DNA of 64,000 nt, taken from Erythrobasidium yunnanense (lineage: Eukaryota > Basidiomycota > Cystobasidiomycetes > Erythrobasidiales > Erythrobasidiaceae). The position numbers were made by a program, and so were the translations under genes. The DNA lies in assembly GCA_001600175.1 (NCBI GenBank), contig BCJC01000004.1:2228559-2292558 (forward strand), read 5' to 3'. Positions within the stretch are counted from its first letter, which is position 1; each line of letters opens with the position of its first letter. Positions 1 to 64,000 of the stretch are shown in pieces. Under the pieces are notes generated by a model. That model was not told the origin of the DNA and made no database searches. It was given only the letters and a program-made list of their open reading frames with translations.

Positions 1-950
1 AGATCTTCAGTGATTGTAATCTTTTGAATTGCCTGGTGTTTAGGCGCTCCTGTGTTGCGCTGGAGACGATAGCCAGATCTAGCTGAAGATGCACTACCTT
101 GTCGACAAGCTGGTCTAACACAGCATTTGCTCTGTCTGGTAGGCAAGCCATAGAAAGCGATAGGCTCTCGCACGTGAAGAGAGCCGCAACGGCGAGGATC
201 GTAGCAACTGCAGGAAATGGAGGGACTCCTACGATAACTTGGTCTGCCGAGTAGAGGTACGTCCGCGGTTCCAGCTCGATCAATGATTGATGAACATCCT
301 CGTGCGATCTCAGCAGGCCCAGGTCTACTTTGCCTAGCCTGCTGCCCTTATTGCCGTCTATACAGAAGTCTCTACCGCACGACAGCGTATCCATTGTCCG
401 AATGAACGTCAGGAAAGGGCATTCTTTCGACCGCGTGTACGAGAGTTTCGCCAAACTTGGCATTGCAGTCAAAGTATCGCGGAGCGTAGCTGTAGCAGAT
501 GTCCAGTCGTGCTTGGGGGGATAGTCCATCAACAGCTCCACGCTAGAAAGCCTATGACAAGCAGCGCTGATCTTCAGAAAGACATCCGATGCTGTTTGAG
601 GAGCCAGATGAGATGTCAACCACGGTAAGGTGACTGATCTGAGGTTGTCTGCCCAAAGCGAGTGATGCAGCATGGTAAATGCTAGCTTCGAGACCGCTTG
701 AGATTTCCGCTTTTGCAGTACTTTGCGGATGTCGACTGAGGCGTAGAGGTGGGACTGTGTAGCTGCATGGATCTTGTGAGAGAGAAGGCTCATGTTGTAG
801 AGACTGTCCTTGTCATCGCTTAAGCAAGCAACAACGTCCGACCATGTCCCAAAGGGAAGCCGGTCTGCCGCGCTCTTCGTCTGCGATCATGGGCATCAGC
901 GACCATCGTCAATGAATCAGGAAGCGGCTCACTAGGACAGGCACTTCCAT
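1..950 (-). CDS. F-box-like/LRR protein, copy 1 of a tandem family (partial, runs off left edge)
   Basis: Reading the minus strand leftward from about 875 gives one open frame that continues past base 1. It contains LFTCESLSLS (around 165-200) and a leucine-rich region, both matched in the two paralogues to the right. The likely first exon starts at ATG 948-950 (MEVPVL). A donor GTGAGCC and acceptor CGCAG give an intron of about 52 nt, and the next exon reads DRLPFGTWSDVVACLSDD, aligning with the PPEIW-type F-box start of copies 2 and 3. F-box proteins usually bring substrates to SCF ubiquitin ligases through Skp1; here the F-box is weak, so that role is inferred. This copy has no stop or frameshift in the visible part and is the only one of the three that looks undamaged. 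The 3' end is outside the window. Confidence 0.6.
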
Positions 951-1222
951 AGTCCTAAAGCTCGGCATAATCGTGGGATTGCAGCAAGTGGTAGGAGGAC
1001 AAGGGGAGGAATGCGAGGTAGAGCGGGCGTGTGGGAGAGGAGAGAAAGAGAGGAAGTGAAGAACGAGGCGAAGCAGACTGTGCCGAGGTGCTCATCGTTG
1101 GCGTGACAAGCCGTCGAACGCGAAAATCTTCTGCGTTCGACTGCTCGACCGTCGGGATCTTCGATCAGCTTTGGCTCCGATAGACATGTGAACAACGACT
1201 AGCTCTCGTATCTGACGTGCTA

Positions 1223-2641
1223 TTATACTCCGGCAGCATCCTGGAAGGAACACGGGCGTACCGTGATGCCTAGCTCCCTGCACATCTTGTCTAGCCCCTG
1301 AGTCAGCTCCCTCACTCCCGGTCTCCAGCCCCAAGTGGGATGTGTGCATGACCCTGTCGATCTCTGTACAAGTCGGCAACAGCTTCGACAGATGACTCCT
1401 AGTGAAGGACCAGACAGAGGAGGTATGTGAATGGTATGTAGTGACGACTTCTCTTGTTTCGATGTGATCTTCCGCAGTACTTCCTCTAGGATTTCGATCA
1501 TTGCAGTGTCGAGATAAGGTATATGTACGGTCTCCAGTTTGCGCGGTAAGTCACGCAAGATCTGCGTTTGTAGCTCCTGGGACACCCTCTCCATCATCTT
1601 CAGACTCTTCAAGCCTGATAAACATTGCATGTCTACTTGCGAAAGCGAGTCCTCCTCTGATGGCTCGTTTGATGAGGAATTTGTTGCTCCAAAGGTCAGG
1701 ACACGATCCTCAGCTGTAGCTAGCTCCAGATGCACGACGTGCTCAGCTAGGTGTTGGAACACGGCATTGAATGAATCGATACTACCCAGTAAGCGCAGGC
1801 TTATGCTCTCGCATGTGAACAGAGAGGTAAGCAATTGTATGTGCCGCAGTGTGCAGCGCGCGGAGGAGATGAGTTGCTGGGGCTGGCGGTGGGGTTTTCC
1901 AGAGCACAGGTACACTAGAGCCTGCATATGGTGCTCTTCCGTGTTCAGGTTGTGCAATTGGACCTTGCGCATTCTGATTCCACTTCACAGACCCTGTCCG
2001 TCTTCTCCCTGACATACAGCATCAATCGCCTGGATGAATATGTCAGGTCGAAAGCCCTTTTGCACGAATGATATTCAGTCTAAGTGGGGCATAGATAACA
2101 GAGCGCTTCGCAGCGCCGAAGTCTTGGCATCCCACGACTCCCAAGCATCTGCATGTCCTATCATTAATCCCACTTCCGAAACGAATCTGCAAGTATCCGC
2201 AATCTTCTGAAAGAGTGCCAGTGCCGCCTGGGGCTCGAAGCCGTGATACAGCCACGGAAATGTGATTGCTGCCAAATTGTGTGACCAGAGAGTGGTAGCG
2301 GAGATGACCTTCACCACGTCAACAATGCTTGGACGCGTGGGGCCGAGGGCTCTCCGTTGGCCGGCGCAGAGGAGCGTTTTCTCGAAGTCGTAAGAGGCAT
2401 AAAGATGAACGAGACTTGACAGATACAGCGTTCGAGATGTCAGACACATCTGGCACAAGGCGCGTTTGTCTCTGCTTAAGTGAGCAGCGATGATTGACCA
2501 GATCTCAGGCGGTAAGATATGAACAGCGGACTTCTTGGCCTGCAGCATGAATGAACGTCAGTACTCACGCTCTCCGGTATTGGCCGATACAGTCAAACGC
2601 ACCTCAACCTCCCTTGGGACCGGGTGTCTCTTTGTCATCAT
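1223..2641 (-). pseudogene. F-box-like/LRR protein, copy 2, interrupted by two in-frame TGA codons
   Basis: Exon 1 starts at the ATG ATG ending at 2641. An intron of about 63 nt (GTGCGT donor, GCTGCAG acceptor) leads to an exon with VHILPPEIWSIIAAHLS, a good F-box start. The frame runs to TGA at 2075-2077. The same frame then continues with sequence alignable to copy 1 up to a second TGA at 1985-1987, and continues again as QLHNLNTEEHHMQ to the stop at 1223. Both stops fall inside the region that is continuous coding in copy 1, and no good intron removes them. Either the gene is dead or it encodes an F-box-only protein of about 170 residues. The C-terminal part has LFTCESISL and GITVRP, shared with copies 1 and 3. 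Function unknown; SCF adaptor by family only. Confidence 0.6.
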
Positions 2642-2756
2642 GCTTGTCGTGACTGCAATCTTTGCTTTTTCTTAAGTCTGTTTCTCTTGTTCTGAGACTG
2701 TAAATGATGAGTTGAAAGAGAGGAAATGAGCGAAAGACTTGTCCGTCAAATCACCA

Positions 2757-3190
2757 CGTGCGAGAGATGGCGAGTGAACCAGTTGAGCGGAGCGACGAAG
2801 GAAACGACCGCTGAGATTTCGTCATGGAACTTGTTTCAGAGAGAAACGGAGCTGCTCCAGATTTCCGCAGCCTTCCTTCTCTTCCTTCGAAGGTCGATTT
2901 CGCAGCTGACGAAGCGGGAAGCAGCGGGAGTCGGCGGAACTGCCGCTAAAGTAGTCGAATTCATATCAATCCTCCGAAAGTTCTGCGCGAGTCTCAAAAC
3001 CCCAGCTAGGAAGAGCCAGACCACGGCACCGCGACGACGGCTCTAATCGTGATCTAAAAGCTGACGCCCACTTGTTTCGAACATCCCTTCAAGCTACCCT
3101 GACTGCCGTACCATGCCGTTCAGCCGTTTCTCAATTTCTCCACTGCATTCTATATGGGTGCTCAAGAGGTAGTGGAGGGTGAGATGATAT
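2757..3190 (-). pseudogene. Decayed duplicate of the 3' end of USE1
   Basis: This stretch aligns base by base, with many substitutions and small gaps, to about 5005-5450, which is the 3' flank and last coding part of USE1. Shared words include GGCGAGT, CCAGTTGAGCGGAGCG, TTTCGTCAT and AACTTGTT. The USE1 transmembrane tail region is recognisable around 3030-3110 (ATCGTGA followed by AAAAGCT). It is not open as a SNARE reading frame. The open frames on either strand here are by-products. It lies immediately upstream of F-box copy 2, just as real USE1 lies upstream of F-box copy 3, so it marks the edge of the duplicated unit. The rest of the gap to 3425 is purine-rich on the plus strand and shows no gene. 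Confidence 0.7.
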
Positions 3191-3425
3191 GGGAAGGAAA
3201 GGGAGTACATCGAAAAGGAAGAGAAGTAGAGGTAGTGGGAAGGGAGGCAAAGTAGGATGCGCCAACTTTTGTTGTGAGGAGCCTTGTTGGCGTGAAGACT
3301 CGTTGAATGAGGAAGTCTTCTGCCCTTGACTCGTTCGGAGGCGAGATGCCCGACTCAATATGCGAGACTACTAGACGTACACTATTTCTTCATATCTGGT
3401 TAAGCATATTAAACCGCTTCCTCCC

Positions 3426-4912
3426 TCACCGCATTGTCGAAAGAACCGGGCGGACCGAGATCCCCAGCTCTTCGCACATAACATCTAGTTTCCTTGCTAT
3501 TGTCCCTGCACTTGGTTGCTTGCTCATACAGCTATCCTCACAGGGCTGCAGAGAGCGCAACGGCTGCGAAGGGTAGAAAGTCTGAATGGCTTGCCAGTGA
3601 CGAGTCTTCTTACAGCTTTGGCATCTTCCGCTTATCGCCGCATGGTACTGCCCAGGGATGGTGACTGAGCAAAGACTTGAGATATGTGCGCCTAGCTTGA
3701 TGCCCTTTAGAAGTGCTTCGAGATTGACCCATATCTTCAGGCTCAAATATGATATATAGACGACTTCCAGATTGATTGGCAGTTCCTGCATAAGCTGTTC
3801 GATAATCAGGATATCCTGCGACGCGTACGGTTCCGGAAGACGAAGGATTTTGAGAGCTGTCAAACAGCTCATTCCAAGAGCGCCGGATACGCGTTTCGAA
3901 GTGTATAGATCCACAATATCGAGGTCGTCCAGCTCTAAGTGAACGAGCGACGATGAAAGGGCCATGAAGATTTGCGTCGTCTCGTGGGAAGTGGCTTCGA
4001 TTGAAAGCGATAAATTGTCGCAGGTGAACATAATTGTAAGGAATTGCACATCGAATGGTCGAGGAAAGTCGTCACCGCCAATGCACACTACGAGAGGCTG
4101 AGCGGAAAGACGATAGTCGCGGCGCAGTGACTGTGGGTGATAGTGCCGAAGACTATCCTGAACTCCTGAAATATGATACTCCCCCAGGACTACCCTTCCT
4201 AGCCTGACTTTACCTCCGCCCGCATTGTCATTTTCACGGTGCGGCAGAGCGTCGAAAAACACCAATGAATGTTGATAAGGAGCAGTATGGACCTCGGACA
4301 TAGGAGATCGTCGTTGAGCTGCTCATGGACAAGAGCGCTCGTCGAAGTGCCAGGGTCTCCGCTTCCAACCCATGGTAAAGGGTTCCTCCGACAGATATCT
4401 CAATGTCTGATATAGTGCTACATGCGTCCTTGATCTTGAGGAGATTTTCGACTTCGAAGCCCGTGTGCATTTCAGACAACCATGGCAGGGTGAGTGACTT
4501 TAGATATTGCGGCCAGTAAGTGGATCGAAAGACAGTCTGCAGTATTCTGTCGAATCGATCATAGGCACCCTTGGGTTGTGAAGATTGTGTTATTCTGGAT
4601 ACAGGACTTGAAGCCGCTCTTGTGATTTGCTGTAGATGAGCCGTAGCGTATAGATGGACCCGGGCCGTTTGGTTGAGTTCTTTGCATGTCCGAGCTAGAC
4701 TTGATAAGGTAACCTTGTCCTCGGTCAAGTAGGCTGCAATGTAACACCAGATTTCGGGTGGCAGTTTCGGTATGTTCAGCACCTTTCGCTGCGGGATCGA
4801 GGGTAATCAGCACTCGTTCCCATACGACCGAGAGGCGGATTGACTTCACCTGTATAAGCTGTCTTGTATACCTGCCGACTGGCCATCTTGTAGTAGCTGC
4901 AGGCTTGACCAT
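3426..4912 (-). pseudogene. F-box-like/LRR protein, copy 3, with a probable single-base frameshift
   Basis: The likely start is ATG at 4910-4912, followed by a 61-nt intron (4789-4849). The next exon reads LNIPKLPPEIWCYIAAYLTE, an F-box core. That frame runs through SYVRGPYC, which aligns with copy 1, then meets a stop shortly after the A5 run at 4255-4259. The aligned protein resumes one frame over as GGGKVRLGRVVLGE and continues to GISVRP and the stop at 3426. One base too many in the homopolymer explains the break. This may be a true mutation or a sequencing error, so the gene could be intact. A second possible start is ATG 4884-4886, with a donor directly after MASRQ. Role as an SCF adaptor is inferred from family only. 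Confidence 0.6.
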
Positions 4913-5215
4913 CGCCTGGTAATGTTTCCTCTGCTCACGTGTTTGCCGATGAGGTGGTAGGAAAGCAAGAAGCGATGCAGAATTCTTTGCATCTCACTTC
5001 TGCACAATAGATGGCGAGTAGACCAGTTGAGCGGAGCGGGGAGAGAGCCGCCGTTGAGGTTTCGTCATCGAACTTGTTCCAGCGACAAGCGGAGCTGTCG
5101 AGCAATCCTCCCTTCCTTCCAAAGGTAGCTTCAGATACAGTTGCGGTAGCGGGAAGCAGCGGTAGTGCGCCCAGCGGTCCCTTCAAACTTGCCCAGCTTG
5201 ACCCATCGAGCGTTT
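4913..5215. other. Spacer between F-box copy 3 and USE1
   Basis: This holds the USE1 3' flank and the F-box 5' flank. It is the sequence whose decayed copy sits at 2757-3030. The short open frames here are not supported as genes. Confidence 0.5.
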
Positions 5216-6219
5216 CTACGCAACCCTCATCAACCCAAACATGAAGAACCATGCCAGGGTGACCGCGACTACCGCTCCTATCGTGAACCAAAAGCTCACT
5301 CCTGCTTTTTTGCTGTATCCCTTCAATCTACTCTGCTGTCCCATCATCCCGTTTAAGTTCTTCTCCAGCTTCTCTTCTGCGTTCTCCATGAGTGCTTTAT
5401 CTGTTTGTAAAAGGTTGGAGAATTGTAGAGAGTTCTCTTTCAGACGAGAAGCCATGGATGCGAGCTCTTCGGTTAAAGTCTCTTGCTCGGAACGATGGTG
5501 AGATAGAAGAGTGGTGATGTTCTTGGTGGATGCGGTGGGAGTGTCTTTCGGTGTGAAGGTGCTATAGTCATTCTTTGAGTGTGGTGTTGAGGGTGATAAT
5601 GTAGGGACGGTGTCTCGTGTCATTCGTGCAAAAGCTGCTGGAGGTGAAAGAGCTTCTTCGTACTCAAGAGGGAGCAGATTGTCTTCTATTGCGGGAGATA
5701 GCGCTTCTGTAGGCTCTGGTACAGCGACAGCCTTGGGTCGCAAGGCTTCGAGGTCGCGATGTACGCGGGCTGTAGAGGCTGGCGTGGGAATGCTCTGTTG
5801 GCAGACATCTATGAGCGTCTTTGTGCGGTAAGCTTATGCGCCAGCTGACCTCGTGCATTGCCTTGTACTTGGCTTGCAAGGCGTCAAGTCGGGCATTGAG
5901 GTCATTCCTGGAAGTCGCAGTCAGCTTGAAATGCCAGTGTAGTGTGTACTTCTGCCCACCTCGTACTGCTTGATCCATCTGCATGCTGCATCATCTCTTT
6001 CGCATATCGGATGTTCTGATGGGATGACGGGCAATTCACGTCAGAGACAGTAGTCTACAGCTTGTGAATATATAGACTGACCGATAGTACTGCGAGTGTT
6101 GCATAGTAATCCTTCTCATCCTCACCATTGACAGTGGTGTATGCTGCCCCCTCCAATCTTGCTACTAGTCGCTGGACGTTGATGAGATCCCGTCGAGCTT
6201 GCTGAGCAGTGCGGGCCAT
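5216..6219 (-). CDS. USE1: USE1-like SNARE protein
   Basis: USE1 is a tail-anchored Q-SNARE that acts in Golgi-to-ER vesicle fusion. The start is ATG 6217-6219 (MARTAQQARRDLINVQRL). At least three introns are visible, with donors GTCAGTC, GTGGGCA and GTCAGCT. Later exons give NDLNARLDALQAKYKAMHE and a proline/serine-rich linker, then the SNARE helix (EELASMASRLKENSLQFS, LLQTDKALMENAEEKLEKN) and a C-terminal membrane anchor (FWFTIGAVVAVTLAWFFMF) followed by only a few residues. Domain order and the short luminal tail match the family; overall identity is modest. Its 3' part was duplicated leftward with the F-box gene. It is divergent from the YPQ1-like gene. Confidence 0.75.
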
Positions 6220-6533
6220 ATTACACTCCTCTTTAGGAGCTTAAACAATGCTTAAACACTTCTTAGGATTTACTCCAACAATTCAAGCCGGAGTCAAGAT
6301 AAGGCTCTCTCCCGGTCAACCATTCAAGATTTCGACAAATTTCAGACATTAACACGACAGTTGGAGAACGATACATCTTGGAAGCTGCGACGCAAAATAC
6401 TACAGGCTTGACGCAAGCTTCTCTCCGCGTTCTGCCTGCTTTCATCTGGTCTAAATTGGCAGAAGTCGGCCGCCTATCGTTGAAGGACTGCTAGTAAAAC
6501 TCTGCATTTGATCAGCCATGGTGGACCGTATGC
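6220..6533. promoter_or_regulatory. Divergent intergenic region, USE1 / PQ-loop transporter
   Basis: 314 bp between two divergent starts, so it must hold both promoters. I see no clear TATA box or named operator. Confidence 0.45.
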
Positions 6534-7717
6534 ATGCCTAGCAATCTCCTGTCTATCCTATCTAAACCCATCTTACCAGGAATCCGCCTGGGCTTGATGT
6601 CAGGCTGGCTGAGGTGCGAAAGCCGTAACAAGACACGACGAAAGCTAACCCAAAGAACACGATACAGCTGTGCATTTTGGCTAGTTGTATTCACCCCGCA
6701 ACTGTGGGAATGCTACGTCTTGCAATCTGGCGAAGGATTATCGGTCGTCTTCCTCATTATCTGGCTCGTCGGTGACTTGACAGGAGTGATTGGTGCTCTT
6801 GTGCAGAAGCTGGTGCGCTATACTACCCTACGTTGCAGAGCGCGAAGTGTAGAGCTAACAAGTTCCGATTGATTTAGGTCATCACCGTATCCCTACTTGG
6901 GATCTACTATATGCTCTGCGACATTATGCTACTCTCTATGCTCTTCTACTATCGCTACAAGCGTAGAAACTATCCCGAGCTCTTCCCCAAGAGCGGGCAA
7001 TCTGGGATCCAGAAGCGCGTATTCGTCGATGATACCGAACGGACGCCTCTGCTGAATAATGGACACTCTCCCGTTGACGACGACGACGACTACGACCCCG
7101 AGACCGCTACCTTCTTTTCCAAGGTCCAGCGCTGGGCACGCACGCACACCGAGTCCTTGATCGCCTATGCCCTTGCAACGGGCTTCATAATAACAGTAGG
7201 CATCATAGCGTGGTTCTCTACTGCTAAACATAGTAATGTCCCACAAGCGGACGAAGAGTGGTCGACCCCGGGTCAGATCGTAGGCTGGATATCGGCATTC
7301 TTATATTTGAGCAGCAGGATCCCGCAGATCAATAAGAATAGAAGCACAAAGTGCCAAGGGCTGAGCTTGATGATGTTCTGCTTTAGGTGGGTTGGCTGTT
7401 CATTATGGAGATAGAGGAATGTTGGCTGACCAGACGGCCGTGTGATAGCGTCTGTGGAAACATCACATACTGCGGATCTATCCTCTTTCCATCGACATCT
7501 CCTCAGCACGTATGGATCAATACATCTTGGCTAGTAGGCGCAGCAGGGACCGTAAGCCCATCCACCCTCTCTTATATTACCCCGTTCTCTGATTGACTCT
7601 TGGCCTTGACAGATCTTCCTCGACTTTATCGTCCTTGGCCAATTCATCTACTATCGCAAAGACAGAGAGCAGGGCGTCTATATCGAAGGTGGAGAATCGC
7701 AGATCAGCGGCATATAG
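6534..7717 (+). CDS. PQ-loop vacuolar amino-acid transporter (YPQ1/PQLC2 family)
   Basis: This is a seven-helix PQ-loop protein. Family members export cationic amino acids from vacuoles or lysosomes. The first PQ loop is in FWLVVFTPQLWECYVLQSG followed by LSVVFLIIWLVGDL; the second is in LYLSSRIPQINKNRS followed by GLSLMMFCF. Four introns restore the frame: GTGCGA..ACAG near 6628-6684, GTGCGC..TTTAG ending at 6877, GTGGGT..GATAG ending near 7448, and GTAAGC..GACAG ending near 7612. The last exon reads IFLDFIVLGQFIYYRK and stops at 7715-7717. Between the two PQ halves lies an acidic loop (DDDDDYDPET), usual in fungal members. I chose ATG 6534; the nearby ATG 6519 meets a stop at once. Sure of family, less of substrate. 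Confidence 0.8.
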
Positions 7718-7985
7718 CCTCCCATTTGTGCTAGATTTGGTAGCTAGATCTCGCTAGAAGATAGAAGAAGATCTGTAATGCGAATCTGGCGCGGTCTTCT
7801 CTGTGTATAGTATAGTATAGATTGTACTCTAGGTGTTGCGCAAGCATCCTGTACTGTCATCTTTTCCTGTAGGAGTATAATCAGCACGAAAGGTTTGGCG
7901 TCGTGCATGCAAGAAGATGTGATGAGCGTGATGAATCACTCTGCAACAACAACAATTATCCTTCGCCGACCACTCTTAGTGCCCA

Positions 7986-9186
7986 TCATCTACACCCAAC
8001 AAGCGCGCCAAGGTGAACTGCTTGACCTCCTCCTCTCCAGCAAAGTCGCTATCCCGGAACGCCAAAGCAGTATACATTTCTCTGAAGGCTTTCCTCCACA
8101 AGACAGATTCTTCCGGCAAACCCTCCTTGCATATGAGCGCGTTATGTTCGCAGTCGTGCCATGGCTTATCGTCGCCGGCCCAGTGGATGACAGCTGCGTC
8201 CGCCCGGTGCTTCTTCCATTAAGTATCGCGAGAGTGGTATTTATAGACTAGATTGTAGTGCGCCGTCAGACCCAGCCAGTCCCCTCCGAAGTATCTGTTC
8301 AGCAGAGCCTTTTCGCGGAAAACATGTTAGATCAAAGCAATCAATGCAGTGATGCTGGCCGCACCTGCTCCACCATACTGATATCATAGTATGACGCGTT
8401 TGTAGAGAGCGCAACTAGCTCATTATAGCTGTCCAAATTTGGTTTCAAAACCAAGAATCCACCATTGAAGTGACCAGCATATTCATCCGCCGCGATGGAT
8501 TCAGACTTGCCAGCTGCAGACTCTATACATCAGAGCTCGCCTGCCCCAGGGTTGAGATCGGTAACTTACGATTAGGGCATGCAGCAAAAGGCACCCTTGA
8601 GACACTCAGCAATCGGAAGGGCTCCTCTAGCGATCCCACGACATATGCATCTGCGTCAATGATTGCGACTTGTCGGTATTGCAGCATGTTCTGCGCATAG
8701 AGTCTCAATCTTCGTGTACTGTTCCATTGGGATTGCGGCTCACAAACGCATAGAGCTTGACGAGCATGTCCTGAAAGCGTGCATTGACCGTCCGTGTCTG
8801 TGGTAGGGGTATGGACGGTACTACATTGACCTGCCAGCCTGCGCGAACAAGCATGTTTATTTGATTTTCGGACAGCCTCTCCTCGGGAACAAGAGCGATG
8901 AGGTCTCTCCCTCTGCTGAATGTCCTCAATGACCATGCAAGGACGAGGGCACCTATCAGCGAGATTCCATATCAGTGTTACCTATGTCCAGAGCGCGCGC
9001 GACATAAATATTCGGTGAGCTACCTGGCATATAGACGCCCGAGCTGACGACTGTGAGTATGGCTTCATTGCTTGCAGCCTGGCGGTAGAAGGTATTCCAG
9101 AGAAGCAGCGAGCAGATGACGAGGAAGGGCCCGAGCCAGTATCGAAGTCTCGTTCGCGTCCCATCTGCAGCAGGGCTAAGCAGCAT
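7986..9186 (-). CDS. GT8-family glycosyltransferase, type II membrane protein, with in-frame TAA
   Basis: A glycogenin/galactinol-synthase-like GT8 enzyme. The N-terminus has a signal anchor (LGPFLVICSLLLWNTFY), so a Golgi or secretory location is likely. A 71-nt intron joins VVSSGVYMPG to ALVLAWSLRTF, the classic GT8 start. A second intron (GTGAGCC..GCGCAG) joins KLYAF to NMLQYRQ. The metal-binding DxD is in VAIIDADAYVVGSLEEPF. A third intron (GTAAGTT..CTGCAG) leads to YAGHFNGGFLVLKPN, and a fourth to ALLNRYFGGDWLG. After YHSRDT comes TAA at 8219-8221, then the same frame continues with WKKHRADAAVIHWAGDDKPW, the family's last conserved motif, to TGA at 7986-7988. A 36-nt intron (GTCTATA..GGAAG) could remove the TAA but would be unusually short. 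The gene may be recently broken or carry an odd intron. Confidence 0.7.
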
Positions 9187-9804
9187 CGTGTTTGTCGGTA
9201 GTGTTCATGTGTAGGCATAGAATGAGGATGCGGAGGGCGATGTGTCAAGGCAAGAATACCCCTCTGTTAGCCTAATACGAAGGTGAGTAGACGCAAGTAA
9301 GTAGTAAATGATCGTGAGATTTGCTTTGCATAACAACAATATCCTTATAATGAGAAAGACATGCCAACTACTTCCACTGCTCGTCATTATTCAAGAATAA
9401 AAAAGCCCAATACTGAATTTGCTCTGCAAAAGAAAAGAAGAACGATCTAGCACATCACGCCGCACAGCTAGAACAGATATTAATCCTCTCTGTGCGACGT
9501 CAATGCGAGTGTCTAAGAGAAAAGTGGGTATAAAAGGATGGTGAAGGATGGAACGTGGGTGGGAGTGCGAAGGGAACGACGGTAGTCTGGTGCTTCGTAT
9601 ACGTATGTATGTATGAGGTAGAGGAAATTGACAGTTGGAAGCTTGATGTGGTTGTCCCGCTCCAGCTCCAGCTCTAAGCTTTCAATCTCCTCCTGCTCAA
9701 TCTATGCTCAATACTGCATGATTCGGTACTCAATTATGATTGTCCATCGATTTTGTTGGAGTATGTATGTATGCGAACGAAGTGATGCGTGCTACGTAGG
9801 TGCG
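9187..9804. other. Intergenic, 618 bp
   Basis: Upstream of the GT8 gene and downstream of the SUR1-like gene. It contains short GTAT tandem runs near 9600-9615 and 9762-9772. No gene seen. Confidence 0.5.
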
Positions 9805-11207
9805 CTACCGCACATTATCGATTTTGACTGAATGCAGCGACAGGTTGTCGGAGAAGTATCTCGGCAGTTCTTCCTGCGGCACCCAGATGAGGATAGAAGC
9901 GCCATTGCCACTCGCGCCTGGAGCAGCTGAGTTCGGAGGAGTAGGGTACGGCGAGCCAGAGCCAGAAGCTGCAGAGCGCGAGGCGTTCCTCGAGTGCGGG
10001 CGGGAGGAAGGTAGACTGTCTTGCTCGGGCAGAGCGATAGGCCCAGCGCGAGGTGTCCAGATCTTCGAGAGAAGCGTTGCGCGGTATGACCAGATCAGAC
10101 GCAAGGCGCCGAGTGCGACTACGATCCCGCCTATTTGGAGAAGTTTCCACCCGAATAAGCCCAAGAACGTGAAGATCTGACTGTCGTTGGCATGCCATGC
10201 TACAATGTCATGTCGTTGTCAGCTTAATGCGCGTTGCTGAAACGGAGCGGCGACTTACAGCTGCCATAGTAATGCCAGAAGAAGCTGTCTGGGACCAAGC
10301 TTGGGTCAATGTTCTTGCCGTAGAGCGTCTGAGGCAGTAGACGGACGCCTCTATGCAGGGACAGCATGGCTGAGAGGAACATGGGCCCGGTACTGAACAT
10401 GACGGTAGGATACGCCGAGAGGTATTGGTGGTCAAACGCCATAAGGTTGTGGATGACAGCGTCCATGAATGGGCTTGCTGGCTCTGAGAACATGAGATCG
10501 TTGCTGACTCCTACTGGCTTTGTGACAGGCAGCAGAGCAGGGAAATTCAAGAGTGGATCGACAGGTTTCCGGCATCCGATGTCCAGGTCGAGGTAGACTC
10601 CTCCATACTTGTGAAGAACGAAGTAACGTATCACATCTGCTCGTTGAATGTTGTATGGATAGCCTTCGTAGGTGGACAAGAACCATGGATAGTGCTCCGC
10701 AATGAATGACCGTGCGCTCGCATCTGTCCAGAGCATATACTGGTAGTCTGGATGCATCTCCCTGCAGTGGGCAGAGCTGCGAACATGATAGAGATGCAGT
10801 CAGTCAGCTAGGCCTAGCTCGCCGGACCAGACGCGACCATCAACGCACAAGCTTGCCCATTTCTCAGGGAGGTTGTCTGTTTTCCACGTCTGGTGCAGGA
10901 TCCTGGGCACTCTCTCGTAGATGTACGACTGGCCGTCGATGTCTACTTCCGAGTCTATCGCTGAAGCGTTGTAAGGGAGGATGTTGCTCGCTCGTGCCGC
11001 GTAGTATTCGACGTCCGCCTGCTCAATCTGGTCTGCCCAGTCGACGCCGAAGAAGGACTGCCAATCCACAGCATTAGCATTGAATAGATTGTATATGTCG
11101 AGGTGAACGCAGCCCACCTTCACCGTCGACAGCACGAGGACCGTCCCCAAGATTATCAGACCCAGCAGAGCCAGGAGCCAGGTGTAGACCTTTCGAGCAG
11201 CCGCCAT
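9805..11207 (-). CDS. SUR1: GT32 inositol-phosphoceramide mannosyltransferase (SUR1/CSH1 type)
   Basis: Transfers mannose from GDP-mannose to inositol phosphoceramide in the Golgi, a late step of fungal sphingolipid synthesis. The N-terminus (MAAARKVYTW) is followed by a hydrophobic anchor (LLALLGLIILGTVLVLS). Family signatures are RVPRILHQTWKTDNLPEKW, the exon starting MHPDYQYMLWTD, YPYNIQRADVIRYFVLHKYG, the catalytic DxD in GGVYLDLDIGCRKPVDPLL, SNDLMFSEPASPF, and STGPMFLSAM. An intron near 10195-10258 joins FFWHYYGS to SWHANDSQIF. The last exon has a second hydrophobic stretch (GIVVALGALRLIWSY) and a serine/proline-rich cytosolic tail. In yeast the regulatory partner is CSG2, not seen here. 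Orthology to SUR1 rather than another GT32 member is likely but not proven. Confidence 0.85.
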
Positions 11208-11646
11208 CCTTGTATCGATGTGAGATATGTGTAGTGTTGATCTGTCTCTTCACTTCAGGTTTTCCCTGCTGTTTCTACTGCTCCCAGCTCGCCCCTTCAA
11301 AATCGCCTGAAGCCAAAGGGCAAGGTCCGGCAGCCTACGGACTTAGGCGAAAAACAAGCAAGCTTGCGTGCGTTGCTTGGTCCAGTTGGAAATCCGCAAA
11401 ACAGTAAACAGAAAGTCTTCAAGTAGGAAGAGAAAGACAGTTCTACAGCGGGGCTTCGTGGAAAGTCTGAGAAGGAGGCTGCGGTGCCGGGAAAATTGCA
11501 TTTGAGGAAAGTTACAAAAATTGACATCAGGTCCAATCGACCGAAAGTTACAGAGTGTCACTGTCTCTGGAATAGGAAGAACAACAAGATGGTCGCCTTC
11601 AAGCACTGAATTGAAGGGTGAGAGAAGATTCAGAGAGCTCCAGCGC
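11208..11646. other. Intergenic, 439 bp
   Basis: Promoter side of the SUR1-like gene and 3' side of the next minus-strand gene. The long frames crossing it on either strand are antisense or by-products. No motif recognised. Confidence 0.45.
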
Positions 11647-12600
11647 TCAGAACGGAGCATCCGTCCGCATCCAGTCGTCGCCGCTCCCGAAAGTAGGAAG
11701 ACTTTGGGTTCTGTCGAGACCAGCTCCACGACGAGGTGTAGAAGACATAGTAGTGGTAGAAGATCCAGTCGGTGAAGCTGCTTGGCCAAACAAGGGTTTC
11801 CGCCGAAGAGGTCGCATAGGACGAGATGCCGCACTCTTGCTCGCACTGGGAGAAGGTGGATCCAAACACATCGCTGTATCATCTCCTGCGTTCTCCTCTT
11901 CCTCAGCCGTTCCGATCCTCCCCTCCTGCTGTTCTTCCTCGAATTGCGATAGCTCTCGCTTGCTGGACCTGCCAGAAGGAGCGGGCTGCTCAAACAATCG
12001 TGTTTGGGTATTCCAGTCTGCAGAGTATGACGTGGAGTCCGTCATATTGGAGGAGCACGCCGAAGAAGACGATGATGCCGAAGACGCAGAGCCATGTCTA
12101 GCCGGCGAAACCCAAGGATCCGAAGTGCTGAAAGTGTCGCACATTGGCTGCAGACCTCGTTGTGGAGAAAGATTCTGTAGCGCAGCAGCATACATATCTT
12201 GCGAAGTCGCGAAAAGAGGAGGTGCTGTGATGGAGGATGAGTATGGCGATATGCAGGGCTCGGAACGCGTAGCGGATCTATAGAGTGTATCAGCGCTATT
12301 CGTGTATCTCTAGCAGTCGAGGGCAAGACGTACAGAGGCGCTCGTGGAATAGGGGAACTGCGATTTTTATACCCTTGCGAGACAGCTAGAGACACCAGTA
12401 CATCAGCTGCTGCACGCATCTTACGCGAAATCAAGCTACGCACCTGCTCTCTTATCTTTCGGCGAGCAAGCCAGCGTGTTTCTCAATTCTTGGCTGGTGA
12501 GACGTGCCAGTTGACCGAGATTCCCATCTGCGTCTTCAGGCGTATGTACAGGCCGAGGCTCTGCATGATGCCGCTTCGTAGGCGTCGTGAACATTGCCAT
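11647..12600 (-). CDS. Unrecognised serine-rich, mostly disordered protein
   Basis: Three exons fit. Exon 1 starts at ATG 12598-12600 (MAMFTTPTKRHH, then LGQLARLTSQELRNTLA). An intron of about 58 nt (GTGCGTAG..CTCTAG) and a second of 56 nt (GTACGTC..CTATAG) lead to the long last exon. That exon contains SQDMYAAALQNL, serine runs, an acidic EEEQQEG / EEEENAG segment and a basic PMRPLRRKP segment, and ends DDWMRTDAPF. Several TP and SP dipeptides could be CDK or MAPK sites. No enzyme domain is visible. I do not recognise the family; a cell-cycle or signalling regulator is possible but only a guess from composition. The long plus-strand frame 11618-12283 is its antisense. Confidence 0.55.
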
Positions 12601-13050
12601 AGGTTGTTCTCTTGCCAAGCTGCAGCAGTAGCTTGAATAAAGACGCTTCTTCAAAAGGCGCTTTGATCGCAGTTTCTTGTTGACTTTTTGCGCGGTCTTC
12701 GCGTCAGGCCTCTAGCGAATGGCTTGGGTGTGTAGAAGGTCGAAGATGATGGATGATGAGGATGACGAGCAGCGCTCTGCGCAAAGAGCTTGCACCGCCG
12801 GAACAGACGGCGTGAGGACAAGGAATGCAATAAAGTCACGCGACAATGTATCTATCGCGTTGAAAGAAAGATCTATCCAGACTGGGCACGAATCATCTAT
12901 GTACATGTGAGATCTTCGTTCATAGCTGGCCAAACGTTGTGCTGAGACCTATGAAGAAACTTCGACTTCGGAAGGGGTATTGAATGGAAGATGACTATAT
13001 GCAGATTACTGAATGCTATTGAAGTGAATGAAAAACTAAGGCGTGACCAG
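12601..13050. other. Intergenic, 450 bp
   Basis: Between two minus-strand genes. The frames on both strands here are short and overlap each other. I see no supported gene. Confidence 0.4.
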
Positions 13051-14561
13051 TTATTCGTCTGCCAAGAGAGCCAGCGCAAGCCGAACCTTCTCTTGTAGAT
13101 ATTCAGGCCGAGCAACGCATTTCGCCCACTGTTCGTTGGAGAGCAGGTAAACAACGCTCTTGACAGACATCTCGTGCTGGGCAATGGCGGGCTCTGCTGC
13201 TGCCAAAGCACGAAGAGCAGCCAAGAACTCGACTTCCAGTTTCGAAGGCTTCTTCGTTGCGAGGTTGGGGCTCGACGCGACAGGCTTGGAAGCACTGACT
13301 TTGCTGGTACCAGACGATGCTCCCTCGCCCCTTTTACCAGGCAGAGGAATTGTCTTTTGCTGCTTCGTCACGGAGATTGGCTTGAGTCGCCCGTCTGAAT
13401 CCTTCGTGGGCAGCTTTTTGACAGGGCGGATCGCAGACCCTCCAGTTTCACAGGCAGGTGACGCGCTCGCTGCCTCCTTAACTAGAACAAGGATTGACGG
13501 CTGAATTTCTGGCTCTAGAAGTCTCTTCACCGCAACGCTGTGACTCGAGGATACAGTCTCAAGGAGCTCGACTTCGCTCACGTCAGACACTACTGTGGCA
13601 TCGTTTCTGACGATACAAGCTGTAGCTTTCGGCTGCTTCGCGATCGCGACAGGCTTGACTCGCCCATCCGGACCGGTTTTCGGCAGCTTCTTGACGGGAC
13701 GTTGCTCGGGAGATGCAGGTGTGAACTTTGATATGGATGGGATACCTGAAGCACTCGCGCTAGCGGCGCTGTAGGGCTGAGCAGCGATTTGGGGCTCTTG
13801 CCCAGTTATCGCTGCTTCCGAGCGGAGCGCCAACGTCTCATCGTTTGCCATCGGATGTGTCGACGTTGCGTCTCTTGATCTTCCTACGGCCGTATCTGCT
13901 TTGCTCTGCGAAAGCGATGGCAAAAGCTGTCCTTCCGGCGGAGTCGATGAGATGGGAGACACGGTGAGCTTGCGATTTCTGTAAGTCTGCTTGTTATTTT
14001 AGTATGGGAAGCGAATCCTGCCATCAGGTTGCTAGCTTACCAGACCCTGGAATTCAGCTCGGCACGCCTGCGCATCCGGAAGGTGTTCGAATGCGAAATA
14101 CAATGGCTGGATCAGCTGATTCTGCGAAGGAAGTGAGTGTAGCCTCGGCGCAATCACACAATGCGCCAGTGACTCGGCTCACACACCTTCTTAGCTTCGC
14201 GAGATCGAATGCTGTATGGCTGCTGACAGATCGGCACCAGAGACTCGACGTATAGCCTTCGTAGGTACTGAGGAAAGCCTGCAACCGTGAAAGAGTGTTC
14301 TGGCACGGCTTGCGGGCTGTCCATGATTTCCGCCTTGTTTACATCGCGCGACAAGTCTGCTTCGTCGGACGCCAGACTGAGTTCGTGCAGGGCTGCATCA
14401 AAGTCTTCAAGCTAGCTTCCTTCGTCTGTAGGTGCCCTGTCCTTGTGAAGTGTAGAAGCGGGCGGAGGGGTGCACGAATTGGACGCTGTGGAAGGGAATG
14501 ACAGAGCGAAGGTGAACGGAAGAGGCGCAGGTACAGCATCTGGGACATTGCTAGTAGACAT
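13051..14561 (-). CDS. RRM-like protein with C-terminal MLLE-like module, paralogue A
   Basis: Exons joined by introns GTGTGTGAGC..CGCAG and GTAAGCTAGC..AAGCAG give a degenerate RRM: HSFTVAGFPQYLRRLYV (RNP2-like), QPLYFAFEHLPDAQACRAEF (RNP1-like and helix 2) and GLTYRNRKLTV (strand 4). A long disordered part follows, with two copies of a basic motif (RPVKKLPKTGPDGRVKPV and RPVKKLPTKDSDGRLKPI). The last 60 residues, ending PEYLQEKVRLALALL, match the C-terminus of the neighbouring gene and resemble the MLLE domain of poly(A)-binding protein. An RNA-binding adaptor role is inferred. The start is uncertain: ATG 14559-14561 gives MSTSNVPDA but meets TAG at 14412-14414, removable by an intron starting GTACCTG. 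ATG 14322-14324 is an alternative. Confidence 0.6.
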
Positions 14562-14835
14562 TTCCAAGCTTGAAAACGCGCTTGAAACGAAGGCAAGCGG
14601 ACATTTGTCGAAAAGCAAGCGCTTCGTACCGTTCAGCACTCAAGCGGATGTGAGAACGTCGACTTGTGTATTGCGAGTACTATGTTGCGAGCTACAAAGT
14701 GGAAAGTAACAGGATCTGCCTGTGTTTTGGGGTATTAAATGAAAGATAACTATGGATAGACCGCCAACAAGTACGGCTGAAAAGATTCCTGTAGCGTAGA
14801 GAGATAGTGTAGTAGATGGATAGTAGAGCTATTGC

Positions 14836-16601
14836 CTACTCCTGCTGTAGTATAGCTAGAGCGAGGCGAACTTTCTCCTGCAAATATTCAGAGTTGAAGA
14901 TGCAGAGTAGTCGCTGCTTCTTGGGTAGCTGAGATAGGATGTTGACGATGCTGTCTTGCTGTTTCATAGTCGCTCGATCTACATCGTCGAGCTCAGCGAG
15001 AGCGCGTGATAGGCGAGGTTTATCGCTAGATGTAGAAATAGGCGGAACAGACGAGATAGTTGTCTGGAAAGACTGGTCCGACGGGCTCTGCATTGAGCTA
15101 GATAACATAGGGGATGATGATTCGCCAGCAGTCGAAGCGTGTAATGTGTCATGGAGCGTAGATGGGATCATAGGCTCGTGATTGAGCAGCTCCTCGCTAT
15201 GACCTTCGAGACCTCCGTTTGGGCTTCGCATATCGCTCAGTCCACTACTTGTAGCTGGATTTCTAGTGCTTTCTTCCAGATCGAAGTCGATGAGGGAATA
15301 CTCAGGAGCGGGAGTGTAGGTACTGCTGTCTTTAGGCAAGTCCACCTGCACACCGAGCTCTTTGACAGGCGGACGTGTTATTGCAACCTCTATCTGAGAG
15401 AGGGGAACGTGTTCGGTCGTGATAGGAGAGAAAGAGCCGCTGGCTAGCGCGCTTCCGAACTATAAAGATTAGTGAATTCAGTCTCAAATAGCTCGATGTG
15501 CGGACAGTCGGGCTTACAAGCTTCTTCAGCGAGGTCTGAGACTCGGTTGCGGCGGATAGCTCGTCAAAGCTCATGCGGAACTTGCAGACCTGCTGCGTGC
15601 GTATGCGTTGTTAGTCTGCGGTAACTGCGATTTCGCCGAGGACGTACGTACGTTCTTGCCATTCGAAACGTGTACTTCGTAGGCATAGGAAGCCGAGGTT
15701 CGCAAAATGCCGTATCGCATCAATTCAATTAGGACATCTTGAGACATGCTCGTGATAGTGAAGCTATACTGCTTTCGCGATGGTACGTCGTCGACGACTG
15801 GAGGAGACGAAGAGAAGCGGACCAGCTTCTCTGGCACCACGTTATTCATCGAAGTATCATCGTGCAAGGCAGCATCGAAATTGTCCATCCACTTGTCGCA
15901 TGGGCTAATAGCTTGCGACGCCTTTATGTGTGAAGGTCTCGAGACTTGCATATGCGGTGGTATTGTTGCCTGTACGAGGTTCTGGATCGGCTTCATCGGC
16001 AAAGATAGGTTACGACGCATCAGCGTATTTGCCTTTTGTGTTGTGTGCAGCGATATACGGCGATCTTGAAAGACCTTGTGTAATATCATGTATCAGCAGC
16101 GGTACAGACAGTAGCTGTCCCGCTAACCCGATTGCTAAGTTCTTCAACAGCAGCAGACGCGCTGGCAGGGCTAGCCATTCGTACGCGTGCGTTGCCCGTG
16201 CATTTGCCGTCCTTTAAGAAAGCCAAAAGACAAGAGCGTTAGCATTTCGCAAACAGGCAGCTGGTACCCAATTGACTCTGCGATGTATGACGATCTCGCG
16301 GACGTCTCCAAAGCGCGAGAAGAGCTCTCCTAGACTCCTCTCATCCACAGCAACGTTGAGACCATTGATGGCGAGACAATGTGAATTCTGCCGGGCAAGG
16401 AAGTAGAGACCGTCAGACGCGACTGTGGATGATGATCTGGTAGGCCAGAACTAAGCTTGCGGTCATAGTGGTTGCCGCGATTCCAGAGAGTTCCTCCTAA
16501 GGCTGCATCACTGGTATAGAAAGCAAGCCTAGATTGGGCAGGCAAACGTTGGCAAGAGATTGAACGACGTCTTACGGCTTTCGCAGAGACCGAATCAACA
16601 T
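14836..16601 (-). CDS. RRM protein with C-terminal MLLE-like module, paralogue B
   Basis: A clear RRM spans three exons: HCLAINGLNVAVDERSLGEL, FSRFGDVREIVIHRRVN, then after GTACCAG..TAAAG, NARVRMASPASASAAVEEL, and after GTTAGCG..CACAAG, VFQDRRISLHTT. Next come a linker and the segment MDNFDAALHDD then KQYSFTITSMSQDVLIEL, alignable with paralogue A. Two more introns follow (GTACGTAC..GCACGCAG and GTAAGCCC..TTATAG). A serine-rich region leads to the shared C-terminus, SEYLQEKVRLALAILQQE. The helix pattern IVNILSQL then KKQRLLCIF fits the MLLE consensus without gaps. Expected role: mRNA binding plus recruitment of PAM2-type partners, from family knowledge. The 5' exon is unclear; ATG 16599-16601 is a possible start. 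It is divergent from RAD3. Confidence 0.65.
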
Positions 16602-16973
16602 AAATTCTGGAAAGTAACAAAGGCCTTGCAAGAGCAATTAAATCTGCGTACAGGAATCTACATCACATCACTATCTCGTATCGAAACCTCCGCTCAAAAG
16701 ACCCACCTTCGATGACCGCCTAGAACATTTCCTGGTCAAAGACCTCTCAAGCCTTTCTGGATATCCGTGGAACGAGTCTTAGCAGTACTGCGCATCATAG
16801 TAGCTATTCGGATCTTATTCTCTTCCTGCCTTCTGCCCATCGGTCCTATCTTCGAAAACCGCCCAACTCGCATGATCACCTCAGACCTGACAACATCAAG
16901 AAGCCTTCTACGATCCTTATAGCCATCTATACAAGCTCCTGTCCATCTACTCTACTCCCGAAAATCCGCCAAA
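16602..16973. promoter_or_regulatory. Divergent intergenic region, RRM gene B / RAD3
   Basis: About 370 bp that must carry both promoters. No named element recognised. Confidence 0.4.
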
Positions 16974-19900
16974 ATGAAGTTCATGATCGATGAGCTGCCT
17001 GGTGAATCTGGCTACCGGCTTCTACGATGCAGCTACGCAATAGCTAATGCAATCGTACAGTGCTCTTCCCCTACCCGACTATCTACCCGGAGCAATACCA
17101 ATACATGTGTTAGTGCTGCTTAGATCGTTCTCTAGAAGATTGCTGATGTCGAGATCGAAACAGGCGACCTGAAGCGGACGCTCGATGTCGGAGTAAGAGA
17201 TCATACTTTGATAGATAGTTGATGCTTACAACAGACGCAGGGCCACTGTATTCTTGAAATGCCATCTGGAACCGGCAAGACCGTCAGTCTGCTATCTCTG
17301 ATTGTCTCCTACCAGCAGGTGAGTGCTACTGTCAGTAGCCTACTACACAGTCTGATATGACGTACAGTTCCACACAGAGAAGCGCAAGCTAATCTACTGC
17401 TCGCGTACTGTTCCGGAGATCGAGAAAGCGCTAGCAGAGTTACAGCGTCTTATGGAGTATCGGGCAAGCGAAGGGATGGTCGAAGATGATTTCCTTGGTA
17501 TAGGCCTGACATCACGCAAGAACCTCTGCGTGCATCCCCAGATCAGCCGCGAGAAGAAGGGCAAAGTCGTCGATGCACGGTGTAGAGACATCACGAATGC
17601 CGCAGTCTGTGAGAGGGGAAGGAACGATCCTGGAAGTGTGGAGCTGTGTGATTGGCATGAGAAGCTAGGAGAAAGAGAGCCGGGACAACTGTTTCCGTCT
17701 GGAATATGGACGCTCGACGCGATCAAGGCATACGGGATAAGAGAAGGAATATGCCCGTACTTTGCGGTGCGAAGAATGGTTAGTCTTTACTCTCCGCCCG
17801 CTGAAGGTCTACTAAGCCTTGTCGCGACAGCTTCCCTACGTCAACGTAGTCATCTATTCCTTCCACTATCTCCTCGATCCAAAAGTCGCAGAACAAGTAT
17901 CTCGCGAGATGGACAAGAACTCAATCGTCGTATTTGACGAAGCGCACAACATCGACAACGTGTGTATAGAGTCGCTAAGCATAGACTTGACGAGACCTAT
18001 GCTTGATTCGGCGGCAAGAAGCGTGACTGCATTGACGGAGAAGATCGAAGAGTAAGCTCTGCACATGCTGAAAGTCGAGATGGAGCTGACAGGTCGTTGC
18101 AGGATCAAGCGGACGGATGCTAGCAAGTTGCAAGACGAGTATCAGAAGCTAGTGCAAGGTTTGCAAGACCAGGACGAAGCACGAGATGAGGATCAATGGA
18201 TGACGAATCTCGGCGAGTCTCTCGCTCGAATACTGTTGCGAGTCTTTTTGACATACGTTCCACAGTCCTGCCCGAAGATATCCTTAAAGAAGCTATTCCT
18301 GGCAATATTCGACGAGCAGAACATTTCACAGCCTTCTTAGCGAGATTTGTCGAGTACCTAAAAACGAGAATGCGAGTCCTGCATGTCGTAGCGGAGACAC
18401 CTGCGTCGTTTTTGCAGCATTTGAAAGAACTGACTTTCATCGAAAAGAAGCCGCTCAAGTTAGTCCATCTGCATAGGACTTGCTGAAGCAAGCTGAAATG
18501 CTGTCGGTAGATTCTGCGCAGAACGGCTTTCATCACTAGTCCGGACGCTAGAGATACCTCGGCTCGACGAATTGTCCTCGCTGCAGAAAGTGGCTTCTTT
18601 CGCTACACTGGTCGCTACTTACGACAAAGGCTTCCTGCTCATCCTCGAACCTTTCGAGTCCGACATGGCAACGGTGCCGAATCCCATCTTCCACCTGACG
18701 TAGGCAGCATCCTCGATTTCAGCTTCTACAATTAAGTGACTGACAGAGCTTGGTCGTTATCAGATGCCTAGACGCCTCGTTGGCTATACAGCCCGTCTTT
18801 GAACGCTTCAGCAGCGTCGTCATTACATCCGGGACGATTTCTCCCTTGGACATGTATCCGAAGATGCTAGGATTCCAAGCAACAGTCATGGAGTCGTACG
18901 CCATGACGCTCACGCGCAACTGTTTCCTACCCCTCGTAATCACACGTGGCTCAGATCAAGTACCCATCTCGTCGAGGTTCGAAGTCAGAAACGAGCCGGC
19001 TGTAGTGAGGAATTTCGGAACGATCTTGATTGAATACTGTAAGACGGTCCCGGATGGTATCGTAGCGTTCTTCCCGAGCTACCTCTACATGGAAAGTATA
19101 GTAGCGGCATGGAATGAGATGGTGCGTTCGCGCTTACGAAAAGAGACATCTAAATGACATACCTCTTGCACACAGGGCATCTTGAATGACGTCTGGAAGC
19201 ACAAGCTCATCTTCGTCGAAACACCCGATGCTGCAGAAACGAGTGTAGCTCTAGAAAACTACCGCAGGGTGCGCTTCCTCTCCATCCACTTGCCCTATGC
19301 AATACTGTCTGACTCGAGCAATTCTCTCAGGCATGCAACAATGGACGAGGAGCAGTTCTGCTTTCTGTAGCTCGAGGAAAAGTGTCTGAAGGAATCGATT
19401 TCGACCACAATTACGGCAGAGCGGTGAGTAATCACGCTTGATCTAGCCATGCCGCGTCGCTGAGACGGTCCTCAGGTAATCATGTTTGGCATCCCGTACC
19501 AATATACCGAGTCTCGAATCCTGAAGGTACCTCGTCTCTACCACCGCCCGTTTCCTTATCGTGCTGAGCAATCCATTTCTTGTCGTATGCAGGCCCGCCT
19601 TGAGTTTATGCGCGATAACTATCGGATCCGCGAGAATGACTACCTCACATTCGACGCCATGCGGCACGCTGCCCAATGTGTTGGACGAGTACTCCGAGGA
19701 AAGAGCGACTATGGTCTGATGTGCTTCGCGGACAGAGTGAGCATGCACTATGAATATGTCAACGGTATGATATGCTGATTGCAGTGTGTTCTTGCAGCGC
19801 TTTGCAAGAGCAGACAAGCGTGCCAAATTGCCCAAGTGGATCAATCAGTATATCGCTGAGACGGCTACAAATCTCTCTACCGACATGGCGATAGGTGGGT

Positions 19901-20283
19901 CCGCATCAATTCGAAACAATGCTGGCTTTCAGCTGAATCATGATTCTCCAGTCATGTCTAAGCGCTTTCTCCGGTCCATGGCTCAACCCTTCGAGTTTGA
20001 CCAAACAGGCGTCTCCTTATGGTCCCTCGAACACATTGAAGCCCGTCAACAAGCTGTTCGCGAAGCAGCAGAGGGTGGTCGTCTACTAGATGGAGCAGAT
20101 GAGACGCGTGATCCTGCTGCACAAGCTGAAGCTGAAGAATGGTTTGACGACGTGTTTGATGATGCGGACATCATGGCTATTGAAGAAGCTGAGAGGCAGG
20201 ATAGTCTACGGCTGGCTAAGAAAGGACAAAGAGCGCCGTCTCCCTTGCAGCCTCCGGATGATATCGATATGGGAGAGGATTAG
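16974..20283 (+). CDS. RAD3: RAD3/XPD 5'-3' DNA helicase of TFIIH
   Basis: ATP-dependent helicase with an iron-sulfur cluster; opens DNA in nucleotide excision repair and is a TFIIH subunit. The start [15 protein letters not shown] is split by an intron and is the canonical N-terminus. Walker A is [15 protein letters not shown]. The four FeS cysteines are visible in NLCVHP, DARCRDI, ELCDWHE and [11 protein letters not shown]. The Walker B DEAH box is [10 protein letters not shown]. Later motifs include [57 protein letters not shown] and [16 protein letters not shown] (motif VI). About ten short introns are needed. The junction near 18190-18280 (after QWMTN, before [10 protein letters not shown]) does not resolve cleanly. 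The C-terminal tail is acidic. Stop at 20281-20283. Confidence 0.95.
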
Positions 20284-20534
20284 CAGTAATATGAATATGA
20301 GTCTGTTGTTGTATTGGAAAGATGAGATGTGTAATGTGAAGCTTTAATTTGCCTGCCATGCATCTTCATATCGCAGGAAGCAGCCGGGTGTGCCTCGCCC
20401 CCCTATTTTCGCAGTTTCGGGTCTTGACGGAGGACACGGCTTTCTCACTCCAAGTCCAGGGCCGGTTAGCTGAGACACTCTCTCCCTCAATCAACCCTCA
20501 TCCCTCCCCTCTACTCTCTCCACTCACTCTCACC

Positions 20535-22074
20535 ATGGACACTACACCAGTCACCGGCAAGATAGTCACACTGACAAGGTATACACTGCATAGAGAGTAG
20601 AGGAGAGGAGAGACATCCGGCTAATCGAGGGATCATCACTGTCCACAGCCATACTCTGCAGGAGCAGGCAGCACTGGGCAAGAAGGCAACAGGAGACTTG
20701 ACACTGCTACTCACAGCACTACAGACAACATGCAAGACGATAGCAATGAACGTGAGAAGGGCAAGACTGCTCAACTTGTGGGTACACCCTTCCAGCATAA
20801 ATTGAGAAGCTGGCAGGCTGAAAGACGTGTTGTGTTGCAGGGTCGGCGTAGCTGGAACAGCAAACAGCAGCGGAGAAGACCAGAAGAAGCTCGACATCCG
20901 TCAGTAGATCACATCTGCTAATTTACCCGGAGCAGCCAGATATCATCTGACCTGTCACGTCAAAGCCTATACTGATGTGCTATGTGTGTATGTTGACAGT
21001 ATCCAACGAGATCATGGTCAATACTCTGCGACTGTCTGGAAAGACCTGCGTCATGGTGTCTGAGGTGGGCCATCTCCGTCTCACCTCGCATACTCTTTTT
21101 AACTAACGTATGTCTACAGGAAGACGAGGAGGCCATCATTGTTGAAGAAGGCCTGCAAGGACGATACGCAGTCGTCTTTGACCCTCTAGACGGTTCATCC
21201 AATATCGATGCAGGAGTCAATGTGTGAGCTATCATCTATACACCGTCACATACATTCACTAAGGATGAGTCTACAGCGGCACCATCTTCGGAGTCTACGC
21301 CGTCGAAGGCTCCAGCCCATCCGTAAAAGATGTCCTTCAACCGGGTCGCAAGATGGTAGCAGCGGGATACTGCATGTACGGTTCCTCGTCCAACATCGTC
21401 ATCAGCACAGGAAACGGTGTCAATGGATACACGCTCGACAATGGCATCGGAGAGTTCATTCTCACTCATCCAGATATCAAGATCCCGAGCAGGGGAAAGA
21501 TCTATTCTGTCAATGAAGGAAACTCGCTCTTCTTCCATGAACCCATGAAGAAATACCTAGAGAGCATCAAGAGTGGGTCCGCACTCCTACACCTATGTCA
21601 TTCAAGCAAGCTGACCTTACGTGTCCCAGGCCCAAGCAACGGCAAGCCTTACTCTGCGAGATACATCGGATCCATGGTAGCAGATGTGCACAGGACATTG
21701 CTGTACGGAGGTATCTTCTTGTAGGTCGCATTTCGCATTGTCTTCGTTCCATCCTTGACTTTAGAGTTACGCGCAGGTACCCCGCTGACAAGAAGAGCAA
21801 GAGCGGCAAGCTTCGTCTTCTATACGAAGGCTACCCCATGGCCTACCTGACTGAGCAGGTGCGTCCACTTTCTTTCCCTTCTCGCTTATGCCAACTCGTT
21901 CTCAGCTGACATTACGTGTAATCGCAGGCCGGCGGTCTCGCGACAGACGGAAAGATCAACGTGCTGGACATTGTACCTGAGAAGATCCACCAGCGTACGG
22001 GTATCTTCCTGGGAAGCAAAGAGGACGTAGAGGATGTAATGAGATTCTACAAGGAGAACCCGGTAGACGCGTAG
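20535..22074 (+). CDS. FBP1: Fructose-1,6-bisphosphatase
   Basis: Hydrolyses fructose 1,6-bisphosphate to fructose 6-phosphate in gluconeogenesis, cytosolic. The start is ATG 20535 ([15 protein letters not shown]), then an intron and [20 protein letters not shown]. The metal and substrate signature is [15 protein letters not shown]. Other conserved parts are [51 protein letters not shown] and [20 protein letters not shown]. Seven or eight short introns are visible, an unusually high density for a gene this short. The end is NPVDA, TAG 22072-22074. It lies about 250 bp downstream of RAD3 on the same strand; the two are not functionally linked. Confidence 0.95.
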
Positions 22075-23669
22075 CCCCGTCCACAAGGTCGTTTAGTGCA
22101 TTGTGCGAGTATAGTAGTCTTTATATGCATGCTTGGAAGGGGAAAATACAACATCAATTCACTTTCGTATCTTGAAGTCGGCTTGCCTTTGCTTCATCCG
22201 ATGAAACTGCAATGTAAGTCGCCTCTGCTCACGTCTACCTCACCTATACTCTCCCTACACGACATGATGGCACAGTAAAAGGGTCGATGCACTTCCTTTC
22301 CTCTATCTTGACCGTTCTCGATACCGTCGTCCAAGCCCGGCGCAAATGCACGCAGTCGTTTCCTCTATTCTTCTTAGTTTGGACAAGTCCCAGCTTCTTC
22401 TTCTTCACTCTGGAGATGAGGGAAATGGAAACCATCCTCTTTGGCTATCAATCGCTACGACTCAATTCTCGCCTGTCTCTCTTTCGTCCTTCGATCCTCG
22501 CTCTCAATGGTGTGCTGGAGGAGTCTGTCATCAAGAAAAGCTACTCTTCTCTGCGTGCTCGCTCGCTCTCTTCCATACTCGTAAAAACACCAGTGCTCGA
22601 AACTCGCCCTCTATCCCATTCACGATGAACGGGTCAATGCAAAGATACAGCAATAGAACAAGGGTGTAAGGCCGTGCATACATTCAACAAGTTCACACTA
22701 AGGATATCCTACAATAGACTGGCGTAGCTCAAGCCTCATGCTCTACGTACTCAGTAAAGGCGGATCCATCCACATTCTCCAATCACACAAAAACATCGTC
22801 ATGATAGGCCGAGCCGCTCGCATTGCTCAAGAATCAATGTGCGAAGTCGGTGGATTCAGACAAGGATAAAACATGTCATAAACGACGAGATATCAATACC
22901 GTGTTCAAATGCGGCTCCTCTCGCGACCAGGGTCAGGCAGACAAAGCTCAGTGTCTTGCATACAAGACCAGGATGCAGAGGAGACATTCCCCAACGAGTG
23001 TTAGATGGCAAGACGAGCGGGCCGCAGAGATGGGTAGTTGCAGACTTTCTGGCACATCGAAGAGGGCGAGGAGAAGCGGATAGGAAGAGAAGATAGGCGA
23101 GAATTGATGAGCGATTGGGGAAGGGAGGATTGGTTTTCATTCCTCTTTCTCTGGGCTGAGGGAAAGGAGGCTGGGATCTGTTCGGCGAGGGAAGCGGAGG
23201 AGATGCTGCTTTGCAGATGCGCCGTCAAGAAAGGCTGCGATCGGGAAGGGGAATGAGCAGGCTAGATGGAGGAACAAAGCTATGAGATCAGAATCATGAG
23301 AAACTATCCTCCCTTTTGGGAAGATGGAGCACTGATCTGCCACTCTTTCGTTTCCACTTCAGACCGCAAAAGAACGAGAGCAACAGGCTAATGCCTGCTT
23401 CCGTCCCTCTGTTACAGTGCTCCTTTCTCCTCTGTATGAAGCGATCTCACTCATCCAAGAAGGTTGAGGAGCTGGACATGCTTTGATCAATCGCCTGGAG
23501 ATCGCTAGCCCCTCCACGTTAGCAAGCAACGCTCCGCAGGCAGACCGCAAGGCTTCGACAATACGCATTGAAATGGACTATATAGCTTTTCTTGATCTTC
23601 ATGTCTAGACTGCACAGCTAGCTATCTTACAAAAGACTATCATGACGTTCGTCAAACTCTTTCGTCAAG
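22075..23669. other. Long convergent intergenic region, 1.6 kb
   Basis: Lies between the 3' ends of FBP1 (+) and the unknown gene at 23670 (-). It has pyrimidine-rich stretches and short overlapping frames on both strands, with no conserved domain and no splice pattern that joins them. I see no tRNA or known ncRNA. This is the longest apparently empty stretch away from the right end. Confidence 0.45.
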
Positions 23670-25367
23670 CTATACATAATTATCAAGCACTTCCTCTTCT
23701 TCTGTTTCTTCCCTTATAACCGCATCATCTGCCCAGCGCACACGCTGTCTCGCTGCTGCAACCCGAATTGCCTGCCGTCTTCGCTTGAGCAGATTAGAAG
23801 GCGGCGCCGCTGAAAGCGACATGAGCGGTTCCACAGGCGAGTCGTCCAGCTTTATCATAGCCTGCGATGATGAAGCGCTGGTCGTACTAGCTCTGCTGGC
23901 TGTAACGATCTCCCGCTTCTCCACGACAGGCTCGTCCAGCTCTTCTATCCGTCTATCAACCTCTCTGAGCGCTCTGGCCTTGCTGAAGATGTTGTTGATC
24001 GTCATCCGGATAGCTGCCCAGCTTGTGCCCAATTCCATTATGATCGCGCTATCGATCTTGTCCTGCATAGCTCGCAACAGAACACCTTCGCCATGCGACT
24101 CAAGGCCAGGCTGCTCGTACTCGGGCTCCTCCATCAAGAAGCGGATGACCAGACTCTGCGCAGCGAAGAGCATGTTCTGTGCCCTAAGCTCTGTCGCAGA
24201 CAGCGAGACAGGGTTCTTCGGCCGGAAATCCAAAGTAGCCACTAGATCCCGGAGCTCCGCCTTGCTAATGACTTGTGCGAAGTTGATCCCTCTGGCTTTG
24301 CCCTTGTTGTCGATCTTGACAGAATAGTCGGTCAATGTGATAGTCGGCGTTGACGCCGGATGCGATGCAACGGGCATCAGCTGCAGGTCTGAGGGACTTG
24401 AATACGATGATGGCTTTACGAGGACCTGGACGTTTGTAGATTGCGGAAGAAGAGGGAGTGGTCTTGCGGGCCGTAAAGGAGTCACTGGACTCGCCGGAGG
24501 GGTCTGCCCATAAGCATTGATCGGTGATAAAGGTGGTCTGCTTGAGGTACTGGTAGGGCTAGCTGGTCCAGACTGTTGCCTCGAGCTGGCAGATGCCTGA
24601 CTACCCCACCTCGTATCATGAGACCGCCTCGCTATGCCCTTGTCCCCTTGCAGAACAGGTAGGCGTGGACCGTGACAGATGGCTACAGAAGGAAACTTGA
24701 CCTTGTGCCTCCTAAAGTGATGGAAAAGAGATCGTATCTTCGAGCCTTTCTCTTCCAACCGTGCGCTGACAGTAATGCTAGCCGTCAAGACCGGGGGAGG
24801 CTGCTCCTGGAAGTCTAGCAACATACAAACAGGAATCGTGCAGGGTAGACCAGGTGGAGTTCCGAGCGTTCCCTCTGATGCTAGAGTGAGTGTGGAGGCA
24901 TCGCTGCTCAAGATGCCCCAAGCTGGGTTAATCAGACCATCTGAAGTGCCTTTGGCGGTGAAGAGTTCCTGATAGCCAGCAGTATACCAATTCTTGTTAA
25001 GCAAACTCGGTATGCTGCGAACATGCTGAGAAAAAGTGTCCAGAAAGGATGTATCGTACTCGAGCGACAAGAACTGGTAGCCTAGGACGGTTGGGCCGCA
25101 CAAGCTGTATTGGCGGAACTTGATCTTGATAGATGCATCGTAGATATTGACCTTTGATCCAGGACAGAAAATCAATGACAGAGAGAGAAGGCACCGCCGT
25201 TCATCGGGAATACGGAAAGTCGCGCTCGCTGATGGCGGAGGTGGGATGGAGAAGTACGTTGCAGAGTGTATGATTGCTTTTATAGAGCAGCCATGAGGAA
25301 AAGACGCGATGAAGAGGTCGTTGTTGATCGGCAGGTGATTTGAGAGTGCTTTGTACGTGTTCGTCAT
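23670..25367 (-). CDS. Unrecognised 565-residue protein, single exon
   Basis: One uninterrupted frame from ATG 25365-25367 to the stop at 23670. The first 230 residues alternate hydrophobic and polar positions (CLLSLSLIFCPG, IKIKFRQYSLCG, VCMLLDFQEQPPP, TASITVSARLEEKG), suggesting an all-beta fold, possibly arrestin-like. The middle is proline/serine-rich with SPINAYGQTPPASPVTPLRP. Residues 350-470 look helical. The C-terminal end is basic (LLKRRRQAIRVAAARQRVRW) and then acidic (EETEEEEVLDN). The lack of introns contrasts with the neighbours. I do not recognise a family; the arrestin-like idea is inference from pattern only. The plus-strand frame 23785-24327 is its antisense. Confidence 0.7.
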   Translation of the reverse strand: MTNTYKALSNHLPINNDLFIASFPHGCSIKAIIHSATYFSIPPPPSASATFRIPDERRCLLSLSLIFCPGSKVNIYDASIKIKFRQYSLCGPTVLGYQFLSLEYDTSFLDTFSQHVRSIPSLLNKNWYTAGYQELFTAKGTSDGLINPAWGILSSDASTLTLASEGTLGTPPGLPCTIPVCMLLDFQEQPPPVLTASITVSARLEEKGSKIRSLFHHFRRHKVKFPSVAICHGPRLPVLQGDKGIARRSHDTRWGSQASASSRQQSGPASPTSTSSRPPLSPINAYGQTPPASPVTPLRPARPLPLLPQSTNVQVLVKPSSYSSPSDLQLMPVASHPASTPTITLTDYSVKIDNKGKARGINFAQVISKAELRDLVATLDFRPKNPVSLSATELRAQNMLFAAQSLVIRFLMEEPEYEQPGLESHGEGVLLRAMQDKIDSAIIMELGTSWAAIRMTINNIFSKARALREVDRRIEELDEPVVEKREIVTASRASTTSASSSQAMIKLDDSPVEPLMSLSAAPPSNLLKRRRQAIRVAAARQRVRWADDAVIREETEEEEVLDNYV

Positions 25368-26296
25368 GACTGCAACACGATTCAGCCGTGTCCTTAAGCT
25401 TTGTAGAAGCCGAGCTTACTTCAATCTCCAGGGATGCGTACTATCTTATCTTATAACAAAGCGAAAGCAGCTTGCGAAGAACCAGCTTCACTGAAGGAGC
25501 CGCATATATCAGCACTACGTATACGCTTGACGTGAAGGCAACTTACCAGTTACCAATAATAACAGAACCGCTATGTACACAGCGCAACCTGTCTATCGAA
25601 GACGAGCGGGTGCCTGCGGCTTATGTACTTTTCTTGGGAGAAGACGGATTAGAAACCGATTTATCGATATATATATGTCGAGTGGGACTTGTGTTTTGTA
25701 GTTTGTGCTCTACAAGCTAGACGCCTTCAAACAGACAGGCGCCTCTTGTCAGGCAAAGCTTCGACGCCAAGTTTGCCAGTCTTCAGGCGCGTCCTAGACT
25801 TTGTTGACTTTCGTTGTGTGTGATAAGCTGTCTGCGACAAAGCTGACGGGTTTCGGCGGACGACTCTTGTGTGGCTGAAGACTGCTGTCGAGACTGCTGT
25901 CGAGCAAAGCCTGCCAGCGGCAGACTCCCTGACGGCGCTGGTCGCACTAGGTGAGGCTGTCGAAGTTGTAACCAGAGACAGCTCCACCAAATGCCCTGAG
26001 GTGCGTCGACAAGCGAGGTGAGAAGGCGAAAGGCAGAGCGGACAGTCGCTTTCGCCAGCGCTTGCGCCCAACAAAGAAGAAAAGGCGTTGACATCTTCTT
26101 GATGTTCGCGTGCTAGCGCGACTGATATGCGCGTGTAGTTCGACCGTCTGACTCGTTTGACTTTGGTCGCTGAAAGGGCCTTCGGCTGGAGTCCGAAAAG
26201 CAATTGCATCGAGTAAGCTCACTTTCGATAGCTACCACCGCTAGTAACCTTTAATCAGGGTCTGATGTTCCTGTTCCCGTCGCATAGGCTTCTCTG
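25368..26296. other. Intergenic, 929 bp
   Basis: 25368-25720 shows nothing. At 25720-26220 lies a stretch rich in GTCGAG / GACTGCTG words, including a direct repeat of GACTGCTGTCGA near 25880-25905. Minus-strand frames up to 160 residues long overlap here in two registers with no recognisable domain; I do not call them genes. Confidence 0.4.
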
Positions 26297-27666
26297 CTAT
26301 CGCTCCGATAATTTGGCCTGCGCGGCACGCCTGTCGATCCTGCTAAGAATGAGGTTCTGACTGATCGAAAAGACATTGCTCGTTATCCAATAGAGGTTGA
26401 CCGCCTGTAGTGACAATCTGCTAAGCACTGACGTTGACAATAGGGAATATCGCTTACGACAGGCGCAAAGGCAGCAAAGGGCACAAAGACTACGCTCATA
26501 ACACGAAGCATATTTGTGAGAACTTTGGAAGTGAGTGCTGAACGAGATAGTACAGCGGGTGCAGGGTTGGTAGCAGGAGTAACCGAGTCTGATGCTGCGC
26601 CAGAGGTTGCCGTGGACGTAGAAGCTGGAGTGGTGGAGGCGTACGTACGTCTGGTCTTTAGTGCAGGGTGTACAACCGCAGCTGGCCGAGGCTTCGGAAC
26701 AGGTCTCGCTTGCTGAACGATTCGAGGAGTTGCAGAGAAAGTGGAAATGACGCCTTTCTCCCCTTTCGCACCTTCTTGAAGGTTAGCGAGGACTTCTCTC
26801 TTCTTGAACTGTATTTCAACGTTTGTGAGAGCAGACAGACCCACTGCGAGCGGAAGAATGTTGTAAGGATCCATATCTGCTAGAGACGGACACCAGGCAA
26901 AGCTTTCCATTGCGAGGGCAGCCTTTGATTGGATGAGAACGTTTGTGACATCCTGTAGTTCAGGTGTTACTTCTCTGAGGGTTTCTAAGGCTTGATACGA
27001 TCGTATACATGCATCTCTGAGAATGAGCGTCATCGTGATGAAGATGGGAAGGTGGATCATGGGCGGCACAAGCATCGTAGGAAGTGTGCGGCACTTGTAT
27101 TTGGCAGTAAGCGTCTTGAAGTGGGCTTTCGTCTGTAGCTATAAATTCAGCCTGCTGGCGCATATTCAGATCGCAATCAAGCTGACCCGGCTGTTCAATT
27201 CTTTCACGTAGGCATCATAGCCTTTGTCTGCTCTCCTGAACTCTGCACGCAGCTTGAGCTTCGCCTTTTCTCCCCATGCCTTAACTTCTGGGACCACAAA
27301 TTCGGCGACTCTCTTGATGCGTCGTCTCTGCCATAACGTGACAGGCAACGTCACACCAAGCCGAAGCGATAGAGTGAGCAGCACGATAGCTGCAGAGTAC
27401 GAGAGGGAGGAAGAAGAGATAGGAACCGAAAGAAGCGACTCTGAGCATGTCTGGATGAAGCCTGGAGATATCGACGCTGCGTCGGCAGCGCTGGCTACAA
27501 GCACTTCCCCGGTATTGCTGCTGTTGATAGCATCTGCGCCGAGTCCTGAAGATGTCGACAATGGCGCGCTGTTCGAAAATGCGCGACGACTTGGCAATTT
27601 TGTTGTAGTCGACGTTACGAGCTGGAAACGGAGAATTGTAGGCTTGACGCGATGGGTAGCATACAT
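26297..27666 (-). CDS. OXA1/YidC-family mitochondrial insertase, COX18 type
   Basis: Members insert proteins into the mitochondrial inner membrane; COX18 exports the Cox2 C-terminus. The start MYATHRVKPTILRFQ and an arginine/serine-rich stretch form a plausible presequence. Membrane segments include YSAAIVLLTLSLRLGVTLPV followed by WQRRRIKR, then after a 54-nt intron (GTCAGCT..CTACAG) PTMLVPPMIHLPIFITMTLI, LADMDPYNILPLAVGLSAL, MSVVFVPFAAFAPV, and after a second intron (GTAAGCG..CTACAG) AVNLYWITSNVFSISQNLI. The order and the NLYW motif fit the family. An unusual alanine/threonine/proline-rich loop (about 100 residues) separates the last membrane segments. COX18 is preferred over OXA1 by short length, but this is not certain. 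Confidence 0.75.
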
Positions 27667-28078
27667 AGCTATCTCGAAGGTCGGACGCCTGTTGGAGGCC
27701 TACTTGTAGCAAGGAGAGCAATCCAAGTATTCGCGACAGCTAATTAAATCTATACATTCGACGTCTACGGGCTACTAGAATTAGAGTGATTGTCCTTAGA
27801 AGAAGCATACAGCATACTGCTGCCTCAGCGAACCGATATTTCGCGACGCAACGCGTCTGCAACCTGAAACATCCTTCTACGATCATGCCACTATGGCTGC
27901 TGGCCCAGACGAAAGACAGGGCTGGATCAGAGTGAAGAAGGCACTGATCGTGCTGTATGCGTGTATCATCAATGAAGCTTCTGCTTGAATCTGGAAAGAG
28001 CGCCACGGGCTATGCTACAGGAGAGAGGAACTGTGACGGTATGATACAGAGTGATTAGGAAGTATGATGGAGGTGCGA
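27667..28078. other. Intergenic, 412 bp
   Basis: Upstream of the COX18-like gene. No supported gene or motif. Confidence 0.4.
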
Positions 28079-28455
28079 TTATGCCGAACAAGTCTTCGAG
28101 TGCTTGAGATGCGTTAGCAACGAGGCCTGATCCGCGAATTGAAGAGGGCATTTAGGGCAGAGCATAGACATCGGCGCAACGCAAGGCTGGAACAATGTAC
28201 AGTCAGCCATTTGTATTCACCAAGTTGGCTGCTGCGAACACTCACATCATCTTCCCAAGGCTCGAGCTTTGGTCCCGTCACTCTGTGGACTTCACCATCG
28301 CTCCCTGTCATACCAGACGAGCTGCTCGTTGAAGGCGTCATGCTTGACGAGCTCGCTTGCGTGTAGTGGGGGTTCAAGCCAAAATCCTGCGGCGCTTTCG
28401 AGAGGATGTCGATGAGCGCGAGAATGTCGCTACGGATGGTCGAAATAGATGACAT
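28079..28455 (-). CDS. Small single C2H2-type zinc-finger protein
   Basis: Starts at ATG 28453-28455 (MSSISTIRSDILALIDILSK). An intron with donor GTGAGTGT and acceptor TTCCAG leads to PCVAPMSMLCPKCPLQFA, then DQASLLTHLKHSKTC and TAA at 28079-28081. The finger is C-x2-C-x11-H-x5-C, so the last ligand is cysteine. About 105 residues in all, with a serine-rich middle. The finger only appears after splicing; the unspliced frame ends without it. Function unknown; nucleic-acid or protein binding is possible. An upstream in-frame extension exists but is low-complexity and I did not use it. Confidence 0.55.
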
Positions 28456-28761
28456 AGAGTGGTAGTGATGGTAGACAGGTGGTGAAAGTGTTGTAAATGG
28501 TAGGATGCAACAAGGATGGATTGTAGATGGTGTCGACTTCGAGAGATAGCCTCCGAGAGGTGCACGCCGACAAGCGCCTCGCGAAGCAGGGAGAAGAAAG
28601 ACCACTCGTTTCAAGTCAGATGGGTGCGAGCATGTGCTGACGCTGCAAATATTATTATCGATTTTGGACGATGTGTTCGGAGCTGGATCAACCAAGCTCG
28701 CGTCTATGCTAACGCTAAAAATGATTGCTACGAGTTGAGCTAGTGTACAGCTACTGTATCA
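28456..28761. other. Intergenic, 306 bp
   Basis: Upstream of the zinc-finger gene and downstream of PIK1 on the same strand. Nothing recognised. Confidence 0.4.
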
Positions 28762-31700
28762 TTATAACACTCCCTGTGAGTGTCTTTGAAAAGTGTCGTA
28801 AAGCCTCGTGAAAGCGGAACCGGCAGAAGATATAACCAGCTTATCCATGTACTCGTCCGCCTGACTGGCACTGAGACCTAGTTGGAACCTATCTCTGAGA
28901 TTCTGTGATGTCTGTTCTCCGCTCAAGAAGCATGGTAGCTTGCTATCCTTCTGCATGAGCTCCACCATCGTAATAATGCGCTCGGCGTGCTGACGGACGT
29001 CTCGGAATTGTCGCTTGAGCAGTGTCCGATACTCCAAGAACTTTGGACTCTCCATACCACCCAGAATATCGATATAGTCTTGCGTGAGCTTAAAGGGTGC
29101 CATTTCGAAGCCGATGGCGCCCGGCGAGTTTGACAGCATGAAGCCGAAGTCGATGTCTGCGCAGTAGACACGATTAGCAGAGCACCAAATATGTGAAGCA
29201 CATCAACTAACGCATGAGATGGCCCTGTTTGTCGAGGAGGATATTGCCGTTATGCCTGTCCTTAATCTGAAGTAGATATGATATAATGGAATAGCTTGCC
29301 AAGCTTTTCAAGAATGCATCCTGCCCTTTCCGGTACTTTGTACTGTCCGGAGAGCCATAAACTTGCAAGAAGTGGTCATATAAAGTGAAGCTGGGTAGAT
29401 AGCCGGTATTGTTGGCGCCATTTGCGGTCGATGTGCTTGCTGCCAGCTTGGCGTAAGCTTCCTTCTTGATCGAGTGAACAGAGATAGCATCGGTGATCGT
29501 TTCCATCAGGCCAGTAGATTCGCTAGTGACGAGGATGCGGAAGTAGCGAACCCAATGCGGGCATTTGGTTTCGCTCCAGATTCTGCCAAACTCTTTGATG
29601 ATCTGCACTGCCAACTGCTCCTGCCGCAAGTCTGCTCCCGTCTTGACTATGAGACTAAAGACATCCCAGCTCGCCAAGTGACCGTATGGCGAAGCAGCTC
29701 GAATACGCGCTTTCTTTTCTGACCAGGACTCTGCAAACATAGCACCAGAGGGATCTTCCTTGTTGACAGCTCGCATGACAACTGATTCTTCCTCAGTAGT
29801 TTCCGGATGCGCAGCCTTGTCACTGCCAGACCAGCTTGTCTTGGAGGATTTTGAGGATGCTCGCATACGTGCCATACGTTCCTCCTCTAGCGACATCATC
29901 TCGCTCATAATGCGTTCACGTATAGCTGATGCTTCGACCGGACTGAGGACGCGTTGCCGCGGGTGCTGAAGGACATTGTTTGGCACAGGGTTGCCATTGA
30001 CAGGCGATAGTTGTTGAGCTGGATAGACTGGCGTGGCTCCAGTTTCTGGAAGAGTAGCTGGATCGAGCGTTCCAGCTACAGCGGAAAGCCCGCTTGCAGC
30101 ATGGGTTGGATCGATGGGAGCAGCTACACCCGAGCTTGCTTGTCCTGAGGGCACAGCGTTCGCATCCGGCAGGGCAGAGACAGGAGTCGAAGTCCCCATA
30201 CTGCCTAGCCCGGCGCGCACCGCTCCCACACCCACCCCAACTACGCTTCCGACAACGCTACCCACTCCATACGTGAGATTGACGCCTAAGCCGACTCCTG
30301 CACCCACTACGCCAGTAACAGCATCGGTGCCAGAACGAGGTAGTTGTTGAGATGCATTGAGCTGTGAGAGCATGATAGCCGCCATCCGCATCCTTTCTGC
30401 ATACTCATCGATAGTAAGCGCTTTTCGCACAGGCTTATCAATCTTCGAGCTGGTGCGCTTGTGTGCAGGGCGAGCACTTCCGTTCGGCGCTTGAAGCATA
30501 GGCGGCGAGGTGAGCTGCAAAGACCGCCTTGCTTCAGCTCGCTGCCAAGCGGCTTCGTCTACTGATCGATTGTGGATCTTCGGCTCATATTCCGGTAACG
30601 AAATGTCCTGTGTGTCGTGAACGGACATGGAGCCATATAGCTGCTCAACCATGTCGACTTCCTCTTCTTGATTGTGCAACGCATCGTTGTTATTGTCTTG
30701 CGGAAGAGCTATTTCGTCGTCGCATTCCGAGATACCATGGAACGTAACTCTGTCAAGCCCTTTCATCGTGCTGGAGGACCGAGACAAGGAGATCTGTGGA
30801 CTCGTCCGACCTTCATTGCTAGACCGAGCTGACGTCCGTGAAGAGTCTGCTCCAGCGGCATTCGCGAAATCGCGGTCGACGGAGGTCGTCCTGCTTTTGT
30901 AGCTGCCTTCCCTTTCGGTCATGACTGACCGAATATCCTCTGCATTCTGCCGCCGCGTCGGGTCGAAGTCAAGATCATTCTCCAGCACTTCTGCGTGTAT
31001 CAGAAAAGGAGCACGGTCTGCCGAATTCAGCACTACCGATTCAGAGGGAGAGATACGGACAATGCGATGATGTGAAGTGGCTTTGTGAAGAGTCGAGTCT
31101 GATGAGAAAATGGAGAGAAAGGAGGGTGTTTTGTTTGGCTTCTGCGAGGACGATGTGCCACCACCTTTACCGGGACAGCCTAAGCATAAACAACAGCCTC
31201 TCGGCAGTCCATGGTTGAGGACAGTGAGTTCCGCGCGCAGAGATGATATGCGCGCTTTCTTGGGCACCACGATGAGGCGAGTTGCTATGTCTTGAAGGCT
31301 GGTGATGAGATCGAGCTGAGAACGACATGCGTATGATCTGAGCATCGCAGTCAAGGTTTCCGGAGGTATCGCATAGCTGGGAAGGGATGAAGTAGAGCGC
31401 GAGAGTTGGTAGCTCGAGGCAGAAGCTGATTGGTGAAGAGAAGGAACAGAGCGAGCGTTCCGGTGCACATCGCTGACGCTCAGCGCCAGGCGCCCGGGGT
31501 CAAGCGCCGGGTTACGAAGTGGTGTGTCCGGAGGCGAGTAAGGACCAGAAAGGTGTCCATTGCTATTGCTTCTGCTCGGAGGTTGAAATGTGACTTTTGG
31601 ACTGGTAGCTCTCGATCCGCTGCTATTTTCGCGCCTGTTGTGCGCTATATAGCTGTTTGGGCTTTGTGAGTGTATGTCAGACTCCGAGAACTGCGACGCT

Positions 31701-32917
31701 GAAGGTGATGGTAGACTGGAGGTACTCTGTGAGTGACCCAGCTTGCGCGAGTCGTATCCCAAGAGAGGTCGCCGCCTGGAGGTAGATGCTGAAAGCGGAG
31801 TTCTTGGAGCATGAATGAAAGGTTCTGATTGAAGAGGTAAGGGTGCACCAGGCAGGTATGAAGGAGTAGATGAATCAGCAGGCCGCTTTGCACCCGACTT
31901 GGCAGATCTTGCACTTCTGAATGAGGACGATGTCGGAAGCTGAGACGGTGTGCTAGAGGTCTCTGATAGTCCCATCGCTCTGCGATTCTGCCCATCCAGG
32001 CTAGAGGGCTCCTTTCTGCTTGCGCCTGCTGTTGTAGACATCCGGCCTGCCGCTGCCGAAGTGCGGACTGCAGGCTTCTCCTCTTCACTTTCACTATTGG
32101 CTCCTTCGTATTCCTGCGCATTCGACACGCTGCCCCAGAAACCTGAACCTTCGGCAATGGAATTGCGCTTGCTGCTTTTCGCCTGTTCGATAGCTATCTG
32201 CCCATTGAATGGCGCTATGTGAGGCAAGCCCACAGCAGCAAGAAGTACGCTGATGCCAGCGACCGCAGGGTGTAATGCATGCGAGGTGATGCGTTCCTTG
32301 GCCGATTGCACAGACGCGCTGCTTTCGATAAGCGGGTCGGCGAATATGATGTGTTGGATCCTGTTGTATACTCTGCGACATGTTGCGAACTGAGGCGTGT
32401 TGGGATTGCTCGACAGGTCGTAAAGAGATGCTTGCAGTTGCCAGAGAGTCTGCCCAATACATCAAATCTCAGCAAGGCCAGTATGTTTCCAAGATCTATA
32501 ACATACCAGCATGGCGAGATGTATGCTTTCCTCGCACTTGTTGATCACAAACCCTTCGAGCGCACCGCTCTCGCTTGGGAGGGTAATTAGCAGGTGGCTG
32601 CAAGAAGCGCGTGTCGCGTTAGTAGATCATTGAACTATCATCTTCCAGATGACTGACCATAGCTGAGGCCAGTAGAATTCGACCTCTTCTTCTGGGAATT
32701 GCGCGAGCCTGTTGACCAGATAATAGGTGATCCCGATAGAGTGCGCCTGAGTTCGCAGGCTGTGGGCTTATCCAGTAAGTGGTTGCTTGGACAGAGAAAG
32801 CTCGTACTGCACGCACTACGACACCGCGAGGTGCACATTGAACTGATCGCTCTCGAACAGCTTGAGAAGGAGCTGCGACGATGATGACGGGCCAGCCGAC
32901 TGTGATGCTGTGACCAT
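28762..32917 (-). CDS. PIK1: Phosphatidylinositol 4-kinase, PIK1/PI4K-beta type
   Basis: Makes PI4P at the Golgi and nucleus. ATG 32915-32917 starts MVTASQSAGPSSSSQLLLKL then FESDQFNVHLAVSYL; the lipid kinase unique (helical) region continues with SIGITYYLVNRLAQFPEEEV. After two more introns comes a very large exon (29207-32311) with a long serine-rich, disordered insertion, then the kinase domain: FSLIVKTGADLRQEQLAVQI, RILVTSESTGLMETITDAIS, VHSIKKEAYAKL. The catalytic loop is LLQIKDRHNGNILLD. The activation loop is split by an intron before DIDFGFMLSNSPGAIGFEMA. The C-terminus is PFKLTQDYIDILGG onward to GVL. A glycine-rich hydrophobic patch near 30200-30320 (GVGLGVNLTYGVGSVVG) is odd for this family. 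LKU plus this catalytic loop favour PIK1 over STT4. Confidence 0.9.
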
Positions 32918-33153
32918 GCTGCGTGTCCTGTATGCTATTGCGGATGCCGTTTCAAATCTGTCATGTAGCCTTTATTCGGATTCGAGAGTTGTCGTGAGCA
33001 AGAGGCACAAGCAAAGCGCGTACCGCTGCAAGCTACTATCAACATCTCGGCTTTGCTACATTGACTGATTCCAAGCTTGTTATAGCTTGTTATCGTAAAC
33101 AACATATCAAACCATAAATCGGAGACTCTCTCTTCATGTATAAATCCAAGCTG

Positions 33154-36100
33154 TTAAATAGAGGACAGTGCAGGAACGCTAAAGTCCGTAGGATGCGCTG
33201 CGCCCATCTTGGGAGAAGCATTACGCGATGGTGCAGCTGAGTTTGGCATGCTGAAAGGCCATGGGTCGCCTTGCACAAGGTGCCCGGCAGACAACCCCAA
33301 TGTGGGAGGAGAGCCAAGACCGGCTGTATAAGTAAGTCAGTATGGGAAGCTTTGTATGAAAGGCCCAAACATACGCATAGATAGATTCTCCCAGAAACCA
33401 GACTGCCCTAGCTGATCCAGATTCCAATTGGTGCCGAAAAGTGAGTTGGCTGGATCGTTCGTGTCTAAACCTCCCGCTGTACCATCAGCAAACGTAACGT
33501 GATGCTGATGCGAGCTTGACTGGTTCGGCAGGCCGGCAAAGCTGTTCTCGTGGAACATAGATTCGCTTTGAGGCTGCTGAACCGGGAAAGTGAAGCCAGA
33601 TCCGACCCCGATAGACTGCACTGCCCCGCTTCCAGGATTCTGCTGCATGAGCTTATTCGCCAGTGCTGGGTCCAGACTGACTTCCCCATTGCGACTGGCA
33701 CTTCTGGATGGATCTGCCTCCTTGCCCTGTTTGCTCTGTAATAGCACACGTAGAAAGCCAGCGTAGAGCGTGGGTGTGTGGACAGAGTCTACTGCACACT
33801 CCTCGAAGACTTTCACTACGTTTTCGACTTGCTTTAGGATGGCTTCGGTGTCTGTAAATTCTGCTAGCTCTGGCCGCAAGAGCTTGAGCAGGAAGACAGC
33901 TGCATAGGAGACATTGATGAAGACGTGATCTGGTGCATATTTAAGATGTCCAAGCGGGTTGTGCAGCTTTTTCGTGATCTCCAACACTCGGCTTGCACTC
34001 TGGTAGCATGGGAGGAAGTAAGGCAAGATCTCCAGGCTTCCCGGGTTGACCTTGAGTATTTGCTGAAGCGCAAAAGAAAAGGCGAGGAGACGATGAACGT
34101 TCCAATAGTATTCTTTGAGAGCTGCAGACCACTGAGCGTATCGCGTGGAGAGTTCGATGGCGGGATGAGCTAAGAAAGGGAAGCGACCGTTAGAGGCAGA
34201 TGCCGTGCTAGGAACATGTATGACTTACGGATCCATTCTGCATTCCAGGCTTCTAGCGAATTTTCAACTCCCTTGAAGACGATAGCATAGTCTTGTATAC
34301 TTTGCTCCGCTTTATCGCCCGTGACAGTATTGTCCGCGAAACAGGATAGCTTGAGTATCTCTTGGAAGCCAGAAGTGATATTGTATAGCTCGACAATCGC
34401 TGCTTGCCCGGCGTCGGTGAAACGGGACTCTGGTTGATTGGCCCAGCGCTTGACACCTCTTTCGAAGGGAGTTACTCTGAGTGAGTTTGGCCGACCAGTC
34501 TGCAAGGCTTGAGAGCGCTGAATACAATGTCTTGTTAGCTGAGAAACGAATTGCGTGTATCTTCTGCACTTACATCTAGCATGTATACTTGCAGCCAGGT
34601 GCGTTCTCTGTTCAGCCTTTCTTGATGAAAGGTAGCCAAGCTCTCCGCATCCATATTAGGCACTGCTTTCGGGGTCCGCCATAGATTGAGCTCGACAGCC
34701 ATGCGTAGAGCAATGCCAGAGTATGTATAGGTGCGATCGTCCTCGAAGCGTTCGGTGGGTGCGTTATAGTATGCCAAGAGGATGTACGCTTGCACTATCT
34801 CCACAGACTTGAAGCCGCGCTCAATCATTTCGCTAGCAAGCTTGCGAGCGTGGGGCATGCATAGGCTATACAATTCCGGGCGAGTTGGATGGAATTTGGA
34901 AGCGACAGCACAGACTATAGTACTGTATTCAGCTACTGGTAAGATGTATTGCGCTGTATGCTCGCTTACTTGTCGTAAATAGGAAGGTCGATCGGACGCT
35001 ACAGTTTGTCGGTGTGTGTAGCTCTTCATTGATCATATGGGCTAGATAGAAGGTGCACTCTTGATGAAAGCTGTTTGAACTCCGACGTTAGCGCCTACTA
35101 AAGGCTTGTCGCGAATTGCAGCGCTTACATGTTGAAGAGCATGACTGCTTCTTCCACATTGATGATATTGTCACTAAGGAGTGGCGATGGCAGGCTTCGT
35201 TGTAGCATTAGCTGCCGAAGAGGATAGACTGAATAGTGGGGTAGGTCAGCCGCGGTGAAGAGCGACAAGCTCGGGAGCACCATGATGCATACTGTGAAAA
35301 GGTCCAGGCTGGAAATAGGCATCATTCGCAACACCAAGCTTCCCATTACCGCCTTGACCAGGTTCCAGATCCGGATTACGTGCACCGGGTTCTTCGTGAA
35401 GAAGCGATAGAGACGCAAAGTCAGGCTTGCCGTTTTCGTTTGTACCGCGCCGTTCCTTGCGTTGATTATTCTCGAGAGAAGCTCTGTAAAGGGAAGTCAC
35501 AGCGGTTTTAGTGTCGAGCTTCTTCGTGAAAGCAAGGGAGTCTACGCACTCGGCTAATAGACCCAGCGGTGCCCAGGTGTTTTCAGGCTCTGGCAGACTG
35601 GGCAAGCGGACTGCAGGTGACGCATCTTCCGCCTTGAGCATAGCGCGTCTACTATGTTCGCTCGAGGAGGATGCTGGGGTATCTTGCTGATAGTTAGTAA
35701 AAGCCGTGAACGGGGATGCAGTGGCGGGATGCTGCATGAGAGGCAGAGGCTGCGTGTTCGATGGATTTGAAGGATTGTTGGGCGAACGACCTGAAGGCGA
35801 TATAGTTTTGGCTGGCTGAGGAAGTGAAGTGGAAGACTGCCTTTGCGGCATAGGAGGAAGTGCTTGCGTAATAGCTTGTGACTGGACATTGGATGCGCTT
35901 CTGACGTGCTGAGCGACCGGATTGGAGTTGCTAGGAGCTTGGCCGTCCGCAGTTGAAGGGATCAGAAGACCATCTTCTCCGACCTTCATGCCTGCCAGGT
36001 TGGCTGTATTGCCAGAGGCTACCGATTTTAGTACCATCTCGAGAGTGCTTTCCATGTTCTTGATACTTTTTGCCATAGCATCGGCCTTGAGATGTTTCCG

Positions 36101-37285
36101 CCGTCCGCGTTGGCTTTCCTCGAAGACGCACTACATAGGAGATGGTTATGCGCAATTTGCAACAGATCTGTCGCTTTAACCTACTTCGTGACCGCCATTT
36201 CTGCATCGCTTGCATTTTGTATCGTTGCGATTGTCGGTGGGCTCGCAACGCATCTTCAGACGGCGGCAGACGGTACAGGCTTTGCTGCCTCGCGTGCTCT
36301 TCGATTTCGAATCATCTCCGTTCGCACTTGCGTTGGATGCTGCATTGCCTTTCCCTTTGCCCTTGCGTGCTGCTGCGGCCCCGCCTGATGAGCCATCCTG
36401 CTTGGCCTTCTTGTTGCCGTTCGTCGCTGCAGATCCTGCACCACTACTAGCTTTCAAAGCATTTCCACCGTATGGTCGTCTCCGTTTCTTGGTGTTCCCA
36501 GCCGAGTACTCTGACGAATCGCCGTCTCCTTCGACTTCCGCTTCTGGATCTGCTACATCGTCGTCTTCGTCATCATCGTCCTCCATAGCATCATCACCAT
36601 CCTCGTCTTCATCATCCTCGTCTTCGAGATCTCCGAGTGTTGCGAAGTCTCCAGGAGCCTTAACCCCATTACTCGCGCTCGGCAGCGAAGACATCGATGG
36701 ATCCATGTAGAGCCCAGCAGTCCCAGGACTAAAGCTTGTGTGATTCGATGGAGCGGACCCTGGTTGCTGTTGCTGTTGTGCTGCAAAGTAGGCTGCGTTG
36801 AAGCCCCTCGAAAGCCCGGACATCGAGTATGGAGAGCCGGGTTGATGCTGGGTGTAAGGAGAGCGCATTCTGCCACTACCAGCACCGTTTGAACCGTTTG
36901 AAGATCCCAAGCCAGTGCCTACGTTGATTTGCTTCTGCTGGAGGAAGGTACTGAAGTCCGGGAAAGGGCTGAGGCCGGCAAAAGCTGAAGTAGTGTCTTG
37001 CGGCTGCAGCTGGCCGCTGGATCGGTTGCTACTGTCGTCCTCTTGCGATATAGGAAGCTCTGGACTTCCTCCCCTCGATGCAGAGACTGGGACTTTCGAA
37101 GCAAAGCTGTACCGCGAGTCTGCATAGAGAGAGTTTGCGCCGTCCTGCATGGCGCAGTCTGAAGTCGTGGTTCTGCTGGCAGATGTAGGTTTCGTATTCT
37201 TTCTTGCTGAATTTCCTGAGTTCTCTCCACCGACAAATCGTCCCAAAAGAGCGAAAGCACCATCATTTCGACCTTCTCCCTGCAT
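33154..37285 (-). CDS. Zn2Cys6 transcription factor with fungal-specific TF domain
   Basis: Starts at ATG 37283-37285 (MQGEGRNDGAFALLGRF). About 340 disordered residues come first, with a short Q run, a very acidic tract (DLEDEDDEDEDGDDAMEDDD) and a basic patch. The binuclear zinc cluster is KACTVCRRLKMRCEPTDNRN then TKCKRCRNGGHE, an intron, and CVFEES. Next is a coiled-coil-like linker (MAKSIKNMESTLEMVLKSVA). The fungal TF domain follows: YILPVAEYSTIVCAVASKF, YSGIALRMAVELNLWRTPKA, RERTWLQVYMLD. The last intron (GTATGTT..TACAG) gives a C-terminal exon ending FSVPALSSI and TAA at 33154-33156. Such proteins bind CGG-type sites as dimers. The target pathway cannot be told. Around ten introns; some junctions were not checked. 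Confidence 0.8.
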
Positions 37286-37526
37286 GCCATCAAGGGATGG
37301 CTACAGAAACAGTGTTGGAGTGTTTCGTAGTGATGTACAATACATTCTCGCAAACAACGACCACAGGCTATCTCCCTTACCTACTTTCCGGGTACGTCTA
37401 TAGGCCGTACCCGACCGTCCCGGCGTTCAAGAATGTCCTCGAAGTGGATTCTTTGTATGTGCTCTCAAAGACATCTACATCGTACTGGATCTCTGTGACG
37501 AGAAACATCGCTGCCGGGAAAAGCCT

Positions 37527-38433
37527 TTACTGTCTAGAAAACTTTGCCTCCAGGGAAGATGCCGAATCACGCCTCGCTGGCATGTTTGTGGCTCCGTTTA
37601 CATTGGCTTCTTCGTGCTTAAGTATGTTGATAATACTGGTCCAGGTCTTCCACAGGCTTTGCTTAATCAGAATCAGGTAGGAGCATTCTGGACTACCGAA
37701 CCTCTTCGTTATATGCTCTGGGCCATCAGGAAGATTGCTTGATATACTCTCTGACAGCGTCTCCGTCAACTTTAGAGCATTCAGCAAGCAGGAGAACTGC
37801 CTTTCCGACAATCTGGATTCAGAATGTTTGCAATTCCTGATGGCTAATTCGATTTCCTTGATCCCTTTGGAGCTGAACCGCTCAAGGAACATCTTGTGCT
37901 GTCCTTGTGGGTCCTGGCGGCACAGCCGTAAGCTCGTAATCGCTTCACTTGATGCAGGCTGGACGGCACTCACATACTCCAGTCTGTCCCATTGGTTGAA
38001 AGCTTTGATATCTGACAAGTTCAATTTGCTCTTCGAAGATAGCTGTCCCTTCGCAGGGGCTGGAAGTTGAAGTTTGTAGGCGTCCTCTATCCTGTTAAGT
38101 GCATGTTTCACTGCTTGCAAGATCGCCATCATGGCGTCCAGTATGTCCATGGTCTGATGACAGAGCAATTCTCAGCCGGTGCCAGCCAGCATGCAGACAA
38201 CGAACATAATCGCTTTGGGTAGGTGGCCGGCCAGTTGACGCACTGGAGTGAACCGAGGCTCTTGATAATCCAGATGAAGATTCTGAGGAACTAGACATGC
38301 TGCGCTTGTCGTGCATGTGCGATGCCTTGCCTCCTGAATGCAGTCTGAGTCGACGCTCTCGATTCAGGCGAGCGATCTCGTTGGTAGTTGATTGCCGTCT
38401 AGCGGTGGCCGATATGCATGTTTGTAGTGACAT
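37527..38433 (-). CDS. Unrecognised protein with helical C-terminal half
   Basis: Exon 1 starts at ATG 38431-38433 (MSLQTCISATARRQST) and is serine/arginine-rich. A 52-nt intron (GTTCGTTG..CATCAG) joins TQSDY to TMDILDAMMAILQAVKHALN in phase. The rest is amphipathic helix (FSSKGIKEIELAIRNCKHSE, LNALKLTETLSESISSNL, LIKQSLWKTWTSIINILKHE). Total about 290 residues. No domain recognised; the pattern would suit a scaffold or complex subunit, but that is a guess. It lies 240 bp downstream of nothing transcribed toward it: the Zn2Cys6 gene starts just to its left and runs away. Confidence 0.5.
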
Positions 38434-39229
38434 CGTGTGATGAGTGGGGACAAGAGAGCATACCGAGTCTGTCAGGTCGGGTGGGCACCTTTGTGATTTC
38501 TTCCTTTCACCGAATTACTCTTATAAAGGCACTGGCCCATCTCGTAAGCTCATCACGTAGTTTACGCAGCCTATACGATCAGAGGAGAAGGTATACGGAC
38601 TGTATAGCTCAAACAATCCTGCATGTCTGCGAGTGATAAGCGAATTGAAAGCTGCAGCTGAATACAGATATGACATCATGATGTACACATATTCTCCTCC
38701 GTAGTAGTAGAAGAGGGTCCTTATAGTGAGGAAGGCGAATGTCTGTCACGAGCGCCTGCGACGCGTGGGGGATGATACGGAGGGTAAGCCTGTCGAGAGT
38801 TACTGTAGATCGGTCTGTCAGAACGTTGGCAGCTTGCATACAAGATTCTGGTGCATTTTGATGTGTTGTGAGGCTTGCGAGCATGTACGTATTTTGATAT
38901 TGTTGTCGGAAACCTCGGAGAAATAAGAGTAGTAAACAACAACAAGCGTTGTTGTCCAGCCGAAGAATGTGGCATTAGATAGGTATACTGCATTGTTGAG
39001 CCAGGGACTTAGGCCAAAGAATTCAGTTGCAGCCGAAAGGTCCACATTCCTGGCCTAATCAACAAGCGAGACGTCAGCTTGGAACCATCACAACATGGTT
39101 CAGTGCAATTGGAGAAGGTTCAAATAGAAGATAAGCGCTCTGCTTAGCTGTTTCTTTCCATCGCACTCCAGCAACATCCAGCTAGTCCCTCGTCCACCTC
39201 GCATACTCAGCATACTCAACACAGCCAAC
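38434..39229. other. Intergenic, 796 bp
   Basis: Lies between two divergent genes. A minus-strand stretch near 38910-39045 encodes a hydrophobic segment (TTTLVVVYYSYFSE), but I found no ATG in frame and no splice that gives it one. Otherwise nothing seen. Confidence 0.4.
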
Positions 39230-39743
39230 ATGCACTGCTTCCGTCTCTCAGCGCTCATCTCCATCCTCTTCTTCCAGGCTATTCCAGCTTTGGCGCTTCT
39301 ACCTGGTCTGAGCGGTCTCCCAATCGACACCTCTGCAGTATCAGGTCTGACCAACGGTGCTTCATCTCCTCTTTCCGGTGCTTCATCTCCTCTTGCTGGC
39401 GGTGCTTCACCTCTGCAAAAGCTCAACTCGCTACCTCTATCAATGCCAAATCTTCCTGACGGCGCCGGTCCCCTTAACAGCGTCACTGGCGCAACATCGA
39501 AGCTTGGAAGCTTGACTGGAAGCCGCAAAGTCGCTCGAGCATTTGGATCGGCTGGAACAGGAGCATACGGTGCCAGCAACAGAAAGGCAGTTCGAGCTTT
39601 GGCCAAGCGCAGAATCACCGAGACTGCCAGCCAGCAGAGCCCTAGACGTGAGCGCACCTTATTGCTTGACTTGAAAATGTTGTGCTGACTGTTCTTGTTA
39701 AGACAACAGCCGAAAGATCCGCAGACCTCACTTCGACAATTGA
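39230..39743 (+). CDS. Small secreted protein with GASSPL-type repeats
   Basis: ATG 39230 opens MHCFRLSALISILFFQAIPA, a good signal peptide with likely cleavage after ALA. The mature part has repeats built on GASSPL (GASSPLSGASSPLAGGASPL), then proline/glycine/serine-rich sequence and a basic stretch (RKAVRALAKRR). An intron of about 53 nt (GTGAGCG..GTTAAG) joins QQSPR to HNSRKIRRPHFDN, stop 39741-39743. About 150 residues with no lasting cysteine pattern. The KRR site could be processed by a Kex2-type protease, so a processed secreted peptide is possible. No family recognised. The antisense frame 39100-39810 is rejected. Confidence 0.6.
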
Positions 39744-40053
39744 GCAGCCCTCTCGCCAGCCATGGTTGGTCGATTTCGTTGGGAGTATGTGGCTTCTTGC
39801 TGACGAGCATCTCCTCTAGGTCCTGATTACAGTCTTAGATCGTCTTCTCCGCTTCCATCCCTCAGATATAGATGCATTGATACCCAGCAGCGATGTATAC
39901 CCAGCTTCGATACCCAGGCATACAGCCGCTTAATAGAATGTTACAGTCCGAACTTCTTCAATTTGATCTGAATAATGAAGAGTGATGTTGCTGCATTGAC
40001 ATTTGCGAGTCAGGCTGCCTCTTGGCTTCAGCTAATCCACCCATATTGGCTTC
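39744..40053. other. Intergenic, 310 bp
   Basis: Short spacer between two plus-strand genes. ATACCCAG-containing words repeat near 39880-39925. No gene. Confidence 0.4.
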
Positions 40054-43000
40054 ATGGGCAAACGACGGAAGCAGTATATCTCAGACGATGGTCTTGATTC
40101 TTCAGATGGCGCTTCAGATGCCGGCAGCGACGCTGGACGTTTCGAGGATTTCGATGATGAGGATCCAGACGAGCGGGCTGAACGACTTCGAGCCAGCGGG
40201 CACAAGCGCAGACGGAAAGGCGACGGTAAAGAGGAAGCTCTTTATGGCGTGTGGGCGCAGCGTGACGAAGACGACGACAATCGACGGAATGGTGCAAAGT
40301 CGAAGAAGAGTTCAGACTTGAGACGGTGAGTACGGAACAGCAAATTGCGAATCCTTTCGCTGACTGAGATTCACAGACCACAAGGTTTCGTACCCTCTAC
40401 TACTGCCAATCCTGCTCACGAAACTGACGGATCACCGACAAGTCTTGAAAAGGCTGTTCCTCTGCCGCAAGCTATGGAAGATACAGCAAATGGACTCCCT
40501 GAAGAACAAGAGAACGGCAATGAGGATGCTAGCGAGGAGCAGGAATCAGATGCCTCGTCTGACTCAGACTCTTCAGACGAGGACAAGCTGAAAGTCAGGA
40601 TACCTCGCAACCGCGAAGCTGAGGAGGAAGTGGAGCAGAAGGATCTGCTAGAGGCAGCAATGTCGAGCAATAACCAGCCTGGTGCTCAGCGAGGCGGCAT
40701 TGGAGCAAGATCTCGCGCCGGAATAGGCAGCTCGAGTCGGACAGCAGCAGCATCGGAAGCAGCAACCGATCCATCTACGGTTCAATCTGCTGCTGCATCT
40801 TTCAACACCCCTCAAGCACCAACTTCAGGGATGGGTGCAGCTGCACGAGAAAGACGGTCTTTCCTGACTGGCGGAGCTTCCAATCAATCGTCCCGCGCTG
40901 GCACTCCGAACGCTCAGCCGAAAGCTGCAGCTCCTATTAGCAAGAGCGAGCAAGTCCACTTTAACAAGATAGCATCTCAAGGCGGCTTCGGGTACAAGCT
41001 TTTGGCAAAGATGGGATGGAACGCTGGAGCTGGTCTCGGTGCCTCTGGAGAGGGTATAGTCACACCGATCGAGTCAAAGCTCCGGCCCAAAGCAATGGGT
41101 CTGGCCTATGAAGGCTTCAAAGAGCGGACAAAGCAGAGTAAGGAGGAAGAGAAGCGCAGAAAGGTAGCAGCAGGAGAAGTGGTGTCGGAGGATGACGACG
41201 AAGGAAGTAAGAAGCGTGGCAGGAAAGGGAAGGGCAAAGAGCGGGAAGACAGCTCCAACAAGGAGAATCAGAGGCCGCCCGCCTGGAAACAGCCCAAAGC
41301 CAGAAAGGCTAGGGTGCAGCACATGACATACGAAGAGATTGTTGCAGCCTCTGCGGGCACGTCGGAGTCCTACTCTGCCGCGGACACGTCTGGTGTCGGT
41401 GCGATCTACGACTTGACGGGAAATCAGCTGTCGACAGCAGCCTTATCGAGTGGGCAAGCTCATTCCTCGGACGTGCCGACCAGCGATGCAACTCGTCTAC
41501 CGGAACTACGACACAATCTGGCGATTATCAGCGATGTAACCAAAGGAGATCTGGACAATCTGGCACGAGAAGCTAAGAACGTCAAGGATCGGCGAGCTCA
41601 GCTAGGACAGGAGGAAGCGCGGGTTGCTCGGCTGGTGGAAGACGACAGAATGCGGATAGCAAGACTGGAAAGCATTCTGCAAGCGAGCCAGAAGGTGCAA
41701 AAGATAGTTTCAGCAGCGGGAGGCAATGATCAAAGGACAGTAGAGCAGAAGCTGGAGAGCTACGATATTGTCTTTAACAAGCTGCTGGACACTGCGACTC
41801 AGGAAGAATACGAGCAGTATCGGCTGGACGAAGTCGTCATCGGCGCCATAGCACCGGCTGTAAGTTGTGCTTCCACTTTCTTAAGTCTGTGCTAAGTGTG
41901 CTTGGCTATGCAGATGAAACGCGCCTGGCTGGAGTGGGACCCACTTCAAGAGCCTCTCGCTTACCTCGATCTTCTCAAAGATAGGCGGAAACTGTTTAGA
42001 CTTCAGAAGCGGGATATTGAAGCCGAACGAGCCGTCGACCTCTTTGACGATAGTGTCTATCCTACCCGATCTACTCTGCCTCCACGCCGCGCGAAGAAGG
42101 CTCAAACGGCAATGACAGCTTTCGAGTCGCTTCTCTGGTCTCACTGGATGCCAAGGATCCGGTCAGCGATTAACAACGACTGGGATCCATCCTTGCCAGA
42201 CCCAGTCATTCAGCTGTACGCGGGCTGGAAGCAGTCTGGTCTGCTACCCAAGTTCATCACCGACAATATCCTCGACCAACTCGTTTTGCCAAAAGTACGG
42301 AAAGCAATCAGCGATTGGACACCACCTAAAAGAGGCAATAAGGGACCCAGCCTACATCACATCGTCTTCCCATGGCTCGAGCATGCCGGAGACCGAATGG
42401 AAGATATGCTGGATGAAGCTAAGCGTCGCGTCCGAGGTTGGCTCAAATCCTGGCGAGTCAGAGATGGTGTACCGGAGGGACTGTCAGCGTGGAAGGGTGT
42501 CATGCCTCAGAAGGACTGGGATAACCTGGTCTTACAGAATGTAGTGCCGCAATTGGCATCGCACCTGCGAGACAAGTTCACTGTCAATCCACGACAACAA
42601 GACCTGGCACCGCTTACTTTGGTTCTGTCCTGGCGGAACCTGCTGCGGCAGTCCATCTTTACGCAACTTCTCGACACCCACTTCTTCAGCAAATTCCTAG
42701 ACGCACTGTACATTTGGCTTGTCTCGCCCGGGGTCAATTACGATCAGGTCGCTCAATGGTATTCGTACTGGAAGAAGGATGTCTTTGCCGGGATCCCGGG
42801 AGTAGAGGCGGGCTTCGCGAAGGCACTAGACCTTATGAACCAGGCGATGGCGTTGGGCGAAGATGCTCAATACCGACTCAAGAAGCCTGAAACGAAGGCA
42901 GATCAACCTGTTCGCAAAGAAGCTGTCAAGGCGCTCCCGATCACGAAGAAAGCGATAGAAGCCGATGTTACCTTCCGATCAGTGGTGGAAGAGGTGGCTG

Positions 43001-43200
43001 CGGACAACAACCTCGTCTTCATGCCTACTGGACGGTCACATGAGAAATCAGGCATGCCTCTCTACCGCGTTTCAAGCTCTATCGACGGCAGAAGTGGAGT
43101 CACTGTATATTTGCAAGGCGATATAGTGTATTTAGTCGATGGAACAGACGCAAGTAAGCCCATCAGTGTGCAAAGTATGGTAGAGCGGGCCAGAAGCTAG
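40054..43200 (+). CDS. G-patch spliceosome-disassembly factor (NTR1/SPP382, TFIP11)
   Basis: In yeast Ntr1 partners Ntr2 and activates the helicase Prp43 to take apart the intron-lariat spliceosome. ATG 40054 (MGKRRKQYISDD) opens an acidic N-terminus. Introns lie near 40326-40377 and 41861-41913. The G-patch is FNKIASQGGFGYKLLAKMGW then GAGLGASGEGIVTPIESKLR, which binds Prp43. Then come a basic region, a coiled coil (GQEEARVARLVEDDRMRIAR) and the GCFC/TFP11 helical domain (ESLLWSHWMPRIRSAINNDW, GWKQSGLLPKFITDNILDQL, LVLPKVRKAISDW, HHIVFPWLEHAGDRMEDML, VYLQGDIVYLVDG). Stop at 43198-43200. Domain order and length suit the family. It ends tail-to-tail with PAC1, 251 bp apart. Confidence 0.9.
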
Positions 43201-43451
43201 TTGTTGTAGCAATCATAGAGTGAATCTTGGAAACTATGCAATTACGACAGAAGCCCACGTAATATTACAGCATTACCCTGCTAGACTGAGCAGAACAACA
43301 GGACGGAAATAGCGAGTGTATGTAAGCTGAAAGGACGCACAAAAAGAAGTAACGAAAGTATGGTGTGTGTCGAACGAATGGTATGCTACTGCCAGAGTCT
43401 GCCGGTCCTATCTACGAAAACGATCATTAAGGGTGTATCCGTTTCTCTTGA

Positions 43452-45178
43452 TTACGGGAGCCATAGCTTGACGGTCTGCATCAGAAGAACGAGGTGAGCT
43501 CCGTAGACAGAAACATTCAGGCTGTCATAGCTCACTTGATCCACGCTTCCAGTTGCAAGCACGTTGACTAGCCTGCGCTCAGCCTCTTTGCCTGGCCCTC
43601 CAGGCAAGTCGCCATTCGAAGCTGGTCCCGCTACCGTTGTTCTTCCCCAGCTCATACACGTCACGAAGTGTGAGTGCGCATCTATAGTCTTTGTACATCG
43701 GCCTGTCGACAAGTCCCATATCCGTATCGTCTTGTCGTCTGATGCTGATAGCAGAAACTTTCCAGTTGGATGGAAGACCAGAGCGCGGACCCAGTTGTCG
43801 TGCCCTTGAAGCGTCTTCAGACATTGTCCAGTTTGAGCGTCCCATATCCGTATACTCTTGTCTCGAGATCCGGTAGCAATGAATGCGCTTGTACTGCGGT
43901 CTTTGACGTCTCTAGGAGTAGAGGCCTAATCACGAAGAACTGTATAAGTATTGCGCTTGAAATAGTCGTGCGATGTATACCCACGATCCCTGCCAACTCT
44001 CGGATCGGTCCAGCCGCATTGGGCGGTGCGAAGATAGCTACTTCGACAACATGGTCATGCCCTCTGAACTCCATCCGCGTCTCGCCTGTTGTCAGATCCC
44101 ACATCCGGGCGGTCTATAGAAAACAGAGTCAGCTAAAGTAACGAGCGTTTAGTACTAGCTTCACTAACCTGATCACTGGAGCAGCTGACAAGGTAGCGAC
44201 CGTCAGAGGCAGGAATAACACTCCGCACCCATTCAGAGTGACCGGAGAGGGCCTTGATGCAGTGTCTAGATGAGTGATGTAAGCAGAAGCGGCTAGCCGT
44301 GTAAGCTGAAGCCATACACACCCTGTCGCTACTTCCCAGATCTTGAGCGTCTGATCTCTGCTCGCTGATACGAATTGCGCGTCTCCAGGTAGGAAGCGCA
44401 CGCTTGATATTGAGTGATCGTGTCCGTGGAAAGTCTTGCTTGCATTGTAGTCATTCGAGACATCCCACAGCTTGAGCGTGAGATCCGACGAACACGAGAT
44501 AAGGTATAGCCCTTTGCTGTCGTAGTCGCAGTCTTGAACAGCTTTTGTATGGCCTTTTAATGTCCTCTCAAACTCCCCCGTCTCCCAATCCCACACCTTG
44601 ATGGACGCATCTTCACTCGCACTGGCAATGACGCTGTATAGAGGATGAAACGCGACTTTGGTGATGGGGGATCTGTGTCCAGTCAGAGTATGCTTTGCTG
44701 GTGCTCTTGGTAGCCAGTCTATCGAGTTCTTGGTTGATGCAGGGTTGGCCCTAGCTGATGACACTTCTTCGAGTAGTTGAGCATTGCGCGACTCTAGGTC
44801 CATGATCTGGCAGTTTCCTCAGCACGATTCACTTACATGCTGCGCATACAGTAGCAGCCCACCTTCTTCTGCAATCTGATCACGCTAGTCCACTTCTTCT
44901 CGAGTAGCCCAGCATGTTTGGCCTTTGAGTCTACCACGAAGTCGTGCTGCAGCGATAGCTCTTGTATTAGATATATCTGGTTGGCTCCATCGCTGAGATA
45001 TAACGTGCCTGTTCTGCCTCGCTCTTGAAGGCATCAAACGTCTCGCTGAATCCATTGTTGCGCAGATAGTCGAGTATTGACTTGTGTCTGGTACACCGAC
45101 AGCATTAGAACTGTCCACCTATCGCTGACTCCATGCCCACAGCTCATCCTTCTGGCGCTCAGAGAGCCCGCTCGACAT
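43452..45178 (-). CDS. PAC1: PAC1/LIS1 nuclear-distribution WD40 protein
   Basis: Regulates cytoplasmic dynein together with NudE. ATG 45176-45178 opens [13 protein letters not shown]; a 52-nt intron (GTGGGCA..TACCAG) joins it to [17 protein letters not shown], the LisH motif. Further exons include a short coiled coil ([17 protein letters not shown]). Seven WD repeats follow: [123 protein letters not shown] and [18 protein letters not shown]. The last exon is only TVKLWLP and TAA. At least six introns cut the gene. Convergent with NTR1, divergent from the hydrolase. Confidence 0.9.
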
Positions 45179-45496
45179 CTGCGCGTCCTTGAGCTTGGAG
45201 TATTGCGCTCTTCAGGCCAGCTGAGAGCGACTTTGTAATATTATCTAAATAGCAGTATGGTGAATAGATGAGAGGGTGTTGATGGTGTTTTCCAGTGCTG
45301 ATAGCTACCCAAACAGGGCCTAACGTGATTCACGGCTTTCACGGAGCCTGACTGTGACTTTTATCCTGCATCATAGACTCTGTCTGTACATCAAGAACAC
45401 CATCTGCAACTTACAAGATCATTATCAAGCAAAATCTGTACCTTGCAGTCTTTCCTACAATCCTGCGCAAAAAGCTAGCCGGTTGATGCGCAATCG
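45179..45496. promoter_or_regulatory. Divergent intergenic region, PAC1 / alpha-beta hydrolase
   Basis: 318 bp between two divergent starts. No specific element recognised. Confidence 0.4.
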
Positions 45497-47291
45497 ATGC
45501 TCGACTCGCTCGCAATAGTCCTATTCTGGTACAGAAGACTAGTTCTGGCTCCATTAGGCTTCACATGTCCAGTCAAGCTTGTTCACGATGCAAAAAACTG
45601 CAAGATTGGCGACCAAACGCTCTATGACATCTTAGAAAGCGGTTGTCCCAGCTTGCTAGGCTACCGCGCATGGTATTCTCCTTCATTCTGGTTATGTCAA
45701 AGTGGTCACTTTCAGGTAAATCATTCGGATATCGATATTAGATCTTATGGCTAAAGCACACGTCAGACAGCTTTTGGTGCTTTGGGCAACTTTACGCGCG
45801 TGTTCAAGATAGAATACGAGCGCAAGGTATAATCTGCCTTTATATCGCTTGCATGTATGCTGACCCGTCTGTCAATCCAGTTTTTAAACGTGCCGGATGG
45901 CGGACAAATCTGTATCGATATTGCGCCTCCGTTGTACGATCAGCCTCCAGACAAGCGTCCTATCCTAGTTTGCGCTCATGGGTTGACAGGCGGGTCCCAT
46001 GAATCCGTCAGTATATCGTAAAAGTGGTATCCCGCGCATCAAGCTGATTGGATTTTACAGTATATCCGCACAGTACTAGCTGTGCTTTGTAAACCTGTAG
46101 AGAAAGGAGGACATGGATGGAGAGGGATAGTAGTCAATTCAAGGGGATGTGCCAACGGCCCGCTGAAGACGCCCAAATTATACCAGTGAGTTGCTATCCT
46201 CACTTCACAATCGAGATATCCAGAGCCACTGACCGCCGCCACTAGCGCCGGTGCGACATACGATCTCAAGAATGCAATGCTCTACATTTCTAACCTCTTT
46301 CCCGATGCCCCTATATACGGCATCGGCTTCTCCTTGGGAGCTGGTATGATGACCAAGTATATTGGGACAGAAGGAAAGACATCGCCGATAAAGGCTGGAG
46401 TTGTTCTAGGCAATCCTTGGGATCTGATGCAGTGCGTGGACTCTATGCGAAGGGGTGCCTAAAGCTGATCCATAATTTGCAGAGGCCACATTGACCTACA
46501 ACGGTCTTTACGTGGCTGTGAGTGCTGACGTAGAATGCTATCGTGCAGCTGCTGCTGAGTCTTCCCGTCGCAGTATACTATAGCAAAGCCATGGCGGGCA
46601 ACCTGCAGTACGGAGCAAATCAACACAAATCTTCTACGATGCTAACGTCGCTTCCTCAGATCTGTCTTTCGGCGGCACCTTTCAGTGCTACGCCAGCATC
46701 CCAAAGTAGACACGGATGCCGTTCTCGCCAATCCAAATATGACCCTCTACGAGTTTGACACACTTGTTACTAGCGTCTGCGGTGGATTCGTAAGCTTGCG
46801 TGTTGCTACATACATGCATTAGCCAGACTAATCGTTCTATACAGAGTTCTGCCGAGAACTACTACAGGACGCAATCGTCTCGCAATTATGTCGATGGCAT
46901 CAAAGTACCCTTTCTCTCATTGAACGCTCTAGACGACCCAATTGCAACTAAGACAGGCATACCCTTGGGTGCTGTTGAACGCAATTCGAACTTGGTCTTC
47001 GGCTTGACGAAGTATGGTGGGCATCTAGGCTGGTTCTCTGGCCCCTTCAGTTTTATAACGAAGAAGCGGTGGGTAGTAAAACCAATTGTCGAATTCCTAA
47101 CAGCCGTGCATGCAGCCGATCCTGCTCCGAGACAGCATAAGGGAGTTCAGGATCTCAGGACGCCAAAGATCGGCGATCCAATGGTGCTGGACATCAACGA
47201 CCCTGAGACTGGCTTTCAGGAAGTCGGAGAGGATACAATTGTTGGAGGTGATGATCTGTCTGAGGCAACTGGTATGGTTGGCGGACTATAG
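45497..47291 (+). CDS. Alpha/beta hydrolase of the EHT1/YheT/ABHD1-3 family
   Basis: Family members are ester hydrolases or alcohol O-acyltransferases acting on medium-chain or lipid substrates, often lipid-droplet or membrane linked. ATG 45497 opens MLDSLAIVLFWYRRLVLAPL, a possible membrane anchor. Many introns. Signatures: ILVCAHGLTGGSHESYI (oxyanion region), GIVVNSRGCANGPLKTPKLY, the nucleophile elbow IYGIGFSLGAGMMTKYI, FLSLNALDDPI (acid) and TKYGGHLGWFSG (histidine). A 3' exon junction near 46605-46668 (GTACGG..CCTCAG) joins AMAGNLQ to SVFRRHLSVLRQHPKVDTDA, removing apparent stops. C-terminal tail is acidic. The catalytic triad is complete. Substrate cannot be told. Confidence 0.85.
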
Positions 47292-48179
47292 ACTTGCATA
47301 TAGATTCGTTGTAGAGATGCCTAGATTGAATGCACAGCAAGTAAGCCCCTCCTCTTGCACTGCATTGTCTGTTGCATACTGTCTTGCACTCATTGGGCGT
47401 CAGGCAGGACATGTTCGCGGCCGATTTCTGGCTGGCTCGACGCAGGACTCGTAGCAGGATTGGTACGGCATGCGTCAATGAGTCGATTATCTTGGTTTGG
47501 GTTGCTTAGTGTAGTGGTTAGCACGTCAGATTTTGACGACCAAGAACAACTTCTGGAGTCTTGGGTTCGAGGTAAGATAGTCATCGGCTATTCCATCGAG
47601 AACTCTGCTCACACCCGCCCTCAGTCCCAGAGCGACCTGAAGTTTCATATCGGTTCTTTTTCGTGGTCGTGACTCCATCTGGCCGTTCGATTATCTTTTT
47701 TGACTGAAAGTGCCGGCTGTTCTAGCTTTTTTGGACGAGCAGCTCGATACACCGAGAGACGGTCGTAGCCTCCCTCGCGCACTCAAGTCGCATACCGAGG
47801 GGTGAGGAAGTCAGTACTGACGTGGACAAAGAGCTGTCTAGGTTGTTCGGCCGGTTGGGTTCATTCCCACTTTTGCTGGCTGGAGTAAGTCGCCTGATGC
47901 AGCACGGCTCCAGTTTTCCCGTGCTAGCCTACACGCTTGGAAGCCACAGAGCCGTCGTCAGAGAGGGAAGATAGTGTCCCGGGGCAGAATTACAGGCCTT
48001 GACGCGGTGAGGGTAAACGACCGCGTAAATCGCGTTGTCGAAACCGCAGTCAACTGCAGTGAAGTAGCTTGTCCACAGGTCAATGATCACTTATCACGCT
48101 GCTTTGTAATGATGTCCATAGTCTCGTTGAACAATTATTGAGCACCTTGACCTGATGTCGACAGGCCCTCCAAGAATTG
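47292..48179. other. Intergenic, 888 bp, with a tRNA-like element
   Basis: Between the hydrolase and the RPAP1-like gene. Besides the tRNA-Gln-like sequence at 47500-47575, it has T runs at 47695-47701 and 47728-47734 and no supported coding frame. Confidence 0.45.
47500..47575 (+). pseudogene. tRNA-Gln(TTG)-like sequence with degenerate 3' half
   Basis: The 5' part reads GGTTGCTTAGTGTAGTGG then TTAGCAC, a textbook tRNA-Gln acceptor strand and D arm with A box. TCAGA and TCTGG can pair as the anticodon stem around a loop with TTTTGA; the 15-16 bases between would be an intron after position 37. The T loop core GGTTCGA is present at 47564-47570. After it the T-stem return strand and the 3' acceptor strand (expected to pair with GGTTGCT) are missing: GGTAAGATAG follows. 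So the gene looks cut off or mutated after the T loop. Not expected to give a working tRNA. Confidence 0.5.
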
Positions 48180-50429
48180 ATGCAGCGGCAGGTCATCCGA
48201 AGCCCGCTCGCAGAGCTCTCCGACGATGAAGACGAAAGTATAGCAATACCATCAGCCAAAGTCTTTCGAACAGCTCCTCCAAAAGTCGACAATGCGCCCA
48301 ACAAGCCCAAGTCGCGTTTCGCGCAGCAGAGGGAGCATGATAGGAGGACGCAGGCATCTTCATTCAGTCCAGGCGAACGCTTCGAGCTGGATCTGGACGA
48401 GCCAGAACCGCGAGTGCCGCTTGCAAGGCCAGACCCATCCAAGATGCTGAAAGAAGTGCAGGAGCGCCAGTCCAAGGATACCGTAGCACCTCCAAAGCCT
48501 TCGCAAGCAACCGGCTTTCCCCAAGCCAAACGACGAGATGTCTCAAGTCAGGGAAAACCTGCGTCACGGTTCAAGAAAGACCAGGCAAAGAAAACGGATG
48601 GACTGCACTCCGAGATTGACAACGAGAATCACGCAGTTCTAGCTGGTATGAGTGAAGAAGAGATACGAGAAGAGCGAGAGAAGCTCATGTCCATGCTTGG
48701 GGGAGACATGGTGGATTTTCTGCTGAAACGGCAAGGCGGTCCATCGCCTTTATTACGAGGCGACAAGAGTGTTCGCTTCAATGAGCAAATCGACTTCAGT
48801 AATCCTCCATCACAATCGCCATCCCCTCCTCCGGCTCGTCAGCCCATCCTTCTCCCTTCTTCAGAAAGCAATACAATGGGCGACTGGCTACAGGACAACT
48901 CGAGCAGAGTACCTCCTGATCCTCTGTACGAGGAAGGCACGCCAGAAGATATCCGAAATCGCTACTTTCCTAGCGAACCCATGTCAGCTAGCCTTAACTG
49001 GATGAACGGTTCCGAAGCAAAGGGAGGAGAATCGTCCAGTGCTAGAACCGTCACTTTCGACATACAAGGCAGAGGAATCTATTCTCAGGAGCAGGCAGAT
49101 CACTCAGGCAGCTCGCATCGACATGCGGACAGCAAGCGTGCCTTCTCGGTTGTCGAACTGCTTCAGCTATCACGTTCAGCTGTAGCTGGTCAGCGTTCCA
49201 TGGCTTTGGAGGTCATACGTAAAGCATTCAATGCTTTACAAGATCAGCCAGAAGAAGCACAAAAGGCCCTCATCAAAGCCGATACAGTCAACCAAGTTTT
49301 TGCGGCATGTACGCTAGTACTCGGCGAGAAACACCTCAGCGTCGTCATACCAGCCTTGTCTATCCTCCAAATATACTCCAATGATCCGACGACACGTTTG
49401 AACAGTGTCGCAGCAGCACTGACTACCGACCCTCCCTTACTTCCAGCTTTGAATCGGCTTCTTTCTCCCTCTACATCTGCCGTCGAGCTTCCTGAGACAT
49501 CTTTGCAAGACATACTCTCCACCATCGCTTCTCTAATCACGACCGAAGAAGACTTTGTTTCGACCGAGGTTCTCGAGGTGCCCGATCTATTGGAGAATCT
49601 GTGCAAGCTTTTCCTCGAGCTACCCTGGCCTCCATCGAAAGATGCGCGTCTCCCTCAGTCTATATTGATCGATGTCTTATCCTCCATTGCCTCTCGGACA
49701 CGTATCAATGCGGAAACAGTCATCCTGCGCGGACTAGAGCAGTCCACCTTGCGGTACCTGGCAGTCTCTCCTTGGACCGTTCCTGGCTACGAGGAGCAGG
49801 CTTTACAGCTAGCCGCGAGCACTCTTGGCCTATTATACGAGTATGCAGGATATGGATTAGGATGTTCTCGATTAAGTAGCTCCAGGAGCATCTTCCGAAC
49901 TATCGAAGCATGGATAAGCACAAATGCGCATGTCAATATTCCGTTCTCCACGGCGTGGTTCCAGCTACTTGGAGCATGGAGCAGATGTGCGATCGATCCA
50001 CATTCGACCACTCCGGAGCACGATATCTTATGGGCAGAGACAGCCGACTGGGGAGATCATGCTACCGATGTCCTAGCACAGACAGCCGGGGACGCCTCGA
50101 TGGCTCTCACCTCCGCCATCGTGCACATGCTTACGGACTGGGTTGACGGGGCGAAGAAGCACGATACTTCTGCATTTGACGGTCTGAAAGACCGCTTGGT
50201 CTGCGAGCATCCCGCACTCCTGCCTCAACTTTTGGAACAAGCGCTAGCCGAACCCATGACGCCCGAAAAGGGACACCTTTTACTGAGGATGAAGGATTTT
50301 TTTAGCGAAGCTGGGCTTGAGGACATGATGGGAAGCAACTCTGCTCTCTTAGCTAGAATCGAGGTAGAACAGCAGGACGATTCTGCAAAGCCAGACAAGC
50401 CAACATTGGACACCGAGGGCTGGATCTAG
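48180..50429 (+). CDS. RPAP1-like RNA polymerase II-associated protein
   Basis: RPAP1 (yeast Rba50) helps assemble and import RNA polymerase II. Single large exon; ATG 48180 gives MQRQVIRSPLAELSDDEDES. RPAP1_N signature: DNENHAVLAGMSEEEIREER then EKLMSMLGGDMVDFLLKRQG. RPAP1_C signature: RTVTFDIQGRGI, then FSVVELLQLSRSAVAGQRSM, ALEVIRKAF. The remaining 400 residues are alpha-helical repeats. Stop TAG 50427-50429 follows DTEGWI. It is longer than yeast Rba50 and shorter than the animal protein. A good donor (GTAAGAATG, 50434) and acceptor (TTGACAG, 50490) follow the stop, and the exon beyond looks coding, so the 3' limit needs care. An acceptor-like GTCGACAG at about 48163-48170 could mean a small upstream exon. 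Confidence 0.75.
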   Translation: MQRQVIRSPLAELSDDEDESIAIPSAKVFRTAPPKVDNAPNKPKSRFAQQREHDRRTQASSFSPGERFELDLDEPEPRVPLARPDPSKMLKEVQERQSKDTVAPPKPSQATGFPQAKRRDVSSQGKPASRFKKDQAKKTDGLHSEIDNENHAVLAGMSEEEIREEREKLMSMLGGDMVDFLLKRQGGPSPLLRGDKSVRFNEQIDFSNPPSQSPSPPPARQPILLPSSESNTMGDWLQDNSSRVPPDPLYEEGTPEDIRNRYFPSEPMSASLNWMNGSEAKGGESSSARTVTFDIQGRGIYSQEQADHSGSSHRHADSKRAFSVVELLQLSRSAVAGQRSMALEVIRKAFNALQDQPEEAQKALIKADTVNQVFAACTLVLGEKHLSVVIPALSILQIYSNDPTTRLNSVAAALTTDPPLLPALNRLLSPSTSAVELPETSLQDILSTIASLITTEEDFVSTEVLEVPDLLENLCKLFLELPWPPSKDARLPQSILIDVLSSIASRTRINAETVILRGLEQSTLRYLAVSPWTVPGYEEQALQLAASTLGLLYEYAGYGLGCSRLSSSRSIFRTIEAWISTNAHVNIPFSTAWFQLLGAWSRCAIDPHSTTPEHDILWAETADWGDHATDVLAQTAGDASMALTSAIVHMLTDWVDGAKKHDTSAFDGLKDRLVCEHPALLPQLLEQALAEPMTPEKGHLLLRMKDFFSEAGLEDMMGSNSALLARIEVEQQDDSAKPDKPTLDTEGWI

Positions 50430-50849
50430 CTAGGTAAGAATGGACTTTATATGCTTCTGGTATAGTGACTAATATCCGGTACCTTGACAGCTTCTCCGTG
50501 TAATTGTCTGCGGGCCCTTGTATTGGAACAAGAATATGTCGCATCTCAGGCAGAAGTTTGCGACGTCCTGGCGTGAGCCGCTCCTCTGTAGGTGATAGAC
50601 AGGCTAGATCTCGAGAAGTATCATCTAGTCAAATTATCATTCTGCTCCTGTCGTTGTACTGGCCTCGTTTCCCGGTCATCCTCAAAGTAGTAACGTCTAT
50701 CCTGACGCGCAGAGGAAGCAACTCGAGCTCGGGAAAGAACTGTTGCTGGACATGTCGACAGACCGATCATGACGGGTCGATGGCTTGAGAGCATCGCCTA
50801 GGCTTGTCTTTCTACAAATCAGCCTCTCCTTTAACAGCCTATTCAGCAA

Positions 50850-52260
50850 GAGTGTCGCGCTGTATGCTCATCTTCTTGCTCATTCCAGTAGCTAGTCAGG
50901 GTAAGTATAGGTGACTCCGTCTTTTGTCTGACATGCTCTCTCCAGCTGGAAAGTCGCTGGTGCATCAAGCTGACGATGGCTTTCCTCTCTTCATGACGAC
51001 TCTTCAACAGATGGCACCTCATCCAGCACTCGCGCAGATGAAGACTTTCCCTAAGAGCGATGACTTTGCCGTTCTTCTCGGTGGGGGCTCGCCCTTCCAG
51101 CCAGCCAACGCGGCCCATCTGACTGTGGATCATCTCAGGCATCATCGAAAGCAAGATTGGCACCTCTCCACCGCGCTCTGAGCAGCACAAGGTCGACATC
51201 ATGAACCTTCTCTACGTGAGTGTGATGGGCCGGTCACGTGAAGCTAGACCGTGTATGCTGATGCTTCTACGCGTTCTCTAGATTCCCCGCCTACATATGG
51301 AGCAAAGGCTGCAGCAGGATGTGGTTCTATCGCGCTTCGGCGCCCTCTATTTGCCGGCTTTAGTGCAGAGCTACCTACATCCGCCAGCTCCTTCGAAGAA
51401 TCCAGCATGGCAAAAATCTATAGCGTTAGATGATATGCCTCTGGCGAATGCTTATGGCTTCATGGTGGGTCAAGTATCAAGCGAGAAGCGCCGGTCATAG
51501 CTGAATGAAAGCGTGCAACCAGCTCGTACACCTGAACGGAACACCCTACTTCAACAAGTTCTTTCGGCTACCAGCACACTATGAACTACGCAAAAGCCTC
51601 GTAAATGCACTGCTGCAGCGACTGGATGAACGGACCGAAGCATGGGAAGCGCGTTATCACGATCCAAAGAAGAGCGCTGCGGACGGCGGAATTGCTATCG
51701 AGTCTATGATCTACGACTTCTGTCAGCTTACAACAAGCCTGCTTCTATTTCATTCCGAAGAGGACGTACAGGAACTATCCAAACTTCCGATGATCAAGCA
51801 TCTGCAATACTTTCTTGGAATGTGGAATGATCGCTATGCCGGTGTCAGCAGCGAGGTGATAGCGGAGAATGGGATGTCATCGCGCGAAAAGCAGAAGACT
51901 CCGACACCGGCAAGCGTTGCAGAAGATAGGCGTCAATGGCCAGCATACCAGCTATCGATGATTCTCATGAATGGCAGAGATAATGCAGAGCTGGCAGCGA
52001 TTACTGCAGCAAGGCTGTCGAAAGGTGGAATGAGTCGATGCGCTCTGCCAGGCTGCAACAGAACAGCAGCAATTGATGGAGGCGCACTCCTGCAATGCTC
52101 GCAGTGCGGGACAGTACGTTATGTGGGTAAAGTTGCTTTCTACAAGCATGCGTAACTCAAAGCTGACGACATATGCTAGTGTTCCGAACAACATCAAAGA
52201 CAAGCATGGCGCGATGCCAAGATAATGCACAAGGAGATGTGCTATGCAACGTCCTATTAG
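50850..52260 (+). CDS. MYND-type zinc-finger protein (5' exons unresolved)
   Basis: Clear exons from 50945 on: AGKSLVHQADDGFPLFMTTL, HKVDIMNLLY, LHMEQRLQQDVVLSRFGALY, and the exon LVHLNGTPYFNKFFRLPAHY onward. Introns are GTGGATC..GAGCAG, GTGAGTG..TCTAG and GTGGGTC..ACCAG. The C-terminal MYND finger is CALPGCNRTAAIDGGALLQC then SQCGTVRY, an intron (GTGGGTA..GCTAG), and CSEQHQRQAWRDAK then HKEMC; stop 52258-52260. MYND domains bind proline-rich peptides. The zinc ligands are complete. Upstream coding pieces exist between 50490 and 50900 but I could not join them in one frame; they may belong here or to the RPAP1-like gene. Ends 7 bp from the convergent HNH gene. No function known to me. Confidence 0.65.
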
Positions 52261-52267
52261 TGCGCCT

Positions 52268-53381
52268 CTATGTACTCTCTGCAGCCAATTGATCACCTGC
52301 ATTTATAGCGTCGATAGCCTTCCAAGCGTCTTGAACGGACATACCGTGCGAAAACGCTCTGAAATGCATCTGCATACACTGTGCATGATGGAACAGAAGG
52401 AGCTGCCTGTTGGGCCACTTCTCTTCCCCTCCGCGGAAGAAGCTCCAGGGGACGACCTTGCCATGATACGATTTTTGTACTCGGCGTGAAGGTGTGAAGT
52501 AATGTACGACCATACCATCGTCCTGCAATGAAAAAGTTGGCATTCTTGCTTCTTGCCCATGACTATCTTCGCTCACACGAGGAAAGAAAGCCCATTCACC
52601 GTTATCATGCGCTTTGTGAAGCACGGGCGCAAGAGTCAGACCCATCCATGGATAATAGAGGAAGGGAGAATAGTCAACACCAAGCACCTGTTTGTAGAGC
52701 TAACGCATTGCGTCAATAAAAACATGTAAGGTCAGGCGAGTAAGTAGGTCTGACATCAGGGCGACTGAGATCAAGTATATGTGCTGCTACGCAATCCTCG
52801 GCAGGGTCAGCAGTGACCAGGCATTCTCCATCGCGAATACCGACTAGGAAATGAAATCGATTCTGTAGCTGAGTTAGGGAGGAAAGCCGAAGACGTGCAT
52901 GTGGACGATGACACACCTGCCTGGGCGTGCTGCGCGAAGAGTTGCTGACTGTGCTCGCATCGAAGTCGACGGAGGGCGGTCTGAATCTGGTCTTTGACTC
53001 TGGTCCGCGGGTAAAGTCGCAGGGCTTGTCCTCATGAGGAGCTGTCCGTAGCAGATGACTTAGTCCTTTTGGCCATGCTGGTCGCTCGCTCACACCTGTC
53101 AACTCACAAGTCCGAAGATACACATAAATGCCTGCGACTACCGGCTCAGTCGCCTGCACAGTCAGCCCTGTCTGATGACGAAGAAGGCCATCCTGGACTA
53201 TGCAAGCTCGTATGGCCATGTGAACGAATTGCCAAGTGTCGTCTCCACTTTCACGCAGGAAAGCCAAAGGAATAGTGAGCAGACGAGATCCAGTGATATC
53301 TTGAATCAGTACGTCATTAAATCTGCCGCCATCTAGCCAGTAATGTGATGCTGGGTCGTACGTTTCGCGATCCGCTGTCAT
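52268..53381 (-). CDS. HNH_2-type nuclease-domain protein
   Basis: ATG 53379-53381 opens MTADRETYDPASHYWLDGGR. Introns GTGTGTC..CTACAG and GTCAGAC..AAACAG join RSTPRQ to NRFHFLVGIRDGECLVTAD, PAEDCVAAHILDLSRPD, then VLGVDYSPFLYYPWMGLTLA and PVLHKAHDNGEWAFF. This is the fungal HNH_2 pattern: C-x2-T, AAHI, then a helix with H and D-N-G. In most relatives the second block starts with an Asn-Gly (as in RNGLLL); here it is WMG, so a usual catalytic residue seems replaced. Such fungal genes are often multicopy and of unknown role. The C-terminus (SYHGKVVPWSFFRGGEEKWP) is family-like. Overlap-free convergent with the MYND gene. Confidence 0.7.
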
Positions 53382-53685
53382 CGCGTAAAGTGGAAAAATG
53401 ATGGAACCGGGCAGCTGGAGTGGATGAAGGTAGTTCCCTGTAGTATTGGAGCAAGACGTTTACTGCTTGCGAGCATGCTATGGGAGGGGATCCGATCGTC
53501 AGGAAGACAAGCCGGGGGAAAGTCTCATCAGCGCAGAATCAAGTGTGATGCAATATTTGAAGTTGTTTATTCATAGTCCATGTTCTTTGGCTGGTAGCTA
53601 AACAGTATACAACGTGACTGCATCAGGTCTTGTTATGATATGGTACATATCCTACTACGTGTATCATTGTCCCGACAGAAGCTAA
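53382..53685. other. Intergenic, 304 bp
   Basis: Upstream of the HNH gene and downstream of the PX gene, both minus strand. Nothing recognised. Confidence 0.4.
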
Positions 53686-56600
53686 TTATCTAGCGCTAAG
53701 CGCAGCTTGAGCTCTTTGCGTCTGAGCACTTGGTGACTGCTTCTGTGCTTTGATCATCTGGACCCTTTGAGCCGTTTCGAGAGACGGTCTTAGCATCTCC
53801 GTAAATACTGACACAAGCTTTGGAATGTGGACCAGCTCAGGCTCTTGTATTGCCGTTGGCTTGATACGCTTTCCTCCCTTCTTCTGTCCTTTTCCGCTGC
53901 TTGCACCTTGATTCGGTGGTAAGTTTACGACAAGCGTAGTCTGCGTTGTCGGCGCCATGTAAGAGGAGAAAGGATTGTTGGTGGTTTGCCGAGGTGGTGC
54001 AGGAGCTTGAGCAGGCTGCTGGAAGGCTGCATAGGGATTATTCTTGCCTGCCGGCGTTGTGCGAGCAGAAGCAGGGGGTGTGGATTCTGTGTCGCTCACA
54101 GCATCGACAAACTCGTCGGAGTGGCCATCGAGATCATCGTCACTGTCGTCATCCTCTTCTGCATTGAGGTCGTCGATATCGTCTGCCACTCCGGAAAGCG
54201 ACAGGTTCTGCAGAACATTGCCGACAAAGGCAGCATCTTCATCCTTGGTCGCCGTTCCAAAGCCAACTTGATTCGGCGATCCAACTACTCCAGAGCCAGT
54301 CACATACGATGCGGCTCCGGATATCTCGCCTTTGACCAGTCTGCGCCGCAGTCGCTCGTGATGGGCTATCTTGAGCGTGCGGTGATAGTCTATCAGGCTA
54401 TCTATCTCCTTCATCACATCTTCTCTTTCCTTGCCAGCGTGTGGAAGGATGAAATCAAGCATGACTCCTTGCGGATTCAGGCCGTCGCGGATGAAAGTAA
54501 GGAAGAGCTCTATCCAGTGCATAAGGCCATCGAAGAGATCTTCTCCCTTGCTGTGCACTTGATGGACGAAGTTGTAGAATGCATGCTCATGTCGCGCAAC
54601 AAGATCCATGAAGACCGCAACCGTCTTTTGCGGGTCGGTGTTCGTAGCGGTGACGTTGACTTCTGCCAGTTCGACAGTCTTGATGAGATCGTTCAAGAAC
54701 ATTTGCAGATCGTAAAGCGAGTCACCGATGTTGGCGGCCTTGTACACCTTGGCGAGCGGTTCGTAGAAGATGGTGATTATGTCTTTGAGAAGATCCGAGG
54801 TGGAGCCCTGTAGGTGGAGCAGAATCAGCTCATGAATTCTGTCCTAGGGAGGAATGCAACTCACTTCGAAGATCATCTCTAGCATCTGCTCCTTGTCACG
54901 CAACCGCATGGCCATGCGCATGTAGACATGCAAGTCTTCGAACAGCCAAGCGTCATCGTTGTCCGGACCCTCGTCCTCCTCTTCCGGATCTTCGAGCGTA
55001 GCTACCCAGTCCAAGTATTCCTTATGCCTAATGCTAGCTCTGTGTACCCTTTGCAAGCTTGCCGGGGAGAGCGGGACCTGTTCATCTCGCGCTCTCAGGA
55101 TGACTGTGAGAATGTCCAGATCTTCCTTCTCTGCCTCGTCTCGATATCTGACTTGGATGCTTCGAGGTGCAGCCATAAACCGCTTCACCCGCTCACACAG
55201 CGAGTCATCCTCGACCTTCGCTTGCACCTTGGCCATATCATCTTTGAGCTCTTTGATTTCTCCTTCGATGCCTGAGCTGAAGATGCGCTGAAGTAAGGAA
55301 GTGGACCCGAACGGTCTTGCCAAGAAGAGATCCAGAACAGCTCGAATCATAGCTACGGGATTGGAGATCTTGAGGATCTGACGCATCATAAAGTATGGCA
55401 TGAGGCCGTGGACCCTCTTGAACTGAGTAAACATGGCAGAGCCATTGTCTGACCCAATGAAGAGTTGGTAGATGGTAGATGCTAGGGATATTCTTGCCCA
55501 CTCGAACACCTTCTGATACTCGATAGGCAGCTTCTTGTAGTCTTTCGTCTCCCGAATAGTAGCAAACACCCTGGATAGCCCGTCTTTCTTGACGAGATCC
55601 TCCTTGAAGCTACGCAGATGCTTCTCCAGATCCTTCACCCTCGTTTCTACTTCTGATCTAAACTTGTCCGTCTCGGCTTCCCTCATCTTGTCCATCTCTT
55701 CGCGCTTTGCTGCATCTGCTTCCTCGGCTGGACTGAGCGTCGTCGTGTCTGCCATAAGGAAACCGCGGAGAGAACTAGAGTTTGCTATCTCCTGCGTCTG
55801 TAGAAGCGTCCTCAGGAATGCTCGAAGAGTGAGTCTGTTTCGCTCCCGGGTAAGGACGGTTGTCGGTGCCGAGTCGCTGAGCGAGATGTTGTCCGCGTCT
55901 GCGTAAGTCGATGGAGCTGCAGCCTGAGCTGTAGCAGCTGCAGCCTCTACTCCTCTACGGTCTTTTGGAGGTGGAGCACGGATGTCGAGCTCTGGAAACT
56001 CGGCTCGCAGCAGGTCCGATAGCTTTGTGAAATCGCCATATCTCCTGCTGACGTAGATATCTGGAAGTCCAGTTCTGGACGTCTTGACTATGAACTCTTC
56101 GTGCTTGCTCTTTCTTCCAATCTTATTGCGATATACTATCGACCGGATTCCGATCACGTTGACCCGGAAATCTATCTCGTTTGGTTTGGAATGATGCATG
56201 GTAGCTGATGTTCCTGGAACAGCTTGTGAACTAGTCGATGCTGCTGATGTCGGTGTAGGCGGAATAGGTGCTGACTTCACGTCAACAATTCGAACCACCT
56301 CTTCTCGCCCTCCATTATCAGATAGCTTGATCGCACTCGAGATCAACAATCCCACATGCTTCTCTGCTTTTCCTGCTAGCTTGTGTCTCTTTGAGCTTAC
56401 GCCCGTCTCCTCTTCCCGCTCTTCGTTCATGGATATGTTTCTAGCCATAAAACTCTCGATAAAAGGCTGCAGCTTCTTCGAGTAAAAGACCTTTGTGTCT
56501 ACTTGTGATAGGAATGGAAAAGTCATGACAAAATGATGCAGGAAGAAGCGTAGAAAGGGTAAATCTACGTCATCATCACCGGCTGGTTTGTGCTTGCGGT

Positions 56601-56901
56601 GGTCCTCGAATGGCCATCCTACTATACTGAGGGCTTCTGGATCAGCCAGTGCATGTAGTTCCTTTGCGAGTTGTCCATTGACGAGTTCCCGTTTGAGGTA
56701 GTGCGCTCTAAGCGGTGTGAGCTGAGTGTGTGATGGAGGAGCATACTCCTTAGGGCTCTTGATGTTGGCGAAGGGATCATCTGCTGGATTGTCCAAGGGT
56801 GTAGCAGCAGGGACTACTGCGACGAAGGATGATGACCGCCGAGGTGGATGAGGGAGATACCCCGAGGTCGAGCCGGTGCCAGCGCCTAGACTGCCGCTCA
56901 T
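53686..56901 (-). CDS. PXB-PX-DUF3818 protein (LEC1/YPR097W type)
   Basis: A phosphoinositide-binding protein family of fungi; the yeast member binds lipids and sits on mitochondria and endosomes. ATG 56899-56901 opens MSGSLGAGTGSTSGYLPHPP. The PX-associated region has PLRAHYLKRELVNGQLAKEL and LPFLRFFLHHFVMTFPFLSQ. The PX domain runs FRVNVIGIRSIVYRNKIGRK, DIYVSRRYGDFTKLSDLLRA, EFPELDIRAPPPKDRR. DUF3818 has LASTIYQLFIGSDNGSAMFT, VHGLMPYFMMRQILKISNPV, and beyond one intron DLLKDIITIFYEPLAKVYKA. That intron is 54 nt (GTGAGTTG..CTACAG). The acidic serine-rich tail ends at 53686. Only one intron in more than 3 kb. Confidence 0.85.
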
Positions 56902-57046
56902 GACAGTACACTACGAGCTGGTGTAGATGTCTGTGTATGGATGGACAGCTGGTCTACTCTTGATTGCTCTTCGACTTTGATTAGGTGTCGCTTTCCTCCA
57001 ACCCTTGCCTCTCGCTAACTGCGACTTTCAGCTGGGCGGGCTGAAG
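56902..57046. promoter_or_regulatory. Short divergent promoter, PX gene / MYST gene, with likely 5'-UTR intron
   Basis: Only 145 bp separate the two ATGs. GTGTCGC (56984) to GCTAACTGCGACTTTCAG (57030) looks like a 5'-UTR intron of the MYST gene, leaving under 85 bp of shared promoter. Confidence 0.45.
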
Positions 57047-60341
<3,295 letters not shown>

Positions 60342-60527
60342 GATGCATACATAGGGGATGTTGTTGTGAAATCAATACAATGCAATGCTGTTGCAGACGT
60401 CGACCCACTCGCGGCCCTACTTTCCGACAGGACTGTCAGACACTCGGCGGATACGTCCGGCAAAGCCAGATTTCTCAGGTTTGCAAAAAGCCGACTCCTC
60501 TTCTGCCCACCCACTGTCACTACTACA

Positions 60528-62192
60528 ATGCTTGCACGCTCCTTCAGACTACGACCGCCATGCACATGCTCCTGTTCGACGTTTCGCTCGGCTTCGACGT
60601 CAAGCTCCACGAGCAAGCGCAACCCATATCGCGCAGAGATCAAGCTGCCAGCGCCTGAACCACGCAAAGTCATTATGAAGAAGATGAAGTTTGGGAGACT
60701 TGAAGAGGCAGTCGCAGAAGTACCGCCTGGAGCCGTCCCTGGATCAGGCTCTCACGTCAATCTTCGAGAAGCAACGCCTAGCGGAGGCAGGAACAATGCA
60801 AGGCTCTTTGCTACTACGGCGAGGGTGCAGTCGTCGCCATCCGACGAAGGCAGCGCGAAAAGCAGTGGCACGGCTATCGCAACTGCCTTGGTCGCTGCTG
60901 CAATAGGCGCCGCAAGCTATCTATACCAGTCTGGTGCTAAGGACAATAGCTTGCAAGAGGAGGCAAGGAGAAACGCCGTTTCGGATAATGTAAGGGCATA
61001 CCTCTTGCTAAGCTATTCGCGGCTGACGACGATGCAGCCATACAGTTCGGAAGACCTACGAAGACATCTATCTACATTGGCGACACCTCCTCCTGATGAT
61101 CCCTCACTCCCAATGTCGCAAAGAATGGAAGCATGGGTGAAGTCGCTGCAATCGCGTATAGTCGAAGCGCTGGAGGAGACGGAAGCTTCAGCATGTTATG
61201 CGACAACGTCAAAGGAGGCAAAGACGTTCTTGAGAGACACTTGGTTGCGGAAAGAAGGTGGAGAAGGTATCAGTTGTGTGCTGCAAGATGGGAGGATATT
61301 CGAGAAGGCTGGAGTCAATGTCAGCGTCGTTCATGGTACTCTACCACCTGCTGCTGTACGATCGATGACGGCAGATCATGAGGGGAAATTCAAGGTGGGT
61401 CTACTTCAGAATCAGCGGTCAATGCTGACAGAATGATAGGGCTGGTACGATGGCACCACATCACTTCCATTCAAGGCATTGGGTATCAGTTGTGTCATCC
61501 ATCCTCACAATCCCTCCGCGCCGACCGTCCATTTCAATTATCGATACTTCGAGGTTGAGGACCCTGCAAATCCAGGCGTTCCCAAAGCATGGTGGTTTGG
61601 CGGTGGTGCCGACCTGACGCCTTCGTATCTGTATGAAAGCGATGCAGAGCATTTCCATCAGACCCTAGCCGCTTCGAGCGGTGATCGATACCGGAAATAT
61701 AAGCAGTGGTGCGACAAGTACTTTTACATCAAGCATCGCGGCGAGACAAGAGGCGTTGGCGGTATCTTTTTCGACGATCTGGCGGATGATGCCGAAGAGA
61801 ACTTCGCTTTCGTTAAGCGGTGTGGGGAAAGCTTTTTGGGCAGCTACGTGCCCATTGTCAGGAGAAGACTGCATGCAGATTGGGATCAGCGGATGAAGCA
61901 GTGGCAGCAATTGCGGAGAGGTCGCTATGTGGAATTCAATCTGGTCTACGATCGCGGGACACAGTTTGGTCTTCGCACTCCTGGAGCGCGAATAGAGAGT
62001 ATTCTCATGTCTCTTCCCTTGAACGCGAGGTGGGAATATTATGCGAAGTTAGGAACGGAGGAAGGGAGTCGGGAGGCGGAGTTGTTGGAGGTGCTAAGTG
62101 GGTGCTTGGTTTTTCATCGAGTGCTTAGCTGACTTTCGGATGCAGAGAATCCAAGGTCATGGGTTGATGTTAACGAAGAAGTCAAGATCTGA
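60528..62192 (+). CDS. HEM13: Oxygen-dependent coproporphyrinogen III oxidase
   Basis: Converts coproporphyrinogen III to protoporphyrinogen IX in haem synthesis. ATG 60528 opens [20 protein letters not shown], an arginine/serine-rich leader, and about 115 residues later comes a hydrophobic segment ([20 protein letters not shown]), a bipartite pattern of mitochondrial intermembrane-space import. The catalytic part begins [20 protein letters not shown]. Motifs: [93 protein letters not shown] and [11 protein letters not shown]. Introns: one ending before GWYDGTT (about 61393-61440), one GTGGGTGC..ATGCAG before [14 protein letters not shown]. Stop 62190-62192. Last recognisable gene before the right end. 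Confidence 0.95.
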
Positions 62193-63950
62193 AAATGCGA
62201 TGCAGTATATAGTCCCTCATTCTATACCCTGTAGATCTCAGTCCCCTACTCAGTATCAGTGAAGTCATACAGTCAACGCACCTGCTTCGCGCTAACGACA
62301 ATCACTTGGACGAGTCGGCTTACCTTTCCTCGCGCGGCATTCGTCAGATGTGTTGCAAACCCACCGGGAGACTCGTTGGCTGCCAGACACTGAGTCTCGT
62401 GTCGCGGGCGTAGTCGACACTGAGTCTGTTGTCGCGGGCGTAGTCGTAAGTCACTTAGAAGTCGGTCAGAAGGCAAGACAGACTCGATTCGTAAACTGTC
62501 AAAAGCGTACGCTAAGCTCTCGCAATCTCGTCAAGCGCTCTGCTAACGGCACAGTCTCGATCTGGCTGACAGTTGACTTACAACAAAGGAGTTGAGATAC
62601 GCGTCTCAAGCTTCTGACGGCTTGATCTTTGATAGTAGATCATCTGCTGCTCTTCTCATCATGGCTGTACCCTCTCACATCTTCTCCAACGTACCTCACC
62701 TCAATTCCGAGGGCTTTCGCAAATGATCACCCGAAGATCAACAGCGCTGCAAGAATCAGTTTGCAGAGTGGGCTGCGCTCATTAAAACAGCTCTTCGTAA
62801 GCTGTGGAAATCTCGAAGCTGCAGAACAGCTCGCAGCGCAGTCGCCGGAGAAAAGTGAGGCCCAAGCCAAGCTCGAGGCTGAACGTCTGGAACGATTGGC
62901 AATATCGGACGATCCTTGTGCCGCTATGCGAATGCATATTGAGCGATGAGCTGTCCGAAGGAGCGCTCTTCGCTGATCTCGCTGGTAGGTTACGATCAGG
63001 ATGCACAACGAAGCCGGCGACTTCTGAGCAATGACATCGTCCGATGCAGCTTATGCCCAATGGAGGATCAAGGGACTTATGCAGTCGGATACGTTTGTGC
63101 CAGAGAAGGAGCGAAAAGGTGTTCGCGAGAGAAGGTGGGAAAACGTTAGTCGCTCTTCAGCTCTTCAGCGTTAGCATCGATCGTTCTGGCAGTACTATCT
63201 AAGATGCAGAAAATGCATCTGAACAATTTTGACTTGACGGTTTTGCATATGAAAAAGGCAAGGAATGGACTTCGGGGCCTTGTACCTTTGTCGCGCCGAA
63301 AGAAACTGACGATGTAATTTGATGAAGAGACTTTACTGCATCAAGATTACATCTATCAGTATACTTCATCGCTGCGACACAACCTCTGGGCAGCGTTCAC
63401 ATCAGAAATGCCTATCTCCCTCAATATCGATGCTACAGCCATGAAACCCGGATCGTTATGATGCGCAAGACTTCTGGATCATTTCTATGCTGCTCGTTTG
63501 CTATTAAGCCTTTTTACGGCCCGGTTACAAGGCGACCACTTTTCTCGAGCTTTCGAGGGGCCTACTACGGCTGCTACAGACGTCGCGCTACCAAGCGGCA
63601 CAACTTTCCTGGTAACTGAAGACGTCTTCAACTGGAGCGACTTCTCCTCTACTGGTAAAGCGTTGGTCGAAGTTTCCGCTGGCTACTGACGGCTTTTTTT
63701 ACGCCTTTCCCGCTGGCTGCTGACGCTGTCACTTCGTTCACACGCTAACAGACTCTCTTTGACGCTGTGCTGACGTTCTTTTGGCTGGAAGAGCGACTTG
63801 AGCAGGGACTTCAAGCAGACGGCTCCTTCTGTCTTGGACGGGCTGCACTAGTCAGACTGGCTTGTGAGCCAGCTTTCTGAGCTCCAACACTCCTTCTTGA
63901 CTGACTCTTGAGGCTTTCAGCTCAGCTAACTTAACTACCTTTGCTGTGCG
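62193..63950. other. Gene-poor right end (possible subtelomere)
   Basis: No convincing intact gene in 1.76 kb. 62661-63150 has broken coding-like sequence: ATG 62661 gives MAVPSHIFSNVPHLNSEGFR, a TGA, then SPEDQQRCKNQFAEWAALIK; other frames continue with LEAERLERLAISDDPCAAMR and LCECILSDELSEGALFADLA. These may be a relic of one gene. 63230-63690 shows nothing. 63690-63930 is rich in CTGACG / GCTGACG words. Confidence 0.4.
62386..62445 (+). repeat. 30-bp direct tandem duplication (two units)
   Basis: 62386-62415 and 62416-62445 match except for CGT versus GTT near position 12-14 of the unit. Each unit begins GACACTGAGTCT and ends GCGGGCGTAGTC. Confidence 0.8.
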
Positions 63951-64000
63951 AGGGGGGTTGACAGAGGGTTACAGAGGGTTTAGAGGGTTTACAGAGGGTT
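63951..64000 (+). repeat. Telomere-like G-rich repeats at the window end
   Basis: After a G6 run, four irregular units end the window: TTGACAGAGGG, TTACAGAGGG, TTTAGAGGG, TTTACAGAGGG, then TT. The G-rich strand points 5' to 3' toward the window end, as expected at a right chromosome end. The unit is not the common TTAGGG. It could also be an internal satellite if the chromosome continues. Confidence 0.6.

Follow-up and report, generated by a model that had tools for sequence, protein, structure and literature searches.

Basidiomycetes mainly possess TTAGGG telomeres; departures are found in Malassezia, where the telomere variants TTAGTG and TTAAGTG match mutations of the telomerase RNA template, as described in the accessible part of PMC12506658. 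In the accessible part of PMC4839565, the telomere of Schizosaccharomyces pombe is represented by the probe unit TTACAG and that of Yarrowia lipolytica by the 10-nt unit GGGTTAGTCA. Among the papers listed by searches of open-licence literature, which included the accessible part of the TeloBase paper (PMC10767889), none was seen to describe telomeres of the form TT(T)ACAGAGGG.

Here we describe the right end of contig C4 of the basidiomycete Erythrobasidium yunnanense, analysed as a window of 64,000 nucleotides (C4:2228559-2292558). With a probability of about 95%, this end is a telomere made of the 11-nt unit TTTACAGAGGG, interspersed to about one quarter with the 10-nt unit TTACAGAGGG, and most likely synthesized by a telomerase with a changed template of approximately CCCUCUGUAAA.

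The arrangement resembles the TTAGGG telomeres of Ustilago maydis in its terminal tandem repeat, in the outward direction of the G-rich strand and in the presence of TERT and POT1 domains in the genome, and the Erythrobasidium unit has retained GGGTT(T)A. In contrast to U. maydis, the unit is 11 or 10 nt long, contains an extra CAGA block and occurs in two lengths, and no TTAGGG tract was found. The telomere of S. pombe varies its G-run. TTACAG is contained in both Erythrobasidium units, and the array is heterogeneous, as in the available description of S. pombe; here, however, the G-run is fixed (three in 106 of 107 cases) and the T-run varies, which is not the S. pombe pattern. The shared TTACAG is likely a convergence. 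We know of no 11-nt form in Y. lipolytica. The available unit of this ascomycete is also a 10-nt fungal unit starting with GGGTTA, but the sequence that follows GGGTTA differs. Malassezia shares the basidiomycete departure from TTAGGG, matched there by template changes, whereas its units, in the available account, stay at 6-7 nt compared with 10-11 nt in E. yunnanense.

The terminal array and the last gene

The last part of the window contained the following features:

60366..62132, plus strand: coproporphyrinogen III oxidase in two adjoining frames (Pfam PF01218, E 3.8e-20 and 1.8e-97)
62133..63954, unstranded: gene-poor subtelomere, in which no stop-free stretch exceeds 124 codons
63190..63909, plus strand: diverged subtelomeric DNA common to other telomeric ends (seen when the final 2 kb were compared with the 20 contig ends by blastn)
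63955..64000, plus strand: terminal telomeric array of 46 bp, G-rich strand outward, Tandem Repeats Finder period 10-11

The original prediction had described G-rich terminal repeats with the G strand running outward, preceded by 1.8 kb of gene-poor DNA. Both statements were confirmed, the first by the array at 63955-64000, the second by the position of the last recognisable gene before it, the coproporphyrinogen III oxidase with its stop at 62132. The array units are preceded by GGGGGG at 63952-63957 and follow in the order TTGACAGAGGG (63958-63968), TTACAGAGGG (63969-63978), TTTAGAGGG (63979-63987) and TTTACAGAGGG (63988-63998), completed by TT; two of these four units are degenerate. Neither TTTACAGAGGG nor TTACAGAGGG nor TTTAGAGGG has another copy in the 64-kb window on either strand.

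Contig C4 comprises 2,292,558 bases and stops exactly at window position 64000, so the window end coincides with the contig end, and the assembly contains nothing, including unique genes, beyond it. That the window ends at a chromosome end with its telomere is near certain. Within the subtelomere, a 30-bp unit is repeated twice at 62386-62446 with 93% match. An Rfam search of the window yielded nothing at gathering scores. A pattern for the end of the 18S rRNA had no match; rRNA genes may be masked in the assembly or absent from it. In a PDB search, the coproporphyrinogen oxidase listed 9 distinct chains, which gave no hint of the species.

The repeat at other contig ends and its composition

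About 10 kb were fetched at each of the 20 ends of the 10 contigs, of which two ends were masked. The repeat was found in terminal position at 10 of the 20 ends, namely C1L, C1R, C2R, C3L, C3R, C4L, C4R, C5R, C7L and C9R, and thus at both ends of C1, C3 and C4. All ten arrays have the G-rich strand outward, and the recurrence on other scaffold ends that the original prediction had called for was thereby established. The share amounts to 10 of the 18 unmasked ends, or 10 of 16 when the odd contig C10 is also set aside. In the last 700 bases of the eight other unmasked ends (C2L, C6L, C6R, C7R, C8R, C9L, C10L and C10R) no array was present, which we read as incomplete assembly. Genome-wide, the exact 11-mer TTTACAGAGGG gave 82 matches (40 and 42 on the two strands) versus 7 for the reversed control.

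Two peculiarities of the contigs were noted along the way. The two ends of C10 (57,881 bp) are identical over 9,982 bases in inverted orientation; C10 may thus be a palindromic contig, a product of faulty assembly or a linear element whose long ends are inverted copies. The outer ends of C6 right and C9 left, both of which lack a telomere array, share about 8.56 kb at 99.98% identity and also match over about 225-230 bp in inverted orientation.

The ten arrays were composed of 103 units, 69 of them TTTACAGAGGG (11 nt), 24 TTACAGAGGG (10 nt, about one quarter) and 10 others. The original prediction of an irregular repeat of variable length overstated the irregularity: the arrays switch mainly between two units, and 93 of the 103 units belong to these canonical forms. 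TTTAGAGGG, which had been put forward as a form of the repeat, proved to be a single degenerate unit (1/103 at the ten ends). Of 107 G-runs, 106 measured 3 nt; leaving aside the initial run of every array, whose length the cutting rule sets to 3, the figure is 96 of 97. The T-run after the G-run was 3 in 79 and 2 in 28 of the 107 cases. Since the G-run is constant while the T-run is either 3 or 2, the alternation is not random noise. The sequence of unit types varies between the ends, as independent addition of units would lead one to expect.

In principle, the alternation of TTT and TT could stem from errors of sequencing or assembly in what is really a uniform 11-nt repeat, as the main units TTTACAGAGGG and TTACAGAGGG differ by a single T in a run. 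A homopolymer error should, however, strike both runs, and the G-run, of equal length, varied in 1 of 107 cases compared with 28 short T-runs, so the fixed G-run argues against such an error. Furthermore, both forms were present at eight of the ten ends, with only the long form at C4L and C9R (3 and 5 units), and the corresponding AAA and AA forms both occur in internal copies as well (e.g. C2:349126, C3:564797 and C2:2269456). We therefore consider an error very unlikely.

Subtelomeric DNA, array stops and telomere machinery

The last 2 kb of the window matched other telomeric ends as follows:

63540-63909: C5R, 72%
63386-63883: C1L, 67%
63563-63803: C1R, 69%
63190-63346: C2R, 71%
63190-63313: C1R, second piece, 71%

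End-against-end comparison revealed, among its 60 best matches, further pairs between C1L and C1R (976 bp, 71%), C1R and C2R (411 bp, 76%) and C2R and C3L (676 bp, 71%). Subtelomeric DNA is thus common to at least six of the ten repeat-bearing ends (C1L, C1R, C2R, C3L, C4R and C5R), while none was seen for C3R, C4L, C7L and C9R among the matches listed.

At eight of the ten ends the arrays measure 26-95 bp; the remaining two are 336 and 370 bp long. Six ends (C2R, C3L, C4L, C4R, C5R and C9R) stop exactly at GAGGGTT, after which the next base forks into T or A, the branch between the 11-nt and the 10-nt unit. These ends look like assembler stops at the repeat fork. The assembled arrays therefore probably do not show the true telomere lengths.

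The array could also be a terminal or subtelomeric satellite, with the true repeat, e.g. TTAGGG, located farther out and unassembled. The short arrays at eight of the ten ends and the six stops at the fork indicate that the true ends were probably not reached, and subtelomeric DNA common to several ends would also suit a satellite. Against it stand the shared outward orientation of the G-rich strand at ten ends and the lack of any other repeat beyond the array at any of them. A genome search for (TTAGGG)3 that tolerated two mismatches, and that may skip simple repeats, had 0 matches versus 7 for the reversed control, and the last 300-500 bases of the 18 unmasked ends contained no TTAGGG array. 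Plain TTAGGG at other chromosome ends, which would have spoken against the original prediction, was thus not seen in these bases, while 10 of the 20 ends carry TT(T)ACAGAGGG. Telomerase products typically consist of a T-run, an A and a G-run, with a precise GGG, and this is the form of the unit here. A satellite appears highly improbable on these grounds.

A telomerase reverse transcriptase is present in the genome, as recognized by its RNA-binding domain at C2:1326454-1326681 (PF12009, E 2.7e-16; 1.8e-17 on the exon), and C6:633174-633434 codes for a POT1 domain (PF02765, E 2.8e-9). Three frames beside the PF12009 exon had no Pfam match at 0.01; in a frame neighbouring this exon, the motif C-like polymerase sequence LIDDFLL was recognized by eye. 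Maintenance of the ends by recombination between subtelomeric repeats, with the array as a relic of past telomerase activity, would fit the diverged subtelomeric families common to the ends at about 67-76% identity, but is hardly credible given that the arrays are nearly pure (93/103 canonical), whereas decay would be expected without telomerase, and that the telomerase RNA-binding domain is still encoded.

Search for the telomerase RNA template

Template-like loci were sought genome-wide with four sequence patterns. The 17-mer CTGTAAACCCTCTGTAA, allowing two mismatches, had 99 matches versus 3 for the reversed control, so internal template-like sites exceed chance; 19 internal loci, counted by hand, are among these matches. 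The 10-mer GTAAACCCTC had at least 104 matches versus 38 in the control. Among the matches listed, 8 of 38 compared internal stretches contained a perfect match of at least 20 nt; this comparison leaves out three of the 19 loci of the 17-mer (C1:3181223, C2:3230290 and C4:568742), and two more template-like loci, obtained with a further pattern, were examined beyond the 38. Several loci are accompanied by decayed neighbouring copies (e.g. C1:1845979, C1:2218276 and C3:564797), and some internal copies lie, as judged by eye, in introns (Pfam genes: phosphoglucose isomerase, MFS transporter and signal peptide peptidase). Such loci are taken as short interstitial telomere copies. Many of the 19 internal loci are telomere-like copies of this kind, located in part within introns or beside genes as judged by eye; they may be scars left by repair or sites bound by a telomere-repeat factor.

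Three clean candidate templates emerged:

C2:2269454-2269474: CTCTGTAAACCCTCTGTAACC, 26 nt past the stop codon that closes a ubiquitin hydrolase frame, and before a COX6A gene
C1:2032809, minus strand: follows a small unnamed reading frame at a distance of about 200 nt
C5:1234845, minus strand: AA form only

Of these, only the C2 candidate combines the AAA and AA registers. Lying only 26 nt past a stop, however, it has little noncoding sequence upstream in which a boundary helix could form. In 18 stretches, the C5 candidate not among them, Rfam gave no telomerase RNA match and a single snoRNA line (E 4.2) below the gathering score.

Set in a 5-bp hairpin, the sequence AGAGTTGG occurs 817 nt downstream of where the C2 template begins. 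Of 2,000 stretches of 1,100 nt drawn at random from the window, 2.9% contained the AGAGTTGG 8-mer, 19.9% a 5-bp hairpin with a TTGG loop and 0 both; these frequencies were computed only after the hairpin had been seen. The predicted fold around AGAGTTGG (z -2.7 and -3.2) places the hairpin bases into another helix, and the C2 template region itself had a fold z of -0.02. Sliding fold z values averaged -0.43 for the C1, 0.11 for the C2 and -0.88 for the C5 candidate versus 0.05 for 60 control stretches. The C5 candidate, without AAA, was the most structured, with 5 of 22 pieces below -2 and a minimum of -4.1. In a toy pairing model that allowed perfect pairing only, the C1 candidate yielded no 10-mers, the C5 candidate only 10-mers or other units, and the C2 candidate, depending on the boundary, either at most 4% 10-mers or 10-mers exclusively; none of the three reproduced the 69:24 ratio of the units under this pairing rule.

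The P6.1 motif AAGAGTTGGGCTCTG, which lies downstream of the template in telomerase RNAs of the Ustilaginales type, had 35 genome matches with up to two mismatches versus 34 for the reversed control; when the lists were read by eye, no match was seen closer than 2 kb to any template-like locus. In Ustilago, the telomerase RNA locus is linked to an early-meiotic-induction gene. The only PF11326 match in the E. yunnanense genome is situated at C3:441509-441703, and the surrounding 3.8 kb contained no run of nine or more bases of the telomere repeat; a telomerase RNA linked to this gene as in Ustilago was thus dismissed. As a separate observation, five copies of the 18-bp palindrome GGCGCTGCGCGCAGCGCC, exact or nearly so, lie within C5:73200-75600 with a spacing of 84-148 bp (by eye), about 940-1370 nt after a template-like site.

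Proposed template and significance

The changed repeat in place of TTAGGG is an observation at ten contig ends; the diverged telomerase template proposed in the original prediction is its probable cause. In the telomerase reading, the template of the telomerase RNA would read approximately CCCUCUGUAAA plus an alignment stretch, and the RNA would carry CCCUCUGUAA(A). Telomerase would copy the array from this template, with the GGG part copied faithfully and the alternation of 11-nt and 10-nt units arising from realignment in or beside the T-run, which corresponds to an A-run in the template. The combination of a fixed GGG with switching between TTT and TT suggests realignment at this A-run.

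A wider scenario appears possible, though unlikely. In it, the lineage would have moved from TTAGGG to a two-unit 11/10-nt telomere, both registers being read from one template that has AAA in its 5' copy and AA in its 3' copy, for which C2:2269454-2269474 is a candidate. The 10-nt form would have converged on the TTACAG core of fission yeast, and the duplex- and single-strand-binding proteins would have changed as well.

What makes the E. yunnanense repeat valuable is that it forms a clean telomere of two units and that its probable switching point can be read from sequence alone. The fixed G-run and the switching T-run indicate the probable translocation site. With the repeat changed completely to 11/10 nt, the fungus offers a test case for template, boundary and telomere-binding proteins changing together.
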